Shown here: positions 1-64,000 of the stretch, one piece after another
How the letters are laid out: each line of letters opens with the position of its first letter
Numbering within the stretch: position 1 is the first letter of the stretch
Assembly: GCA_030531205.1 (NCBI GenBank)
Contig: JAUNOC010000006.1
Span: forward strand, 1-64,000
Direction of reading: 5' to 3'
DNA: 64,000 nucleotides
Source: Phascolarctobacterium sp.
GTDB lineage: Bacteria; Bacillota; Negativicutes; Acidaminococcales; Acidaminococcaceae
Program-made: the position numbers and the translations under genes
The notes under the pieces: generated by a model
Seen by the model: the letters and a program-made list of their open reading frames with translations, nothing else
The model's database searches: none
What the model was told of the DNA's origin: nothing

Positions 1-324
1 GACAGGGTTACGGAGTCCATGCAACGGGCCATTGACGAGACCAATCGGCGGCGGCAAATTCAAAAAAAATATAATGAGGAACACGGCATAGTGCCAAAAA
101 CCATTTATAAAGAAAAAAGGGCATTGATTCAGTTGACCAAGGTGGCGGACGGGGAAAAGGTTTATAACGAAAAGAAACTGGAAAAGGCCAACAAAAAAGA
201 GTTGCAACGGCTGGCAAGGGAATTGGAAAGTGCTATGCGGGATGCGGCAAAACGATTGGACTTTGAACAGGCCGCAGAACTGCGGGATAGGTTAATTGTG
301 GTGAGAGGGAAGATTAGGGGATAA
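1..324 (+). CDS. uvrB: UvrB, excinuclease ABC subunit B (C-terminal end, partial)
   Basis: The open frame runs in from the left edge, so only the last 107 codons are present. UvrB is the DNA helicase-like damage-verification subunit of nucleotide excision repair. The visible part begins DRVTESMQRAIDETNRRR, the conserved end of the helicase region, and finishes with a UVR motif (about 30 residues before the stop, ELESAMRDAAKRLDFEQAAELRDRL) that binds the matching motif in UvrC. The gene lies upstream of uvrA and uvrC but is separated from them by four unrelated genes. Family and end are clear; the start is outside the window. Confidence 0.95.
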   Translation, partial: DRVTESMQRAIDETNRRRQIQKKYNEEHGIVPKTIYKEKRALIQLTKVADGEKVYNEKKLEKANKKELQRLARELESAMRDAAKRLDFEQAAELRDRLIVVRGKIRG

Positions 325-353
325 TTAGTAATTAATAGTGAGTAATTAGTAAT

Positions 354-377
354 TGTGGTAAGATGTTCCTGTGATTA
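354..377 (+). repeat. Core repeat copy 1
   Basis: A copy of the dispersed 24-bp core (TGTGGTAAGATGTTCC, then TGTGATTA). It is preceded by AT-rich TAATTAGTAATT repeats and followed by a short AAAATTGTCC tail also seen in other copies. It fills the uvrB-dipeptidase spacer. Confidence 0.8.
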
Positions 378-435
378 AAATTGTCCATAATTATCAATTG
401 CTTTAAGTTCCCTTAGGTGGGGAGAGGGCGAAAAG

Positions 436-1989
436 ATGATAAAAGGATTGCTGACAATTGGAATATGTTTAACTGTGGGGATTTGGAGTGTGGCGGAGGC
501 CTGCACTAATTTTGTGGTGACTAAGGGCGCCTCAGCAACTGGCAGTGTTTTTGTTTCCCATTCTAATGATGCTGCTACCTGTGACCCAAGTATAACTTTT
601 GTGCCAGCCAAAAATTACCCTAAAGGCAGTATGCGAAAGATTTATCCAAGTGCTATTGCCTGGGAGGAATTGCCAGAATATAACTGTTATATGTGTCCCC
701 GTCGTCAGGCAGATACAATTCCCTTGGGAGAAATTCCTCAGGTAGGACATACTTATGCCTATCTTGATGCTGATTATGGCATTGTGAATGAATATGGTTT
801 AATGTTGGGCGAATGTACGAACAATTCCCGTATTGAGAATACTTCCATAGTTAAGGGGAAAGGCATTTTTTACGCCGCAGAATTAGGACGTGTGGCATTG
901 GAACGGTGTAAAAAAGCAAGAGAAGCAGTGGAACTGATGGGGGCGTTGATTGATAAATATGGCCTTTATGCTACTGCAGAAACTTTGATTGTTGCGGATA
1001 TGGATGAAGCATGGATTTTGGAAATGCAGCCCACACCCTCTGGCGAAGGCGGTTTTTGGGTAGCACAAAAAATTCCTGACGGAGAATTTTTTGTGGCGGC
1101 CAACCAGTTTCGGATTCGTGAACTTTCAAAAGAAAATCCTGACCAAATTTTCAATGCCAACCTGTTGGAAAATTTGGGAAAAATCGGTTGGGCGGTATAT
1201 GACGAAGAGAGTGGCAAAATGGACTGGGTAAAAAGCATGGGAGCGGTTGAAGATTATCATCCTTACTTCTGTTTAAGACGGGTGTGGCGTGCTTTTGATT
1301 TGGTGGCACCAAGCAAGAATTTTTCTTCAAAATTAACAAGTTATTACGACAAAACTTATCCTTTTTCAGTAAAGCCGGACAATCCAATTACAAGGGAAAA
1401 ATTGATGCAAATGCATCGTGATTTTTATCAGGGTACTGAGTTTGATTTGACAAAGGGAGTTGTGGCAGGCCCGTTTGGCAATCCTTTGCGTTATGGCAAA
1501 AGTCATGCTGAACGCTCAATTGCCAGTGGGAATAGCACTTATACTTGGATGGTGGAGTTAAATAAAAATTTTGCAGCACCGATAGCATGGATCGCTTTGA
1601 CCAGTCCGGGGGCAAGCACCTTTGTGCCTTTAACAGTAGGGGAAGTTCCCAAAGGTTATGATAGGGTGAACAGAAAAGAGTTTGAGAAGACGGTACCTTG
1701 GTGGAATTATTTAATGGTGTCGGAGTTTACTTTTGACAGGTTTGGTGTGGTTGGGGATGTTGTACAAAAGGCAGCGGAAGCACAGGAAAAAAGTGCTGGT
1801 AATTTGTTAGAAGCATTGGTGGGGCAGTCAAAGGAAAAGTTGCATAAGAGTTTGAATAAATACGCATTGCAGGTACAGAAAGATTGGCAGAAATTATATG
1901 GAGATTTGCTTGCGAAGTATAATCAGTTGAGAAATGCAGATTGCAGGGAAGAATTGAAAAAATATCAAAAACCATTGGAGGAATATTAG
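436..1989 (+). CDS. Exported C69-family dipeptidase
   Basis: Predicted N-terminal-nucleophile dipeptidase of peptidase family C69 (PepD-like), 517 residues, acting outside the cytoplasmic membrane. Residues 1-22 form a signal peptide ending AEA, and cleavage there would expose Cys23 of CTNF, the expected catalytic N-terminal cysteine of the family. The SHSNDAA stretch and the DADYGIVNEYGLMLGECTNNS region fit the C69 fold. A GGGGAGAGGG ribosome site precedes the ATG. The amino-acid symporters directly downstream suggest a peptide-scavenging role (inference). Substrate specificity cannot be told. Confidence 0.85.
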   Translation: MIKGLLTIGICLTVGIWSVAEACTNFVVTKGASATGSVFVSHSNDAATCDPSITFVPAKNYPKGSMRKIYPSAIAWEELPEYNCYMCPRRQADTIPLGEIPQVGHTYAYLDADYGIVNEYGLMLGECTNNSRIENTSIVKGKGIFYAAELGRVALERCKKAREAVELMGALIDKYGLYATAETLIVADMDEAWILEMQPTPSGEGGFWVAQKIPDGEFFVAANQFRIRELSKENPDQIFNANLLENLGKIGWAVYDEESGKMDWVKSMGAVEDYHPYFCLRRVWRAFDLVAPSKNFSSKLTSYYDKTYPFSVKPDNPITREKLMQMHRDFYQGTEFDLTKGVVAGPFGNPLRYGKSHAERSIASGNSTYTWMVELNKNFAAPIAWIALTSPGASTFVPLTVGEVPKGYDRVNRKEFEKTVPWWNYLMVSEFTFDRFGVVGDVVQKAAEAQEKSAGNLLEALVGQSKEKLHKSLNKYALQVQKDWQKLYGDLLAKYNQLRNADCREELKKYQKPLEEY

Positions 1990-2013
1990 AATAGGTAATT
2001 AGTAATGAGTAAT

Positions 2014-2037
2014 TATGGTTGGGGGTTCCTATGATTA
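2014..2037 (+). repeat. Core repeat copy 2
   Basis: Degenerate copy of the 24-bp core (TATGGTTGGGGGTTCC then TATGATTA), after the same TAATTAGTAATGAGTAATTA run as copy 1. It lies between the dipeptidase and the first symporter. Confidence 0.7.
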
Positions 2038-2104
2038 TAACAGGAAAGGTTAGCATTAAAATGAACGAGAAAAGAATGAACTTATTACAAAGGGGGTTAA
2101 GTAA

Positions 2105-3304
2105 ATGAGTTTTTTATTGCAAGTTTTGAGCGGTTTGGCAGCGGGTATTGTTTGCGGCTTTGCACTTGGAGCAGAGTATTTAGATTTCATAAATGCATGG
2201 ATTGCCCCCTTTGGCACAATTTTCTTGCGGCTATTAAGAATGATGATTATACCATTGGTGATGAGTAGTTTGGTTGTTGGTGTAACGGGAGTGGGTGATG
2301 TTTCCAAGTTCGGCCGTATTGGCGGTAAAACTTTTGGATTATATATGTTTACCACAATTTTTGCGGTCAGTTTGGGAATTGCTATGGGAATAATTTTTGA
2401 ACCGGGGGCTGGGGTGGCTTTGAAGGGAACTGCAGCAACAGTAATGAAAGATATACCATCATTTTCCCAAATGATAATTGATTTCTTCCCGTTTAATCCG
2501 GTACGCTCAATGTTGGAAGATAATATGTTGCAGTTGATTGTCTTCAGCATTGCAATGGGTATGGGTATCTTGCTTTGTAAGGGAAAAGCCCAGTTACTTG
2601 TGGATTTTGCAAGTCAGGTTACTAAAGTATGTTACAAAATTATAGGTGCGACTATGAAAGCGGCACCACTTGGAATTTTTGCAATGATTACACCTATAGC
2701 TGCTACGAATGGTGTAGATGTATTTATCCCTTTAATCAAATTTCTTATTTGTTATTATGCTGCATTGCTTATACATTATATGTTCGTTTATGGAAGTTTG
2801 CTGAAGTTTGTGGCTCGGGTTAATCCCATTAATTATTTGAAAAATGTTTTCCCTGCGGTGGCGTTTGCTTTTTCCAGCAGTTCCAGCAGCGCCACTTTGC
2901 CGGTAACTATGACTTATTGTCGTTGGATGAATATCAGCAAGGAGGTCGCTTCTTTTGTGTTGCCGTTGGGGGCAACGATTAATATGGATGGTGTGGCTAT
3001 ACATCAGGGGATGGCTGCTGTTTTTGCGGCACAGGTTTGCGGGATAGAATTTAGTGCATTGCATTATGTGTATATCGCAATTTTCGGAACATTGTTTTCT
3101 ATTGGTTGTGCAGGTGTACCTGGTGGAAGTGCTGTTGCATTGAGTATACTTTTTTCAGCAACAGGTTTACCGACGGAAGCACTGGCATTATTGCTGGGGA
3201 TTGACCGTATTGCAGAGATGGGGAGTACGGCGACGAATGTGGCAGGTGATACAGTGGTTTGTGTGGTTGTTGCCAAATCCGAAGGGGAAACTTTGAATGT
3301 GTGA
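2105..3304 (+). CDS. Dicarboxylate/amino acid:cation symporter (DAACS), copy 1
   Basis: Membrane symporter of the DAACS/SDF family (GltP, GltT, SstT relatives), 399 residues, which brings in glutamate, aspartate, serine/threonine or C4-dicarboxylates with H+ or Na+. It has the serine-rich reentrant loop SSSSSSATLP and the NMDG motif (LPLGATINMDGVAI) of transmembrane segment 7, followed by the second reentrant loop AGVPGGSAVA. It has a good ribosome site (AAAGGGGG) 8 bp before the ATG. The adjacent gene is a paralogue of identical length, so the pair is a tandem duplication. The substrate is not predictable from sequence alone. Confidence 0.9.
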   Translation: MSFLLQVLSGLAAGIVCGFALGAEYLDFINAWIAPFGTIFLRLLRMMIIPLVMSSLVVGVTGVGDVSKFGRIGGKTFGLYMFTTIFAVSLGIAMGIIFEPGAGVALKGTAATVMKDIPSFSQMIIDFFPFNPVRSMLEDNMLQLIVFSIAMGMGILLCKGKAQLLVDFASQVTKVCYKIIGATMKAAPLGIFAMITPIAATNGVDVFIPLIKFLICYYAALLIHYMFVYGSLLKFVARVNPINYLKNVFPAVAFAFSSSSSSATLPVTMTYCRWMNISKEVASFVLPLGATINMDGVAIHQGMAAVFAAQVCGIEFSALHYVYIAIFGTLFSIGCAGVPGGSAVALSILFSATGLPTEALALLLGIDRIAEMGSTATNVAGDTVVCVVVAKSEGETLNV

Positions 3305-3322
3305 ATTGATAGGTAAATTGAC

Positions 3323-4522
3323 ATGAATTTTTTGTTACAAATTTTAATGGGAATAATATTCGGGGTTGGTGTCGGTCTTATACTTGGTACGGAACATTTA
3401 AATTTTGTAAATATGTGGATTGCCCCGATTGGAATTGTTTTTTTGAGGTTGTTAAAGGTGATGGTTATACCTTTGGTAATCAGCAGTTTGATTGTCGGGG
3501 TAACGGGATTGGGGGATATTTCCAAGTTCGGACGCATTGGCGGCAAAACTTTTGGCTTATATATGTTGACAACAACGGTTGCGATTAGTTTGGGAATTGG
3601 AACAGCGGTTTTGTTTGAACCGGGTGTAGGGTTGAATTTGCAGGTATCTAAAGCGATAGTTGTTAAGGAGATGCCGTCTTTTTCCCAAATGATAGTTGAT
3701 TTTTTCCCGTTTAATCCAATACGTTCAATGGTGGAAGAAAATATGATGCAACTCATTGTTTTTAGTATTGTTTTAGGTATCGGAATATTGGCTTGTAACG
3801 GGAAAGCAAAACTGCTTGAAGATTTTGCGGCACAGATGGCAAAAATATGTTATAAAGTTGTAGGATGGATTATGAAATTTGCACCATTAGGAGTGTTTGC
3901 TTTGATTGTTCCGGTGGTGGTTACTAATGGTGTCAATGTTCTTCTGCCTTTGATAAGTATTATTGTGTGTGTGTGCGGGGCATTGCTTGCACATTGTATA
4001 TTTGTTTATGGCTGTTTGCTTAAGTTTGTAGCAGGTATTAATCCCTTTAATTATTTGAAGAAGATTTTCCCGGCAGCGGCATTCGCTTTTTCCAGTTGTT
4101 CCAGCAGTGCTGCTTTACCGGTAACTATGACTTATTGCCGTTGGATGAATATCAGCAGGGGAGTTGCTTCCTTTATTTTGCCGTTAGGCGCGACTATTAA
4201 TATGGATGGTTTGGCGGTTTATATAGCGTTTTCGGCAGTTTTTGTTGCACAAGCCTATTGTATAGAATTTAGTTTGGTTCATTACGTGTATATTGCAATC
4301 TTTGGAACATTGTTTTCTATTGGGGCGGCAGGTATTCCCGGCGGAGGGCTTGTGTCCTTGAGCATATTTTTTTCAGCATTAGGGTTGCCGTATGAAGCGT
4401 TGGCTTTATTGGCAGGAGTTGACCGTCTTTTAGAAATGCCAAGAACAGCGGTTAATGTAGCGGGGGATATGGTGGTTTGTGGGGTTGTTGCCAAATCCGA
4501 AGGGGAAACGTTGGAGGTGTGA
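3323..4522 (+). CDS. Dicarboxylate/amino acid:cation symporter (DAACS), copy 2
   Basis: Second DAACS symporter, 399 residues, close to its upstream neighbour along the whole length (shared SFSQMI.DFFPFNP, LPVTMTYCRWMNIS and AKSEGETL.V stretches). It keeps NMDG (NMDGLAVYIAF), but the serine-rich loop reads SSCSSSAALP and the second loop AGIPGGGLVS, so the substrate or cation site may differ from copy 1. Only 18 bp separate the two genes, consistent with co-transcription. The 3' side is a repeat element with a terminator. Confidence 0.9.
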   Translation: MNFLLQILMGIIFGVGVGLILGTEHLNFVNMWIAPIGIVFLRLLKVMVIPLVISSLIVGVTGLGDISKFGRIGGKTFGLYMLTTTVAISLGIGTAVLFEPGVGLNLQVSKAIVVKEMPSFSQMIVDFFPFNPIRSMVEENMMQLIVFSIVLGIGILACNGKAKLLEDFAAQMAKICYKVVGWIMKFAPLGVFALIVPVVVTNGVNVLLPLISIIVCVCGALLAHCIFVYGCLLKFVAGINPFNYLKKIFPAAAFAFSSCSSSAALPVTMTYCRWMNISRGVASFILPLGATINMDGLAVYIAFSAVFVAQAYCIEFSLVHYVYIAIFGTLFSIGAAGIPGGGLVSLSIFFSALGLPYEALALLAGVDRLLEMPRTAVNVAGDMVVCGVVAKSEGETLEV

Positions 4523-4528
4523 GTTAGG

Positions 4529-4765
4529 TATCAGGTGTCAGGTATCAGGTTAGAGGATAAAGGAATTAGGATATAGGATTTAGGGAGAAGAATATAATGC
4601 GTAATGCGAAATTCGTAATGCGTAATTGTGGTAAGATGTTCCGGGGATTATAGCAGGATGAAGGATTTAGGGGAAAAAAGTTCGCATTGTGCGAACTTTT
4701 TTTATTTTAATCATAGGAACGTAATACCACAATTATTCATTACTAATTATCAAAAAACTTTTCGT
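4529..4765 (+). repeat. Composite intergenic repeat with paired cores
   Basis: Fills the gap of about 300 bases before the AGCS gene. From left to right: CAGGTGTCAGGTATCAGG-type repeats (4529-4555), a forward 24-bp core (4627-4650), a hairpin with a T-run (4678-4707), and an inverted core (4708-4731), followed by TTATTCATTACTAATTA. The forward and inverted cores make the unit fold back on itself. No open reading frame is present. Confidence 0.75.
4678..4707 (+). terminator. Rho-independent terminator after the symporter pair
   Basis: GTTCGCA/TGCGAAC stem with a TT loop followed by TTTTTTTATTTT. It lies within the composite repeat and would end transcription from the two DAACS genes. Confidence 0.75.
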
Positions 4766-4829
4766 CAATTTCGCAAATTGTGTATTATTTAAAAGTATTT
4801 TATGATATAATAATAAGAAAGTGATTGAG

Positions 4830-6173
4830 ATGGAAACTGTTCTGAATATTGAACTGGCAATAGTGAATATTTTGTGGGGGATGCCGCTGATAATTCTTTT
4901 CTTCGGTACGTCTATTTATCTGACCGTCCGTATGGGTTTTTTGCAGATTACAAAGTTTGGTGCCATTCTGCGGAATACTTATTTTAAGAAAAGCAGTAAG
5001 GAAAAACGTGATGGTGAGATTACGTCTTTTCAGGCGGCAATGACCACTTTGTCCGCCATGGTCGGTGCCGGTAATTTGGCAGGGGTGGCCGGAGCGGTGG
5101 CTTTGGGCGGCCCGGGAGTGCTTTTATGGATGTTGGTGGCGGGTTTCTTTGCTATGGCTTTAAAGTTCACGGAAATTGTTTTGGCTCTTCGTTACCGCAG
5201 GGTCAGAAAGAATGGCAGAACAGCCGGCGGACCTCACTTTTATATGTTTGATGGATTAAAAAAATATCATTTGACTTGGCTGGCATATGTGTATTCTTTT
5301 GCTCTTTTGTTTTTTGGGATGGCGGGCATGGGGGGCAGTGCTAATGCCATCAGCGGTACACTGTTAAGTTGGAATGGTGTACCTGTGAATGTGAGCGGTG
5401 CGGTGGTAACTTTTTTTGCTGGTTTGGTCTTGATTGGGGGCATTAAGCGGATTGCTAATGTTTGTGAGATAATGGCGCCAGTGATGGCGGTATTTTATAT
5501 TGCCAGTGGGCTGATTATTATTTGCTTGAACTATACTCAGGTACCCGGGGCGATAGAGGAGATTATTACTGGAGCTTTTAATCCCGGAGCGATGGCCGGT
5601 GGTGCAACAGGGAGTTTTTTGATGACAGTGCGTTCCGGACTTTCCCGGGGAATACTTTCCAATGAGGCAGGCATTGGTACTTCTACCTTGATTCATTCGG
5701 CGGCACAGGCAAAACATCCTGTGGAGCAGGGATTGTGGGGGCCGATGGAGGTTTTTGTTGATACTTTTGTGATATGCTTTTTAACGGGGTTCATAATTGT
5801 TTTGTCAGGTTTATGGAAATTAGGAAGATATGATGGTGCAGTGCTGACACGGGAGGCATTTGCTTCCTTTTTGCCGGCAGGAGTGGGGACTTATGTAGTA
5901 CTGATTACGGTTATACTTTTTTGTTTTTCTACAACCTTAGGTGCTTATCGTTATTGGCAGATGGCATTAGTGAATATGGTTAAGAATGAAAATCATTGGC
6001 TGGTATCGCTGTCTTATTGTGGGCTTATTTATGTTATGTCAGTAATTTCTTTTGATATGGTTTGGGCTTTGGCAGATATTGCGGTGGCTTTGATGGCTAT
6101 ACCTAATTTAATCACGGTGTTATTATTGAGCAATGAGGTTGCACAGTTAAAAGATGAGTATTTTTCTAAATAG
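4830..6173 (+). CDS. Alanine/glycine:cation symporter (AGCS family)
   Basis: Sodium- or proton-coupled alanine/glycine importer of the AGCS family (AlsT/DagA/AgcS), 447 residues, multi-pass. Family signatures are visible: TTLSAMVGAGNLAGVAGAVALGGPG in the first third, PVMAVFY, and GLSRGILSNEAGIGTSTLIHSAAQ. The ATG at 4830 is chosen; an in-frame GTG at 4821 would add three residues. A TATAAT at 4806-4811 lies close upstream, so the leader would be very short. With the DAACS pair and the C69 peptidase it suggests an amino-acid-using lifestyle (inference). Confidence 0.88.
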   Translation: METVLNIELAIVNILWGMPLIILFFGTSIYLTVRMGFLQITKFGAILRNTYFKKSSKEKRDGEITSFQAAMTTLSAMVGAGNLAGVAGAVALGGPGVLLWMLVAGFFAMALKFTEIVLALRYRRVRKNGRTAGGPHFYMFDGLKKYHLTWLAYVYSFALLFFGMAGMGGSANAISGTLLSWNGVPVNVSGAVVTFFAGLVLIGGIKRIANVCEIMAPVMAVFYIASGLIIICLNYTQVPGAIEEIITGAFNPGAMAGGATGSFLMTVRSGLSRGILSNEAGIGTSTLIHSAAQAKHPVEQGLWGPMEVFVDTFVICFLTGFIIVLSGLWKLGRYDGAVLTREAFASFLPAGVGTYVVLITVILFCFSTTLGAYRYWQMALVNMVKNENHWLVSLSYCGLIYVMSVISFDMVWALADIAVALMAIPNLITVLLLSNEVAQLKDEYFSK

Positions 6174-6255
6174 ATGTCTATATTGGATGGCCAATTATAT
6201 AAGACACAATACAAGATTTATATAGGATGTTGACTGGGAAAAGAAGGTACTGGTT

Positions 6256-9084
6256 ATGCAGGAAAATTTGATTATTAAGGGTGCAAGGCAGCATAATTTG
6301 AAAAATATTGATGTGACAATTCCCCGTGATAAATTGGTAGTTATTACCGGGCTTAGCGGCAGTGGTAAGAGTTCTTTGGCGTTTGATACGATTTACGCTG
6401 AGGGGCAGAGGCGTTATGTGGAGAGTTTGTCCAGTTATGCCCGTCAGTTTTTGGGGCAGATGGATAAGCCGGATGTGGATTATATTGAGGGATTGAGTCC
6501 TGCTATTTCTATTGACCAGAAGACCACCAGCCGCAATCCCCGTTCTACGGTGGGGACGGTGACGGAGATTTATGATTATTTGCGGTTACTTTTTGCCCGG
6601 GCGGGAGAGCCACATTGTCCTCAATGCGGCAAACTGATTGAACGGCAGAGCGTGGAGCAGATTGTGGATAAGGTTTTGGAACTGCCGGCAGAAACTAAGT
6701 TTATGGTTATGTCACCGGTGGTGCGTGGCCGTAAGGGTGAGCATCAGAAGGTTTTGGAGGATATGCGTAAGGCAGGGTATTTGCGTGTTTATGTGGATGA
6801 TGAAGTACGGACTTTGGATGAGGAGATTATTCTTGATAAGAAACGCAAGCATAATATCAGTGTAGTGATTGACCGTTTAGTTGTGCGGGAAGGAATCCGT
6901 CAGCGTTTGGCAGACGGGGTGGAAACTGCCCTAAAACTGGCAGACGGGTTTGTGGAAATTGCGCAAATTATGGACAGTAAAACAGAGATTAGTTTGTTCA
7001 GCGAGCATTTTGCTTGCAATGACTGCGGTATTTCTTTGCCTGTTATTGAGCCGCGGCTGTTCAGTTTTAATGCGCCATATGGGGCTTGTCCTGAGTGTAT
7101 GGGGTTGGGCGCCCATATGGAATTTGATAAGGATTTGATTATTCCTGATGGTACAAAAACCTTTGCAGAGGGTGCTATTGCGGCTTTCAGCCACAATGAG
7201 GATTCCTACAGAATGAGGCAGATTGGTGCGGTTTTGAATGATTATGGTTATGACTTAAATACTGCCTGGAATGATTTGCCAAAGCAGGTGCAGAATAATT
7301 TGTGGAATGGTACGGGGGAACAGGAATTTGAATTTTGGTACACTAATTTGGCAGGGGAAACAAAACTGCACTGTACGACTTTTGACGGGATTTTGGGTGT
7401 AATGCAAAAGCGTTACAAAGAGGCATTTAGCGACAGTATGCGGGAGGATATGGAGGCCTTTATGACTGCCAATCCTTGTACTGTGTGTCATGGCACAAGG
7501 TTGAAACCGGAAGTGCTGAGTATTTTAATCGGGGGTAAAAATATTTGTGAGGTCACTCAATTCACGGTGCGTGAATGTCTGGACTTTTTCAAAAAGTTAA
7601 AATTGTCCAAACGGCAGAGCATTATTGCCAAACAGATTTTGAAAGAGATTAATGCCCGTCTTGAATTCTTGAATAATGTAGGGTTGGATTATCTTACTTT
7701 GGACAGGTCTGCCGGTACTTTAAGTGGCGGGGAGGCACAGCGAATTAGGTTGGCAACGCAAATTGGCAGCGGACTTACGGGTGTGCTATACATTTTGGAT
7801 GAGCCCAGTATTGGCTTGCATCAGCGGGATAATGCCAAGTTGTTGGACACGTTGAAACATTTGCGGGATTTGGGCAATACCTTAATCGTTGTAGAACATG
7901 ACGAAGAAACTATGTATGCTGCGGATGAGATTATTGATATTGGTCCTGGAGCCGGTGAGCATGGGGGCGAAGTGGTGGCACAGGGAACCGCACAACAGAT
8001 AATGAAATGCAAAAATTCTGTTACGGGGCAGTATCTGTCTGGCACTAAAAGTATTCCCGTCCCCAAGCATCGGAGACTTCAGGATGGGCGTACATTGGTT
8101 GTACGGGGGGCGAAAGCCAATAATTTGAAGAATATTGATGTGGCAATACCGTTGGGAATTTTTACGGTTGTTACGGGGGTTAGCGGCAGTGGTAAATCTA
8201 CTTTGATAAATGATATTTTGTATAATGCGTTGGCATCTAAACTGCACGGGGCAAGGACAAAGGCAGGGGAATACAAGAAGATTGATGGCATTGAGTATAT
8301 TGATAAAGTCATCAATATTGACCAAAGTCCGATTGGCAGAACACCCCGCTCCAATCCTGCAACTTATACAGGACTTTTTGATTTTATTCGTACTTTGTTT
8401 GCCAACACCAATGAGGCAAAACTGCGTGGTTACAAATCAGGCCGTTTCAGTTTTAATGTAAAGGGCGGACGGTGTGAGGCCTGCAGCGGTGACGGCATGA
8501 ACAAGATTGAAATGAACTTTTTGCCGGATGTGTATGTGCCTTGCGATGTTTGTCATGGGGCAAGGTATAACAGGGATACTTTGGAAATAAAGTACAAGGG
8601 TAAAAACATTGCGGAAGTGCTGGATATGACTGTAACTCAGGCCTTGGAGTTTTTCAAAAACCAGCCACGCATTGAAAGCAAATTACAGGTTTTGGAAGAT
8701 GTGGGTTTAGGTTATATTCATTTGGGACAACCTGCCACAACTTTGAGTGGTGGCGAAGCGCAACGGGTCAAATTGGCAACGGAATTGAGCAAACGCAGTA
8801 CGGGCAAGACCATTTATATTTTGGACGAACCCACTACGGGATTGCATATGGCGGATGTGCACAAACTTTTAGAGGTTTTGCAACGGTTGGTAAGCAACGG
8901 GGACAGCGTGGTGGTCATTGAACATAATTTGGATGTAATTAAGCAGGCGGACCATATCATTGATTTGGGACCTGAAGGCGGTGACAGGGGCGGTACGATA
9001 GTAGCGATGGGTACGCCGGAAGAGGTTGCCAAAAACAAGAACAGTTATACAGGGCAGTTTCTGAAAAAAGTATTGAAAAAATAA
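6256..9084 (+). CDS. uvrA: UvrA, excinuclease ABC subunit A
   Basis: DNA-damage-sensing ATPase of nucleotide excision repair, 942 residues, the normal family length. Two ABC ATPase modules: Walker A GLSGSGKS at 32-39 and GVSGSGKS at 641-648, each with an LSGGEAQR signature ([36 protein letters not shown]) and Walker B ending in LDEP. Zinc-binding CxxC pairs are present (CPQCGK near 119, [20 protein letters not shown]). Ribosome site AAGAAGG lies 8 bp before the ATG. It is followed after 6 bp by uvrC. Confidence 0.98.
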
Positions 9085-9090
9085 TTTGCG

Positions 9091-10563
9091 ATGCAAAACC
9101 TTAGCAAGAAATTGCAACAGAATATTGCTATTTTGCCGGATCAGCCCGGGGTATATCTGATGCGGGATGTCAATGGTAAGGTTATATATGTCGGTAAAGC
9201 CATAAATTTGAAAAACCGGGTACGGAGTTATTTTCGCAATCTTGCCAGTCATAGTCCTAAAGTGCGTGCTATGGTGGAAAAGATTGCTGATTTGGAAACA
9301 ATTCTCTGTCAAAGTGAGGCGGAGGCACTTGTTTTGGAATGTAATTTAATCAAGAAATTCCGGCCGCAATACAATATCAGTTTAAAAGATGACAAAAGTT
9401 ATCCTTGTATCAAGGTAACGGTGCAGGAAGATTTTCCGCGGGTGTTCGCCACCCGGCGTAAGCTGAAGGATGGCGCCAAATATTTTGGCCCTTATACAGA
9501 CGTGGGTTCTATGCAGGTGATGTTCGGGTTTTTGAAAAAACTTTTTCCTATGCGGACCTGTGGGAAAATGGGCAAGCGTCCCTGCTTGAATTATCATATT
9601 GGACGTTGTCCGGGGCCTTGTGGTAAGTTTATTTCTCAGAAGGATTATGCCAAACGGGTGGAATGTGTACTTATGGTTTTGGCAGGCCGGACAAAAGATT
9701 TGGAGAAAGATTTAACAGCAAAAATGCAAACTGCTTCAGAAAATTTGGAATTTGAAGAGGCGGGGCAATATCGGGATTTGTTAAGTGCTTTGGCAAGTTT
9801 TAACGAGGGGCATAAGGCCGTAACGGGCAGGGTACAGAAACTGATGAAGGAACGTACCCGTCTGGAAAATTTGCAACTTAAGGATGATGTGGCGGCGGCC
9901 AAAGAGTTGCAGAAAGTTCTTGTAATTGACCATCCTTTGAAACGGATGGATTGTTTTGATATCAGTCATACCCAGGGCAGTGAAACTGTTGCCAGTATGG
10001 TGGTATTCCGCAAAGGTACGGCATCAAAAAAAGATTACCGCAAGTATAAAATTCAGAGTGCGGAAGGAAAGCCGGACGATTTCAAGTCCATGCAGGAAGT
10101 GGTGTACCGGCGTTACAAGGATTACGAAGATTTGCCGGATTTGGTGGTTATTGATGGCGGCAAAGGCCAGCTTTCCAGTGCGTTAAAAGTTATTCGTGGT
10201 CTGGGTTTGAATGATTTGCCGGTGGTTGGTCTGGCGGAGCAGAATGAAGAAATTTTTAAACCAAGTCAAAGAAAGAGCATTGTTTTACCCAAGGACAGTC
10301 AGGCCTTGCATTTAATTCAAAGAATTCGTAATGAGGCGCATCGTTTTGCCATAACTTTTCACAGAAAATTACGGAGTAAACGGAATTTGGTCAGTGTTCT
10401 TGACCATGTGGAAGGTATCGGGCCTAAGCGGCGGGCGGCATTGTGGAAAGAGTATAAAACATTGGAAGCCATGCATCAGGCAACTTTGGAAGAATTACAG
10501 GCGGTGGATGGCATGACCAGGTCTGCAGCAGAGGCACTTTATGAGTTTTTCCACAAAATTTGA
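9091..10563 (+). CDS. uvrC: UvrC, excinuclease ABC subunit C (unusually short)
   Basis: Dual-incision nuclease of nucleotide excision repair. Domains in order: GIY-YIG nuclease (residues 15-95, GVYLMRD...VIYVGKA), Cys cluster (157-177), UVR motif (about 203-237), RNase H-like endonuclease with D290 (CFDISHTQG), D355 (VVIDGGKGQ) and H417 (RNEAHRFA), then helix-hairpin-helix DNA-binding repeats (436-490). The protein is 490 residues against about 590-610 in familiar UvrC. The roughly 100-residue segment normally between the UVR motif and the RNase H domain is almost absent, while all catalytic residues remain. The reading frame is intact. Confidence 0.95.
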   Translation: MQNLSKKLQQNIAILPDQPGVYLMRDVNGKVIYVGKAINLKNRVRSYFRNLASHSPKVRAMVEKIADLETILCQSEAEALVLECNLIKKFRPQYNISLKDDKSYPCIKVTVQEDFPRVFATRRKLKDGAKYFGPYTDVGSMQVMFGFLKKLFPMRTCGKMGKRPCLNYHIGRCPGPCGKFISQKDYAKRVECVLMVLAGRTKDLEKDLTAKMQTASENLEFEEAGQYRDLLSALASFNEGHKAVTGRVQKLMKERTRLENLQLKDDVAAAKELQKVLVIDHPLKRMDCFDISHTQGSETVASMVVFRKGTASKKDYRKYKIQSAEGKPDDFKSMQEVVYRRYKDYEDLPDLVVIDGGKGQLSSALKVIRGLGLNDLPVVGLAEQNEEIFKPSQRKSIVLPKDSQALHLIQRIRNEAHRFAITFHRKLRSKRNLVSVLDHVEGIGPKRRAALWKEYKTLEAMHQATLEELQAVDGMTRSAAEALYEFFHKI

Positions 10564-10592
10564 TTGACAAATTGCTTTCTAAGTGATATCAT
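10564..10592 (+). promoter_or_regulatory. Promoter of infC-rpmI-rplT
   Basis: TTGACA (10564-10569), 17-bp spacer, TATCAT (10587-10592) preceded by an extended -10 TGA. A start site near 10599 would give a leader of about 130 nt before infC. Confidence 0.8.
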
Positions 10593-10598
10593 ATGTCA

Positions 10599-10727
10599 GC
10601 AACAAAGCAGAAGCCACTCGCTTCTCACCTTGCGGCAACGCTCGACAGGGTTGAACAGGAATTTTTTTAGTGCGGGTGGACTTTGTCTGCCCGTATTTAT
10701 TTTTTCAGCCGACTGGGGGTGAAGAAC
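10599..10727 (+). promoter_or_regulatory. infC leader, candidate ribosomal protein L20-responsive attenuator
   Basis: Structured leader of the IF3-L35-L20 operon. It holds a hairpin around AGAAGC...GCTTCT, a second GC-rich helix, and then a terminator-like stem (CGGGTGGAC pairing with GTCTGCCCG, 10677-10697) followed by TATTTATTTTTT. In Firmicutes this operon is repressed by L20 binding its leader and favouring a terminator. The position and the terminator fit that; assignment to the L20 leader family is from layout, not a covariance search. Confidence 0.6.
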
Positions 10728-11246
10728 ATAGCTAAGGAAGAGCCACGTATCAATGAACAAATCCGAATCCGTGAAATTCGTGTGGTGGGAGACGAAGGTG
10801 AGCAATTGGGTGTAATGAGTCCGAGAGAAGCCATGGAAATTGCCAACGAGCGTCACTTGGATTTGGTAGAGATTGCGCCAACGGCGAAACCGCCTGTATG
10901 TCGCATCATGGATTATGGCAAGTATCGCTACGAACAGCAGAAACGCGAAAAAGAAGCGAAGAAAAAGCAAAAGGTTATTGACGTGAAGGAAGTAAAATTC
11001 CGTCCGGGCATTGAAGACCATGATTTTGAGGTAAAACTTAAAAACGCAATTCGTTTTTTGAATGATGGCGATAAGGTTAAATGCACTATTATGTTTCGTG
11101 GCAGGGAATTAACCCATCCTGAACTGGGCGAAGCATTGTTGGACCGTGTGGCTGAAAAATTAAAAGATGTGGCAGTGGTAGCACGCAAGTCCAAACTTGA
11201 GGGACGCAACATGATTATGATTGTGGATCCCAAACCAAAAAAATGA
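10728..11246 (+). CDS. infC: Translation initiation factor IF-3
   Basis: IF-3 keeps 30S subunits free and checks the start codon. 172 residues beginning IAKEEPRINEQIRIREIRVV, which aligns with the usual N terminus of the family, followed by the C-terminal domain (KEVKFRPGIEDHDFEVKLKNA). The start is placed at AUA 10728, 6 nt after the GGGGGTG ribosome site (10715-10721). The upstream GTG at 10719 overlaps that site and cannot use it. A rare AUU/AUA-type start is the hallmark of infC autoregulation, because IF-3 discriminates against it. Followed by rpmI and rplT. Confidence 0.93.
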   Translation: MAKEEPRINEQIRIREIRVVGDEGEQLGVMSPREAMEIANERHLDLVEIAPTAKPPVCRIMDYGKYRYEQQKREKEAKKKQKVIDVKEVKFRPGIEDHDFEVKLKNAIRFLNDGDKVKCTIMFRGRELTHPELGEALLDRVAEKLKDVAVVARKSKLEGRNMIMIVDPKPKK

Positions 11247-11265
11247 TTAAGGAGGAAAATAAAAA

Positions 11266-11463
11266 ATGCCAAAAATGAAAACACGCCGTGCTGTTGCAAA
11301 GCGTTTCAAGAAAACTGCAAGCGGTGAATTTAAGGCGTACAAGAATTTTAAGAGTCACATTTTGGAGCACAAATCTCCAAAGCGTAAACGTCAACTGCGT
11401 AAAGCATTGATGGTTCATAAGACAGATAAGGAGCATATCCAGAAAATGCTCCCCTACGCATAA
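11266..11463 (+). CDS. rpmI: Ribosomal protein L35
   Basis: 65-residue 50S protein with the standard start [21 protein letters not shown] and the basic middle [12 protein letters not shown]. Strong AAGGAGG ribosome site. It lies between infC and rplT, as in nearly all Firmicutes, and is co-transcribed with them. Confidence 0.98.
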
Positions 11464-11477
11464 GGAGGTAAGGCAAA

Positions 11478-11828
11478 ATGGCAAGAATTAAAGTGGGCGT
11501 AACCGCTCATCGTCGTCACAAACACATTTTAAAATTAGCAAAGGGTTATCGTGGCACACGTCATTTGCAATTCAAAAAAGCAAATGAATCCGTAATGAAA
11601 GCAGGTCAATATGCACTGCGTGACCGTAGGGCAAAAAAACGTGAATATCGCCGTTTGTGGATTGCCCGCATCAATGCTGCCTGCCGTATGAACGGTATCA
11701 ATTACAGCCGTTTTATTAACGGCTTGACCAAGGCGGGCATTGAAATGAACCGTAAAGTTTTGGCGGATATGGCAATCTTTGATGCTGCGGCTTTTGCAAA
11801 ATTAGTGGAAACCGTGAAAAACGCTTAA
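11478..11828 (+). CDS. rplT: Ribosomal protein L20
   Basis: 116-residue 50S assembly protein, [28 protein letters not shown], followed by the conserved [21 protein letters not shown] region. It has an AAGGAGG site 9 bp before the ATG. L20 is the usual autorepressor of this operon through the infC leader. An intrinsic terminator follows 18 bp after its stop, inside the next gene. Confidence 0.98.
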
Positions 11829-11830
11829 TA

Positions 11831-12598
11831 ATGATGAAGACAACGAAAGCCGCTGCTAAGTCAGCGGCTTTCTTAAAGCAAAAAAAATATCGTCAGGAAC
11901 GACTGGAATTTTTGGTGGAAGGCATTAGAGCTGTGGAAGAAGCAGTAGAATATGGAAACACCAAAATGATTTTTGTTGTGCCTACGGATGATGAACGAAC
12001 CAATGCTCTTTTGCAAAAAGCGGAGAGCAAGGGTATTCCTGTTTCTGAAACCTACGAAGGATATATGGTTACGATTTGCGATACTACCACGCCCCAAGGT
12101 ATTGCGGCGGTTTGTCATTTGCCTAAGCACAGAATGCAGGATGTGTTTGCTGCCAAGAAAATGGTTTTGGTGGTGGACAGGGTGCAGGACCCGGGAAATC
12201 TCGGCACCATGCTGCGTACTGCGGATGCGGCAGGACTTGGGGGCGTAATCTGTCTGGAGGGTTCTGTGGATGCTTTTATGCCTAAGGTTGTCCGTTCCAC
12301 TATGGGATCCATATTTCATATTCCGGTGGTGCAAAATGTGGCAGAGGCAGATTTTTTGCAAATGGCTATGGAATATAAATATGAAACCATTGCCACCAGT
12401 ATGGCAGGCGGAACGGATGTCTATGATGTGAAAATCAAAGGCAATTTGGCGGTGATAGTGGGGAATGAGGCCAACGGCATCAGTCCAACGCTCATCAAGT
12501 CGGCCAATAAGTGTTGTTATATTCCTATGAAAGGCAGGGCAGAAAGTTTGAATGCGGCAATTGCCGCCGCCATTGTTATCTTTCAGTTAAATCACTAA
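11831..12598 (+). CDS. TrmH/SpoU-family RNA 2'-O-ribose methyltransferase
   Basis: SAM-dependent RNA methyltransferase of the SPOUT class, 255 residues, probably acting on 23S rRNA. An N-terminal substrate-binding domain (QKKYRQERLEFLVEGIRAVEEA) precedes the knotted catalytic domain with NLGTMLRTADAAG, IVGNEANGIS and IPMKGRAESLNAAIAAAI. There is no ribosome site: the ATGATG follows the rplT stop by 2 nt, suggesting coupling. Codons 6-14 coincide with a terminator hairpin. This replaces the usual ITSxxNPxVK opening of the family. Confidence 0.9.
   Translation: MMKTTKAAAKSAAFLKQKKYRQERLEFLVEGIRAVEEAVEYGNTKMIFVVPTDDERTNALLQKAESKGIPVSETYEGYMVTICDTTTPQGIAAVCHLPKHRMQDVFAAKKMVLVVDRVQDPGNLGTMLRTADAAGLGGVICLEGSVDAFMPKVVRSTMGSIFHIPVVQNVAEADFLQMAMEYKYETIATSMAGGTDVYDVKIKGNLAVIVGNEANGISPTLIKSANKCCYIPMKGRAESLNAAIAAAIVIFQLNH
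11846..11874 (+). terminator. Intrinsic terminator inside the methyltransferase 5' end
   Basis: Perfect 10-bp stem AAAGCCGCTG/CAGCGGCTTT with a 6-nt loop, followed by CTT. It lies 18 bp after the rplT stop and within the first 15 codons of the next gene, so it probably ends most infC-operon transcripts and limits expression of the methyltransferase. Confidence 0.65.
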
Positions 12599-12632
12599 AA
12601 CGCCTTGGAAAAACAGGGCGTTTTTTCTTTTT
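12597..12632 (+). terminator. Terminator after the RNA methyltransferase
   Basis: AAAACGCC...GGCGTTTT hairpin immediately after the stop, followed by a T-run (TTTTTTCTTTTT). Confidence 0.85.
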
Positions 12633-12641
12633 GAAGTTTTA

Positions 12642-12650
12642 TGTTATAAT
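12642..12650 (+). promoter_or_regulatory. Extended -10 promoter for nth
   Basis: TGTTATAAT (TGn plus TATAAT) 10 bp after the preceding terminator and 38 bp before the proposed nth start. No good -35 hexamer is seen. Confidence 0.55.
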
Positions 12651-12687
12651 AGAATCATATTTGTAATTGGGAGAGAGAAGAAGAGAA

Positions 12688-13314
12688 GTGCTGCGAAAAG
12701 AAAAGCGGACGGAGATTTTGACACGTCTGGAAAAAGAATATCTGAATACAAAAACCGCTTTGAATTATCACAGCCCTTTTGAATTACTGGTGGCGGTAAT
12801 TTTGTCCGCCCAATGTACGGATGAAAGGGTTAATGTGATTACGGCAAGGATTTTTCCCCGTTTGAATACTCCTAAAAAAATGCTGAAATTATCTTTGGGG
12901 GAATTGGAAGAAGAAATCCGTGACTGTGGTTTATATCACGCCAAGGCAAAAAATCTTTTGGGCATGGCAAAAATGCTTCACGAAGAATTTAAAGATGTTA
13001 TTCCAAAAGATATAGAAACGATGATGCAACTGCCGGGTGTGGGGCGTAAGACCGCCAATGTGGTGGCAAGCGTTATTTATAATATTCCCGCCATTGCGGT
13101 GGATACTCATGTTTTTCGTGTCAGTCACAGGTTGGGTTTGGCAAAGGGGAAAACACCAGAAGAAACGGAGTTGGAGTTGCAAAAAATAATTCCCAAAGAA
13201 AAATGGGGCAAGGCCCACCATTGGCTGATTTGGCACGGACGTTTGGTTTGTAAGGCCCGTAAGCCGGAGTGCGAAACTTGTATTTTGCAGGATTTATGTC
13301 CGATGAATAAATAA
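12688..13314 (+). CDS. nth: Endonuclease III (DNA glycosylase/AP lyase)
   Basis: Base-excision-repair glycosylase that removes oxidised pyrimidines and nicks AP sites. 208 residues from the GTG at 12688, which has a GAGAAGAAGAG ribosome site; a TTG at 12667 is an alternative. It has the helix-hairpin-helix LPGVGRKTANVV with the catalytic Lys, the catalytic Asp in IAVDTHVFR, and a C-terminal 4Fe-4S cluster loop C-x6-C-x2-C-x5-C (CKARKPECETCILQDLCP). The ABC-F gene starts 2 bp after its stop. Confidence 0.95.
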   Translation: MLRKEKRTEILTRLEKEYLNTKTALNYHSPFELLVAVILSAQCTDERVNVITARIFPRLNTPKKMLKLSLGELEEEIRDCGLYHAKAKNLLGMAKMLHEEFKDVIPKDIETMMQLPGVGRKTANVVASVIYNIPAIAVDTHVFRVSHRLGLAKGKTPEETELELQKIIPKEKWGKAHHWLIWHGRLVCKARKPECETCILQDLCPMNK

Positions 13315-13315
13315 A

Positions 13316-15118
13316 ATGATTTTAACAGTTCAAAACTTGCGTAAGGCCTTCGGTATTAATGAAGTGCTGAAGGGCGTGAACCTGCAAATTGAAAATGGTG
13401 AACATGTTGGCATGGTGGGGGTTAATGGCAGCGGCAAGACCACGCTGTTGCACTGCCTTCTGAATTTTGAATGGGCTGATGGAGGTAGTGTAAAATTGGC
13501 ACCTCAAACCAGTGTGGGTTTTGTGCAACAGGATTTTGAAGGGATGAAAGGCAGTGTTTGGGAATATATCACTTCTGTTACGCCCAAGGTTTTGCAGTAC
13601 AAAGATGATTTGGACGATTACACTTATGATGTAAGAATTAAGAAAGTTCTTGTAGGATTGGGCTATACTCAGGAGTGGTGGGACAAGGATGTAACCACAT
13701 TGTCTGGAGGACAAAAGACACGCTTGCTTTTGGCCTGTGCCTTGGTACGCAATCCGGATTTTCTTGTTTTGGACGAGCCCACAAATCATTTGGATATCCG
13801 TATGATGGAATGGCTGGAAAATTATTTGCAGGAATTTAAGGGGGCAATTTTAATTGTCAGCCATGACCGGACCTTTTTAGACAATGTGGTAACCCGTGTG
13901 CTGGAAGTTGAGGCGGGTTATGTAAAAAGTTATAAAGGTAATTATAGTTCTTATACACAACAGAAAGCATTGGAAGTACAGAGCCGGACAGCGGCTTACA
14001 ACGCCCAACAGGAATATATTGCCAAAACGGAGGCCTATATCCGCCGTTTTAAGGCGGGCATAAAAAGTAAGCAGGCACGGGGCAGGCAATCCCAACTTAA
14101 CCGCTTGGAACGGATTGAGGCACCGGTGGAATATGAAGAGTTTAATTTGCGTTTGCCTCCTACGGAGGAATGCGCCAACAGGGTTTTAGTTCTTGATGAT
14201 TTGACCATCGGCTATGGGGAAAATGTTTTAGTCAAAAGCATTAAAAATGAAATTTTGCGTGGGGAAAAACTGGCGTTGATTGGAGCCAATGGTACGGGGA
14301 AATCTACATTGCTAAAAACAATTTTGGGGGATGTGGATTTGCTCAATGGTTCTGTGAAAATTGGTAATCGGGTAAAGGTTGGTTATTTTTCCCAAAGTTA
14401 TGAGCGACTGAACAATTCGCAAACTATTTTAGAAAATTTTCTTGAAGAGTATGGGCTTACGGTGGAGCATACCCGTTCCCTTTTAGGTGGGATGCTTTTT
14501 CACGGGGATGATGTATTTAAAAAAATAGGTGAGTTGTCCGGCGGACAGAAAGCCCGTTTGGTGTTATTGAAATTAGTGTTGGACGGAGCCAATTTCTTAA
14601 TTCTTGACGAACCTACAAATCATTTGGATATTTTGGCAAAAGAAACAGTAGAGGCCGCATTGGCAGTTTATGACGGCACGGTGCTGGTGGTAACGCATGA
14701 CCGTTATTTGGTGCAGGAACTGGCGGAGCGGATTTGGGAAATAGACGGCGGGGAGTTGCACGATTATCGGGGTGATTATAATTTCTATTTGAAACATAAG
14801 GTTCAGGTGTCAGGTGTTAGTAGTCAGGTATCAGGGGATAGGGGTCAGGGTTCAGGCATCAGGGATCAGGTGTCAGTGGTCAGGAGAGAGTCCGATAAAG
14901 ACAAAGAAAATAAGGGTGGAAAATCTGTTGACTTAAAGCAGGTGGAAAAATTGGAAGAGAAAATAAGGGAATATGAAGCCATGATGAAATATACGGTGAG
15001 CAAAATGCAGGAACCCAATTTAGGGCAATGCGAGATGGAAAGTTTGAGTCAGGAATATGCGGTTTATGAGGCGAAGGTTAATGAGTTGATGATAAAGTGG
15101 GAAGAACTGCAATCATGA
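13316..15118 (+). CDS. ABC-F family ATPase (ribosome-associated), with a repeat-derived linker
   Basis: Soluble tandem ABC ATPase of the ABC-F translation-factor class, 600 residues. Module 1: Walker A GVNGSGKT 35-42, signature LSGGQKTR 129-136, LDEPTNHLD 152-160. The P-site tRNA-interaction motif region lies around 215-265. Module 2: GANGTGKS 323-330, LSGGQKAR 407-414, LDEPTNHLD 430-438. C-terminal coiled coil 539-600. Residues 496-524 (VQVSGVSSQVSGDRGQGSG...) are encoded by the CAGGTGTCAGG-type repeats found between genes elsewhere in the window, so this linker seems to come from a repeat invasion. It overlaps tadA by 4 nt. Confidence 0.92.
   Translation: MILTVQNLRKAFGINEVLKGVNLQIENGEHVGMVGVNGSGKTTLLHCLLNFEWADGGSVKLAPQTSVGFVQQDFEGMKGSVWEYITSVTPKVLQYKDDLDDYTYDVRIKKVLVGLGYTQEWWDKDVTTLSGGQKTRLLLACALVRNPDFLVLDEPTNHLDIRMMEWLENYLQEFKGAILIVSHDRTFLDNVVTRVLEVEAGYVKSYKGNYSSYTQQKALEVQSRTAAYNAQQEYIAKTEAYIRRFKAGIKSKQARGRQSQLNRLERIEAPVEYEEFNLRLPPTEECANRVLVLDDLTIGYGENVLVKSIKNEILRGEKLALIGANGTGKSTLLKTILGDVDLLNGSVKIGNRVKVGYFSQSYERLNNSQTILENFLEEYGLTVEHTRSLLGGMLFHGDDVFKKIGELSGGQKARLVLLKLVLDGANFLILDEPTNHLDILAKETVEAALAVYDGTVLVVTHDRYLVQELAERIWEIDGGELHDYRGDYNFYLKHKVQVSGVSSQVSGDRGQGSGIRDQVSVVRRESDKDKENKGGKSVDLKQVEKLEEKIREYEAMMKYTVSKMQEPNLGQCEMESLSQEYAVYEAKVNELMIKWEELQS
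14801..14890 (+). repeat. CAGGTGTCAGG-type repeats within the ABC-F gene
   Basis: About ten imperfect copies of a TCAGGTGTCAGG/ATCAGG unit in frame with the ABC-F gene, encoding its linker. Similar units lie between genes at 4529-4555, 30939-30962, 33129-33142, 41545-41570 and 59583-59612. Confidence 0.8.
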
Positions 15119-15576
15119 AACATGCGGAGTATATGCAAATAGCAATTCAAGAGGCGGAACTGGCGGCGCAGCAGGGTGAAATTCCTGTGGGTGCAGTGTT
15201 GGTTTGCAAGGGAGAGGTTATTGCGCAGGCACATAATCAACGGGAAACAACTGGGGATGCCACTGCCCATGCGGAAATTTTAGTAATCCGTGAGGCCTGC
15301 GCCAAGTTAAATGATTGGCGGCTTAAGGATTGTATCTTGTATGTGACTTTAGAGCCATGCCCTATGTGTGCAGGGGCCATTGTTAATGCCCGTATTTCCC
15401 AGGTAATATATGGGACTGCGGACAGTAAGGCAGGTGGCGCGGACAGTTTGTTTAACATTGTGAATAACAAAAATCTTGACCATCGGGTTGAGGTTTTGTC
15501 GGGAATATGCGAAAAAGAGTGTAGAGAAATTTTGCAAAAATTTTTGCAGGAAAAACGAGGTGAAGAAGATGCGTAA
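15115..15576 (+). CDS. tadA: tRNA adenosine(34) deaminase
   Basis: Zinc-dependent deaminase making inosine at the wobble position of tRNA-Arg(ACG). 153 residues. The zinc and catalytic motifs HAE (52-54, Glu as proton shuttle) and PCPMC (81-85) are intact, with the TadA-type GQADSKAGG-like stretch GTADSKAGGADSLFN. It begins at an ATGA overlap with the ABC-F stop. The next gene begins within its last codons, so the three are translationally linked. Confidence 0.95.
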   Translation: MKHAEYMQIAIQEAELAAQQGEIPVGAVLVCKGEVIAQAHNQRETTGDATAHAEILVIREACAKLNDWRLKDCILYVTLEPCPMCAGAIVNARISQVIYGTADSKAGGADSLFNIVNNKNLDHRVEVLSGICEKECREILQKFLQEKRGEEDA

Positions 15577-16012
15577 ATTTGCACCGGTGAAGAATGCACC
15601 GCAGGACACAAAATTGCCGGAGAGAAGTACTGCTCATAGTGCAGGGTATGATATTTTTATTCCAGTGGATGTTACTATTCCGCCCCATGCCTTTTCGGAG
15701 TTGATTCCGTTAAACATTAAAGTTTATATGGAACCTGATGAATACTTTGGTATTGTGATTCGCAGCAGTTTGGCAACTACAAAGGGTAAGTTGCGGATTA
15801 GTCAGGGAGAGGCCATTATTGATGCGGATTATGCGGATAATCCTAATAATGATGGCAATATTGGTTTATTGTTCCGTAATGATGATGACAAGCCATTTGT
15901 TTTCAAAAAGGGTGACAGGTGTGCACAAGGCATTTTTAAAAAATATTTAGTGACAGACGATGACACAGCGAGCGGTACCCGTGATGGTGGGTTTGGCAGT
16001 ACGGGGAAATAA
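15569..16012 (+). CDS. dut: dUTP diphosphatase (trimeric dUTPase family)
   Basis: Hydrolyses dUTP to dUMP, keeping uracil out of DNA and supplying dTMP synthesis. 147 residues from the ATG at 15569, chosen because CGAGGTGAAG lies just upstream; the frame is open further but overlaps tadA. dUTPase motifs in order: HSAGYDIF, IRSSLA, IIDADYAD, GDRCAQGIF and the C-terminal RDGGFGSTG that closes over the nucleotide. The NPNNDGNIG spacing between motifs 3 and 4 is slightly longer than in E. coli Dut. Confidence 0.9.
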   Translation: MRKFAPVKNAPQDTKLPERSTAHSAGYDIFIPVDVTIPPHAFSELIPLNIKVYMEPDEYFGIVIRSSLATTKGKLRISQGEAIIDADYADNPNNDGNIGLLFRNDDDKPFVFKKGDRCAQGIFKKYLVTDDDTASGTRDGGFGSTGK

Positions 16013-16074
16013 TTGCTTGTTGAAAAAAACTATAATTTGATGTAAAATATATGTAATTTAAAATATGATAATTG

Positions 16075-16181
16075 ACCTTTGGGGCGGGGTGTAATTCCCC
16101 ACCGGTGGTAAAGTCCACGAGCGCAAGCATGAATCGGTGTAATTCCGATACCGACGGTATAGTCCGGATGAGAGAAGGCAT
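16075..16181 (+). ncRNA. FMN riboswitch
   Basis: Classic RFN element: GGGGCGGGGTGTAATTCCCC opening, then ACCGGTGGTAAAG, GAGCG, a variable stem, CCGACGGTATAGTCCGGATG and the closing GAGAGAAGG. It lies upstream of the riboflavin operon and controls it by FMN-dependent termination. Confidence 0.96.
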
Positions 16182-16185
16182 TCTT

Positions 16186-16223
16186 AAAATAGTTTTCCCA
16201 AAGGGGGAAACTATTTTTAATTA
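16186..16223 (+). terminator. Riboswitch expression-platform terminator
   Basis: AAAATAGTTTTCCC/GGGGGAAACTATTTT hairpin followed by TTAATT directly downstream of the FMN aptamer. FMN binding is expected to favour this stem and stop transcription before ribD. Confidence 0.85.
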
Positions 16224-16256
16224 AAAATTAAAAATTAAAAACTAAAAATGAAAAAT

Positions 16257-16284
16257 TGTGGTAGGATGTTCCAAAAAATGATTA
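16257..16284 (+). repeat. Core repeat copy at the riboflavin leader
   Basis: TGTGGTAGGATGTTCC, then AAAAAATGATTA: a core copy with a 4-bp longer tail. It lies between the riboswitch terminator and the ribD ribosome site, after AT-rich AAAATTAAAAACTAAAAATG repeats. An apparent upstream start (16248) in the ribD frame is repeat sequence. Confidence 0.7.
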
Positions 16285-16298
16285 AAAAAGGTGAAACT

Positions 16299-17414
16299 AT
16301 GACAACAAAAGATGATTTAAAATATATGCAAAGGGCATTGGAACTGGCACGGATGGCAGAGGGGGAAACAAGCCCCAATCCTATGGTCGGTTGTGTAATT
16401 GTAAAAGATAATAAAACCATTGGTGAAGGATGGCATCATCAGGCAGGGTTGCCGCATGCTGAATTGGAAGCTATTAAAGATGCCAAAAACAAAGTGCGTG
16501 GTGCTACGGTGTATGTTACATTGGAACCTTGCAGTCATGTAGGGAAGGTTGGCCCCTGTTGTGTAACTTTGGCAAGAATGGGTGTGGCAAGGGTGGTTTG
16601 TGCTATGGTTGACCTTAATCCCAAAGTGGCAGGAGCAGGCATTAAATATTTGCAGGAGGCAGGGGTTGCTGTAGAAGTAGGACTTTGCGAACAAGAAGCA
16701 AAAAAACTCAATGAAAAATTTCTTTTTGCAATTACGCATGACAGACCTTTTGTAAGTTTGAAATATGCTATGACTTTGGACGGGAAAATAGCCACCGCTA
16801 ATGGTGACAGTCAGTGGATTACAGGGGAAGAAGCAAGGACGAAGGCCCATTATTTGCGTAAAACCCATGATGCGATATTGGTTGGTGTTGGTACGGTGTT
16901 GCAAGATAATCCAGAACTTACTACCCGGTTGGTAAAGGGTGTGAATCCTTTGAGAATAGTACTTGATGCAAAATTGCAAACTCCCTTGACAAGTGTCGTA
17001 TTGAATGAGGCGGCTAAGACACTCATATTTGTTGGTAACAATTATAATGTTGAACATAGGCAGGTTTTAGAACAGTTAGAATGGGTGGAAATAATTCAAG
17101 TACCTGAAGTTGAGGCAGGAATGTTAGATTTGCAGAGTATTATGCAAATTTTGCAGCAACGGGAAATCCGCAGTGTGCTTGTGGAAGGCGGCAGTCGGGT
17201 ATTAGGTGCATTTAGGGATGCTTGTTTGGCGGACAGGGTTTATGCATTTGTCGCCCCCAAGATTTGTGGCGGGCAGAATTCTTTAAGTGCTATTGGGGGA
17301 AAAGGTATAGAGTTGATGGATGCTGCTCTGCAGTTAGAAGATTTGGAGATAGAAAAATTAGGTAATGATGTGTTGTTAACAGCGAAGGTAAAAGAAAAAT
17401 GTTCACGGGTTTGA
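16299..17414 (+). CDS. ribD: Bifunctional riboflavin biosynthesis deaminase/reductase RibD
   Basis: Converts the GTP cyclohydrolase II product to 5-amino-6-ribitylamino-uracil phosphate in two steps. 371 residues: N-terminal zinc deaminase (PHAELEAI, then LEPCSHVGKVGPC) and C-terminal NADPH reductase (RPFVSLKYAMTLDGKIAT, VEGGSRVLG, VAPKICGGQN). The start at 16299 has an AAAAAGGTGA site; the upstream in-frame ATG lies in a repeat. The 3' end overlaps ribE by 16 nt. Regulated by the upstream FMN riboswitch. Confidence 0.96.
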   Translation: MTTKDDLKYMQRALELARMAEGETSPNPMVGCVIVKDNKTIGEGWHHQAGLPHAELEAIKDAKNKVRGATVYVTLEPCSHVGKVGPCCVTLARMGVARVVCAMVDLNPKVAGAGIKYLQEAGVAVEVGLCEQEAKKLNEKFLFAITHDRPFVSLKYAMTLDGKIATANGDSQWITGEEARTKAHYLRKTHDAILVGVGTVLQDNPELTTRLVKGVNPLRIVLDAKLQTPLTSVVLNEAAKTLIFVGNNYNVEHRQVLEQLEWVEIIQVPEVEAGMLDLQSIMQILQQREIRSVLVEGGSRVLGAFRDACLADRVYAFVAPKICGGQNSLSAIGGKGIELMDAALQLEDLEIEKLGNDVLLTAKVKEKCSRV

Positions 17415-18022
17415 TAGAAGAATTGGGAGAAGTTAAGAATTTAGCAGGTACTGGTAATTCTTATCGTTTGACAATCGCTGCCCAAAAGATTTTGGAAAAT
17501 ATTAAGATTGGGGACAGCGTTGCAGTAAATGGAGCGTGCTTGACGGTGGTGGAGAAGAATGAAAATTCTTTTATGGTTGATGTTATGCCGGAAACTGCGA
17601 AGCATACAACTATTGCTCAGTTACATACTGGGGAAGGGGTCAATTTGGAGCGTACCTTGTGCTTTGGAGAACGATTGGAGGGTCATCTTGTTAGCGGGCA
17701 TATTGAGGGTGTAGGCAGAATTTTACAACGGCAAGAAGATGGAAATGCCTTGCTTTTCAAAATTGCCTGTGATAAAACACTTACCCACTATATAATCAAA
17801 AAAGGCAGTATTGCGGTGGATGGCATCTCTCTGACTGTGGTGGATGTGGATGAAAATTCTTTTCAGGTGAGTATTATTCCCCACACTGCAGCGGTAACTA
17901 CATTGGGATTTAAACGGGTAGGGAATAAGGTGAATATTGAAACTGATTTGATAGGAAAATATATAGAAAAATTTGTAGGAAAGAGGGATGAATTTTGGAA
18001 AAGTTTAGTTACACAAAAATAG
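17399..18022 (+). CDS. ribE: Riboflavin synthase
   Basis: Dismutates two 6,7-dimethyl-8-ribityllumazines to riboflavin. 207 residues with two similar barrel halves: [12 protein letters not shown] with [13 protein letters not shown], and [13 protein letters not shown] with [12 protein letters not shown]. It overlaps both neighbours (16 nt with ribD, 28 nt with ribBA), a sign of tight coupling. Confidence 0.97.
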
Positions 18023-19197
18023 AAGATGCCTTAAAGATTTTCAAAAATGGCGGTATGCTTTTGGTTACCGATGATGAAGACAGGGAGAACGAAGGAGATT
18101 TGATTATGGCGGCGCAGTTCGCCACTCCTGAGGCAGTTAATTTTATGGCGAAGGAAGCCCGGGGTCTTATCTGTATGCCGGCGGATGGCAAGGTTATGGA
18201 CAAATTACAACTGGGTGCAATGGTGGCTAACAATACGGACAATCATGAAACTGCCTTTAGTGTGAGCATTGACCATGTGAGTACCACTACGGGTATCAGT
18301 GCTTATGAAAGAGCATTAACTATGTTGAAATGTTCGGAAGAAAATGCACAGCCCATTGATTTTCGCAGACCCGGTCATGTGTTTCCTTTGCGTGCCAGGG
18401 ATGGTGGGGTTTTAATTCGTACGGGGCACACGGAGGCAACAGTTGATTTATGCAAACTGTCAGGACTCAGGCCTGTGGGAATTTGCTGTGAAATTATGAA
18501 TGATGAGGGACGGATGGCACGGACGGATGAATTGATAGAGTTTGCGCAAAAATTCCATTTGCCCTTCATTACGGTAGCGGATTTAGTGGCCTACCGCAAG
18601 CAACATGAAAAATTAATACACAGAGTTGCAGAGGCAGATTTGCCCAGCAAGTTTGGACATTTCCGCATTATTGCTTACGAAAATGATTTAGATAATTTAT
18701 GTCATATCGCTTTGGTTAAGGGTGATATTAGCGGCAAGGAGAATGTTTTGGTCCGGGTACATTCTGAATGTTTGACCGGTGATGCCTTTGGCAGTATGCG
18801 TTGTGACTGTGGAGACCAACTGGCTACTGCTTTACGGATGATTGAAAAAGAGGGATTGGGGGCAGTGGTTTATATGCGTCAGGAAGGCAGGGGTATTGGA
18901 CTTGCCAACAAGATTCGTGCCTATGCTTTGCAGGATGGTGGTTTGGACACTGTGGAGGCAAATGTTAAATTGGGCTTTAAGCCGGATTTGCGAGATTATG
19001 GATTAGGGGCACAAATTTTATCGGATTTGGGGTTAAGCACTATCCGGCTGATTACCAATAATCCTGCCAAACGCAGCGGTTTAAGCGGTTATGGGATAAA
19101 AATTGTGGAGCGTGTGCCGATAGTTATGGAAGCAAATAAATATAATGAGAGTTATTTACATGTCAAAGAAACCAAAATGGGACATGAGATGAAATAA
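17995..19197 (+). CDS. ribBA: Bifunctional DHBP synthase / GTP cyclohydrolase II
   Basis: Supplies both precursors of riboflavin. 400 residues from a TTG start with GGAAAGAGGG upstream, overlapping ribE by 28 nt. The N-terminal DHBP synthase domain ([31 protein letters not shown]) precedes the GTP cyclohydrolase II domain with the zinc ligands in [15 protein letters not shown] and the RQEGRGIGL loop. The catalytic residues of both activities appear intact. Confidence 0.96.
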
Positions 19198-19218
19198 AAA
19201 ATTTTAAGGAGGTTAAAA

Positions 19219-19680
19219 ATGAAAACTGTTGAAGGGAAGATTACGGGGAAAGGGTTGAAAGTGGCGGTGGTGGTGAGCCGGTTTAATGAGTTTATTACCA
19301 ATAAACTTTTAAGCGGTGCAGTTGACTGCTTAACCCGTCATGACTGCAAGGAGGAGAATATCACTGTGGCATGGGTGCCGGGTGCTTTTGAAATTCCTAT
19401 GGTGGCAAAGAAATTGGCAATGAGCAAAAAGTATGATGCGGTGATTTGTCTGGGCGCTGTTATCCGTGGGGTCACTCCTCATTTTGACTATGTCTGTGCA
19501 GAATGTGCCAAAGGCATTGCCCAAGTGGGAATGGAATATTCTGTGCCGGTTACCTTTGGTGTATTAACCACAGAAAACATCCAACAGGCGGTGGAACGTG
19601 CCGGTTCCAAGTCAGGCAACAAGGGCGTTGATGCGGCCATGGCAGCAATGGAAATGGCAAGTTTGATGAAAGAAATTTAA
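19219..19680 (+). CDS. ribH: 6,7-dimethyl-8-ribityllumazine synthase
   Basis: Condenses the RibD and RibBA products to lumazine, the substrate of RibE. 153 residues, icosahedral/pentameric family. Motifs: [33 protein letters not shown] and the C-terminal region with [16 protein letters not shown] and NKG. AAGGAGG site present. It completes the riboflavin operon. Confidence 0.97.
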
Positions 19681-19681
19681 A

Positions 19682-20542
19682 ATGGAGCAAGATTATTTAA
19701 CAAAAGCAACAGTTGAAGGGGTGCGGATTTATGCTTTGCGGACAACTAATTTAGTACGGCAGGCAGCGAAAATGCACCATTGCAGTCATGTGGCAAGTGC
19801 CGCTTTGGGGCGTGCCATGACGGGTGCTTTGCTCTTGGCGGCAACTATGAAGGATGGAGAACGGGTGAATTTGCGTTTTGCAGGGAATGGGTCTATCGGC
19901 GAGATTATTGCCGATGCAGAGGGCAGTTCCGTGCGGGGTTATGTGGCAAACCCTAATGTATTTTTACCTTTAAAAGATGGTAAACTTGATGTTGGTGGTG
20001 CAGTGGGCAAGGGCAATCTTGTTGTTACCCGTTATTTGCAAAATGCAGAGCCGTTCACAGGTTATTGCGAACTGAAGAACGGTGAAATTGCTGATGACTT
20101 GACTTATTATCTTTTCAAGTCGGAGCAAACTCCTGCCAGCGTGGCTTTAGGTGTTTTGGTGGCACCGGAAGGCGAGGTTGTTGCGGCAGGCGGTTTCTTC
20201 ATTCAGGCCATGCCCGGGGCTAAGGATGAGGTGTTGGAAAAATTAGAGAACAATGTTCTGCGCATCCCCTATATTACTCACTTGCTTGATATGGGTTATA
20301 CCCCTGAAAAAATTATTGAAATATTAGGTCAAGGGTTGAAAGTGAATTTCAAAGAAAATATTGCAGTACAGTTCAAATGTCGTTGCAGCAAGGAAAGAGT
20401 GAAAAATGCTTTGGCGGCATTGGACAAAAAGTCATTGCAGGAAATGGGGCAGGACGAGGTAACAGAGGCACATTGTGATTTTTGCAATACGACCTATACT
20501 TTCACCAAAGCGGAGATAGATGCAATATTGAAGTGTAAGTAA
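19682..20542 (+). CDS. hslO: Hsp33 redox-regulated chaperone
   Basis: Holdase chaperone activated by oxidative unfolding. 286 residues with the N-terminal substrate-binding domain ([25 protein letters not shown]) and the C-terminal zinc switch CRC (about 236-238) and CDFC (about 269-272), all four cysteines present. It starts one base after the ribH stop and may be read through from that operon; a recA promoter follows. Confidence 0.95.
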
Positions 20543-20580
20543 AGATTTGTTATAATATTCGTATAGTTGTAGTTTACGAA
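20528..20580 (+). promoter_or_regulatory. recA promoter with downstream dyad
   Basis: TTGAAG (20528-20533), 17 bp, TATAAT (20551-20556). An inverted repeat TTCGTA (20558-20563) ... TACGAA (20575-20580) lies just downstream, spanning the likely start site. It could be an SOS-type operator, but it does not match the Bacillus LexA box (CGAACnnnnGTTCG). Confidence 0.6.
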
Positions 20581-20598
20581 AAAATGAAGGAGGATATG

Positions 20599-21621
20599 AT
20601 GGACACAGAAAGAGCAAAGGCACTTGATTTGGCGTTGAAACAAATTGAAAAAGATTTTGGTAAGGGTGCCATTATGAAATTGGGTGAAGCAGGAGCCCAA
20701 ATGAATATTGATGTAATTCCCACTGGGGCTTTATCTTTGGATATTGCCCTGGGTGTGGGCGGACTTCCACGTGGCAGGATTACGGAAATCTATGGGCCTG
20801 AATCTGGCGGTAAGACCACAGTGGCATTGCACATGATTGCCCAAGCACAAAAAATGGGCGGTTATGCGGCATTCATTGATGCGGAGCATGCCCTTGACCC
20901 GGTCTATGCCAAGAAATTAGGCGTGGATATTGACAACTTGTTGATTTCCCAGCCGGACGATGGGGAGCAGGCCTTGGAAATTTGCGAAGCACTGGTACGC
21001 AGCGGTGCTATTGATATTGTGGTGGTGGACTCTGTAGCGGCATTAGTGCCGAGAGCAGAAATTCAAGGTGATATGGGCGACAGTCATGTGGGCTTGCAGG
21101 CACGCTTGATGAGTCAGGCAATGCGAAAACTTACAGGTATTATTGCCAAGTCCAAATGTGCTGCTGTTTTCATTAACCAAATTCGTGAAAAAGTTGGTAT
21201 TATGTTCGGCAACCCTGAAACTACTACTGGTGGCAGAGCATTGAAATTCTATTCTACCATTCGTATTGAAGTACGTAAGGGCGAAGCAATTAAAGATGGC
21301 AACGATATTATTGGTTCCCAAACCAAAGTTAAAGTTGTGAAAAACAAAGTGGCATCCCCCTTCCGTCAGGCAACCTTTGACATTATGTACGGGCAGGGAA
21401 TTTCCAAAGAGGGCTGCCTGGTAGATATGGGCGTGGAAATGGGACTTGTACAAAAGAGTGGTGCATGGTTTAGTTTCAAAGACCAAAGAATTGGACAAGG
21501 CAGGGAAAAAGCCAAGGCCTATTTTGCGGAAAATCCCGAAGCGGCAGCAGAAATTGAAAAAATGATTCGGGAAAAAGCAGTTGCCCACATGGTGGGTACA
21601 GAGGAAGCTCTTGTTGAATAA
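20599..21621 (+). CDS. recA: Recombinase RecA
   Basis: Strand-exchange and SOS co-protease ATPase, 340 residues. Walker A GPESGGKT (66-73), Walker [10 protein letters not shown], loop 2 [27 protein letters not shown]. The start at 20599 is chosen because AAGGAGG (20587-20593) is 5 nt upstream; ATG 20596 is the alternative. recX begins inside its last codons. Confidence 0.98.
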
Positions 21622-22111
21622 GAAAAAAGAATTTGCCAGTGTGGATGAGGTCTATGACAAAGCATTAGATATGCTTGCCTTGCGTGAGCACGGGGGAAGG
21701 GATATGTTTGAAAAACTTCTTCTCAAAGGGGTTACGGAGGAACAGGCAGAACAAGTGGTGACTTTGCTGAAACAGGCAGGGCTGATTGACGAACTGCGTT
21801 ACGGCAAAGCAGTTTATCGGGGGTGGCTGGCAAAAAAATGTTTTGGCAAAGTTCATTTAGTTGGTACTTTAACCAAGAAATTAGTGGATAAATCTGTCTG
21901 GCAGGAAATATTGACGGAGTTCACTCCTGAACTGGAAGAAGAACACGCCAAAGAAGCGGCATTTTTGTTTTTTACAAAGTATCACGCCAAACATTTTGAA
22001 AATAAAAAAAAATTGTGGTCAACAGCGGCAGCTTTTATGGTGAATCGTGGCTTTGGGCCTAACTATATGGATTTAGTGTTGGGATATTTTAATCAAAACA
22101 ATCAAGATTAA
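21614..22111 (+). CDS. recX: Regulatory protein RecX
   Basis: Inhibitor/modulator of RecA filaments. About 165 residues with the three-helix repeats typical of RecX ([24 protein letters not shown], and [19 protein letters not shown]). The start is proposed at TTG 21614 with GAGGAAG 6 nt upstream, overlapping recA by 8 nt; TTG 21611 is equally possible. Sequence similarity is modest, but the recA-recX context makes the call firm. Confidence 0.85.
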
Positions 22112-22114
22112 AGG

Positions 22115-22143
22115 TTGACAATTCTTTTATAAAAAATTACAAT
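22115..22143 (+). promoter_or_regulatory. Promoter of rny
   Basis: TTGACA (22115-22120), 17 bp, TACAAT (22138-22143), immediately after the recX stop. Confidence 0.8.
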
Positions 22144-22164
22144 ATAAAGTATCCAATCGAATAC

Positions 22165-22196
22165 CGGCAGGTCATTCGTCAATGGCCTGCTTTTAT
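22165..22196 (+). terminator. Hairpin in the rny leader
   Basis: GCAGGTCATT/AATGGCCTGC stem with a 4-nt loop and TTTTATC after it. It is downstream of the rny promoter, so it is either the recA-recX terminator or a leader attenuator for rny. The short T-run makes termination uncertain. Confidence 0.5.
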
Positions 22197-22237
22197 CATG
22201 TAATTTACATGAAATTGTTAAATTAAGTTGAGAGGAG

Positions 22238-23782
22238 GTGAAAATCATTTTAACGTTAGTAGGAATTGCTGTGATTGCTTTGGCAGTTGGGGCAGGTATT
22301 GGTTTTATCTATCGCAGGCAAGTGGCAGAAGCTAAAATTGGCAGTGCAGAACAAAAAGCTAAAGAGATTGTGGAACAGGCAGAAAAAACTGCAGTTGCCA
22401 GAAACAAAGATTTGTTAATGGAAGCGAAAGAAGATATCCATCGTTTGCGTGGCGAGTTGGAACGGGAAACAAAAGAAAGCCGTGCCGAGTTGCAAAAAGT
22501 GGAACGGCGTTTAGTCCAGAAAGAAGAAAACTTGGACAAGAAAGCCGAATCTTATGAAAAGAAGGAAGAGAAAATCTCCGAAAAGGAACAACTTTTAGCC
22601 GCAACTCAAGAAAAAGTAGATGCCTTATACCGTCAACAGATTTTAGAATTAGAGCGTTTGAGCGGCTTGACACAAGAACAGGCAAAACAAGAACTTTTGA
22701 GTTCTTTGGAAAGTGAAGTCAAGCATGATTCTGCTGTTTTGATTAAGGAATTGGAACAACAAACCAAGGACGAGGCAGATAAAAAAGCGCGGGAGATTAT
22801 TTCCCTTGCTATTCAACGCTGTGCTGCAGACCATGTGGCAGAAACAACAGTTTCTGTCGTGGAGTTGCCTAACGATGAAATGAAGGGCCGCATTATTGGT
22901 CGTGAAGGTCGGAATATCCGTACTTTGGAAATTTTGACAGGAATAGAGTTAATTATCGATGATACACCGGAGGCAGTAATCATATCCGGATTTGATCCGG
23001 TACGTCGGGAAATTGCTCGTATGGCACTGGAAAAATTGATTAACGATGGACGTATCCACCCGTCCCGTATTGAGGAAATGGTGGAAAAAGCCCAAAAGGA
23101 AATTGAACAAAAGATTAAAGAAGCAGGTGAACAGGCCATGTATGAAGTAGGTGTGCGTGGACTGCACCCTGAAGAAATTAAACTTTTGGGTCGCTTGCGT
23201 TATCGTACCAGTTATGGTCAAAATATGTTGAAACACTCTATTGAAGTGGCTAATTTGGCAGGCATTATGGCAGCGGAATTAGGTGTGGATGTTTTGATGG
23301 CAAAACGTGCAGGTCTATTGCACGATATTGGTAAGGCAGTTGACCACGAAGTGGAAGGCAGTCATGTGGAATTAGGTGTGGAAGTAGGCAAAAAATATCG
23401 TGAAAACGAGATTGTTTTGAATTCTATTGCATCCCATCATGGTGACGCAGAACCAAAATCTGTGGAAGCAGTTTTGGTGGCTGCGGCAGATGCTGTCAGT
23501 GCTGCAAGACCTGGTGCCCGCAGAGAAACTTTGGAAAGCTATATGAAACGCTTAACTCGATTGGAAGAAATCTCCGAATCCTTTGAAGGAGTGGAGAAAT
23601 GTTATGCGGTTCAAGCAGGCAGGGAAATCCGCATTATGGTCAAGCCGGAACAAATTAGTGATGACGACAGCGTAATCTTGGCACGCAATGTGGCGAAGAA
23701 AATTGAAGCGGAAATGGAATATCCGGGACAAATCAAAGTCGTTATCATTCGTGAAACCAGAGCTGTTGAATATGCGAAATAA
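22238..23782 (+). CDS. rny: Ribonuclease Y
   Basis: Membrane-anchored endoribonuclease that starts mRNA decay in Firmicutes. About 511-514 residues: one N-terminal membrane helix ([22 protein letters not shown]), a long coiled coil (to about 190), a KH RNA-binding domain ([17 protein letters not shown]), and an HD domain ([13 protein letters not shown]). The GTG at 22238 lies inside the perfect AGGAGGTG ribosome site, so the true start is more likely ATC 22244 or ATT 22247. Confidence 0.95.
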
Positions 23783-23786
23783 AATA

Positions 23787-23822
23787 AAAAAACCTCCGTG
23801 GCATTGCCACGGAGGTTTTTTT
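23787..23822. terminator. Bidirectional terminator between rny and guaA
   Basis: AAAAAAACCTCCGTGGC ATT GCCACGGAGGTTTTTTT: near-perfect stem with A-run and T-run, serving both converging genes. Confidence 0.93.
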
Positions 23823-23825
23823 ATT

Positions 23826-24812
23826 TTATTCCCATTCTATTGTTCCTGATGGTTTTGGGGTCATGTCCCAAAGCACACGGTTTACTCCTTTGACTTCGGT
23901 GGTAATACGTTGTACCAGTTTCTGCATAAGTTTGAAACTGAGTTCTGCACAACTGGCAGTTACTGCATCTTTAGTGTTCACTGCCCTGATAATAACGGGC
24001 CAATCATAGGTGCGTTTGCCATTTTTAATTCCTGTTGATTTGAAGTCGGGTACTACGGTAAAGTATTGCCAAATCTTGCCTTCCAATTTTGCCTTCTTAA
24101 ACTCTTCACGCAAAATGGCATCGCTTTCCCGTACTGCTTCCAAACGGTCTTTAGTAATTGCACCTACGCAACGCACAGCCAAGCCGGGACCAGGGAAGGG
24201 TTGACGATAAACCATACCGTCTGGTAAGCCCAACTCTTTGCCAACAACTCTGACCTCATCTTTGTAAAGAAATTTTACCGGCTCAACTAATTCAAAATTC
24301 AATTCCTTAGGCAGACCACCAACATTGTGATGGGCTTTGATGCCTTTGGATTCCAAAATATCTGGGTAAATTGTTCCTTGTGCTAAAAATTCAATGCCCT
24401 TTTGTTTCTTGGCTTCTTCGGCAAATACTTTAATGAATTCGCCGCCGATAATCTTACGTTTCTTTTCCGGGTCACTAACCTTGGCAACCTTTTTTAGAAA
24501 ACGGTCAGCCGCATTAACATAAACAAGTTTTGCCCCCATTTCGTGACGAAAAACTTTAACAACTTCTTCTGCTTCGCCTTTACGCAGAAAACCATGATTT
24601 ACATGGACGCAGATTAAGTTTTTGCCAATGGCTTTGATTAACAAGGCAGCGGTAACGCTGCTGTCCACACCGCCACTTAATGCCAACAAAACTTTTTTGT
24701 TGCCAATTTGTTTTTGCAAAGCGGCAACCTGTTCGGCAATAAACTTTTTTGCCAAAGTTTTGTTGGTAATCCGCTTTAAGGAAGCGGGACGGAGATTATT
24801 AGTTTTAGTCAT
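23826..24812 (-). CDS. guaA: GMP synthetase ATP-pyrophosphatase subunit (no glutaminase domain)
   Basis: Amidates XMP to GMP. 328 residues containing only the ATP-PPase domain (PP-loop SGGVDSS at 46-52, then VNHGFLRKGEAEEV) and the C-terminal dimerisation domain (YRQPFPGPGLAVR, TPKPSGTIEWE). The roughly 190-residue class I glutamine amidotransferase domain of ordinary bacterial GuaA is missing. The start has a proper GAAAGGATAT site and no glutaminase frame lies upstream, so this is not a truncation made by a frameshift here. It resembles the archaeal two-subunit form; nitrogen would come from free ammonia or a glutaminase encoded elsewhere. Confidence 0.93.
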   Translation of the reverse strand: MTKTNNLRPASLKRITNKTLAKKFIAEQVAALQKQIGNKKVLLALSGGVDSSVTAALLIKAIGKNLICVHVNHGFLRKGEAEEVVKVFRHEMGAKLVYVNAADRFLKKVAKVSDPEKKRKIIGGEFIKVFAEEAKKQKGIEFLAQGTIYPDILESKGIKAHHNVGGLPKELNFELVEPVKFLYKDEVRVVGKELGLPDGMVYRQPFPGPGLAVRCVGAITKDRLEAVRESDAILREEFKKAKLEGKIWQYFTVVPDFKSTGIKNGKRTYDWPVIIRAVNTKDAVTASCAELSFKLMQKLVQRITTEVKGVNRVLWDMTPKPSGTIEWE

Positions 24813-24835
24813 TTTGATATCCTTTCGTGTTGAGA

Positions 24836-24958
24836 AATTAATAATTAATAAAGAATAATGAATAATTATGGTAAAAAGTTCCAGTGATTATAATTGGAAA
24901 TTTTCGGCAAAGCCGAAAATTATCCTTAATTATTCATTATTAATTATTCTTTATTCAT
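24836..24958 (+). repeat. Repeat element with core, hairpin and complementary arms (no gene)
   Basis: Left arm ATTAATAAAGAATAATGAAT, core at 24867-24890 (TATGGTAAAAAGTTCC then AGTGATTA), hairpin AATTTTCGGC/GCCGAAAATT (24899-24920) ending in ATCC, right arm TTATTCATTATTAATTATTC complementary to the left. Same order of parts as the gene-bearing element at 45634-46125. Confidence 0.8.
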
Positions 24959-26141
24959 TTGTGTAGTTATCAAAGTACCCTTGCACCAATACTACCGGTG
25001 TGCCTTTGTCGCCACTGCCACTGGTAAGGTCACAGAGGGAACCGATTAAATCAGTTAATTGGCGTGGGGTAGTGCCTTCGCTTGCCATATTTCCTTTCAA
25101 GTTTTGGTCTTTGGCTTTGATAGATTCCTGAATGGCTTTCTTCAATGCTTCCCCTTTTAAATCTTTGAAATCATTGTCTGCCAAATATTTCAGTTTCAAT
25201 TCATTGGGAGTACCAACCAAACCCTTTGTAAATGCGGGCGAAACAACAGGGTCAGCCAATTCCCAAATTTTTCCTTGAGGGTCTTTGAAGGCCCCGTCAC
25301 CATAAACCATAACTTCAATGTTTTTGCCGGTAGCGGCTTTTAATTGTTCGTGAATGTCATCAACCAAGTCCTGACATTCCCTTGGAAATAATTTGATTTG
25401 GTCTTCTTTGGCTTTGTTGGAACCTAAAAGTCCATACTTGGCATTGAAACCGCTGCCATTGATACTGGTAGTCATTAAGTCATCCAAACCGCAAACAACC
25501 TTTGCTCCGGCTGCCTTCAAAATTCGTTTGGTACGGGCTCTGGTGTGAATATCACAAGTGATAATACTCTTGGCATATTGCAGAATTGTTTTTGCTTGGT
25601 TGGCAAAAATAATTTCACATTCTGCACCACTTTCTTTTACCAAATCATAGTAATATTGGACATAGTCAATACCCGTAAAAGGATGCTTGTTTTCTCCAAA
25701 TAATTGACGATATTTTTCTAAAGTCAAAACATCGCTATAGGGATTTACACCTGCAGCATCTACTTTGTCCAAAGATACCAGTTCATTACCGACTTCATCG
25801 GAGGGATAACTGAGCATCAAAACCACTTTTTTGGAGCCCTTGGCAATGCCTCTAAGACAAATGGCAAAACGGTTACGGCTTAAAATCGGGAAGATTACGC
25901 CGACTGTGTCGCCACCTAATTTTGTTTTGACATCTGTGGCAATGTCATCAATGCTGCAATAATTGCCTTGTGCACGAGCCACTACGGACTCAGTAACCGC
26001 AACAACATCACGGTCATCCAAGGGAAACTTTTCGGCTTCTGCTGCCTCTAATACAGATTGGGTAACAATCTTTGCCAAATCATCACCCTGACGAATAATG
26101 GGGGTACGAATTCCTCGGGAAACAGTACCAACTTTTCTCAT
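24951..26141 (-). CDS. CofE-like (F420-0:gamma-glutamyl ligase family) protein
   Basis: 396 residues, COG1478-type ligase. Opening GIRTPIIRQGDDLAKIV, VVAVTESVVARAQGNY, SRNRFAICLRGIAKG and VMVYGDGAFKDPQGKIWELADPVVSPAF are family-like. In methanogens and actinobacteria the family adds glutamate to coenzyme F420, a cofactor not expected in this host; in chlamydiae a relative replaces folylpolyglutamate synthase. A role in gamma-glutamylation of folate or another acid is possible (inference). It has its own promoter and an AAAGGTGA site. Confidence 0.8.
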   Translation of the reverse strand: MRKVGTVSRGIRTPIIRQGDDLAKIVTQSVLEAAEAEKFPLDDRDVVAVTESVVARAQGNYCSIDDIATDVKTKLGGDTVGVIFPILSRNRFAICLRGIAKGSKKVVLMLSYPSDEVGNELVSLDKVDAAGVNPYSDVLTLEKYRQLFGENKHPFTGIDYVQYYYDLVKESGAECEIIFANQAKTILQYAKSIITCDIHTRARTKRILKAAGAKVVCGLDDLMTTSINGSGFNAKYGLLGSNKAKEDQIKLFPRECQDLVDDIHEQLKAATGKNIEVMVYGDGAFKDPQGKIWELADPVVSPAFTKGLVGTPNELKLKYLADNDFKDLKGEALKKAIQESIKAKDQNLKGNMASEGTTPRQLTDLIGSLCDLTSGSGDKGTPVVLVQGYFDNYTNE

Positions 26142-26160
26142 GTTTAATCACCTTTGCTTT

Positions 26161-26190
26161 TACAAAAAATTAGGGTCAAGCATTTGACCC
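26161..26190 (-). terminator. Leader hairpin before the CofE-like gene
   Basis: On the minus strand, GGGTCAA/TTGACCC with a 4-nt loop followed by TAATTTTTT, between the promoter and the start codon. It has the form of a small attenuator. Confidence 0.45.
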
Positions 26191-26197
26191 AAGCCAT

Positions 26198-26226
26198 ATT
26201 GTAGTGATTACAGAATAATTATGCAA
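26198..26226 (-). promoter_or_regulatory. Promoter of the CofE-like gene
   Basis: Minus-strand TTGCAT (26221-26226), 17 bp, TACAAT (26198-26203). The 26142-26495 gap otherwise holds AT-rich sequence and the TAXI promoter. Confidence 0.7.
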
Positions 26227-26392
26227 TGAATATGTGGGATTTAAAGTTCCTGGTCATCTTTTTTGCTGTTTTTGTTATAAATGTTACAATTGATTTTGCA
26301 TAAATCCGAACGATTAAATAAAAACACCTATCAATGTTCGGAAATATGTAAAAAATAAGAAATGAACGAATTTTGTAAATTTTGTTATATAT

Positions 26393-26421
26393 TTGCAATA
26401 TAGGCATTTATATGTTATAAT
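26393..26421 (+). promoter_or_regulatory. Promoter of the TAXI TRAP operon
   Basis: TTGCAA (26393-26398), 17 bp, TATAAT (26416-26421) with extended -10 TGT. A leader of about 70 nt follows. Confidence 0.75.
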
Positions 26422-26495
26422 TCTATACAAATAAAAGGGAAGCAGTCCCTCAACGAATTACTGCAATTATATTTTTCAGAAAAGGAGAAATGAAA

Positions 26496-27458
26496 ATGAA
26501 AAAATCTTTGACCCTGGCTCTTGGAGCTATGATGCTGGCTGGTATGGCTGCAACTTCTGAAGCGGCTATTAACCGTGCTGACCAATTCATTACCGTGTTG
26601 ACTGGTCCTACAAGCGGTATTTATTTCCCCATCGGCGGTGCTTTTGACAAGGCATTGAAGGATTATGGTTACAATTCCAGTTCCACCGCTACCGGTGCTT
26701 CCGGTGAAAACATCAATGCCATTCTCACCGGACAAGGTGAATTGGCTATTGCTATGTCCGATGCTGTTTTGCAAGCGTATGATGCTTACGGTGCATTCCA
26801 AGGCAAGAAACCGGCAAAGAACTTGAAGATGTTGATGAGTTTGTGGCCCAATTATTGCCAATTGGTAACCACAGAAGACAGCGGCATTAAAAAGTTTGAG
26901 GACTTGAAAGGCAAGAGAGTTGGTGTTGGCGCTCCTAACTCTGGCGTAGAAGTTAATGCCCGTATGATGTTTGAAGCTCACAAAATGAGTTACAAGGACT
27001 GCAAAGTTGACTACTTGTCCTATGGCGAAGGTATTAAACAAATGATGAACGGTCAATGTGATGCTGCTTTCGTTACTTCCGGTTTGAACAATGCAACCAT
27101 CAATGAATTGGGCACTGTAAAGAAAATTTACATTGTTCCTATTGAAGGCGCTGCACGTGACCGTCTGATGAAGAAATATCCCTGCTACAGCAAGGGCTTG
27201 ATTCCTAAAGAAGTTTATGGTACTGCAAAGGATACCGAAACCGCAACCGTTATGAACATTATGTTGGTTAGTGAAAAACTTTCTGACGAGATTGTTTATG
27301 ACATTATGGACGGCATCAACAAGAATGTTGCTACCATTCAAGCATCCCACAAGACCGCAGCAAAGAATATCGTTCCCGATTTCTATCTGCGTGCTAAACC
27401 CATTCCTTTCCATCCCGGTGCTGTTAAATGGTATAAGGACCACGGCTTCAAATTCTAA
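26496..27458 (+). CDS. TAXI-family TRAP transporter solute-binding protein
   Basis: Exported substrate-binding protein of a TRAP transporter, 320 residues. Signal peptide about 1-22 (KKSLTLALGAMMLAGMAATSEA). TAXI-type motifs: TGPTSGIYFPIGGAF, STGASGEN-like TATGASGENI, GKRVGVGAPNSGVEVNARM. The ATG at 26496 is 8 nt after AAAGGAG; ATG 26490 is too close. It is followed by the DUF1850 protein and the fused permease, the usual TAXI operon. Likely ligands are C4-dicarboxylates or amino acids, which sequence cannot settle. Confidence 0.93.
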   Translation: MKKSLTLALGAMMLAGMAATSEAAINRADQFITVLTGPTSGIYFPIGGAFDKALKDYGYNSSSTATGASGENINAILTGQGELAIAMSDAVLQAYDAYGAFQGKKPAKNLKMLMSLWPNYCQLVTTEDSGIKKFEDLKGKRVGVGAPNSGVEVNARMMFEAHKMSYKDCKVDYLSYGEGIKQMMNGQCDAAFVTSGLNNATINELGTVKKIYIVPIEGAARDRLMKKYPCYSKGLIPKEVYGTAKDTETATVMNIMLVSEKLSDEIVYDIMDGINKNVATIQASHKTAAKNIVPDFYLRAKPIPFHPGAVKWYKDHGFKF

Positions 27459-27463
27459 TTTGC

Positions 27464-27982
27464 ATGAATATTGCTAAAGATTATCTGCACAAGAGGGCTG
27501 TTCTTACAGCCCTTTGTGCAGTAATTATTTTTATCGGCGGCTGGTATTGCCACCAAAAAGTCATTAAAATTTTTTCATGGAAAACGGGGGAAGTGATTTT
27601 TACCTCTTCCGTAGCGACAGGGGACAAGGTGGATGTATTTTGGACCCACTCGCTTGAAAAGATTCCGTGGAATGAATACTACACTCTGCGTGAAGACGGG
27701 GTGTTGGTATTGGATACTATAACCTTCCCGGCTTTTGGAGCCGGTATCCCGGCAAATAAGGGTCGTTGCCGTATCGGCGATGACGGCTTGATATATATGG
27801 AGAAAATCAACCAGGAGTTTAAGTATTTCAAATGGCTGAACTCCAAGTTCACACGGGAAATCCGGGTGAACGGAAAACTTATTACAAAGGGGACGGAACT
27901 TCCCAATCATCAAGTTCTAATTTTAAGAGTTGAGAGGAGAGGACTCCCATGGCGGACAGTCAAGAATTCAAGAAAGTTGTAG
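27464..27982 (+). CDS. DUF1850 family protein of the TAXI TRAP operon
   Basis: 172 residues with one N-terminal membrane helix (ALCAVIIFIGGWYC), then a beta-rich domain with the DUF1850 hallmark THSLEKIPWNEYY (WTHS...P..E). DUF1850 proteins usually lie between TAXI binding protein and permease; their role is not known, perhaps coupling or gating. Its 3' end overlaps the permease gene by 34 nt. Confidence 0.8.
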   Translation: MNIAKDYLHKRAVLTALCAVIIFIGGWYCHQKVIKIFSWKTGEVIFTSSVATGDKVDVFWTHSLEKIPWNEYYTLREDGVLVLDTITFPAFGAGIPANKGRCRIGDDGLIYMEKINQEFKYFKWLNSKFTREIRVNGKLITKGTELPNHQVLILRVERRGLPWRTVKNSRKL

Positions 27983-29979
27983 AAGATGGCAAAGGCGCCA
28001 ATTTATCCAAAGAAGAAATGGAGGCCATGCTTAAGGCATCCAGCGGCGAACTGACTGCGGAACAGCAGGCCATCATTGAAGAGTTTGACCGTGAGCAGAA
28101 AGTCCGTAAGTTTGACGGAATGATGCAGAAATTCTATTATTGGGCTGCGGTGCTTATCGGTTTCTGGCATTTGTATTGCTGCGCTTTCGGCGGCCCGGTA
28201 ACTTTGGTGTACCGTTCCATGCATGTGGCATTTATGGTGGCTTTGGGCTTTTTGCTTTATCCCATCACCCGTACCAAAAAGCATTTCCAGGAGGGTGTGC
28301 CCTGGTATGACTGGTTGCTGATAATCCTCAGTTTGGCAGTGCCTGTTTATATGGCAGTCAACTATATTGAGGTTGTTAATCACGCCGGCAATCCCACTAC
28401 GGTGGATACCATTATGGCGACAATTCTGATGGTGACTTTGTTGGAGGCAACCCGCCGGGTTTCCGGCCTGCCTTTGATAATTTTGTCCGCACTGTTTATG
28501 CTTTACGGATTGTTCGGCAGAATGATGCCGGTGTTCCGTCACCGTGGCTACAACTGGGACCAGTTGCTTAACCATTTGTTTGCGAATACGGAAGGTATTT
28601 ACGGCACGTCCGTTGACGTTTCCGTAACTTATATTTTCCTTTTTATTATGTTTGGCGCGGTTATGAACAAGTCCGGCATGGGCCAGTTCTTTAATGATAT
28701 TGCCCTTGCTCTGGCAGGTGCCAGCCGTGGCGGCCCGGCAAAGGTTTCAGTTTGCGCTTCCGCATTTTTGGGTTCCATCAACGGGTCGGCGGTTGCCAAT
28801 GTAGTTACCACCGGTGCCTTCACCATTCCGTTGATGAAGAAGACAGGTTATTCCAAAGAGTTCGCCGGTGCGGTTGAATCGGCGGCTTCCGTAGGCGGTC
28901 AGATTCTGCCGCCGGTTATGGGTGCGGCGGCCTTCATTATGGCGGAAATGCTGGGCATGAAATATTACCAGATTACTATTGCGGCGGCTATTCCGGCTAT
29001 TCTGTATTATTTGGGCGTAATTTTGCAGGTACATTACCGTGCCTGCCGTATGGGATTAAAGGGCGTGTCCCGTGATAATCTGCCGGCAGTTGGTGCGGTT
29101 ATGAAAGAAAACGGCCATTTGTGCCTGCCCATTCTTTTCCTGCTTTATATGCTGTTCTTCAGCAGTTTCACAATTATTTATGCGGCTTTCTGGTCCATCC
29201 TTTTCACCGTGGCAATTTCCTGGGTGAAGAAGGAAACCCGTATGAGTTTCAAGGATTGCTGTGATGCTTTGGTGGCTGGTACAAAGGAAACTTGCACAGT
29301 GGCATTGGCCTGTGCAACAGTTGGTATTATCGTAGGTGTTATTTCCAAGACCGGCTTTGGCTTGAATTTGGCAAATGCTATTTTGGAAATGGGCGGACAC
29401 AGTTTGTTCCTGACGCTGATGTTCACCATGGTAACCTGTATGGTACTGGGCATGGGCGTTCCTTCCATTCCGGCATATATCATTACTGCAACAATGGCGG
29501 CTCCTGCTTTGTCCAAGTTGGGTATTCCTGAACTGGCAAGCCATATGTTCGTGTTCTACTTCGGTATGTTCGCCAACATTACACCGCCTGTGGCGTTGGC
29601 TTCCTTTGCGGCGGCAGGCCTGTCCGGCGGCGACCCCATGAAGACGGGGTGGCAGTCAATGAAACTGGCGATTGCGGGCTTCATTGTTCCCTTTATGTTC
29701 ATCTACTGCAAGGAATTGCTGTTGATTGGTGCGGGAACGGAATACAGTTATTGGCATGCTTTACAAGTAGCGGTGACGGCTATTATGGGCGTTATTTTGA
29801 TTGCCTCCGCTATTGAAGGTTGGATGTTCACATCCCTGCCGATGGTGTTGAGAGTTGCGGCAGGTGTGGCGGCACTCTTATTGATTCATTCCGGCTTATT
29901 GACGGACTTGATTGGCTTGGCAGTATTTGTAGTTTGTGTGGTACAACAAGTTTATGCCAAGAAAAAAGAAGCAGCATAA
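27949..29979 (+). CDS. TRAP transporter fused permease (DctQM type)
   Basis: Integral membrane permease joining the small DctQ-like (about 45-190) and large DctM-like (about 200-600) subunits, 676 residues. DctM signatures: FGAVMNKSGMGQFFNDIA, GSINGSAVANVVTTGAFTIPLMKKTGY, and VPSIPAYIITATMAAPAL. The C terminus has extra helices as in TAXI fused permeases. GAGAGGAG precedes the ATG inside the DUF1850 gene. Works with the binding protein as a sodium-driven importer. Confidence 0.95.
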   Translation: MADSQEFKKVVEDGKGANLSKEEMEAMLKASSGELTAEQQAIIEEFDREQKVRKFDGMMQKFYYWAAVLIGFWHLYCCAFGGPVTLVYRSMHVAFMVALGFLLYPITRTKKHFQEGVPWYDWLLIILSLAVPVYMAVNYIEVVNHAGNPTTVDTIMATILMVTLLEATRRVSGLPLIILSALFMLYGLFGRMMPVFRHRGYNWDQLLNHLFANTEGIYGTSVDVSVTYIFLFIMFGAVMNKSGMGQFFNDIALALAGASRGGPAKVSVCASAFLGSINGSAVANVVTTGAFTIPLMKKTGYSKEFAGAVESAASVGGQILPPVMGAAAFIMAEMLGMKYYQITIAAAIPAILYYLGVILQVHYRACRMGLKGVSRDNLPAVGAVMKENGHLCLPILFLLYMLFFSSFTIIYAAFWSILFTVAISWVKKETRMSFKDCCDALVAGTKETCTVALACATVGIIVGVISKTGFGLNLANAILEMGGHSLFLTLMFTMVTCMVLGMGVPSIPAYIITATMAAPALSKLGIPELASHMFVFYFGMFANITPPVALASFAAAGLSGGDPMKTGWQSMKLAIAGFIVPFMFIYCKELLLIGAGTEYSYWHALQVAVTAIMGVILIASAIEGWMFTSLPMVLRVAAGVAALLLIHSGLLTDLIGLAVFVVCVVQQVYAKKKEAA

Positions 29980-29999
29980 AGAAATTAGAAATGTGAAAT

Positions 30000-30023
30000 T
30001 TAGGTAATAAGTTCCTATAAACC
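30000..30023 (+). repeat. Degenerate core repeat copy
   Basis: TTAGGTAATAAGTTCCTATAAACC: weak match to the 24-bp core directly before a terminator hairpin. Confidence 0.5.
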
Positions 30024-30055
30024 AAAAAGCACCTTGCTCTGCAAGGTGCTTTTTG
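30024..30055 (+). terminator. Terminator of the TRAP operon
   Basis: AAAAAGCACCTTGC/GCAAGGTGCTTTTT stem with a 4-nt loop. Confidence 0.9.
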
Positions 30056-30070
30056 ATATAATTTTCCATT

Positions 30071-30940
30071 ATGTCCAAACACACTTTTTACCAATTAAAT
30101 ATTTTGCTTGCCATGCTTATTTGGAGCACTATCGGAATGGTACGGCGGTTCATAGATTTTCCCTCCGGGCTTATTGCAGTTGTGCGGGGAGCAACGGGGG
30201 TACTGTTTTTGGTAGCGGTGGTGCTGTGCCTTTCCAAACCTTTTAACTGGCAGGGCATTAAACAGAACTGGGGCAAACTGCTTTTAGCAGGTTGCTTTTT
30301 AGGAACAAATTGGGCAATTCTTTTTGAGGCATATCAACATACCAGTGTGGCGGCGGCAGAACTCTTTTATTATACCAATCCTCTGTTCGTTATTTTGCTT
30401 AATCCATTGCTTATGGGGGAAAGAATAACTTTCCGCCAATTGGTTTGTGTGCTGTTGGCTTTGGCGGGGATGGTGCTGGTCAGCGGGCTATACACTTTGA
30501 ATGTTCATCTTGAAGACGGTTGGGGTATTCTTTTGGCGGTAACAGCGGCAGCAGAAGTCGCAGGGTTAATCTTTGTCAACAAACATATAGAAAATATTGG
30601 TACTTATGAGCGTGCTATTGTTCAGTTGGCGGCGGCAACACTGGTGTTGGTGCCCTATGTGTTTTTTACGGAAAATGTTTTCAGCATTGATTTTTCGGAT
30701 AGCAGGGCATGGCTGTTGACCTGTTTGGTGGGGTTGGTACATACGGGCATTGCCTATTACTTATATTACAATGGTATTGCCAATTTAAAAGCCCAAGAGA
30801 TTTGTATCTTGGGCTATACAGACCCTTTTATGGCGATAGTGTGGAGCAGTGTGGTTTTCGGCGAAACATTGGGGACGGTACAAATTGTTGGAGCGGTTTT
30901 GATTTTGGGGTCTATGATGTATGCTGAACTTAGGGGATAG
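30071..30940 (+). CDS. EamA/DMT-family permease
   Basis: Drug/metabolite-transporter superfamily membrane protein, 289 residues with about ten membrane helices in two EamA repeats (LLAMLIWSTIGMVRRFI ... LVSGLYTL; WGILLAVTAAAEVAGLIF ... GAVLILGSMMYAEL). The conserved YTNPLFVILLNPLLMGERIT and the second-half YTDPFMAIVWSSVVFGE fit the family. Probably exports amino acids or metabolites; substrate unknown. It begins 15 bp after a terminator with no clear ribosome site. Confidence 0.85.
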   Translation: MSKHTFYQLNILLAMLIWSTIGMVRRFIDFPSGLIAVVRGATGVLFLVAVVLCLSKPFNWQGIKQNWGKLLLAGCFLGTNWAILFEAYQHTSVAAAELFYYTNPLFVILLNPLLMGERITFRQLVCVLLALAGMVLVSGLYTLNVHLEDGWGILLAVTAAAEVAGLIFVNKHIENIGTYERAIVQLAAATLVLVPYVFFTENVFSIDFSDSRAWLLTCLVGLVHTGIAYYLYYNGIANLKAQEICILGYTDPFMAIVWSSVVFGETLGTVQIVGAVLILGSMMYAELRG

Positions 30941-31102
30941 GTATCAGGTATTAGGTTTCAGGGAAGTTCGCTTTATGCGAACCCTTGCGTCCCCTTGTGA
31001 GGGGAAGAGAGCCACGAAGTGGCGAAGGGGTAGTTTGCGATAGCAAGTTGGCAGATACTTTGTCTTGCAATAAATGACAAAGAACAAAGAGCAAAGACCA
31101 AA

Positions 31103-31126
31103 TATGGTAAAGAGTTCCTGTGATTA
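31103..31126 (+). repeat. Core repeat copy
   Basis: TATGGTAAAGAGTTCC then TGTGATTA, after a CAAAGAACAAAGAGCAAAGACC run. Confidence 0.8.
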
Positions 31127-31327
31127 GAAATGGGGAAGTTGGATAAAAGCGGAAGTTTTCCCTCTTCTTGAAGAGGGGGGACCGTTTTTAGGAACGTAGA
31201 AGAACGGTGGGTGTTTTTGTCTACACGGAGTGTTCATATAAGTAGTTGTGAATGTAGAAATCAGAAATAAAGAAGACAGACCAATGATAGAGAAGTTGAG
31301 TAGATTGGGAATGCTCCGCATAAACAA

Positions 31328-31467
31328 AAACACCCGTCTGCCCTTGTGTTCCTGTTGTCAGCCACTCTCTTCAAGAAGAGGGAAAATAAGTCAGCGAAGT
31401 GCGAACTTTTGCCCTCTTGGTGAAGAGGGTGGATTGCCTAAAAGAACATAGAAGGGCAAGACGGGTG
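31328..31467. repeat. Imperfect inverted repeat element with CCCTCTT palindromes
   Basis: CACCCGTCTGCCCTT at the left end pairs with AAGGGCAAGACGGGTG at the right, and CTCTTCAAGAAGAGGG with CCCTCTTGGTGAAGAGGG inside, so the unit folds into one long stem. Its right half (31399-31467) recurs at 33152-33220 with one mismatch in 69 bp. A diverged third copy lies at about 31149-31215. Confidence 0.75.
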
Positions 31468-31485
31468 TTTTTTTTCTTACACTTT

Positions 31486-32646
31486 TTACACAAAACGGCA
31501 TACATGGTCAACGGCAATGTCTGAGAAACCATAGGCCTCCGCCTTGGTAAGTTTGCCGTTACAAATATCATAAATATTTTGCAACATTTCCTTGCCCATT
31601 TCCTGATAGGTCTTTTCCCCACGGATGATGGGGCTTAAATCAATATCCATATTGTCTTCCATTTTTTTATAAGTCCGTCCGTTGGCGGTCACTTTAAGTA
31701 CAGGAGCGATGGCGTTGCCGGTACAAGTACCACGTCCGGTGGTAAAAATAACCAGTTGGCAGCCGGAGGCAACCATGGAAGTCACTGAAGAAATATCATA
31801 ACCCGCAGTGTCCATAACTACAGCACCATGCTTGGAAGGCGGAACCGCTTGTTCAAGCACTTCCACAATGGGACGGGTACCGTTCTTGCGGATACAGCCG
31901 AGGGATTTTTCGTCAAGGGTGGAAAGCCCGCCTGCTTTGTTACCGGGAGTGGGCTGGCCGGCACGGCAGTCCTGTCCTGCTGCCAAAAGGTGTGCCTCAT
32001 AGTCCTTGCAGACCTGAATAATTTGGTTATGGATTTCGGGAGTTGCGGCTCTTTTTGCCAACACATGTTCCCCACCAATCCATTCAATAGATTCCGACAT
32101 ACATGTGGTGGCGCCCATATCCACCAAAAGGTCGGAAAGTTCGCCGGTGGCAGGGTTTGACCCCAGACCGGAAGTGGCATCAGAACCGCCACATTCAATA
32201 CCCATATAAAGTTCAGAAATGTCAAAAAGTTCTTTTTGCTGAAGTCCTGCTTCCATAGCCATTTCCCTTGCGGCACGGACACCTTTTTCAATGGTTTTCA
32301 AAGTTCCCCCCTCGTCCTGAATACCAAAGGAAACAACAGGTTTGGAAGTCATCTTGCGAATCTTTTCCGCAAGTTTGTCGTGCCCTACTGTCTCACAGCC
32401 AAGCCCGATAATTACTACGCCATAAACATTAGGATTGCAGGCGAACCCGGTGAGAATCTTCTGACTCATATCTGTGTTTGCCTGAACATCGGAACAACCT
32501 GTGTTGAAAACAATATTCACCGCCCCTCTTACCTGGCTGGCGATGATTCTTGCGGATTCGCTGCCACAGGCACAAGTGGGAAGAATCAAAACATGGTTAC
32601 GGATGCCGGGACGGCCTTCGCTTCTTCTATATCCCCAAAATTGCAT
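31486..32646 (-). CDS. UxaA/SuyB-family dehydratase or sulfo-lyase, large subunit
   Basis: 386-residue large subunit of the altronate/galactarate dehydratase-like family. It starts FWGYRRSEGRPGIRNHVLILPT and has NTGCSDV, GLGCETVG, YMGIECGGSDATSG and GNAIAPVLKV; cysteines could hold a metal or Fe-S site. The small SAF-domain subunit is encoded 16 bp upstream, so the enzyme is split rather than the single 495-residue UxaA. Split pairs of this size include (2R)-sulfolactate sulfo-lyase SuyAB and altronate dehydratase-like enzymes; no neighbouring pathway gene decides between them. Confidence 0.85.
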   Translation of the reverse strand: MQFWGYRRSEGRPGIRNHVLILPTCACGSESARIIASQVRGAVNIVFNTGCSDVQANTDMSQKILTGFACNPNVYGVVIIGLGCETVGHDKLAEKIRKMTSKPVVSFGIQDEGGTLKTIEKGVRAAREMAMEAGLQQKELFDISELYMGIECGGSDATSGLGSNPATGELSDLLVDMGATTCMSESIEWIGGEHVLAKRAATPEIHNQIIQVCKDYEAHLLAAGQDCRAGQPTPGNKAGGLSTLDEKSLGCIRKNGTRPIVEVLEQAVPPSKHGAVVMDTAGYDISSVTSMVASGCQLVIFTTGRGTCTGNAIAPVLKVTANGRTYKKMEDNMDIDLSPIIRGEKTYQEMGKEMLQNIYDICNGKLTKAEAYGFSDIAVDHVCRFV

Positions 32647-32662
32647 AGTACTACCTCCTTCA

Positions 32663-32965
32663 TTAAAGTTTAATCATTTCCGCATCATAGTCGCGGGGTA
32701 CGCTGAAAAGATTGGTGTGGTCAACAAGATGACCCTTTTTGATATGACAGGAAACCTTGCCGATGGACTCGTCATATTTGATAACTTCACCATCTGCGGG
32801 AATATCAACCAGAGCCAGTTTGTGGCAATAGGGAATGTCCTGTTCGGCAACGATGCTAAGGATTTCATTACCCTTTTTGTAGTTGACCATTTCCCCGGCA
32901 CGGATGTCGGTTACGCAGGTAACAACATTATCGGTTGTACCCATCAATAGAGCATTAATCTCCAT
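32663..32965 (-). CDS. UxaA/SuyA-family small subunit (SAF domain)
   Basis: 100-residue SAF-domain protein, the N-terminal part of UxaA as a separate subunit (AEQDIPYCHKLALVDIPADGEVIKYDESIGKV is the typical SAF stretch). Strong AAAGGAGGAAA site. It leads a two-gene operon with the large subunit. Substrate unknown as above. Confidence 0.85.
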   Translation of the reverse strand: MEINALLMGTTDNVVTCVTDIRAGEMVNYKKGNEILSIVAEQDIPYCHKLALVDIPADGEVIKYDESIGKVSCHIKKGHLVDHTNLFSVPRDYDAEMIKL

Positions 32966-33099
32966 AGTTAAATTTCCTCCTTTATAATTTTTACGAGTTA
33001 AATATAAAATTATTTTATCATATTTGAGGGAAAATATAAAGTGTAGAGCGAAATATAATGCGTAGTTATGGAAATAAATGTCAAAGGATAAAGAGCAAA

Positions 33100-33280
33100 T
33101 GTGGTAAGATGTTCCTGTGATTATATATTAGGTTTCAGGAAAGTTGGCAGAGTGCGAACTTTTGCCCTCTTGGTGAAGAGGGTGGATTGCCTAAAGGAAC
33201 ATAGAAGGGCAAGACGGGTGATTTTATAGTTCGCATCAAGCGGACTTTTTTTATTTTAATCAAAGGAACATATAACCACA
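33100..33280 (+). repeat. Composite repeat with paired cores and embedded 69-bp element
   Basis: Most of the 368-base gap 32966-33333. Forward core 33100-33123 and inverted core 33257-33280 enclose a TTAGGTTTCAGG unit, the 69-bp CCCTCTT element (33152-33220), and GTTCGCATCAAGCGGAC with a T-run. TTATTCATTACTAATTACTC follows, as at 4732-4760. No gene. Confidence 0.8.
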
Positions 33281-33305
33281 ATTATTCATTACTAATTACT
33301 CATTA

Positions 33306-33336
33306 AAAAAAATCCGCCGTAGGGCGGATTTTTTTA
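33306..33336. terminator. Terminator after the 198-residue hypothetical gene
   Basis: AAAATCCGCC GTAG GGCGGATTTT with A-run and T-run on both sides; overlaps the 3' end of the minus-strand gene. Confidence 0.88.
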
Positions 33337-33930
33337 TCCTACTGGTTTCTCGTCCACCAAGTGAACAATCTTGATATTTTTGCAGTTGTTCTCTACAATG
33401 TTTTCCATATAAGATGCCAGCCATTCAGGTTTTACATAGGATTTTGGTAGGGTGGCGAGACAGAACGCTGCTGCATCGCTTTCGGGGATGACGGGCAGTT
33501 TGGCAATTTTTCTGCCAAGAAAACGCATCACCTGCAAAATGGCGGTTGCCTCATCAAGAACATCATTGGTTGCCAGTTCCAAAGTTTGAATTACGGTGGA
33601 ATACGCCTTTTTCATCTTTTGGGTGCTGCGTTTGGAAAGGACGGGGTTTTTCTTGATAATTTCAATATCTTTCTGTAAGTCCGCATTGCTTTCAAGATAG
33701 AGGTTGAACTTAAACAAACTCAATTCCCGTTTGGCATCGGTGTATTGTTTTTCCGTCCAGTTGAAAGGGAGATTGACAATTTTGTCTAAAGCGGCTTTAA
33801 TCTCACGGGGAGTGCGGGAACTTTTGGACATCTTTTCCAGTTGCCACGAGTTTAAGATTTCTGTCGCTTCTAATTGCAGTTTCTTCTTCATACGGTAGCG
33901 TCTGCAACATTCACTGTGTTCTAATTTCAT
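33334..33930 (-). CDS. Hypothetical protein, 198 residues
   Basis: Not recognised. Basic, helix-rich, soluble protein; opens MKLEHSECCRRYRMKKKLQLEATEILNSW. It has a good GGGAGGA ribosome site and its own terminator, so it is a real gene. Two cysteines near the N terminus (CCRRYR) and a C-terminal segment SDAAAFCLATLPKSYVKPEWLASYMENIV are the most distinct stretches. It diverges from the WYL regulator across a strong palindrome and may be one of its targets (inference). Confidence 0.65.
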   Translation of the reverse strand: MKLEHSECCRRYRMKKKLQLEATEILNSWQLEKMSKSSRTPREIKAALDKIVNLPFNWTEKQYTDAKRELSLFKFNLYLESNADLQKDIEIIKKNPVLSKRSTQKMKKAYSTVIQTLELATNDVLDEATAILQVMRFLGRKIAKLPVIPESDAAAFCLATLPKSYVKPEWLASYMENIVENNCKNIKIVHLVDEKPVG

Positions 33931-33986
33931 AACTTTAGTCCTCCCACATTATATTTTTGCTTTCAAAATAACAAAAATCTATTCTC

Positions 33987-34023
33987 AAAATCGCGAGATT
34001 TTGATATAAAATCTCGCGATTTT
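33987..34023. promoter_or_regulatory. Perfect 16-bp-arm palindrome between divergent genes
   Basis: AAAATCGCGAGATTTT (33987-34002), 5-nt spacer, AAAATCTCGCGATTTT (34008-34023). Each arm carries a TCGCGA core. It lies in the divergent region of the 198-residue gene and the WYL regulator, where neither gene ends, so an operator is more likely than a terminator. Confidence 0.6.
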
Positions 34024-34134
34024 AGAAATGACTTTTCGTAGTTTTTTTCGCTTCAAACTGTGTGTTCATTATAAAACTTTTTGTTTTGTGTGGCAAGTAG
34101 AAGTTGAAATAAAATATTTTTTCTAACAATATTA

Positions 34135-34143
34135 TGTTATAAT
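34135..34143 (+). promoter_or_regulatory. Extended -10 promoter of the WYL gene
   Basis: TGTTATAAT 33 bp before the ATG; no clear -35. Confidence 0.5.
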
Positions 34144-34175
34144 AAACTAACAAAAACAGTTTGAGGTGTTGCGGG

Positions 34176-35165
34176 ATGGATGAAAGTTTGAATAATAAAA
34201 AAATAATTCCGTTCAAAGTATTGGAAATCTTGAAAAAGGAAACAGATGAAGAGCATCGCCTGACTCAAATGGCGATTGTTAATATTTTGCAAGACCAGTA
34301 CGATTTAAGCTGCGACAGGCGGACTGTGGCAAACAGTTTGGATATGCTGGCAGAACAATTACATTATGATATTGATAAGAACAGGGACGGGTATTGCCTT
34401 TTGGACAGGGATTTTGAAGATGCGGAATTGAGAATGTTGATTGACAGCGTTCTTTTTTCTAAAATCTTAACCAAAAATCAGGCAAAGCGTTTGTTGAAGA
34501 AGATTAAGAATTTAGGAAACAAGTATTTCAGCAAGTCCGTGCCTGAAGTGGAAATGCTTGACGGTATTGGCTGGTCCCAAAATCCAAATTTCTTGCAATC
34601 TGTTGCCAAATTGAATGAGGCAATTCATGAGAAAAAACAGATTGAATTTCCCTATCTTAAATATAATGAAAAACTGCAACTGTGTGAAACAGGGCATAAA
34701 TATCTCGTGAACCCCTATTATTTATTGGCGGCAAACGGTTTTTATTTTCTTTTGGGAAATTATGACAAATACGACAATGTAAGTTATTACCGCATAGACA
34801 GAATTGGTGAAGTAGATATCTTAAACACAAAAGCAAAACCGAAAAAGCAAGTTAAAGGGTTGACAGAAATCTGGGATTTGCCCAAACACATGGCAGAGCA
34901 TATTTATATGTTCAGCGGGGAAACGGTAAGAGTTGAGATAAAGACAACCAAAGATATGGTTTCTGATTTTGTGGATTGGTTTGGCAAAGATATTTTGATA
35001 AAACCCTTAAAGGATAATGAAATAATAGTTACGGTTCATTCCAACGAGCAGGCGATATTCTACTGGCTGTTGCAGTACGGAATGTATGTGGAGGTGCTGA
35101 AACCGCAAAGTTTAAGGGATAAGATGAAAGAAGCGGTACTAAATTTACAAAAGAAATATTGTTAA
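34176..35165 (+). CDS. WYL-domain transcriptional regulator
   Basis: 329-residue regulator: N-terminal winged-helix DNA-binding part (LTQMAIVNILQDQYDLSCDRRTVANSLDML), then a WYL ligand-binding domain (KYLVNPYYLLAANGFYFLLGNYDKYDNVSYYRIDRI) and a C-terminal WCX-like extension. GAGGTG lies 7 nt before the ATG. WYL proteins often control phage-defence or DNA-damage genes and bind inverted repeats. Here it heads the accessory region and faces a large palindrome upstream. Confidence 0.85.
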   Translation: MDESLNNKKIIPFKVLEILKKETDEEHRLTQMAIVNILQDQYDLSCDRRTVANSLDMLAEQLHYDIDKNRDGYCLLDRDFEDAELRMLIDSVLFSKILTKNQAKRLLKKIKNLGNKYFSKSVPEVEMLDGIGWSQNPNFLQSVAKLNEAIHEKKQIEFPYLKYNEKLQLCETGHKYLVNPYYLLAANGFYFLLGNYDKYDNVSYYRIDRIGEVDILNTKAKPKKQVKGLTEIWDLPKHMAEHIYMFSGETVRVEIKTTKDMVSDFVDWFGKDILIKPLKDNEIIVTVHSNEQAIFYWLLQYGMYVEVLKPQSLRDKMKEAVLNLQKKYC

Positions 35166-35171
35166 AAATGG

Positions 35172-35209
35172 GTCGTGTACAAATTTTTGTACACGACTTT
35201 TTGTATAAT
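35172..35209 (+). promoter_or_regulatory. TGTACA dyad and promoter before the beta-CASP operon
   Basis: Dyad GTCGTGTACAAA...GTACACGAC with TGTACA at 35176-35181 and 35188-35193 (12 bp apart) and TATAAT at 35204-35209. It can act as terminator of the WYL gene (T-run follows) and, by geometry, as a YefM-YoeB-type operator covering the -35 region. Confidence 0.65.
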
Positions 35210-35233
35210 GGGGATAGAAAGGAGGTGGACGAA

Positions 35234-35461
35234 ATGGAAAATATGAAAGAAAAAATTGAGATTGGTTTGGACGAAGAAGGAAAGGTGGTTGTTAAATCAG
35301 ATGTAAAAACAATGGATTTTTTGAAAAAGGCAATTCGTGCAATTCAAATTGCAGTATTTGACCAACTTGTAAAAGAAGGACATAACAAAAGTTTAATGGA
35401 AATGATTATTTTGGCAGACACAGTTATGAAGGAGGCATTGGGAGACAACAAGCATGCTTAA
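35234..35461 (+). CDS. Small hypothetical protein, 75 residues
   Basis: Not recognised. Starts at ATG 35234 with a perfect AGGAGGTG 7 nt upstream; the frame is open 75 nt further without a ribosome site. Sequence MENMKEKIEIGLDEEGKVVVKSD, then a helical part FLKKAIRAIQIAVFDQLVKEG. First gene of an operon with the metallohydrolase, whose ATG overlaps its last codons. Confidence 0.7.
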   Translation: MENMKEKIEIGLDEEGKVVVKSDVKTMDFLKKAIRAIQIAVFDQLVKEGHNKSLMEMIILADTVMKEALGDNKHA

Positions 35462-36623
35462 GATTATTTTTCACAAAGACCCGGAACGGGTCGGGGGCGG
35501 CATTACAGAAATTAGCAGTAACGGCAAGCGATTGATTATTGACATGGGAGCGGATATGGATAAGGGTTTTGATTGTGAAGAGCCCAATCCTAATATTGAA
35601 GGTTTGACGGTGGGGGATGCTAATGTGGGGGCAATTTTGATTACCCATTATCACGCTGACCACATCGGTTTATTGAAATATGCTTTGCCCAATATTCCTG
35701 TGTATATGAGTGAAACAACACAGGCGGTGGCAAAGATTATGGAAGGCGGTTTTTCGCCTTATTATGAAACCTTGGAAAAAGCAAAAATTATCCGCTTTGA
35801 GGACTTTGGCAAAACATTCAGCCCCTGTGAGGGATTTGAGGTAATTCCTTTACGGGTTGACCACTCTGCCTTTGATGCTATGGCTTATGTAGTTATGGCG
35901 GAGGGCAAAAAGATTTTCTTTACGGGGGATTATCGGGAACATGGTTATACGGGGTTTAAAATAAAAAAATTATTTAAAATGTATGCCGGTGATGCGGATG
36001 TAATTATTACGGAAGGTACACAAGTTTCCCGTCAGTCCGCTGGTATTATCAGTGAGAACAAACTGCAAAAGGGATTTATGGAGATTTGCAAGAAAAACAA
36101 ATATGTGTTGTATATGGGTTCTTCCACCAATCTGGACAGTGTAATCAGTTTGGCTTTGGCTGCAAAGAAGACGGGTAAGTGTTTCAGTTATATTGATGAA
36201 TACTCTGCAAAAATGGCAGAAATTTTAGCAGGGTTTGCCAAGTCGGATTTGTATAAAGAATGGAAACCTGTGGAGCGAGATGTTAAAAAGGGCAGGGTGG
36301 TTGTGTGCCGGATGAGTAATATTGCCTATATTAAAAAATTCTTTGAAAAGCACGGGAAGGACACGGTACTGGTTTATTCCATGTGGCAGGGTTATATTAA
36401 GGACAACGAAAAATTGCAGGAACTGGAAAAAGAGTTTGGGGATAGGTTTATTAAGTTGCACAGCAGCGGTCATGCCAGCAGGGAACTGATACAGGGGGTG
36501 TTGGCGATTTGTGGCAAGGCAAAAGTTTTACCGATGCATACGGAGAGTTTTGCAGAATTTAAGAAAATCTGCCGTGCCAGCAGGGTTGTGGAGTTGAAAA
36601 AGGGGGATGAGTATGTAGTATAA
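35454..36623 (+). CDS. Beta-CASP metallo-beta-lactamase-fold hydrolase, RNase J-like
   Basis: 389 residues. Zinc motif HYHADH (H65, H67, D69, H70), LRVDHSAFDA, FTGDYREHG (metal-bridging Asp), and C-terminal LHSSGHASRELIQ and PMHTE, which resemble the HVSGHA and PVHGE motifs of RNase J. Much shorter than RNase J (about 555) and lacking its C-terminal domain. Probably a nuclease acting on RNA or DNA (inference). Overlaps the 75-residue gene by 8 nt; a 49-residue gene starts one base after its stop. Confidence 0.82.
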   Translation: MLKIIFHKDPERVGGGITEISSNGKRLIIDMGADMDKGFDCEEPNPNIEGLTVGDANVGAILITHYHADHIGLLKYALPNIPVYMSETTQAVAKIMEGGFSPYYETLEKAKIIRFEDFGKTFSPCEGFEVIPLRVDHSAFDAMAYVVMAEGKKIFFTGDYREHGYTGFKIKKLFKMYAGDADVIITEGTQVSRQSAGIISENKLQKGFMEICKKNKYVLYMGSSTNLDSVISLALAAKKTGKCFSYIDEYSAKMAEILAGFAKSDLYKEWKPVERDVKKGRVVVCRMSNIAYIKKFFEKHGKDTVLVYSMWQGYIKDNEKLQELEKEFGDRFIKLHSSGHASRELIQGVLAICGKAKVLPMHTESFAEFKKICRASRVVELKKGDEYVV

Positions 36624-36624
36624 A

Positions 36625-36774
36625 ATGACGGAATATATTGTTGACGTAAAAGAAATGATTGAAAAACTTGGTTATGAAGTGCCGATGGTGTTGGATAAAA
36701 ATGAAAAGATAATTTGTCCACAATGTAGTATTATAATATGCTTAGAGAGTAAAAGAAGAGGGGAGTTATCATGA
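36625..36774 (+). CDS. Small protein with a CPQC half zinc ribbon, 49 residues
   Basis: Begins 1 nt after the metallohydrolase stop and overlaps the next ATG by 4 nt, so position favours a true gene. MTEYIVDVKEMIEKLGYEVP... then IICPQCSIIICLES: a CxxC that could bind zinc with a partner. No family recognised. A GGGGATG-like purine stretch upstream may serve as ribosome site. Confidence 0.55.
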   Translation: MTEYIVDVKEMIEKLGYEVPMVLDKNEKIICPQCSIIICLESKRRGELS

Positions 36775-37103
36775 GGAAAAACAAAAAAGAAAATCCTAAA
36801 TGGACAAAAGAAGAATTGCTTAAAGCATGCTTCTTTGATTTCTTGAAGCAAGAGCGTGAATTTGATGGACCGTTTGAGTTTGATGAGGAACTTGGAGAGG
36901 ATGTAATTGCATGGTATTCTGAAGATTTTGATGGAAATGGTAATTTAAGGGAAGGCATGAAAGATTGGGAATGGGTATTGAACGGCGAAGATGGGCCTGA
37001 TGATGATACTGTTCTAGCAAGAGATGAAGAAAGACATTGGGTTGTTGCTCCACGAAGTGAATGTGTCTGGGATGGGAATGAGTGGATTTGTAAGGAAGAT
37101 TAA
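36771..37103 (+). CDS. Acidic hypothetical protein, 110 residues
   Basis: Not recognised. Strongly acidic and tryptophan-rich (KDWEWVLNGEDGPDDDTVLARDEERHWVV), no membrane segment. Its ATG overlaps the 49-residue gene (ATGA), preceded by GAGGGGAG. Last gene of the metallohydrolase operon. The acidity recalls DNA-mimic or inhibitor proteins, which is only a guess. Confidence 0.6.
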   Translation: MRKNKKENPKWTKEELLKACFFDFLKQEREFDGPFEFDEELGEDVIAWYSEDFDGNGNLREGMKDWEWVLNGEDGPDDDTVLARDEERHWVVAPRSECVWDGNEWICKED

Positions 37104-37163
37104 CGCACTTAAAATAGTGGTGGTTACCTGACGGAAAAGGTAGTTTAGATTTGTAGTTTGTGG

Positions 37164-37169
37164 TATAAT
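37164..37169 (+). promoter_or_regulatory. Extended -10 promoter
   Basis: TGGTATAAT (37161-37169), 33 bp before a 35-codon frame with an AAGGGGAA site. Confidence 0.45.
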
Positions 37170-37202
37170 TAGAATATTAAAATTTTAAGGGGAATGAAAA
37201 TT

Positions 37203-37310
37203 ATGAATGAAACGGATTTTAAGGGAGACATATACAATATTTTAGGATTTAAAGTCACTGCTAAATTATTGGATATTGCCCGTGAACAACTTAAACTAAT
37301 TGCTGCTTAA
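37203..37310 (+). CDS. Possible 35-residue peptide
   Basis: MNETDFKGDIYNILGFKVTAKLLDIAREQLKLIAA, with a ribosome site (TAAGGGGAATG) and a -10 box upstream. Amphipathic helix-like C terminus. It may be a small gene or the remains of a longer one; the rest of 37104-37447 is gene-free. Low certainty. Confidence 0.35.
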   Translation: MNETDFKGDIYNILGFKVTAKLLDIAREQLKLIAA

Positions 37311-37447
37311 AATTGGTTGGCAAAAAATACCTGAAATTGAATTTACACACAAATTTGGACTTGACTGATGGCTTTAACATTTACCTTGCGGTTATGTGGT
37401 GAGTGTGGTAGAATATAGATGATCTAAATTTAAGGAGGGATAAAATT

Positions 37448-38170
37448 ATGGGGAAAAAGTATAGTTCGGCAGACACTGTAAATGCTATAACAAATGCATT
37501 TAATAAGAATGTCAGTCAGGCGTATAATGAAGATTGTATCAATTGGAGTGGCGATACTTCAGATACCAATAAAAAATATACTGAAGTAATTGCTAAAGAA
37601 ATTTTGAGTAAGCATTTACAAAAATTGCAAAAAAGGAGCAATGGTGGGGAGATTGACGAGATAACAAGGAATAAAAGTTATTTTACAGAAACTCATGATT
37701 GCAGCCCATTGGAAAAAGCAAAAAAATATGATGAAGAACATTATGCTATGTTGTTGAAGAAACAAGGGAAAATTTATGGTATTGGCGAAATTTTAGATTA
37801 TCAGATTCCGTTAAAGGATAAGCAAGGAGATGGTGTAGGAAAAATAGATTTGCTTGCGTATGATAGAGAAAAGAAAATTTTACGCATACTTGAATTAAAA
37901 AAACCAAACAGCAAGGAAACTTTACTTCGGTGTGTGTTGGAAGGAGAAACATATAAAAGTATTGTTGACCACGATAAATTGAAGAAAGATTTTGGCATTT
38001 GTGAAAATAATGTTAAAGTTGTTGCTTGTCCTCTAATTTTTGATACAGGTAATCCATATAACAATTATCAAGAAATGCTTGGAGGGAAATTACCATTTCT
38101 CCATAAATTAATTAAAAAATTGAAACAGGAAGTGTTTGTTATTGGTAAAGGTTTTGCAAGAATGAAGTGA
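37448..38170 (+). CDS. PD-(D/E)XK nuclease-like protein, 240 residues
   Basis: AT-rich gene with a good AAGGAGGGA site. The middle carries a restriction-endonuclease-fold core: VGKIDLLAYDREKKILRILELKKP, that is D...E-L-K-K, followed by LLRCVLEGETYKSIV, in which a helix follows the core. N-terminal 90 residues are polar and helical. No close family recognised. It is followed after 52 bp by another protein of the same fold; the low G+C of both suggests recent acquisition. Confidence 0.6.
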   Translation: MGKKYSSADTVNAITNAFNKNVSQAYNEDCINWSGDTSDTNKKYTEVIAKEILSKHLQKLQKRSNGGEIDEITRNKSYFTETHDCSPLEKAKKYDEEHYAMLLKKQGKIYGIGEILDYQIPLKDKQGDGVGKIDLLAYDREKKILRILELKKPNSKETLLRCVLEGETYKSIVDHDKLKKDFGICENNVKVVACPLIFDTGNPYNNYQEMLGGKLPFLHKLIKKLKQEVFVIGKGFARMK

Positions 38171-38222
38171 TGCTTACAACGTTATAAACAAAGCAAATAG
38201 TTTTATAGGAGGTGTACAACAA

Positions 38223-39212
38223 ATGGCAGAGTTTAATGCTTATGGGAAAAGAGTTGGTAGTATATTTGAGCTTATAGGAAACAAAGAAAATGACATTACT
38301 AAAAGTATTGCATGGGTTTTATATTGTTGCCCTGTATTTATGAAAAAATTTGTAAGTGCGATATTTGATATTGAGATAGATCCGAAAAAAGTTGATATGT
38401 ACTATCAAAAGTATGATAGCCAAAAGGGTATAACTGACCTTGAATTAACAGACGGAAAAAATTTTTATATTATAGTTGAAGCAAAAAGAGGATGGAATTT
38501 ACCGGGAGATAATCAAATAACTAGTTATTTAGAGAGAAAGGATTTTCAAAAATCAGAAATAGCAAACAAGGCTATTGTTACATTATCCGAATGTAGTAAT
38601 GAGTATGCAAAAGATCATTTGCCGTTTATTCAAAAAATGGGTATTCCTATTAAGCATTTATCATGGCAACAAATATGTTCTATTGCAGAAAATTCCAGAG
38701 AACAATCAAATAATAAGGGGAAAAATTTGTTAAATGAATTGAGAGAATATATGGGAGGTATAATGACTATGCAAACAAAAGATTCGAATTGGGTTTATGT
38801 TGTTTCTTTAAGCAGTGGCAAACCGGATAATTGTAGAATTAGGTGGATTGATATTGTAAGGAAACATAACAAATATTTTCATCCCGTTGGAAATACGTGG
38901 CCACATATGCCAGTAAATTATGTAGCATTTAGGTATGGCGGAGAACTTAAATCTATTCATCATGTTGATAGTTATGAGGTAACGGATAATTTACATAAAC
39001 AAGTTCCAGATATGCCAGATGTTAAGGAATCTAATAAATATTATGTATATAATCTAGGCCCAGCAATTGTTCCTAACAAGAAAGTAGTTACTGGAAAAAG
39101 TATAAGACAGGCTAGAAGGGTTTATGCAATGATTGATTTACTTCTTACATCTGATTCAATAGAGGAAGCGGTAAAGATAAGCAAGGATAGGGAAAATAAC
39201 AAAAAAGAATAA
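38223..39212 (+). CDS. PD-(D/E)XK nuclease superfamily protein, 329 residues
   Basis: Nuclease-fold N-terminal half with the core GITDLELTDGKNFYIIVEAKRGW (D...E-A-K) and QITSYLERKDFQKS, similar to PD-(D/E)XK family 4 proteins. The C-terminal half (from about 180) WVYVVSLSSGKPDNCRIRWIDIV... is unassigned and may recognise a target. AGGAGG precedes the ATG. Possibly a defence nuclease, or part of a pair with its upstream neighbour; no modification or partner enzyme is near. Confidence 0.65.
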   Translation: MAEFNAYGKRVGSIFELIGNKENDITKSIAWVLYCCPVFMKKFVSAIFDIEIDPKKVDMYYQKYDSQKGITDLELTDGKNFYIIVEAKRGWNLPGDNQITSYLERKDFQKSEIANKAIVTLSECSNEYAKDHLPFIQKMGIPIKHLSWQQICSIAENSREQSNNKGKNLLNELREYMGGIMTMQTKDSNWVYVVSLSSGKPDNCRIRWIDIVRKHNKYFHPVGNTWPHMPVNYVAFRYGGELKSIHHVDSYEVTDNLHKQVPDMPDVKESNKYYVYNLGPAIVPNKKVVTGKSIRQARRVYAMIDLLLTSDSIEEAVKISKDRENNKKE

Positions 39213-39282
39213 AACGAAATGTATTTTATTATAATTTGATTGTTGGAAAATATTTTAACAAATTATAAAAAAATAAATACCA

Positions 39283-39324
39283 AAAGCCGTGTACAAATTT
39301 TTGTACACGGCTTTTGCTATAATG
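39283..39324 (+). promoter_or_regulatory. TGTACA dyad and promoter before the 112-residue gene
   Basis: AAAAGCCGTGTACAAA/TTTGTACACGGCTTTT, perfect 16-bp arms with TGTACA at 39291-39296 and 39303-39308 (12 bp apart), followed by TGCTATAAT (39316-39324). Same arrangement as at 35172-35209. Confidence 0.7.
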
Positions 39325-39349
39325 CTGACATTATACGAAGGAGGGAAAT

Positions 39350-39688
39350 ATGTTTAAGCGAAAAGAGGCAATGAGACAGATAAAATTACATTTGCGTATG
39401 ATGGCAGCTACTGATTGGAATGCTGCTCTTTTGTTGGCACAATTTTATGACGCTCATAATGCAGTTTTTTGGTATAACAGGGCTATTGATTTAGGAAGTA
39501 TAAAGGCAGTCAAATTATTATCAGACAAATGTATTGAGGACAGGGATGGTGAAATAGATTTTGCGGAAACTTATGATGTACTATTGAGGGGAATAGATTT
39601 GCGGATAGCAAAAATGACCATTGAAGAAAAGAATAAGATAGTTCGTGAATATCTTAAAGTACAGGCATTGCAAAATCTACTTGAATAA
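39350..39688 (+). CDS. Small Sel1/TPR-like protein, 112 residues
   Basis: Helical protein with one or two Sel1-like repeats (DWNAALLLAQFYDAHNAVFWYNRAIDLGSIKAVKLLSDKCI), normally protein-protein interaction modules. GAAGGAGGG site before the ATG and a dyad-covered promoter. No specific family recognised. Confidence 0.6.
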   Translation: MFKRKEAMRQIKLHLRMMAATDWNAALLLAQFYDAHNAVFWYNRAIDLGSIKAVKLLSDKCIEDRDGEIDFAETYDVLLRGIDLRIAKMTIEEKNKIVREYLKVQALQNLLE

Positions 39689-39747
39689 AAAGATTTTGCA
39701 AAATGTGAAGTTGGGGCAGTGTTGATTTTAGTAAGGATAAGTGCTTT

Positions 39748-40182
39748 ATGATTAATATTTATACGCAAATACCATTTAAGAATGATTGTATTGCAGTTTT
39801 GCATGGTTGTGAGTGTTTGGAACTTCTTGTAGGGGATAATTTTTATGATGAATATAAGGAGCCGTTTATTGTTTTTGCTGGTATTGAGGTTAAAGAAATT
39901 AATGAGTATTTGTTATTTGTTAAACAGAAGGTTGCTTGGCTGACTAAGTTATATGGCAAATATGCAGATTTTGAAGTTAAGCCGATTTTTGCTTTTAAGG
40001 ATATATATTCTGCACAACATTTTTTAAGAATATATGAGAGTAGGCACGATAAAAAGTTGTTTGTTGCCGAGATAAAAAAGAAGTTTAATTTATTCTATGA
40101 AGTTGAGGAAATAAAAGAAAAGTTTCTTGAGAAAATAGATGACAATAATAAGACAATAAATTTGTTTGAAAATAACCTGTAA
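39748..40182 (+). CDS. Hypothetical protein, 144 residues
   Basis: Not recognised. Soluble, lysine-rich, AT-rich gene (MINIYTQIPFKNDCIAVLHGCECLELLVGDNFYDEY). The ribosome site is weak (AAGGATAAG). It lies 59 bp after the Sel1-like gene and probably shares its promoter. Confidence 0.5.
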   Translation: MINIYTQIPFKNDCIAVLHGCECLELLVGDNFYDEYKEPFIVFAGIEVKEINEYLLFVKQKVAWLTKLYGKYADFEVKPIFAFKDIYSAQHFLRIYESRHDKKLFVAEIKKKFNLFYEVEEIKEKFLEKIDDNNKTINLFENNL

Positions 40183-40251
40183 TTTCAAAATCATTTTAGA
40201 TGTGGTAAAATTATGATAATTTGTTTTTGAAAAATTAGAAATTATGGCAGG

Positions 40252-41547
40252 TTGGATGCGGTGGTTAAGTTAGATAAGTTTAATTTGACAGATGAACAAC
40301 GGCAGGTTTTGAGCGTGATGCAGTCGGGACGGAATGTGCATATTTATGGCGAAGCGGGTACCGGCAAGAGTTTTGTTTTGCAAAAATTTATCCGTTCTTT
40401 ATCCGATGATGAATTGGCAAAAACCATTGTTGCCGCACCCACAGGGATTGCGGCCATCAATGTGGGTGGTGCTACATTGCACCGGGCATTTCGTATTCCT
40501 ATAACTTTGCTGAACCCCTATAAGCCGGTCAAAGTATCGCCAACGGTCAAGGCAGCAAGAAGAATTATCATTGATGAATATTCTATGATGCGGTTTGATA
40601 TTTTTGATTATGTTTCAAGAGTGATTTTTAAAGCGGAACAAAAGAACAACTGGAATATTCAGTTGATATTGGTGGGGGATGCTTTGCAGTTGCCACCAGT
40701 GATTAGAAATGAAGAATATACTTTTCTTCATCAGATTTGGAAGGACTTGATACCGAATATTGAGCACGGCTATCCCTTTGTTCATCCCAACTGGCAAAAG
40801 TTTGATTTTGTTGATTGTCATCTTACAAAGATTATTCGTCAAAGTGGTGATGAAGAATTGATTAGAAATGAAAACTTGGCTCGTGCGGGTGATAGTTGTT
40901 GTTTGGAATGGTTTGCTCAAAATACAGCAAAGAAAATGGATACTAAGGCAATTCATATTTGCCCTACCAACAGAATGGCGAACGGCATTAACGAGATGTG
41001 GTGCAGGCAGTTCAAGGACAGGGTAATTTTCAAAGCGGAAACAAATGGCAGTGTGGGTGAGCAAGATAAGATTACCAGCGATGTGTTGGAACTTGCCCCC
41101 GGTATGCGGGTTATGTCCGTGGTTAATTCCGCAGACCTTGAGCAGTATCAGAATGGCAGTTTGGGAACAGTGGTGGCTGTGGAACCGGAAGTAAATTCTG
41201 TAGAAGTGAAATTTGACAACGGGTTTCAAACGCCCATCGCCCCATATACTTGGGATATTTGCAATTATGAAGTTAAGGATTCAAAAATTATAAAAAAAGT
41301 AGTTGGTCAGTATCGGCAGATTCCTTTGAGAATTGCTTATGCGGTAACGATTCACAAATCACAGGGACAGACCTATGACAAGGTAATCATTCATCCTGAA
41401 TGTTTTGAAGTGGGTCAGTTGTATGTGGCTCTTTCAAGATGTAGGACGAGGGAAGGGATTTTTATTGCGGGGAAGTTAAAGCCGGATTATCTTATGGTGG
41501 CGGATGATGCGTTAGAGTTTTATGATAATTTAGGTTTTAGGTGTTAG
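40252..41547 (+). CDS. PIF1/RecD-like superfamily 1 helicase, 431 residues
   Basis: ATP-dependent helicase with Walker A GEAGTGKS, APTGIAAINVGGATLHRAF (motif Ia, PIF1-like), IIIDEYSMM (Walker B), GDALQLPPV (motif III), and the C-terminal AYAVTIHKSQGQTYDKV and VALSRCR motifs. Probably unwinds DNA with 5'-to-3' polarity. The frame starts at TTG 40252; GTG 40261 is an equally possible start. Common as a lone gene in bacteria; here it is between orphan genes and a toxin-antitoxin pair. Confidence 0.88.
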   Translation: MDAVVKLDKFNLTDEQRQVLSVMQSGRNVHIYGEAGTGKSFVLQKFIRSLSDDELAKTIVAAPTGIAAINVGGATLHRAFRIPITLLNPYKPVKVSPTVKAARRIIIDEYSMMRFDIFDYVSRVIFKAEQKNNWNIQLILVGDALQLPPVIRNEEYTFLHQIWKDLIPNIEHGYPFVHPNWQKFDFVDCHLTKIIRQSGDEELIRNENLARAGDSCCLEWFAQNTAKKMDTKAIHICPTNRMANGINEMWCRQFKDRVIFKAETNGSVGEQDKITSDVLELAPGMRVMSVVNSADLEQYQNGSLGTVVAVEPEVNSVEVKFDNGFQTPIAPYTWDICNYEVKDSKIIKKVVGQYRQIPLRIAYAVTIHKSQGQTYDKVIIHPECFEVGQLYVALSRCRTREGIFIAGKLKPDYLMVADDALEFYDNLGFRC

Positions 41548-41607
41548 GTGTGAGGTTTCAGGTGTGAGGGGCAAGGATGCAGTCCTAAATTTGTAAGAGG
41601 AATATTG

Positions 41608-41647
41608 TTGACAAAACAGACAAAATATTGTACTATATTTTGTACAA
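41608..41647 (+). promoter_or_regulatory. yefM-yoeB promoter and operator
   Basis: TTGACA (41608-41613), 17 bp, TACTAT (41631-41636). Overlapping dyad TTGTAC (41628-41633)...GTACAA (41642-41647), with cores TGTACT at 41629 and TGTACA at 41641, 12 bp apart. This matches the paired-hexamer operator through which YefM-YoeB represses itself. Confidence 0.85.
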
Positions 41648-41660
41648 AGGAGATGGTTAT

Positions 41661-41909
41661 ATGTTAGCAGTTAATTATAGTACAATCCGTAACAATTTCA
41701 AAGATTATTGTGACAAGGCAACAGATGCCAACGAGGTGGTTATTGTTACCCGTAAGGAAGAAAAAAATGTGGTGCTTTTGAGTTTGGACATGTATAACAA
41801 TCTTATGAAAGCGGCTCGTAATGCGGAGTATTTGGCAATGCTGGACAGGGCAACAGAGCAGTTGCGTTCCGGCAAAGGGCAAGTGCATGAGTTGCTGGAG
41901 GACTATTAA
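41661..41909 (+). CDS. yefM: YefM/Phd-family antitoxin
   Basis: 82-residue antitoxin: N-terminal DNA-binding Phd fold (MLAVNYSTIRNNFKDYCDKATDANEVVIVTRKEEKNVVLLSLDMYNNL) and a flexible C terminus that blocks the toxin. AAAGGAG lies 8 nt before the ATG at 41661. It is 3 bp from yoeB and represses the shared operator. Confidence 0.93.
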   Translation: MLAVNYSTIRNNFKDYCDKATDANEVVIVTRKEEKNVVLLSLDMYNNLMKAARNAEYLAMLDRATEQLRSGKGQVHELLEDY

Positions 41910-41912
41910 GAT

Positions 41913-42173
41913 ATGCAAAAACTTTGGGCGGACAGGGCGTGGGATGACTATTTGAATTGGCAAAATCAGGATAAAAAGACACTGAGAAAGATTAATGATT
42001 TGATTAAGGATATTGAACGCAACGGGGTGGAGCACGGCATCGGCAAGCCGGAACGGTTAAGGTACAGAAATTTGTGGAGCAGACGCATTGACCAGTTTAA
42101 CAGGTTGGTCTATGATGTGGATGAACAGGGTAATTTGTTAATTGTGGCTTGCAAAGGACATTATGAGGAATAG
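41913..42173 (+). CDS. yoeB: YoeB mRNA interferase toxin
   Basis: 86-residue ribosome-dependent endoribonuclease. Catalytic residues of E. coli YoeB have counterparts: E47 (GKPE), R64 (NRLVY), H83 and Y84 (CKGHY). The two extra C-terminal residues EE follow the usual terminal tyrosine. Pairs with YefM. Confidence 0.94.
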   Translation: MQKLWADRAWDDYLNWQNQDKKTLRKINDLIKDIERNGVEHGIGKPERLRYRNLWSRRIDQFNRLVYDVDEQGNLLIVACKGHYEE

Positions 42174-42193
42174 TTTAATAAATGGGAATTATT

Positions 42194-42227
42194 AAAGTCC
42201 GTGTACAGATTTTTGTACACGGACTTT
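42194..42227. promoter_or_regulatory. TGTACA dyad after yoeB
   Basis: AAAGTCCGTGTACA.../TGTACACGGACTTT with TGTACA at 42202-42207 and 42214-42219, 12 bp apart. It can end yefM-yoeB transcription and also nrdG from the other strand. TTATCTAAT follows where the other two copies have TATAAT. Confidence 0.65.
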
Positions 42228-42280
42228 ATCTAATAGCAAATTTGTTGCGGTTGCAAATGGTTTTGATGTGAAGAGAATTT

Positions 42281-42970
42281 TTATTTTCCTCTAATATAGG
42301 AATTTGGTATATATTTCTTTACCTCATTAAGATAGGCATTTAATTCTTCGTCTGTTGGGGCGGTGAGGTTCTTTTGCAGCACCGAGTCCCTGTCCACAAA
42401 GGGTTGCAAATAATAAGCACGGGCATCTTTCAGCCATTTGCCTATGGCAGTGAAATCAGCAAGTTGGTGCAGCCCTTTTACCACCGTAGTACGGAACTCA
42501 TACTCAATGCCACAGAATTTGATAAAGTCCACACTTTTACGGATGGCATCCATATCCACAGCCACACCCGTCAACAGTTCGTAATGTTCCGGTGTGGACT
42601 TGATATCCATAGCGATATAGTCCACCAAATTGCTGTCCACCAATTTTTTAATGACATCCGGCATGGTTCCGTTGGTGTCCAACTTGGTTTTGAAACCGAG
42701 TTTTTTTATTTCCTTTAGTAATTTGTCCAAATCTGGTCTTAAAGTCGGTTCCCCGCCGGTGATGCAGACCCCGTCCAAAAGTCCCTGCCGTTTGCTTAAA
42801 AATGTCAGCAGTTCCGCATCGTCCATTAAAGGGTCAGCGGTGGCGGCGTTCAGCAGTTCAGAATTGTGGCAAAAGGGACAGCGGAAATTGCACCCTGCCA
42901 AAAATACGGTACAGGCAGTATGCTCCGGAAAGTCCAATAAAGTTAGTTTTTGCAATCCATGTATAATCAT
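42281..42970 (-). CDS. nrdG: Anaerobic ribonucleotide reductase activating protein
   Basis: Radical-SAM activase that installs the glycyl radical in NrdD. 229 residues. The cluster motif reads CNFRCPFC (C-x3-C-x2-C), followed by CITGGEPTLRPD (GGE motif for SAM). Family: the longer, NrdG2-like activases. Divergent from nrdD, with which it works. No strong ribosome site is seen. Confidence 0.92.
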   Translation of the reverse strand: MIIHGLQKLTLLDFPEHTACTVFLAGCNFRCPFCHNSELLNAATADPLMDDAELLTFLSKRQGLLDGVCITGGEPTLRPDLDKLLKEIKKLGFKTKLDTNGTMPDVIKKLVDSNLVDYIAMDIKSTPEHYELLTGVAVDMDAIRKSVDFIKFCGIEYEFRTTVVKGLHQLADFTAIGKWLKDARAYYLQPFVDRDSVLQKNLTAPTDEELNAYLNEVKKYIPNSYIRGK

Positions 42971-43015
42971 AATGTATGTATTATATAATAATAGTGTTCA
43001 AAATGCAAGAGCAAA

Positions 43016-43062
43016 ACACAACATGTTGTGTAGGAAATATTTTTGTTGACAAAATATAGTGG
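43016..43062 (+). promoter_or_regulatory. Two NrdR boxes upstream of nrdD
   Basis: ACACAACATGTTGTGT (43016-43031, perfect palindrome) and TGACAAAATATAGTGG (43047-43062), 31 bp apart start to start. They match the NrdR consensus acaCwAtATaTwGtgt at about 14 and 12 of 16 positions. The second covers the -35 box. Confidence 0.82.
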
Positions 43063-43074
43063 TTATGGTATTAT
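43046..43074 (+). promoter_or_regulatory. nrdD promoter
   Basis: TTGACA (43046-43051), 17 bp, TATTAT (43069-43074) with an extended -10 TGG. Confidence 0.8.
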
Positions 43075-43126
43075 ACCGCTACACTAAAAATTTGGCTTTT
43101 GCCAGATTTTTAGTGTAGCGGTATAA
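43071..43126 (+). repeat. Long hairpin in the nrdD leader
   Basis: 26-bp arms with one mismatch (TTATACCGCTACACTAAAAA... and ...TTTTTAGTGTAGCGGTATAA) and a TTTT loop. It overlaps the -10 box and the expected start site. Confidence 0.85.
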
Positions 43127-43211
43127 TTCATAATTAAGAATTAAGAATGCAAAATGAGGGGATTTTTAATTTTGTTTATTGGAACATATTACCACCATTC
43201 TTAATTATGAA
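43127..43211 (-). repeat. Inverted core repeat with complementary arms
   Basis: TTCATAATTAAGAAT (43127-43141) and ATTCTTAATTATGAA (43197-43211) flank an inverted, degenerate core (43171-43197, GGAACATATTACCACC). Lies between the nrdD hairpin and ribosome site. Confidence 0.7.
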
Positions 43212-43264
43212 TTCTTAATTCGTAATTGAATTTGCGTATTATTGAAAAGGAGGAAAAAATCAAA

Positions 43265-45616
43265 ATGTATCAAGTCAAAAAGCGTGATGGGTCAAAAGGG
43301 GAATTTAATATCAACAAGATTAGTGCGGCTATTACCAAGGCCTTTGAGGCGTTGGACAAGCAGTTTCATCCCACTGTAATTGATATGCTTGCCTTGAGGG
43401 TAACTGCCGCCTTTGAGAATAAAATTCAGGACGGTTTGATTGCGGTTGAGGATATTCAGGACTGCGTGGAGCAGGTTTTGAGTGATGGCGGTTATGCTGA
43501 TGTTGCGAAGGCATACATTCTTTACCGTAAGCAACGGGAAAAAGTCCGCAATATTGGCGGTGCTCTGCTGAACTATCAGGAATTGGTTGACAATTACCTT
43601 AAAATTAATGATTGGCGTGTGAAGGAAAATTCCACTGTTACTTATTCCGTAGGCGGTTTGATTTTGTCCAACAGTGGTGCTATCACAGCGAATTATTGGC
43701 TTAGTGAGGTCTATGACGAGGAAATAGCAGAAGCCCATCGTTCTGCGGCTATTCATCTTCACGACCTTTCCATGCTCACTGGCTATTGTGCAGGTTGGTC
43801 TTTGAAACAACTTATTCAAGAAGGTTTGGGCGGTGTGCCGGGGAAGATTACTTCTGCACCTGCATCCCATCTGAGCACTTTGTGCAACCAGATGGTGAAC
43901 TTCTTGGGTATTATGCAAAATGAATGGGCGGGGGCTCAGGCCTTCAGTTCCTTTGACACCTATTTGGCACCTTTTGTTCGTGTGGATAAATTGAGTCAGA
44001 AGGAAGTTAAGCAGGCCATTCAAAGTTTCATTTATGGCGTGAACACTCCTTCCCGTTGGGGAACTCAGGCACCATTCAGCAATATTACTTTGGATTGGAC
44101 TGTGCCTAAGGATTTGAAGGACTTGCCCTGCATTGTAGGCGGCAAGGAAATGGACTTCACTTATGGCGATTGCCAAAAAGAAATGGATATGGTGAATAAG
44201 GCCTTCATTGAAATTATGATTGAGGGCGATGCCAATGGGCGTGGTTTCCAATATCCGATTCCGACTTATTCCATTACCCGTGATTTTGACTGGTCTGAAA
44301 CAGAGAACAACAAACTGCTCTTTGAGATGACCGCTAAATATGGTACTCCTTATTTCAGCAATTACATCAACAGCGATATGGAGCCTAGCGATGTGCGGAG
44401 TATGTGCTGCCGTTTGCGTTTAGACCTTCGTGAATTGCGTAAGAAATCTGGTGGTTTCTTCGGCAGTGGCGAAAGCACCGGTTCTATTGGTGTGGTGACT
44501 ATCAATATGCCCCGCATTGCTTATTTGGCAACGGATGAAAAGGATTTCTACAAGCGTTTGGACAAATTGATGGATATTGCCGCCCGTTCCTTGAAGACCA
44601 AGAGAACAGTTATTACCAAACTTTTGGACAGCGGGCTTTATCCATATACCAAACGTTATCTTGGTACTTTTGCCAATCATTTTAGCACCATCGGCTTAAT
44701 CGGTATGAACGAGGTGGGCTTGAATGCCAAGTGGTTGAAAAAAGATTTGACTCATGCGGAAACACAGAAATTTGCACGGGAAGTGCTTGACCACATGAGA
44801 GAGCGGCTTAGTGACTATCAGGAAAAATATGGCGACCTTTACAACTTGGAGGCAACTCCGGCGGAAAGCACTACTTATCGTTTTGCCAAACATGATAAGG
44901 AACAATATCCTAATATTATTACCGCCAATGAAAACGGTACGCCTTACTACACCAACAGCAGCCATTTGCCTGTTAGTTATACGGAAGATATTTTCAGTGC
45001 TTTGGAAATTCAGGATGAATTGCAGACCCGCTATACTTCCGGTACGGTGTTCCATTCTTTCTTGGGTGAAAAATTGCCCGACTGGAAAGCGGCAGCAACT
45101 TTGGTACGCAAGATTGCCGAGAATTTCAAATTGCCTTATTACACCATGAGCCCGACCTACAGTGTTTGCAAAGACCATGGTTATTTGGTGGGCGAGCAGT
45201 TTGTTTGTCCTCATTGCGGACAGGCAACGGAAGTATATAGCCGTATCACAGGTTATTATCGTCCGGTGCAGAATTGGAATGACGGCAAAGCACAGGAATA
45301 CAAAGACAGAAAAACCTACGATATTCCCAATTCCAAACTGCGTAGGGCAGGCATTAGCGGCAGTCAGGTAACAGTGGAAAAGGCATTGGACAACCAAGAT
45401 AAGACCATTATGCTTTTTGCTACCCGTACTTGCCCGAACTGTGCTTTGGCGGAAAAACTTTTGACACAAAAAGGTGTGGCATTCAAAAAGATTATTGCGG
45501 ATGAAAACAAAGAGATGGTAGAAAAATTTGGCATTAAGCAGGCACCGACCATGATTAGCGGCAACAAGAAAATGGTTGGGCTGGGAGAGATTAGGAAGTT
45601 TGTTGTTAGCAAGTGA
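43265..45616 (+). CDS. nrdD: Class III (anaerobic) ribonucleoside-triphosphate reductase with fused glutaredoxin domain
   Basis: Makes dNTPs without oxygen using a glycyl radical. 783 residues from ATG 43265 (AAAGGAGG upstream). N-terminal ATP-cone (YQVKKRDGSKGEFNINKIS...ILYRKQREK), catalytic body with MCCRLRLDLRELR, zinc region (CKDHGYLVGEQFVCPHCG), and glycyl radical RITGYYRP (G663). After this end, residues about 712-783 form a glutaredoxin/thioredoxin-like domain (TIMLFATRTCPNCALAEKLL, CPNC 723-726; KQAPTMI). The fused domain could supply electrons, fitting thioredoxin-type rather than formate-dependent reductases. Confidence 0.95.
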   Translation: MYQVKKRDGSKGEFNINKISAAITKAFEALDKQFHPTVIDMLALRVTAAFENKIQDGLIAVEDIQDCVEQVLSDGGYADVAKAYILYRKQREKVRNIGGALLNYQELVDNYLKINDWRVKENSTVTYSVGGLILSNSGAITANYWLSEVYDEEIAEAHRSAAIHLHDLSMLTGYCAGWSLKQLIQEGLGGVPGKITSAPASHLSTLCNQMVNFLGIMQNEWAGAQAFSSFDTYLAPFVRVDKLSQKEVKQAIQSFIYGVNTPSRWGTQAPFSNITLDWTVPKDLKDLPCIVGGKEMDFTYGDCQKEMDMVNKAFIEIMIEGDANGRGFQYPIPTYSITRDFDWSETENNKLLFEMTAKYGTPYFSNYINSDMEPSDVRSMCCRLRLDLRELRKKSGGFFGSGESTGSIGVVTINMPRIAYLATDEKDFYKRLDKLMDIAARSLKTKRTVITKLLDSGLYPYTKRYLGTFANHFSTIGLIGMNEVGLNAKWLKKDLTHAETQKFAREVLDHMRERLSDYQEKYGDLYNLEATPAESTTYRFAKHDKEQYPNIITANENGTPYYTNSSHLPVSYTEDIFSALEIQDELQTRYTSGTVFHSFLGEKLPDWKAAATLVRKIAENFKLPYYTMSPTYSVCKDHGYLVGEQFVCPHCGQATEVYSRITGYYRPVQNWNDGKAQEYKDRKTYDIPNSKLRRAGISGSQVTVEKALDNQDKTIMLFATRTCPNCALAEKLLTQKGVAFKKIIADENKEMVEKFGIKQAPTMISGNKKMVGLGEIRKFVVSK

Positions 45617-45650
45617 TAAACTTAAGGTTTGGGTAAAGAACAAAGAACAA

Positions 45651-46125
45651 ATGTCAAAGAACAAATATGGTAAAAGGTTCCTGTGATTAAAATGTATGAG
45701 AAGAATAATCCGGCAGCAGTAAAAAGTGCTAATTTAGCAATAAAGGTTGTTAAGTTGTATAGGTTTTTGACTGAACAAAAGCAAGAGTTTATAATGTCAA
45801 AACAGGTCTTACGAAGCGGAACAAGTATTGGGGCGAATGTTAAAGAATCTTTATATGCTCAAAGTAAAGCAGATTTTCTGGCAAAAATAAATATTGCATT
45901 GAAAGAAGCGGCGGAAACGGAATATTGGTTGGAGTTATTGTTGAATACAGAATATATTACTCGTGAACAATTTGAGTATGTGAATTGTGAAACTAATGAA
46001 ATAATTCGTATTTTGCTTGCTACGGTAAAAACGATTAAAACGAAGCAACAAGAAAAAATTTAAATGGTAATTTTCGCAAAGCGAAAATTGTCCTTATTTG
46101 CTCTTTATTCTTTGTTCTTTGACAT
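45651..46125 (+). repeat. Repeat element carrying a four-helix-bundle gene
   Basis: Left arm ATGTCAAAGAACAAA (45651-45665) and right arm TTTGTTCTTTGACAT (46111-46125) are perfectly complementary. Inside: core (45666-45689), the four-helix gene, then hairpin AATTTTCGC/GCGAAAATT ending GTCC (46072-46093). Same part order as the gene-less element at 24836-24958. Confidence 0.7.
45692..46063 (+). CDS. Four-helix bundle protein, 23S rRNA intervening-sequence (S23/IVP) family
   Basis: 123 residues from ATG 45692; a GTG at 45683 in the core repeat is possible. Family pattern: NLAIKVVKLYRFLTEQKQEFIMSKQVLRSGTSIGANVKES, then SKADFLAKINIALKEAAETEYWLELL. Relatives occur in intervening sequences of 23S rRNA and as Avd-type accessory proteins of diversity-generating retroelements; the biochemical role of the lone form is not known. 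No ribosome site is obvious. It lies within a repeat element with complementary ends. Confidence 0.88.
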   Translation: MYEKNNPAAVKSANLAIKVVKLYRFLTEQKQEFIMSKQVLRSGTSIGANVKESLYAQSKADFLAKINIALKEAAETEYWLELLLNTEYITREQFEYVNCETNEIIRILLATVKTIKTKQQEKI

Positions 46126-46149
46126 TTTTTTTCAGAGAGGTATATCAGA

Positions 46150-47073
46150 GTGATTTACGACATAATAATCATCGGCGGTGGTCCTGCCGGGCTTACGGCG
46201 GCTATCTATGCGGCGAGAGCGGGGAAAAAGGTAATAGTGCTGGAAAAGGAAAGTTTTGGGGGGCAAATAGTTTATTCCCCCATGGTGGATAATTTTCCTG
46301 CCTGCCCCCATATCAGCGGCGTGGACCTTGCCAACAAGATGACGGAACAGGCCATGGATATGGGCGCAGAACTGGAAAGTGCAGAAGTTACGGGAGTGTT
46401 CTGCACTGAAAGCGGACGCTTCGTGGTGGAAACGGATGTGGGCAACTACCACGCAAAATCAGTTATTTTGGCAACTGGTGCCAAGCATCGTCATTTGGGT
46501 TTGCCCAATGAAGATGATTTAATTGGTAATGGTGTTTCCTATTGTGCGGTTTGCGATGGGGCATTTTATGCGGATAAGAAAGTGGCGGTTATCGGCGGTG
46601 GTAATGCCGCTTTGACAACAGCTTTATTCTTGGCAGACCGTTGTCAAGAAGTGACTATTGTGCATTGTTTGGATAATTTGCAGGCAGAAAATACTTTGGT
46701 GGAGCAGGTCAAGAACAGAAAGAATATTAACATTCTTATGAATAAGAAAGTGGGACGGTTTCTTGAAGCGGCAGGCACATTAACAGGGTTAGAGTTTACC
46801 GATACCACTACAGAACAAATAGAAACTCTTGCTGTAGAAGGGGTTTTTGTTTGTATCGGTCAGGTACCCCAGTCAGACCCCTTTGCCTTGATGGGGCTGA
46901 CAGATGATTTAGGTTATTATGATTTTGACGAAACTACAACTACGAATATTGCCGGACTTTTTGTAGCCGGAGACGGCAGGGCAAAGGATGTTCGCCAGCT
47001 GACTACAGCGGTGGCGGACGGTGCAACTGCAGGACTGGCGGCAGCACAGTTTGTAACTGCTTTGCAGGGTTAA
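46150..47073 (+). CDS. trxB: Thioredoxin-disulfide reductase
   Basis: NADPH-dependent flavoprotein, 307 residues from a GTG start with GAGAGG upstream. FAD site IIGGGPAGLTAA (8-18), redox-active CAVC (132-135), NADPH site VIGGGNAALTTA, and the C-terminal GLFVAGDGRAKDVRQLTTAVADG. Likely electron source for thioredoxins and possibly the glutaredoxin-like domain of the nearby NrdD (inference). Confidence 0.92.
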   Translation: MIYDIIIIGGGPAGLTAAIYAARAGKKVIVLEKESFGGQIVYSPMVDNFPACPHISGVDLANKMTEQAMDMGAELESAEVTGVFCTESGRFVVETDVGNYHAKSVILATGAKHRHLGLPNEDDLIGNGVSYCAVCDGAFYADKKVAVIGGGNAALTTALFLADRCQEVTIVHCLDNLQAENTLVEQVKNRKNINILMNKKVGRFLEAAGTLTGLEFTDTTTEQIETLAVEGVFVCIGQVPQSDPFALMGLTDDLGYYDFDETTTTNIAGLFVAGDGRAKDVRQLTTAVADGATAGLAAAQFVTALQG

Positions 47074-47090
47074 GTTTAATAGGATTTAGT

Positions 47091-47121
47091 AAAACCTGTG
47101 TCAGTTGACACAGGTTTTTTG
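47091..47121 (+). terminator. Terminator after trxB
   Basis: AAACCTGTGTCA GT TGACACAGGTTT stem followed by TTTTTT. Confidence 0.9.
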
Positions 47122-47157
47122 TATTCATAATTTTGTGTAGCGAAAAAATATATATTA

Positions 47158-47166
47158 TGGTATAAT
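47158..47166 (+). promoter_or_regulatory. Extended -10 promoter of the ABC importer
   Basis: TGGTATAAT 35 bp before the binding-protein ATG; no clear -35. Confidence 0.55.
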
Positions 47167-47200
47167 ATACAAATCATTTTTTAGAAAAGGAGATGTACAA

Positions 47201-47935
47201 ATGAAAAAATTATTTGTTTTAGCTCTTTTGGGCATAATGGCTTTTGCTACATTCACTTGCAGTGCAGCACAAAAGGTTTTGCGTGTGGGTACTGAACCAA
47301 CTTTTGCACCTTTTGAATTCACTAACGAGCAAGGTGAGTTTGTTGGTTTTGATATGGATCTTATCCGTGCGATGGGTAAGGAAGCGGGTTACAAAGTGGA
47401 AATTCAAAACATTGGTTTTGATGGTTTGATTCCCGCAGTGCAGAGCAATATTATTGATTGTGCGGCTTCCGGTATGACTATTACCGAAGCACGTAGTAAA
47501 GTGGTTACTTTCTCCAATCCGTATTATACTGCCGGTCTTTTGGTTATGGTACGCAAGGACAATAAGGATATTAAAAGTTATGCAGATTTGAAGGGCAAGA
47601 ATATTGCCTGCCAAATTGGTACCACAGGTGAGAACAAGTCCCGTGCCGCTGGCGGAAAATCTGTAACTGCTTATAACACTAATGTTGAAGCATGTATGGA
47701 AGTGGTTAATGGTACTGCAGATGCAGTTATTAATGATGCTCCTGTAGTAGCATTTTATTTGAAAACTCCTGCCGGCAAGAACTGCAAGTCGGTAGGTGAT
47801 ATTTTGGAAGCGGAAGAATATGGGTTTGCTTTCAACAAGAACAATGTTCAATTGATTAAAGATATGAACAAGGCCCTTGCTACTTTGAAAAAGAACGGGG
47901 AATATGACAAACTTTATGCTAAATGGTTTAACTAA
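47201..47935 (+). CDS. Amino-acid ABC transporter substrate-binding protein
   Basis: Exported binding protein, 244 residues. Signal peptide MKKLFVLALLGIMAFATFTCSA (about 1-22; the Cys at 20 might permit lipidation, but the lipobox is weak). Type II binding fold of the polar amino acid family: LRVGTEPTFAPFEFTNEQGEFVGFDMDLIRAM, ITEARSKVVTFSNPYY, and IACQIGTTG. AAAGGAG site. It works with the permease and ATPase that follow. Confidence 0.93.
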   Translation: MKKLFVLALLGIMAFATFTCSAAQKVLRVGTEPTFAPFEFTNEQGEFVGFDMDLIRAMGKEAGYKVEIQNIGFDGLIPAVQSNIIDCAASGMTITEARSKVVTFSNPYYTAGLLVMVRKDNKDIKSYADLKGKNIACQIGTTGENKSRAAGGKSVTAYNTNVEACMEVVNGTADAVINDAPVVAFYLKTPAGKNCKSVGDILEAEEYGFAFNKNNVQLIKDMNKALATLKKNGEYDKLYAKWFN

Positions 47936-47951
47936 TTTTTGATTTATACTT

Positions 47952-48608
47952 ATGGATTTTGAACTAATTTCCCAATCAATTCCCATATTGATACAAGGTG
48001 CCGCAGTAACGGTAGAGATTACTGCTATGGCAGTGTTTTTTGGATTTCTTATCGGCGGGATTGTGTCCATAGTACGGTTGAGCAATATTTCTTTGTTGCG
48101 TAAGTTGGCTACGGTTTATGTGGACTGTATTCGTGGCACGCCGCTTTTGGTACAGATTTTTATTGTTTATTTTGCCTTGCCGGTTGTTGTTGGTTTTCGC
48201 ATTGATAAATTTGCGGCAGCGGTTATGGCTTGTTCCATTAACAGCGGTGCCTATGTGGCGGAGATTTGTCGTGCCGGTATTCAAAGCATTGATAAAGGTC
48301 AGATGGAGGCAGGACGCAGTTTGGGGCTTACCTGGTGGGAGACCATGCGTTTTATAATTCTGCCACAGGCATTTAAGCGGATTATCCCTCCGTTGGGTAA
48401 TGAGTTTATTGCCATGTTAAAGGATTCCAGTTTGGTTTCCGTCATTGGCTTTGAAGAACTTACCCGTAAGGGTCAGTTGATTATTGCCAGAACGTATGCC
48501 TCTTTGGAAATTTGGCTCTGCGTGGCTTTGATGTATTTGGTAATGGTGCTTTTGGTTGCCAGGGGCGTGGCATACTTGGAGAAGAGGTATCGCAAAAATG
48601 AAAGATAA
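47952..48608 (+). CDS. Amino-acid ABC transporter permease
   Basis: 218-residue HisM/GlnP-type inner-membrane permease, about five membrane helices, with the ATPase-contact EAA loop ([34 protein letters not shown]). Preceded 16 bp upstream by the binding protein and overlaps the ATPase gene by 11 nt. Probably forms a homodimer. Confidence 0.94.
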
Positions 48609-49338
48609 GGTAATGATTAAGATTGAAAACCTTCACAAAAAATTTGGCTCTCTCCATGTGCTGCGAGGTGTGAATTTGGATGTCCACGAAGGGGAAGTGG
48701 TGGTTATCATCGGCCCCAGTGGTGGCGGAAAATCTACTTTTTTGCGTTGTGTAAATTTTTTAGAAGAACCTACCAGTGGCAGTATTACTATTGATGGGGA
48801 TACTTTGACCAGTTCCCATCATCCGAAGATTAACGAGATTCGTAGGGAAGTGGGAATGGTGTTCCAGCGTTTCAATTTGTTCCCGCATATGACTGTGTTG
48901 GAAAACTTGATGTTGGCACCTATCAAGGTTCGGAAAATTACCAAGCAAGAGGCGGAAGAAACCGCCAAATATTATTTACAAAAGGTAGGGTTGGCGGAGA
49001 AAGCTAATGTTTATCCAGACACGCTCAGCGGCGGTCAACAACAGCGGGTTGCTATTGCCAGAGCCCTTTGTATGAAGCCGAAGGCACTGCTCTTTGATGA
49101 GCCGACTTCTGCTTTGGACCCGGAAATGATTAATGAGGTTTTGGATGTTATGAAAAGTTTGGCTCTTGATGGTATGACGATGATGGTGGTTACCCACGAA
49201 ATGGGTTTCGCCCGTGAAGTGGGGGACAGAGTGCTTTTCATTGAGGAAGGTAATATTCAGGAAGAGGGCAAACCTAACGAAGTATTTGACCATCCCAAGA
49301 CCGCAAGAATGAAAGAATTTTTATCAAAGATATTATGA
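48598..49338 (+). CDS. Amino-acid ABC transporter ATP-binding protein
   Basis: 246-residue GlnQ/HisP-type ATPase. Walker A GPSGGGKS, signature [15 protein letters not shown], Walker [15 protein letters not shown]-loop VVTHEMGFA. The ATG at 48598 has GAAGAGG 10 nt upstream; ATG 48613 is an alternative. Completes a polar amino acid importer (substrate unresolved). The mazG start overlaps its stop by 4 nt. Confidence 0.95.
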
Positions 49339-50114
49339 ACAGAGATTTTGATATTACTCCTTTAACAGATGTGATGCGGGTTTTGCGTGAACCTGGCGGT
49401 TGCCCTTGGGACAGGGAGCAGACCCCGAAAACCATCCGTCAGAATTTCATTGAGGAAGTTTATGAATATTTGGAAGCGGTGGATGCTGACGATGTGGCAG
49501 GTATGCGTGAGGAATTGGGAGATGTTCTGATGCAAGTTGTGTTCCACGCCCGTATGGCACAGGAGGCGGAACGCTTTGATTTGCAAGATGTTATTGACGA
49601 GGTGGTGGACAAACTTATCCGCCGTCATCCCCATGTTTTTGGCGATGTGAGTGTTGAGAATAGTGCTGAAGTGCTGAAAAATTGGGATGCTATAAAGAAA
49701 ACGGAAAAGACGGACCGCAAGTCCGTTTTAGATGGTGTAACCAAAGATTTGCCGGGACTTTTGCGTGCCCACAAATTACAACACAAGGCGGCGAAGGTTG
49801 GCTTTGACTGGGAACTTCCAGAGGAGTGCCGTTTGAAGATTGAAGAAGAAATGGCGGAAGTAGAGGAAGCCAGGGAAGAAGGCGACAAGGAACACTTGGA
49901 AGAAGAAATTGGGGACTTGCTTTTTGCAGTGGTTAATTATGCACGGCAATTAGGCGTGGAGAGTGAAGTTGCTTTGAATCGTGCCAACAATAAATTTGCC
50001 AAACGTTTCCGTTATGTGGAGAAACAGGTGGAAGCAAAGGGTGGAGATTGGAAAAAATTTACCTTACCACAATTAGATGTGTTTTGGAATGAAGCCAAGC
50101 ACAAGAAGTTGTAA
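49335..50114 (+). CDS. mazG: Nucleoside triphosphate pyrophosphohydrolase MazG
   Basis: House-cleaning NTP pyrophosphatase, 259 residues with two MazG domains: [26 protein letters not shown]...[14 protein letters not shown] and [38 protein letters not shown]; both carry the EExxE...ExxD metal motifs. Starts at an ATGA overlap with the ABC ATPase. Confidence 0.95.
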
Positions 50115-50223
50115 AGTTTATTTTTCAAAATTACACAAAATTACGAAAAACAGCAAAAAGTGTAACAAATTACACGGTTTAGAGATTATTTAACTAAAAA
50201 ACTTGCGAAAGTTACGTATTTAC

Positions 50224-50251
50224 TTGATTTTTTTTGTAAGTATGCTAAAAT
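50224..50251 (+). promoter_or_regulatory. Promoter of the HU gene
   Basis: TTGATT (50224-50229), 16 bp, TAAAAT (50246-50251) with extended -10 TGC. A leader of about 90 nt follows with GGTTCT...AGAACT pairing potential. Confidence 0.7.
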
Positions 50252-50345
50252 AGCAAGCGAAAATGTGGTGTTGAGGTTCTCAGTCGTGTAGAACTTACTA
50301 TTTACCACAGACATGATGTTTTATTAAATAAAGGAGGATTTAGTC

Positions 50346-50624
50346 ATGAACAAGACAGAATTGGTTGCTGAAGTAGCAAAGAAGGCAGAATTGAGCAAGG
50401 CAGCTGCTGAAAAAGCAGTTAACGCATTCTTGCAAGCTGTAGTTACTACTGTAGCAAAGAAGAAAAAAGTTCAATTGGTTGGCTTTGGTACTTTTGAAGC
50501 TCGCAAACGTAAAGCTCGTACCGGCAAGAACCCCCGCACTGGCGCTACTTTGAAAATCGCCGCTGCTACCGTTCCTGCTTTCAAAGCTGGCAAGGCCTTC
50601 AAGGTTAAAGTTAACGGCAAATAA
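50346..50624 (+). CDS. hup: DNA-binding protein HU
   Basis: 92-residue nucleoid protein, MNKTELVAEVAKKAELSKAAAEKAVNAFLQAV with the DNA-wrapping arm VQLVGFGTFEARKRKARTGKNPRTG. AAAGGAGGA site. Single gene with its own promoter and terminator; its codon use (GCT, GTT, AAC rich) differs from neighbours, as for highly expressed genes. Confidence 0.97.
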   Translation: MNKTELVAEVAKKAELSKAAAEKAVNAFLQAVVTTVAKKKKVQLVGFGTFEARKRKARTGKNPRTGATLKIAAATVPAFKAGKAFKVKVNGK

Positions 50625-50637
50625 TCTTGGCTGATTT

Positions 50638-50671
50638 ATACCCGGTCGTTACTCGACCGGGTATATTTCTT
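50638..50671 (+). terminator. Terminator after HU
   Basis: ATACCCGGTCG TTACT CGACCGGGTAT stem followed by ATTTCTTT. Confidence 0.88.
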
Positions 50672-50688
50672 TAATGGGGAAGAATTAA

Positions 50689-51009
50689 ATGGACGAGCAT
50701 GTAGCCAAAAGAAGAATTTTTTTGAATGAGCAATTATTAGAGATTATTATTTTCGCATTGTTTGTGGTGTGTCTTGCGGCAGTCGGCCGGCAGGCATATC
50801 GTTGGTATGAATTAAAGGCGGAAACAAATGCCATAAAAGGCAGAATAGAGGTTCTGCGTCAGGAACAACAAAGATTGGCAGAAGAACAGGCAAAATTGCA
50901 TACTCATGAATATGTAGAAAAAATAGCCCGTGAAGAATATAATATGGTAGGGAAAGATGAGATGCCTGTATTCATAGTGGAAGAAGAAAAATCTAAAAAA
51001 AGAAAATAA
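50689..51009 (+). CDS. Septum formation initiator family protein (FtsB/DivIC-like)
   Basis: 106-residue single-pass membrane protein: cytoplasmic start, membrane helix 19-37 (IIIFALFVVCLAAVGRQAY), then a coiled coil (ETNAIKGRIEVLRQEQQRLAEEQAKL) and the family end YVEKIAREEYNMVGKDE. Part of the divisome FtsL-FtsB/DivIC complex. GGGGAAGA site. Its place before tilS is common in Firmicutes. Confidence 0.88.
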   Translation: MDEHVAKRRIFLNEQLLEIIIFALFVVCLAAVGRQAYRWYELKAETNAIKGRIEVLRQEQQRLAEEQAKLHTHEYVEKIAREEYNMVGKDEMPVFIVEEEKSKKRK

Positions 51010-51025
51010 TCAAAAGTTGAGATAA

Positions 51026-51985
51026 ATGATGAATGTGGTGTGGGAACTAAAAAAATACTTGTCCCCTGCAAGGTATGTGCTTGCCCTGTCCGGCGGTGCG
51101 GATAGTGTGGCGTTGGCATTGGCTTGCGAACAGTTACAGCAGGAAAACAGTGATTATGAATTTGTGGCTGTTCATGTGGAGCATGGCTTGCGTGGGGAAG
51201 AAGGCATTAGGGATAAGCAGTTTGTAGAAGATTTTTGTCAACAACATAATTTGGAATGTATTGTTAAATCAGTAGATGTGCCCGGACGGGTCAAATTGTC
51301 AGGGCAGAGCGTGGAAGAGGCAGCCAGGGATTTACGTTATCGGGCATTGATGGATGTGGCTTTGCAAAAAGCGGCAAAAAAAATTTTGACCGCCCATCAT
51401 GCCAATGACCAGGCGGAAACAGTGATTTTGCGTTTGGTAAGAGGGGCAGGCAGCAGAGGGTTGGGGGCTATGCAACGGGATAACGGATTTGTGGTTCGGC
51501 CTCTTCTTGATTTTACCAAGTCAGAATTGGTAAAATATTGTGAGGAGCATCAGGCAAAATGGGTTGAGGACAGCACCAATAAAGATTTGGAATATCGGCG
51601 TAATTATGTACGTCAGGAGATTATGCCGCTTTTGGAAAAACTTAATGCCAATGTGGTGAGCACTCTTTGTCAAACTGCCAATGCTTTACAGGAAGACGAC
51701 AATTATTTAAGCACTTTGGCAGAACGCTTGGGGAAGAAGATTATCGTTGAGGATGAACTGCTTACGACTGATTGGCATTTATATCCTTTACCGGTCCGCA
51801 AAAGAGTGCTGTTCCGTTGGTTGGGAAAATTGGGCTTGCAACCCACCAGTCAGCATATAGAAAGTTTGGAAAAATTGATTGCTACAGGTACAACGGGCAA
51901 GGAATTGGCGTTGCCAGGTCTTACGTTAAGATATGCTTATCGTAAGGTTTATGCCCTGCGGGATGTTTTGCATATTCGTCATTAG
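51026..51985 (+). CDS. tilS: tRNA(Ile)-lysidine synthetase
   Basis: Converts C34 of tRNA-Ile(CAU) to lysidine. 319 residues with the PP-loop LALSGGADSVALAL, VHVEHGLRGEE and AHHANDQAETVILRLVRGAG. It has the N-terminal catalytic domain and a short middle domain but lacks most of the C-terminal domain of the roughly 460-residue Bacillus/E. coli forms, like the short Aquifex type. A Gly-Ala replaces Gly-Val in the SGGxDS loop, as often in TilS. Confidence 0.93.
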   Translation: MMNVVWELKKYLSPARYVLALSGGADSVALALACEQLQQENSDYEFVAVHVEHGLRGEEGIRDKQFVEDFCQQHNLECIVKSVDVPGRVKLSGQSVEEAARDLRYRALMDVALQKAAKKILTAHHANDQAETVILRLVRGAGSRGLGAMQRDNGFVVRPLLDFTKSELVKYCEEHQAKWVEDSTNKDLEYRRNYVRQEIMPLLEKLNANVVSTLCQTANALQEDDNYLSTLAERLGKKIIVEDELLTTDWHLYPLPVRKRVLFRWLGKLGLQPTSQHIESLEKLIATGTTGKELALPGLTLRYAYRKVYALRDVLHIRH

Positions 51986-51994
51986 GAGGTTATG

Positions 51995-52543
51995 ATGCAT
52001 AAGGATGATGTGAAAAAAATTTTGCTCACGGAAGAGCAAATTCAAACAAGGATGAAAGAATTGGGAGCACAGATTACCAAAGATTATCAAGGGAAAAATC
52101 TTCTGGTTATTGGCTTGTTGAAAGGTGCGGCATGGACGGTTACAGATTTAACCCGCTACATTGATTTGCCGCTCAGGGTAGAATTTATGGTGGCTTCCAG
52201 TTATGGCAACAGTACGGAAACCAGCGGTTCAGTCAAGATACATTTAGATGTGCATGACGATTTGCGTGGTAAGGATGTCCTGCTTGTGGATGATATAGTG
52301 GACAGTGGGATTACCTTTGGTGCCATTGTAAAGATATTACAACAGAATCATCCCAACAGTGTGAAAACTCTTGCTTTCTGTGATAAAGCAGAACGCCGTG
52401 TGAATGGGTTTGAATGTGATTATGTTGGATTTAAGATTCCCGATGAATTTGTAGTCGGTTATGGCTTGGATTATGCAGGGGATTATCGTAATCTGCCTTT
52501 TATCGGTGTGCTGAAAAGCAGTGTCTATGCCAAGGCAAAATAA
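51995..52543 (+). CDS. hpt: Hypoxanthine phosphoribosyltransferase
   Basis: Purine-salvage enzyme making IMP/GMP from hypoxanthine/guanine and PRPP. 182 residues. PRPP motif VLLVDDIVDSGITFGAI, flexible loop SSYGNSTETSGS, and the C-terminal FVVGYGLDYAGDYRNLPFIGVL. ATG 51995 is 5 nt after AGGAGG; ATG 51992 is closer than usual. tilS-hpt-ftsH is a conserved Firmicutes order. Confidence 0.96.
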   Translation: MHKDDVKKILLTEEQIQTRMKELGAQITKDYQGKNLLVIGLLKGAAWTVTDLTRYIDLPLRVEFMVASSYGNSTETSGSVKIHLDVHDDLRGKDVLLVDDIVDSGITFGAIVKILQQNHPNSVKTLAFCDKAERRVNGFECDYVGFKIPDEFVVGYGLDYAGDYRNLPFIGVLKSSVYAKAK

Positions 52544-52555
52544 GAGGAGGACATT

Positions 52556-54427
52556 TTGAGCAAGTTTATTCGTAATATAATTTTCTATCTGATGGTAGTG
52601 ATTGTGGGCATGTGGATGTTTGATTATTATTCCGCAGCCAAACCACCTTTGGCACAGAAAAATGAAATCAATTATTCAACTTTTCTGCAACAGGTGGATA
52701 ACAATCAAGTGGCAAGTGTGGTGGTTTTGGACAATACCATTACAGGCAAGACCAAGGACGGCAAAGAATTCAGTGTTTTAATTCCGCCCTATGATAATAC
52801 GGTAATGAGCCGTATGGAAAAAAATAATGTGGATATTACCATTGACAAGGAACCGCAATCTCCTTGGTGGTTGAATATTTTAAGTAATATTCTGCCCATG
52901 CTTTTGATTGTGGGACTATGGTTCTTCATTATGAACAACGGCGGTGGTGGCAGGGGCATTATGAATTTTGGACGTTCCAGTGCCCGTCGTGTTGATGAAT
53001 CCAAAATGAAAGTCCGCTTTGAAGATGTGGCAGGTGCGGATGAGGCCAAGCAGGAACTGTCAGAAGTGGTGGAATTTTTGAAAGAACCTGCAAAGTATAA
53101 TGAATTGGGAGCAAAAATACCTAAAGGGGTTTTACTTTATGGTCCTCCCGGTACAGGTAAAACTTTGCTTGCGAAGGCGGTGGCTGGGGAGGCAGGTGTG
53201 CCCTTTTTCAGCATCAGCGGTTCTGACTTTGTGGAAATGTTTGTAGGCGTGGGTGCCAGCAGGGTGCGGAGTTTGTTTGATACCGCAAAGAAGAATGCTC
53301 CTTGCATCGTTTTCATTGACGAAATTGATGCTGTGGGTCGTCAGCGTGGAGCAGGACTTGGCGGCGGACATGACGAAAGGGAACAAACTCTTAATCAGTT
53401 GTTGGTAGAAATGGATGGCTTTGAGGGCAATTCCGGCATCATTATGATTGCCGCTACCAACAGACCGGATATTCTTGACCCGGCTTTGTTGCGTCCCGGC
53501 CGTTTTGACAGGCAGATTGTAGTTGACCGTCCGGATATTAAAGGACGTGAGGCAATTTTGAAAGTTCATATCAAAGGCAAACCGGTTGGTGATGACGTGA
53601 AATTAGATATTCTTGCTGCCCGCACCCCCGGTTTCACAGGTGCGGATTTAAGCAATTTAGTTAATGAAGCCGCTTTAATGACCGCAAGGAAAAATAAGAA
53701 AACTATCAATATGCCGGAAATGGAAGAAGCGGCAGAGCGTGTCATTATGGGACCGGAGCGTAAGAGCAGGGTTATCAGCGACAAGGAAAAACGCCTTACT
53801 GCTTATCATGAGGGCGGGCATACAGTTTTAGGTATGCTATTGCCACACACTGACCCTGTGCATAAGGTTACTATCATTCCCCGTGGCAGGGCTGGCGGTT
53901 ACACCTTGAGTTTGCCGATGGAAGACAAATATTATGCCACTAAAAGCGAAATGCTGGATGAATTGAAAGTGCTTCTGGGTGGCAGGGTGGCAGAGGCGTT
54001 GGTCTTGAAAGAAATTTCCAGCGGGGCTTCTAACGATTTGCAGAGGGCAACCCAACTGGCTCATCAAATGGTTTGCACCTATGGCATGAGCGAAAAATTG
54101 GGCCCTGTAACCTACGGCCGTGGTGAAAGTCAAGTATTCTTGGGCCGTGATTATGCCCGTGATAAAGAATATTCTGAAGTGGTGGCGGCAGAGATTGACG
54201 AAGAAGTACGCAACATTATCGGTCAGGCATATAAAGACACGGAAAAACTTTTGTCCGACAATATAGATAAACTGCATTGTTTGGCACAAGCACTTATAGA
54301 ACGGGAAACTTTGGAACGGGAAGAAATTAATAATTTGATGCAATATGGAACTATCACAGCACCAGTCCCTGAAACAGAAACAACCGTTTCTGACACAGGA
54401 ACAAATCAACCGGAAACTGAAAACTAA
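52556..54427 (+). CDS. ftsH: ATP-dependent zinc metalloprotease FtsH
   Basis: Membrane AAA protease, 623 residues, TTG start with GAGGAGG 5 nt upstream. Two membrane helices (about 6-24 and 106-126), Walker A GPPGTGKT (196-203), Walker [16 protein letters not shown] region RPGRFDRQI, zinc site HEGGH (418-422). The variable C-terminal tail (from about 600) shares its DNA with the start of birA in another frame. Confidence 0.97.
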
Positions 54428-55178
54428 ATGGTTGGGCAGGTCACTTTGCTGTCAGGAAAGTGTTGAATCTACCAATAATCTTGCCAAGCAGTTGGCCAAA
54501 CAAAATGCTCCTCACGGACTCTTGATTATCAGCGAGGAACAAACCGGCGGCAAAGGCAGAATCGGTCGTGGCTGGGCATCCCCCAAAAGTAAGGGGCTTT
54601 GGCTCAGTGTTCTGTTGCGTCCTAATCTCTTGCCACAGGATGCCCCGAAATCTACACTTTTGGCGGCAGTGGCAGTTTGTCAGGCAGTGAATACTGTGGC
54701 AGGTGTACAAGCCAAAATTAAATGGCCCAATGATATATTGCTCAACGGGAAAAAACTGGTGGGCATCCTTTCGGAAATGGGTGCTGAATATGGCAAGTTA
54801 AATTATGTGGTTATCGGAATTGGACTCAACACTAATGCCGAGCGACAAGATTTTCCAACGGATGTGCAGGATATAGCCATTTCTTTGCATCAGGCAGCCA
54901 CCAAAGAATTTTCCAGAGATGAGGTTTTGGCGGAGATTTTGTGGCAAATGGAAAAATTGGTAGAAGAAGCAGAAACAAAGGGGTTTGCAAGCATTTTAGA
55001 ACAGTGGCGGAAAATGAATTGCACCACTGGGAACAAAGTGAAAGTAATTGCCCAAGACGAAACATATTTAGGTAAAGCATTGGATATTGATGAAACAGGT
55101 ATGTTGATTGTAGAAAGAGAAAACGGAGTGATTGACAAAGTGGTGGCGGGGGATGTGTCTATCCGCTACGCAGAATGA
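54345..55178 (+). CDS. birA: Biotin-[acetyl-CoA-carboxylase] ligase (no HTH domain)
   Basis: Activates biotin to biotinyl-AMP and attaches it to carrier proteins. 277 residues. Motifs: ESVESTNNLAK, EQTGGKGRIGRGWASP (biotinyl-AMP loop), LSVLLRP, IKWPNDILLNGKKLVGIL. Class I: no DNA-binding domain, so no repressor role. The start at ATG 54345 lies 83 nt inside ftsH with no ribosome site, but the overlapping part encodes the family-like [17 protein letters not shown], so the long overlap seems real. Confidence 0.92.
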   Translation: MELSQHQSLKQKQPFLTQEQINRKLKTKWLGRSLCCQESVESTNNLAKQLAKQNAPHGLLIISEEQTGGKGRIGRGWASPKSKGLWLSVLLRPNLLPQDAPKSTLLAAVAVCQAVNTVAGVQAKIKWPNDILLNGKKLVGILSEMGAEYGKLNYVVIGIGLNTNAERQDFPTDVQDIAISLHQAATKEFSRDEVLAEILWQMEKLVEEAETKGFASILEQWRKMNCTTGNKVKVIAQDETYLGKALDIDETGMLIVERENGVIDKVVAGDVSIRYAE

Positions 55179-55187
55179 GGAGGTAAT

Positions 55188-55967
55188 ATGCTTCTGGTAA
55201 TTGATGTGGGGAATACCAATATTGTGGCAGGGGTCTTTGACAACAAGGGAAAATTAAAAGACCATTGGCGTTTTTCAACGGACCGTTCCAAAACGGCGGA
55301 TGAGTTTGGTATTTTGCTTTGCGGAACTTTCGGGCATAAGGGTATTAAAACCAAGGATGTGGATGGCATTATTATCAGTAGTGTAGTGCCCCCGGTATTG
55401 GTGCCTGTAGTACATATGTGTGAAAGATATTTTGGACTGACTCCGGTTTTAGTAGGACCGGGAACTAAAAGCGGTATTGCAGTGCATTATGATAACCCCA
55501 GAGAAGTGGGGGCGGACAGAATTGTGAATGCCGCATCCGCTTTGCACAAATACGGGAAAAAAGGCAAACCGATGATTGTAATTGATTTCGGTACGGCAAC
55601 GACTTTTGATGCGTTGCTGCCTACTGGGGATTACCTTGGCGGAGCCATTGCTCCCGGCATTGGCATCAGCAGTGAGGCATTATTCAGCCGTACAGCAAAA
55701 CTGCCACGTATTGAACTTTTAAAACCACGTAAAGTAATTTGCCGTAACACGGTGCGGAGTATGCAGTCCGGCATTATGTATGGTTATGTAGGGCTGATGG
55801 AGGGAATTGTTTCCAGAATGAAGAAGGAATTAGGCGATGATGCCTATGTTATTGCCACAGGTGGTTTTGCTCATTCTATGGCAGCAGAATCCAAAATGAT
55901 TGATGTGGTGGAGCCATTCTTAACGCTTGACGGTTTGAGAATACTTTATATGAAGAATAAGGAATAA
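55188..55967 (+). CDS. coaX: Type III pantothenate kinase
   Basis: First step of CoA synthesis. 259 residues of the ASKHA fold: LLVIDVGNTNIVAGVFD (phosphate 1), PREVGADRIVNA, VIDFGTATTFDAL and GGAIAPGIGIS. GAGGAGG site 5 nt from the ATG. Type III is feedback-insensitive and usual in Negativicutes/Clostridia. Terminator follows directly. Confidence 0.96.
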   Translation: MLLVIDVGNTNIVAGVFDNKGKLKDHWRFSTDRSKTADEFGILLCGTFGHKGIKTKDVDGIIISSVVPPVLVPVVHMCERYFGLTPVLVGPGTKSGIAVHYDNPREVGADRIVNAASALHKYGKKGKPMIVIDFGTATTFDALLPTGDYLGGAIAPGIGISSEALFSRTAKLPRIELLKPRKVICRNTVRSMQSGIMYGYVGLMEGIVSRMKKELGDDAYVIATGGFAHSMAAESKMIDVVEPFLTLDGLRILYMKNKE

Positions 55968-55997
55968 AAAATGGCTCGCGTGGCGAGCCATTTTTTT
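55966..55997 (+). terminator. Terminator after coaX
   Basis: AAAAAATGGCTCGC GTG GCGAGCCATTTTTTT, starting at the coaX stop and ending 5 nt before the dusB ATG. Confidence 0.88.
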
Positions 55998-56002
55998 GAA
56001 TT

Positions 56003-56980
56003 ATGGAAGTAGGAAAAATTAAACTGCAGGTGCCTGTATTTTTGGCACCCATGGCAGGGGTGACGGATCAACCTTTCCGTATTATTGCCAGGCGTATGGG
56101 CTGTGGTATGACTGTATCGGAAATGGTGAGCGCCCAGGGAATTAAATATCGGAACGAAAAAACAATGGATATGCTCCGCATTGCAGAGGAGGAACGGCCT
56201 ACGGCTATTCAACTCTTCGGCAGTGAACCGCAGAAATTGGCAGAAGCCGCCAAAGTAGTGGAGGCAAGCGGAGCGGATGCCATTGATTTTAATATGGGTT
56301 GCCCGGTACAGAAAATTGTTGCTAATGGAGAGGGCAGCGCTTTAATGCGAAATCCCCGATTAGCTGGAAAAATCTTGAGTGCTATGGTGCAGACGGTGAA
56401 AGTTCCTGTAACGGTGAAAATGCGGATTGGTTGGGATGAGGAACATTTGAACGGGGTGGAATGTGCCAAGGTTGCGGAAAGTGCCGGTGTCAGTGCCATC
56501 GCAGTACACGGCAGGACAAAGGTACAATTTTACGAAGGAAAAGCCAACTGGGAGGAGATTGCCAAGATAAAGGCGGCGGTGCAAGTTCCTGTGATTGGCA
56601 ATGGGGATATTTTTTCTTTGGAAGATGCCAAAAGAATGTTGGCTCAAACCGCTGTGGACGGAGTAATGGTGGGCAGGGGGGCGGACGGTAACCCCTGGAT
56701 ATTTCGGGATTTGGCGGCATATTTCACAAATAAACCCTTACCGGAAGCGCCAAGTGAGGATGAGCGTTTGAACTTGGCTTTGGAACATTTGGAAATGTTG
56801 GTGGCATACAAAGGGGAAGCGGTGGCGGTCAAAGAGTTCCGCCGGCATATGGGATGCTATATTAAGGGTATGCCCGGTGCCGCTGCCCAAAGAGCAAGGT
56901 TTTATAGCATTTCTACGAAAGGGAAATTTGTGGAAGAAGTGGAGAGATACAGGGATAATTTGCATAAAGATTGTTTGTAA
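56003..56980 (+). CDS. dusB: tRNA-dihydrouridine synthase (DusB family)
   Basis: FMN enzyme that reduces uridines in tRNA. 325 residues, TIM barrel with LAPMAGVTDQPFR, DFNMGCPVQKIVANGEGSALM (catalytic Cys), KMRIGWDEEHLN, VHGRTKVQFYEGKANW and GNGDIFS. The ATG follows a terminator by 5 nt and has no ribosome site, so its mRNA is either very short-leadered or from read-through. Confidence 0.94.
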   Translation: MEVGKIKLQVPVFLAPMAGVTDQPFRIIARRMGCGMTVSEMVSAQGIKYRNEKTMDMLRIAEEERPTAIQLFGSEPQKLAEAAKVVEASGADAIDFNMGCPVQKIVANGEGSALMRNPRLAGKILSAMVQTVKVPVTVKMRIGWDEEHLNGVECAKVAESAGVSAIAVHGRTKVQFYEGKANWEEIAKIKAAVQVPVIGNGDIFSLEDAKRMLAQTAVDGVMVGRGADGNPWIFRDLAAYFTNKPLPEAPSEDERLNLALEHLEMLVAYKGEAVAVKEFRRHMGCYIKGMPGAAAQRARFYSISTKGKFVEEVERYRDNLHKDCL

Positions 56981-57008
56981 AAGTCGGTTTTGTTAAAACC
57001 GACTTTTT
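56979..57008 (+). terminator. Terminator after dusB
   Basis: AAAAGTCGGTTTT GTT AAAACCGACTTTTT stem with T-run. Confidence 0.88.
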
Positions 57009-57023
57009 AAGTTTTCTTTATGT

Positions 57024-57053
57024 TTGACATTTGTTACCTTTTTATAATATAAT
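57024..57053 (+). promoter_or_regulatory. Promoter of greA-lysS
   Basis: TTGACA (57024-57029), 18 bp, TATAAT (57048-57053). Confidence 0.8.
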
Positions 57054-57103
57054 TACACTATTATATGTCTGAAAAAGGCAAAGTTTATAAAGGAGATGGG
57101 ATT

Positions 57104-59126
<2,023 letters not shown>

Positions 59127-59140
59127 TTGGAGGTAAGAAA

Positions 59141-59524
59141 ATGTTTGGTAATGGTGATAAAAAGGCAGAAGAAGTTCCTGCAACATCTAAGACACAGGAA
59201 GCACAAAAGTTTCTTTTGGCAGAAGATTCTGTTGTGAATGGGGATATTTCCACAAATGAACCCGCAGTAATTAATGGTACAGTTGAGGGTAGTGTAACCA
59301 TTGAAAATACTTTGAATATTGGGGCAAAGGGGGCTATCCGTGGTCCCGTATATGTTGCTTTGGATGCCAAGATTGATGGAGTGATTACCGGTGATTTGAC
59401 TTGCAAGGGGGCTGTGGTTTTAAGTGCTACAGCAAGTTTGACCGGTGATGTGCAATGCACTTCTTTAATTCTCACCAAGGGTGCTTATTTCTGTGGTAAG
59501 GTTGTTTGTACGGAAGTAAAATAA
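59141..59524 (+). CDS. Bactofilin family protein
   Basis: Polymer-forming cytoskeletal protein, 127 residues. A beta-helix region of repeated short turns (GDISTNEPAVINGTVEGSVTIENTLNIGAKGAIRGPVYVALDAKIDGVITGDLTCKGAVVLSATASLTGDV) follows a polar N-terminal tail. TGGAGGT site. Bactofilins help set cell shape or place wall enzymes; the specific role here is unknown. Confidence 0.88.
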   Translation: MFGNGDKKAEEVPATSKTQEAQKFLLAEDSVVNGDISTNEPAVINGTVEGSVTIENTLNIGAKGAIRGPVYVALDAKIDGVITGDLTCKGAVVLSATASLTGDVQCTSLILTKGAYFCGKVVCTEVK

Positions 59525-59730
59525 AGACCAAATAATCAAAGAGCAAAGAGTAAATATGGTAGGATGTTCCTGTGATTATAATTAGGTCTCAGGTGACAGG
59601 TATCAGGTTACAGGGAAAGTTGGCATAGTGCGGACTTGTTTATTTTTAATCAACGGAACATTACACCATAATTTTAAGTTTTTAACTTTTAGCTTTTAGC
59701 TGCTTCAGTTAGAAGTTATTCGGAGGGGTT
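59525..59730 (+). repeat. Composite repeat with paired cores
   Basis: AAAGACCAAATAATCAAAG-type left flank, forward core 59555-59578, CAGGTGACAGGTATCAGG units (59583-59612), GTTGGCATAGTGCGGAC, inverted core 59647-59670, then TTAACTTTTAGCTTTTAGC. The same plan as 4529-4765 and 33100-33280. No gene. Confidence 0.78.
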
Positions 59731-60594
59731 ATGAAATTAGATTTTACGAAAATGCATGGGGCGGGCAATGACTATGTGTACGTGGATTGTACAGAAAAGG
59801 AATTGACCAACCCCGGCAAAATCAGTGAATATATCAGCCGTCATCATTTCAGTATTGGTTCTGACGGTTTGATTTTGATTATGAAATCAGACAAGGCAGA
59901 TTTTCAAATGCGGATATTTAATGCGGATGCCAGTGAAGCGAAAATGTGTGGCAATGGTATCCGTTGTGTGGCAAAATATGTGTATGACCATAAGATGACT
60001 GACAAGACAACAATTACGGTTGAAACTCTTTCCGGTGTGAAGACCATTGATGTGAATGTGAAGGATGGTAAGGTTGTGAGTGCAAAAGTTGATATGGGCG
60101 AGCCCATTTTCAAGTGTGCGGACATTCCCATGATCAGTGACCACTTTATGTTTGTGGACCAGGGGCTGGCTATGGATAAAACGCAAAACGAGGTTTATAA
60201 TGGCACCGCCATTTCCATGGGCAATCCGCATTTTGTTATTTTTGTAAAAGATGTTGACAACTATCCTGTTACAGAATTGGGCCCGCGCATTGAGCATCAT
60301 CCGTTGTTTCCTGAAGGGGTGAATGTTGAGTTTGTTCAAGTGATTGACAAGAACACGGTGAAGTTCCGTGTATGGGAACGGGGCAGTGGTGAAACCATGG
60401 CCTGCGGTACTGGCGCCTGTGCTGTGTGTGTGGCTGCCAATATGTTGGGACAGGCCGGTAAGCAGGGTGAACCATTGACAGTTATTTGCAAGGGCGGTAA
60501 TTTGACCATTACTCACGGTAATGACAATCATGTGTATTTGGAAGGCCCGGCTGAAGAGGCATTTAAGGGAACGGTGGAGGTGCCGGAGAACTAA
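59731..60594 (+). CDS. dapF: Diaminopimelate epimerase
   Basis: Interconverts LL- and meso-diaminopimelate for peptidoglycan and lysine. 287 residues with both catalytic cysteines: AKMCGNGIRCVAKY and ACGTGACAVCVAA. CGGAGGGG site. Two bases separate it from dapL, so the two last DAP steps before decarboxylation are coupled. Confidence 0.96.
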   Translation: MKLDFTKMHGAGNDYVYVDCTEKELTNPGKISEYISRHHFSIGSDGLILIMKSDKADFQMRIFNADASEAKMCGNGIRCVAKYVYDHKMTDKTTITVETLSGVKTIDVNVKDGKVVSAKVDMGEPIFKCADIPMISDHFMFVDQGLAMDKTQNEVYNGTAISMGNPHFVIFVKDVDNYPVTELGPRIEHHPLFPEGVNVEFVQVIDKNTVKFRVWERGSGETMACGTGACAVCVAANMLGQAGKQGEPLTVICKGGNLTITHGNDNHVYLEGPAEEAFKGTVEVPEN

Positions 60595-60596
60595 TT

Positions 60597-61799
60597 ATGG
60601 CTTATGCAAACGGATACTATTGCAATTTGAAAGAAACCTATCTTTTCACGGAGATTGCCAACAGGGTGAATACTTATGTGGCGGCACATCCTGAAAAGAA
60701 AATCATCCGGTTGGGGATTGGGGATGTAACCCTTCCTTTAGCCCCAGTAGTGATTGAGGTACTGCACAAGGCAGTGGACGAGATGGGAGTTAAAGAAACG
60801 TTCCGTGGCTACGGCCCGGAACAAGGTTATGATTTCCTGCGTCAGGCCATCGCTAATTACTACGCTCAACGTGGTGTGGATCTGAGTTTGGATGAGATTT
60901 TTGTCAGTGACGGGGCCAAGAGTGATTGTGGCAATATCGGTGATATTTTCGCTGATACCAATGTTATGCTGATTCAGGACCCGGTATATCCTGTTTATCT
61001 TGATACCAACATTATGCGTGGCCGCAAGGTTATATATATGAACGCGACCCCGGAAAATAATTTTGCTCCCATGCCGGATAAAAAGGTGAAAGCGGATATC
61101 ATTTACTTATGCAGTCCCAGTAATCCCACGGGAAGTGTTTATACCAAAGAACAGTTGGCAAAATGGGTGGAGTACGCTTTGGAGAATAATGCTATTATTC
61201 TCTATGATTCTGCTTACGAGGCGTTTATTGATGGGGAAGAAATCCCTCACAGCATTTTTTCTGTTCCCGATGCTAAAAAATGTGCCATTGAATTTAACAG
61301 TTTTTCCAAAATTGCCGGGTTCACCGGTACCCGTTGCGGTTATGTGGTGGTGCCGAAGAATTTGGAACGGCAGACGGAAAATGGCAAGGTAATGAATTTG
61401 AATTCCATGTGGCTACGCCGTCAGACAACCAAGTTTAACGGGGTACCATATATCGTGCAGAGGGCAGCGGAGGCCTCTCTGTCTAAAGACGGTTTGCAAC
61501 AGTGTTGGGAGAATATTGCCTACTACAAAGAAAACGCCCGTATTATGATGAAGGGCTTTGATGAGTGCGGCATTAAATATTATGGCGGAGTTCATTCCCC
61601 CTATCTTTGGATACAATGTCCCGGCGGTATGAAGAGTTGGGATTTCTTTGATGAACTTCTGGCAAAGGCCAATGTGGTGGGAACACCGGGCTCCGGCTTT
61701 GGAGTGAACGGGGAAGGATTTTTACGGTTGACTTCCTTCGGCAGCAGGGAAAATACCATTGAGGCCATGGAACGGATTGTGGCGGTATTCAAAAAATAA
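60597..61799 (+). CDS. dapL: LL-diaminopimelate aminotransferase
   Basis: PLP enzyme converting tetrahydrodipicolinate directly to LL-DAP, bypassing the acylated intermediates. 400 residues. FRGYGPEQGYDFLRQAIA, SDGAKSDCGNI, LCSPSNPTGSVY and the PLP lysine in NSFSKIAGFTGTRCGY identify it. It points to the aminotransferase route of DAP synthesis in this organism. Confidence 0.96.
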   Translation: MAYANGYYCNLKETYLFTEIANRVNTYVAAHPEKKIIRLGIGDVTLPLAPVVIEVLHKAVDEMGVKETFRGYGPEQGYDFLRQAIANYYAQRGVDLSLDEIFVSDGAKSDCGNIGDIFADTNVMLIQDPVYPVYLDTNIMRGRKVIYMNATPENNFAPMPDKKVKADIIYLCSPSNPTGSVYTKEQLAKWVEYALENNAIILYDSAYEAFIDGEEIPHSIFSVPDAKKCAIEFNSFSKIAGFTGTRCGYVVVPKNLERQTENGKVMNLNSMWLRRQTTKFNGVPYIVQRAAEASLSKDGLQQCWENIAYYKENARIMMKGFDECGIKYYGGVHSPYLWIQCPGGMKSWDFFDELLAKANVVGTPGSGFGVNGEGFLRLTSFGSRENTIEAMERIVAVFKK

Positions 61800-61808
61800 G
61801 GAGAAGTT

Positions 61809-62219
61809 ATGAAAAAATTAATTACAGTTTTCACAATGCTTGGGGTGATGCTTGTGTCCGGCTTGGCTTTGGCATCCAACGGCAGTTTGCTGGATATGGA
61901 AGAAACCTTTGTAACCAATTTTTGGGATAAGGGCAATTACAAATTGGTGGAGCCGTTGTTAAGCGATACGATTAAGGCAGATTTTAATGAGAGTGCCTAT
62001 AAGCAATTCCGTAAAGAAGTGAATGACAAATGCGGTAAGATGACTTACAAAAAATTCCGTGTTTATGAAAAAATGGATGATGCGGATGTGGTACAGTACG
62101 AAGTGAAATTTGCCAAAGATAAAAATCCTTACATTTTTGAATTTGCTTTTGATGTTTCTACCGGAAAACCCTTGCTGGTGAATTATGAGTTAGTAACACT
62201 TGTGGAACAAAATGGATAA
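61809..62219 (+). CDS. Small exported protein, 136 residues
   Basis: Signal peptide 1-23 (MKKLITVFTMLGVMLVSGLALAS), then an alpha+beta domain (ETFVTNFWDKGNYKLVEPLLSDTIKADF...) similar in outline to DUF3887/NTF2-like exported proteins. Family not certain. AAGGAGAAG site. Lies 9 bp after dapL and overlaps polA by 8 nt. Confidence 0.75.
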   Translation: MKKLITVFTMLGVMLVSGLALASNGSLLDMEETFVTNFWDKGNYKLVEPLLSDTIKADFNESAYKQFRKEVNDKCGKMTYKKFRVYEKMDDADVVQYEVKFAKDKNPYIFEFAFDVSTGKPLLVNYELVTLVEQNG

Positions 62220-64000
62220 ATTTTTAGTGATTGACGGTAGCAGTTTAATACATAGAGCGTTTTTCGCCCTGCCGCCGCTAATGAACAAGAAAGGCCAGAG
62301 CACCGGTGCGGTGTTCGGCCTTTGTAATATGTTGCTGAGTTTGTTGCAGGAGCATAAACCCAAGTACATGGCTGTGGCGTTCGATAAGAGCCGCCACAGT
62401 TTTCGTACGGAGAAATATGCTGATTACAAAGGACAGCGGAAACCAACGCCTTCTGAACTGAAGGAGCAGTTTCCTTTGGCAATAGATTTGTTGAATGCTA
62501 TGGGGATTCCTGCTTTGGAAGTGGATGAATATGAGGCGGATGATATTATTGGCACATTTGCGGAGAAAGCCCCTAAAGATGTGGAGGTGCTGATTGTTAC
62601 CGGGGATAGGGACCAGTTACAACTGATTGATGAACGTACTTCCGTACTTTTCACTAAGCATGGTATTAAGGACTTAGGTGTCTATACAAGGGAAAGTTTC
62701 GCAGCGGAATATGAAGGACTGGAACCCAAGCAGATTATTGATTTGAAGGGACTGATGGGGGATGCTTCGGATAATATTCCCGGTGTGCCTGGAGTCGGAC
62801 CAAAGATCGCTTTGAAATTGATTAAGGATTATGGTTCTGTAGAAAATGTTTTGGCACATGCCGCTGAGGTTTCCGGCAAAAGTTTGCAACAGAAATTAAT
62901 TGACAACAAGGAAATGGCATTGCTGTCCAAGGATTTGGCTACTATTTTTACGGATGTTGATATTGATTTGGATTTGCAAAATTATTCCGTACAACCTTTG
63001 ACAGCGGCTGCACAGGCCAAGTTTCAGGAATTGGAATTCCGCAATATGTATGAGCGGTTCCTCAAAGTGATGGGCGGGGCAGAAACACAAACTGCCGGGG
63101 GAGATTCACTTTTTGATAATTTTCTGACGGAAACTGTTGTTACAAGAATACCATTGAATACGGCGACAGAAGCAGAAAAGTTTTTTGCTGACAATGGGGA
63201 TATGTTAAAACTCAGCGTTGAAGAAAAGGGAGAAATACCCCAACTGGATTTTGCCAAAGCAGAATTTTATTGTGGTGACAAAATTTATTTTATGGATGGT
63301 ATGAGTCAGGGTTGGAACGCTTTTCAAGATTATTTGACAGCTGAAAAAAATAAAATTGTTAAAAGCAGCAAGAGCCTGTGGCGGGTGGTATTGTGTAAAA
63401 ATATTCAGTTACAGGGTATTGAAGATGATGTGGAACTTTTGGCATATTTGGATAACCCGGGGCAGGAGTTCACGGAAGAGTTGCTTACTGCTTTTGACGA
63501 GTTAAAAGCGAGAGTATTTGAACGGGGCATGGAAAAACTATACAGGGAAATTGAAATGCCTTTAGTTCCTGTTCTGGCGAAAATGGAAATTACGGGCATC
63601 CGTCCAAATATGACTATGTTAGGTGATAAGGGTGCGGAGTTATCCAAGCGGATTGCGGATTTGGAGCAGTTGGCAGTAGACCAGGCAGGAGTAGAATTTA
63701 ATTTGAAATCTCCTAAGCAATTAGGTTCTGTACTTTTTGAAAAACTAAATTTGCCTTCACCGAAAAAAACCAAGACCGGCTACAGCACGGATGTGAAAGT
63801 GCTGGAGGCGTTGGTCCCGTTGCATCCCATTGCCACCACGATTTTGGAGCATAGAAAATTATCTAAACTCTACGGCACATATATTGAAGGTATGGGGCCC
63901 TTGATGAATAAAAACACGGGAAGAATTCACACTCATTTCCAGCAGACAGTTACCCAAACAGGACGGCTCAGCAGTGTTAATCCTAATTTGCAGAATATTC
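62212..64000 (+). CDS. polA: DNA polymerase I (N-terminal part, runs off the window)
   Basis: At least 596 residues present. 5'-nuclease domain (FLVIDGSSLIHRAFFALPPL, EADDIIGTFA, VTGDRDQLQLI, GLMGDASDNIPGVPGVGPKIA), then a 3'-5'-exonuclease-like domain that appears to have lost the DxE metal residues (SVEEKGEIPQLDFAKAEF), then the polymerase thumb. The visible end, QTGRLSSVNPNLQNI, belongs to the polymerase domain. Starts inside the preceding stop (AATGGATAA) with no clear ribosome site. Confidence 0.96.
   Translation, partial: MDKFLVIDGSSLIHRAFFALPPLMNKKGQSTGAVFGLCNMLLSLLQEHKPKYMAVAFDKSRHSFRTEKYADYKGQRKPTPSELKEQFPLAIDLLNAMGIPALEVDEYEADDIIGTFAEKAPKDVEVLIVTGDRDQLQLIDERTSVLFTKHGIKDLGVYTRESFAAEYEGLEPKQIIDLKGLMGDASDNIPGVPGVGPKIALKLIKDYGSVENVLAHAAEVSGKSLQQKLIDNKEMALLSKDLATIFTDVDIDLDLQNYSVQPLTAAAQAKFQELEFRNMYERFLKVMGGAETQTAGGDSLFDNFLTETVVTRIPLNTATEAEKFFADNGDMLKLSVEEKGEIPQLDFAKAEFYCGDKIYFMDGMSQGWNAFQDYLTAEKNKIVKSSKSLWRVVLCKNIQLQGIEDDVELLAYLDNPGQEFTEELLTAFDELKARVFERGMEKLYREIEMPLVPVLAKMEITGIRPNMTMLGDKGAELSKRIADLEQLAVDQAGVEFNLKSPKQLGSVLFEKLNLPSPKKTKTGYSTDVKVLEALVPLHPIATTILEHRKLSKLYGTYIEGMGPLMNKNTGRIHTHFQQTVTQTGRLSSVNPNLQNI

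Follow-up and report, generated by a model that had tools for sequence, protein, structure and literature searches.

In the operators of Escherichia coli yefM-yoeB and of Enterococcus faecium axe-txe, two TGTACA cores lie exactly 12 bp apart (PMC7730913, PMC4803016), and residues R10 and R31 of the antitoxin are required for DNA binding in E. coli (PMC4803016). About 20 bp past the txe toxin gene of axe-txe there is a terminator-like stem-loop, and the passages of the report that deal with it do not describe a TGTACA pair (PMC3760812). The window analysed here, 64,000 nucleotides of a Phascolarctobacterium sp. (contig C5 of a 1.33-Mb draft genome, 98.8% complete), holds a gene pair of this kind with its operator:

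41661..41909, + strand: yefM antitoxin gene (PF02604, E = 5.6e-12; R10 and R31 conserved)
41913..42173, + strand: yoeB toxin gene (PF06769, E = 2.8e-27)
41629..41646, + strand: yefM operator, TGTACT-N6-TGTACA, overlapping the -10 box (TTGACA at 41608; -10 box TACTAT)

The yefM promoter is a plain member of the class defined by the yefM-yoeB and axe-txe operators. Its copy of the motif (41629-41646) is one mismatch (TGTACT) from TGTACA-N6-TGTACA, scores 28.4-28.7 bits, which is within the range of 25 class operators, and is placed as it is in 29 of 30 orthologues, a paired motif with at most two mismatches being found 30-54 bp upstream of yefM at 29 of 30 Negativicutes yefM loci. The local YefM has kept R10 and R31 when aligned with what we take to be the E. 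coli sequence, and both Bacteroidales antitoxins discussed below aligned likewise. Our comparisons support the TGTACA pair as a predicted YefM-type operator motif. Between the helicase gene and yefM (41530-41570 of the window) lies a short repeat, TTAGGTGT..AGGTGTGAGG, which is also present on contigs C2 and C3 of the same genome and on several contigs of a congener (G001).

Three dyads near yefM-yoeB

The same motif recurs in three hairpins, two of which are followed by a -10-like box:

35172..35197, + strand: dyad 1, putative terminator hairpin with core GTGTACAAATTTTTGTACAC, then TTTTTG and TATAAT (z = -5.3; stem 11 bp)
35204..35209, + strand: TATAAT (-10-like, from sequence) of the operon of a small ORF and an MBL-fold gene
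39281..39316, + strand: dyad 2, putative terminator hairpin with the same 20-nt core as dyad 1 (z = -8.6; stem 16 bp)
39315..39323, + strand: extended -10 TGCTATAAT (from sequence; TATAAT at 39318-39323), in front of the 39350 ORF
42193..42228, no strand assigned: dyad 3, hairpin with core GTGTACAGATTTTTGTACAC (z = -7.7 and -10.1 on the two strands)

The whole genome contains exact TGTACA-N6-TGTACA at three sites only (35176-35193, 39290-39307 and 42202-42219), all less than 7 kb from yefM-yoeB; the one-mismatch form turns up at the yefM operator and at two further, scattered places. Allowing up to one mismatch, the window has four matches against 0.16 expected, a number that none of 100 shuffles reached; the observation in the initial annotation that the yefM promoter cores and three further dyads share the 12-bp geometry was therefore right. 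The 20-nt core (GTGTAC...GTACAC) is identical in two dyads and has a single change in the other. A dispersed repeat or mobile hairpin was ruled out, the genome being without further copies, and a scan of 33500-43000 returned no known RNA family.

The dyads are set among the following genes:

34161..35165, + strand: WYL/WCX-domain protein, upstream neighbour of dyad 1 (PF13280, PF25583)
35454..36623, + strand: MBL-fold hydrolase with a distant RNase J-type match (PF12706; TIGR00649 at 51 bits, far under the cut-off of 400)
38223..39212, + strand: PDDEXK_4 nuclease-superfamily protein (PF14281, E = 3.5e-5)
39350..39688, + strand: 112-aa ORF of no recognisable family (no significant family up to E = 10)

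Dyad 1 begins 6 bp past the stop of the WYL gene, dyad 2 68 bp past that of the PDDEXK-type gene, and dyad 3 19 bp past that of yoeB, between the convergent yoeB (+) and 42281-42970 (-). The initial annotation took presence only after stop codons as an argument against a regulatory role; all three dyads are indeed found just past stop codons, but two of them also precede a promoter. At dyads 1 and 2 TATAAT is exactly 29 nt from the first base of the 20-nt core, and the hairpins end 6 nt (dyad 1) and 1 nt (dyad 2) ahead of it, an adjacency seen also in terminators that lack TGTACA. Of the two boxes annotated earlier, that at 35204 was correctly placed, whereas the other begins at 39318 and not at 39319. 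The promoter at dyad 1 has no -35 match, the place for which would be inside the hairpin, and dyad 3 has no TATAAT after it, no promoter beside it and no downstream gene. At 39318-39335 of the window the -10 box behind dyad 2 belongs to an inverted repeat, TATAATGctgaCATTATA, itself a candidate for a further operator. As for the gene products, 'Sel1-like' for 39350-39688 finds no support, no Pfam repeat being found even at E = 10, and 'beta-CASP nuclease' for 35454-36623 is reduced to the distant RNase J-type match, with TIGR00649 far below its cut-off. An assignment of the island to a defence system was tried and abandoned, the matches being only generic ones to WYL and helicase families.

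The dyads are probably intrinsic terminators

The best-supported reading of the dyads, and in our judgement a probable one, is that they are intrinsic terminators of one local family. Their hairpins are beyond chance (z from -5.3 to -10.1), and T-rich tails follow them (TTTTT behind dyad 1, TTTT closing dyad 2, and a weak tail of TTT only at dyad 3). The arms of the three dyads and of a copy in the congener G001 differ by three double (compensatory) changes and by several G-U changes, the latter mattering only in RNA; the congener copy reads TGTACG, which keeps the RNA pair as G-U and breaks the DNA core. In the alignment of these four sequences only, 96.4% of cells are paired, the C-GTGTAC inner arm is invariant and the outer arms are variable. 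The remark in the initial annotation that the dyads look like terminators is thus borne out by hairpins, tails, post-stop position and compensatory changes. With intrinsic (Rho-independent) terminators that abut promoters the dyads share stem, small loop, T-rich tail and a position after a stop codon, as well as, at dyads 1 and 2, TATAAT within 8 nt, as found at 30023-30055 of the window, a hairpin with the layout of dyad 2 and no TGTACA, and at five other TGTACA-less hairpins. What distinguishes them from such terminators is that the three have the same or nearly the same core, and that this core matches an operator whose repressor is encoded nearby.

Among 56 terminator-like hairpins surveyed over 627 kb, about half of the genome, 7 have TATAAT within 8 nt of the stem, where 0.6 would be expected; six of these lack TGTACA, and under the survey filter just one is a TGTACA dyad. 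Terminators also share inner arms: the pair counts add up to 22 when both orientations are tallied, four of them coming from the dyads themselves, whereas the null gives 0.7. Groups of widely separated hairpins with a common inner arm comprise three GTAACGTTACTTTT, two CGTAATTTTCA, two ATCCCACTGCA and two ATCCGCC hairpins, some of which differ in their paired outer arms; such groups may have arisen by the copying of terminators within the genome. The GTAACGTTACTTTT hairpins, whose outer arms differ, are at L252:14981, L259:9000 and L261:16261 (contigs C6 and C13 of the same genome), the CGTAATTTTCA pair at L256:17408 and L258:15912, and the ATCCCACTGCA pair at L243:17366 and L245:683. Since TATAAT adjacency and core sharing both recur in other terminators, neither is special to the dyads; what sets them apart is that they match the neighbouring repressor's operator.

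The hexamer TGTACA equals its reverse complement. A hairpin with TGTACA in one arm must therefore show a second copy in the other, and a pair of cores does not count as two separate events; the 12-bp spacing is supplied by the small hairpin loop. If the dyads are terminators, each would close the transcript of the preceding gene by a common 20-nt stem-loop core with differing paired outer arms, and dyads 1 and 2 would abut the -10 box of the next gene, like other terminators of this compact genome. The three may have arisen by copying of one hairpin, whose core would happen to hold the self-complementary TGTACA at YefM-operator spacing; the local YefM-YoeB may bind them, such binding presumably being weak or without consequence. 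Counting against the dyads being terminators only are the restriction of the exact motif to the surroundings of yefM-yoeB and the core-only scores in the operator range; the presence of the 20-mer before Bacteroidales YefM/YoeB-type operons, the invariant GTGTAC arm and the half-genome extent of the survey count in the same direction.

Could YefM bind the dyads?

The four best matches to the YefM-operator core in 627 kb are the yefM promoter, which is first, and the dyads, which rank 2 to 4. Scored on the 18-bp core only, dyads 1-3 reach 22.5, 22.5 and 20.5 bits, inside the operator range, and the next genomic site 15.9. When four flanking bases per side are included, however, the scores are 18.0, 14.5 and 12.7 bits, compared with at least 19.5 for all 25 class operators; the flanks are unlike those of class operators, and all three dyads fall under the lowest training operator (19.5).

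Searching about 85,000 species for GTGTACNNATTTTTGTACAC turned up 25 stretches. About 10 of these, from few lineages, adjoin small operons of two genes in Bacteroidales. The products of one such operon, taken as an example, match PhdYefM and YoeB, with the antitoxin just under the cut-off; a second Bacteroidales operon type had no Pfam match. Because the 20-mer fronts YefM/YoeB-type operons in Bacteroidales, and because R10 and R31 are kept, binding of YefM to the dyads is plausible, as judged from sequence. Bacteroidales operons of the PhdYefM/YoeB type with GTGTACACATTTTTGTACAC upstream were seen at L190, L193, L194, L197, L199, L200 and L205, and the paired-TGTACA geometry of GTGTACACATTTTTGTACAC is that of Negativicutes and Enterobacteria. 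As other candidate binders we inspected the DNA upstream of the remaining PhdYefM antitoxins of the genome (contigs C9 and C6), where no TGTACA pair was present. Similar 20-mers in four other genomes (G064, G078, G084 and G097) have surroundings that look, by inspection, coding rather than operator-like, and a GTGTACA dyad in G034 lies inside a coding gene and is unrelated. In a scan of viral sequences the loose pattern GTGTACA-N6-TGTACAC matched more than 100 stretches, and the constant distance of many of them from a contig end suggests a single prophage group; the tight pattern gave one match, inside an ORF.

It is possible, though doubtful, that each dyad serves both as a terminator and as an operator for YefM-YoeB. 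Bound to dyads 1 and 2, the complex would then cover about -41 to -22 of the promoter, and degradation of YefM would therefore release the MBL-fold, 39350 and toxin operons together. Such a role would fit an exact core with 12-bp spacing that is unique in the genome and clustered about yefM-yoeB, core-only ranks directly after the yefM operator, the occurrence of this 20-mer before PhdYefM/YoeB operons of another phylum, conservation of the residues needed in E. coli (R10 and R31; PMC4803016), and a core that is fixed while the outer arms vary. On the other hand, the flanks differ from those of class operators, dyad 3 has neither promoter nor downstream gene, and neither TATAAT adjacency nor a shared core is peculiar to the dyads among the terminators of this genome. 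The congener copy, TGTACG, further breaks the DNA core, and YefM was not detected in that genome, which is 80% complete. Other yefM-yoeB loci also lack close extra sites: in 20 other neighbourhoods (320 kb), with up to one mismatch allowed, 13 loci had the motif in the yefM promoter, and the one additional site, 9.8 kb away, has a degenerate core and is chance-like. As the motif is almost confined to yefM promoters in these neighbourhoods, a regulon of neighbouring genes is not general in the class.

Compared with the yefM-yoeB and axe-txe operators, the dyads share the two TGTACA cores 12 bp apart; they differ in lying after stops, in their G+C-rich paired outer arms, terminator tails and differing flanks, and one of them has no adjacent promoter. 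Dyad 3, 19 bp past yoeB, resembles in position the terminator-like stem-loop of axe-txe and, unlike it as far as the relevant passages of that report go, has a TGTACA pair (PMC3760812). MqsA, an antitoxin with regulatory targets beyond its own operon, and the omega regulator of pSM19035 would be functional precedents if YefM bound dyads 1 and 2 (PMC4803016); their DNA-binding folds differ from that of YefM. Among the papers that could be searched, none contained the phrase 'YefM regulon'. The initial annotation had proposed that the antitoxin regulates a small regulon of nucleases. This goes beyond the evidence, since the product of 39350 belongs to no recognisable family and RNase J is only distantly matched by the MBL-fold protein; the proposal has the motif match as its sole basis, and it is not supported, given the generic nature of TATAAT adjacency and core sharing, a dyad 3 with no gene downstream and the lack of extra dyads close to the other loci examined.

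Possible joints of gene-module exchange

Less likely still is that the dyads are joints of gene-module exchange, where recombination at a common hairpin put different blocks behind the WYL gene, a reading compatible with the dyads being terminators. The dyad-type hairpin was recognised, among 100 genomes searched, only in this genome and in the congener G001. There, dyad 2, its -10 box and the beginning of the 39350 gene come immediately after the WYL gene (76% identical); the joint falls at the dyad, and the 4.1-kb block that separates dyad 1 from dyad 2 is missing. At the start of this contig (C35; L176:1-110) the dyad 2/39350 module is 97% identical over 87 bp. In another genome (G002) the WYL gene is followed instead by an ExbB-like gene, as judged from its translation, and within the block the G+C content drops to 0.30-0.36. 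The joint, however, is carried by just 87 bp, at which one draft contig ends, and assembly error or contamination is possible; no recombinase and no target duplication came to light, and short repeats of any kind could recombine to the same effect. That three unrelated hairpins carry TGTACA by pure chance is, finally, vanishingly improbable: no support for it was found beyond the fact that one TGTACA per hairpin suffices to show two, and it is refuted by the 20-nt core common to the three. Against it also stand the 0.16 such dyads expected in the window even with one mismatch and the presence of GTGTACA-N6-TGTACAC, even once, in only 3 of 100 genomes, this one included.

Implications

With the dyads read as probable terminators, we regard it as rather unlikely that terminator, antitoxin operator and promoter are fused in one junction through which a type II antitoxin controls neighbouring operons, including that of an MBL-fold hydrolase. 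If this were true, loss of the antitoxin would turn on the toxin and its neighbours together. Should YefM bind the dyads, they would represent a compact case of a type II antitoxin regulating locally beyond its own operon, through DNA that doubles as a terminator. Should it not bind, the dyads would be a useful warning that terminators can imitate paired-palindrome operators, because TGTACA is self-complementary, and motif searches for YefM sites should then require flanks and promoter context.
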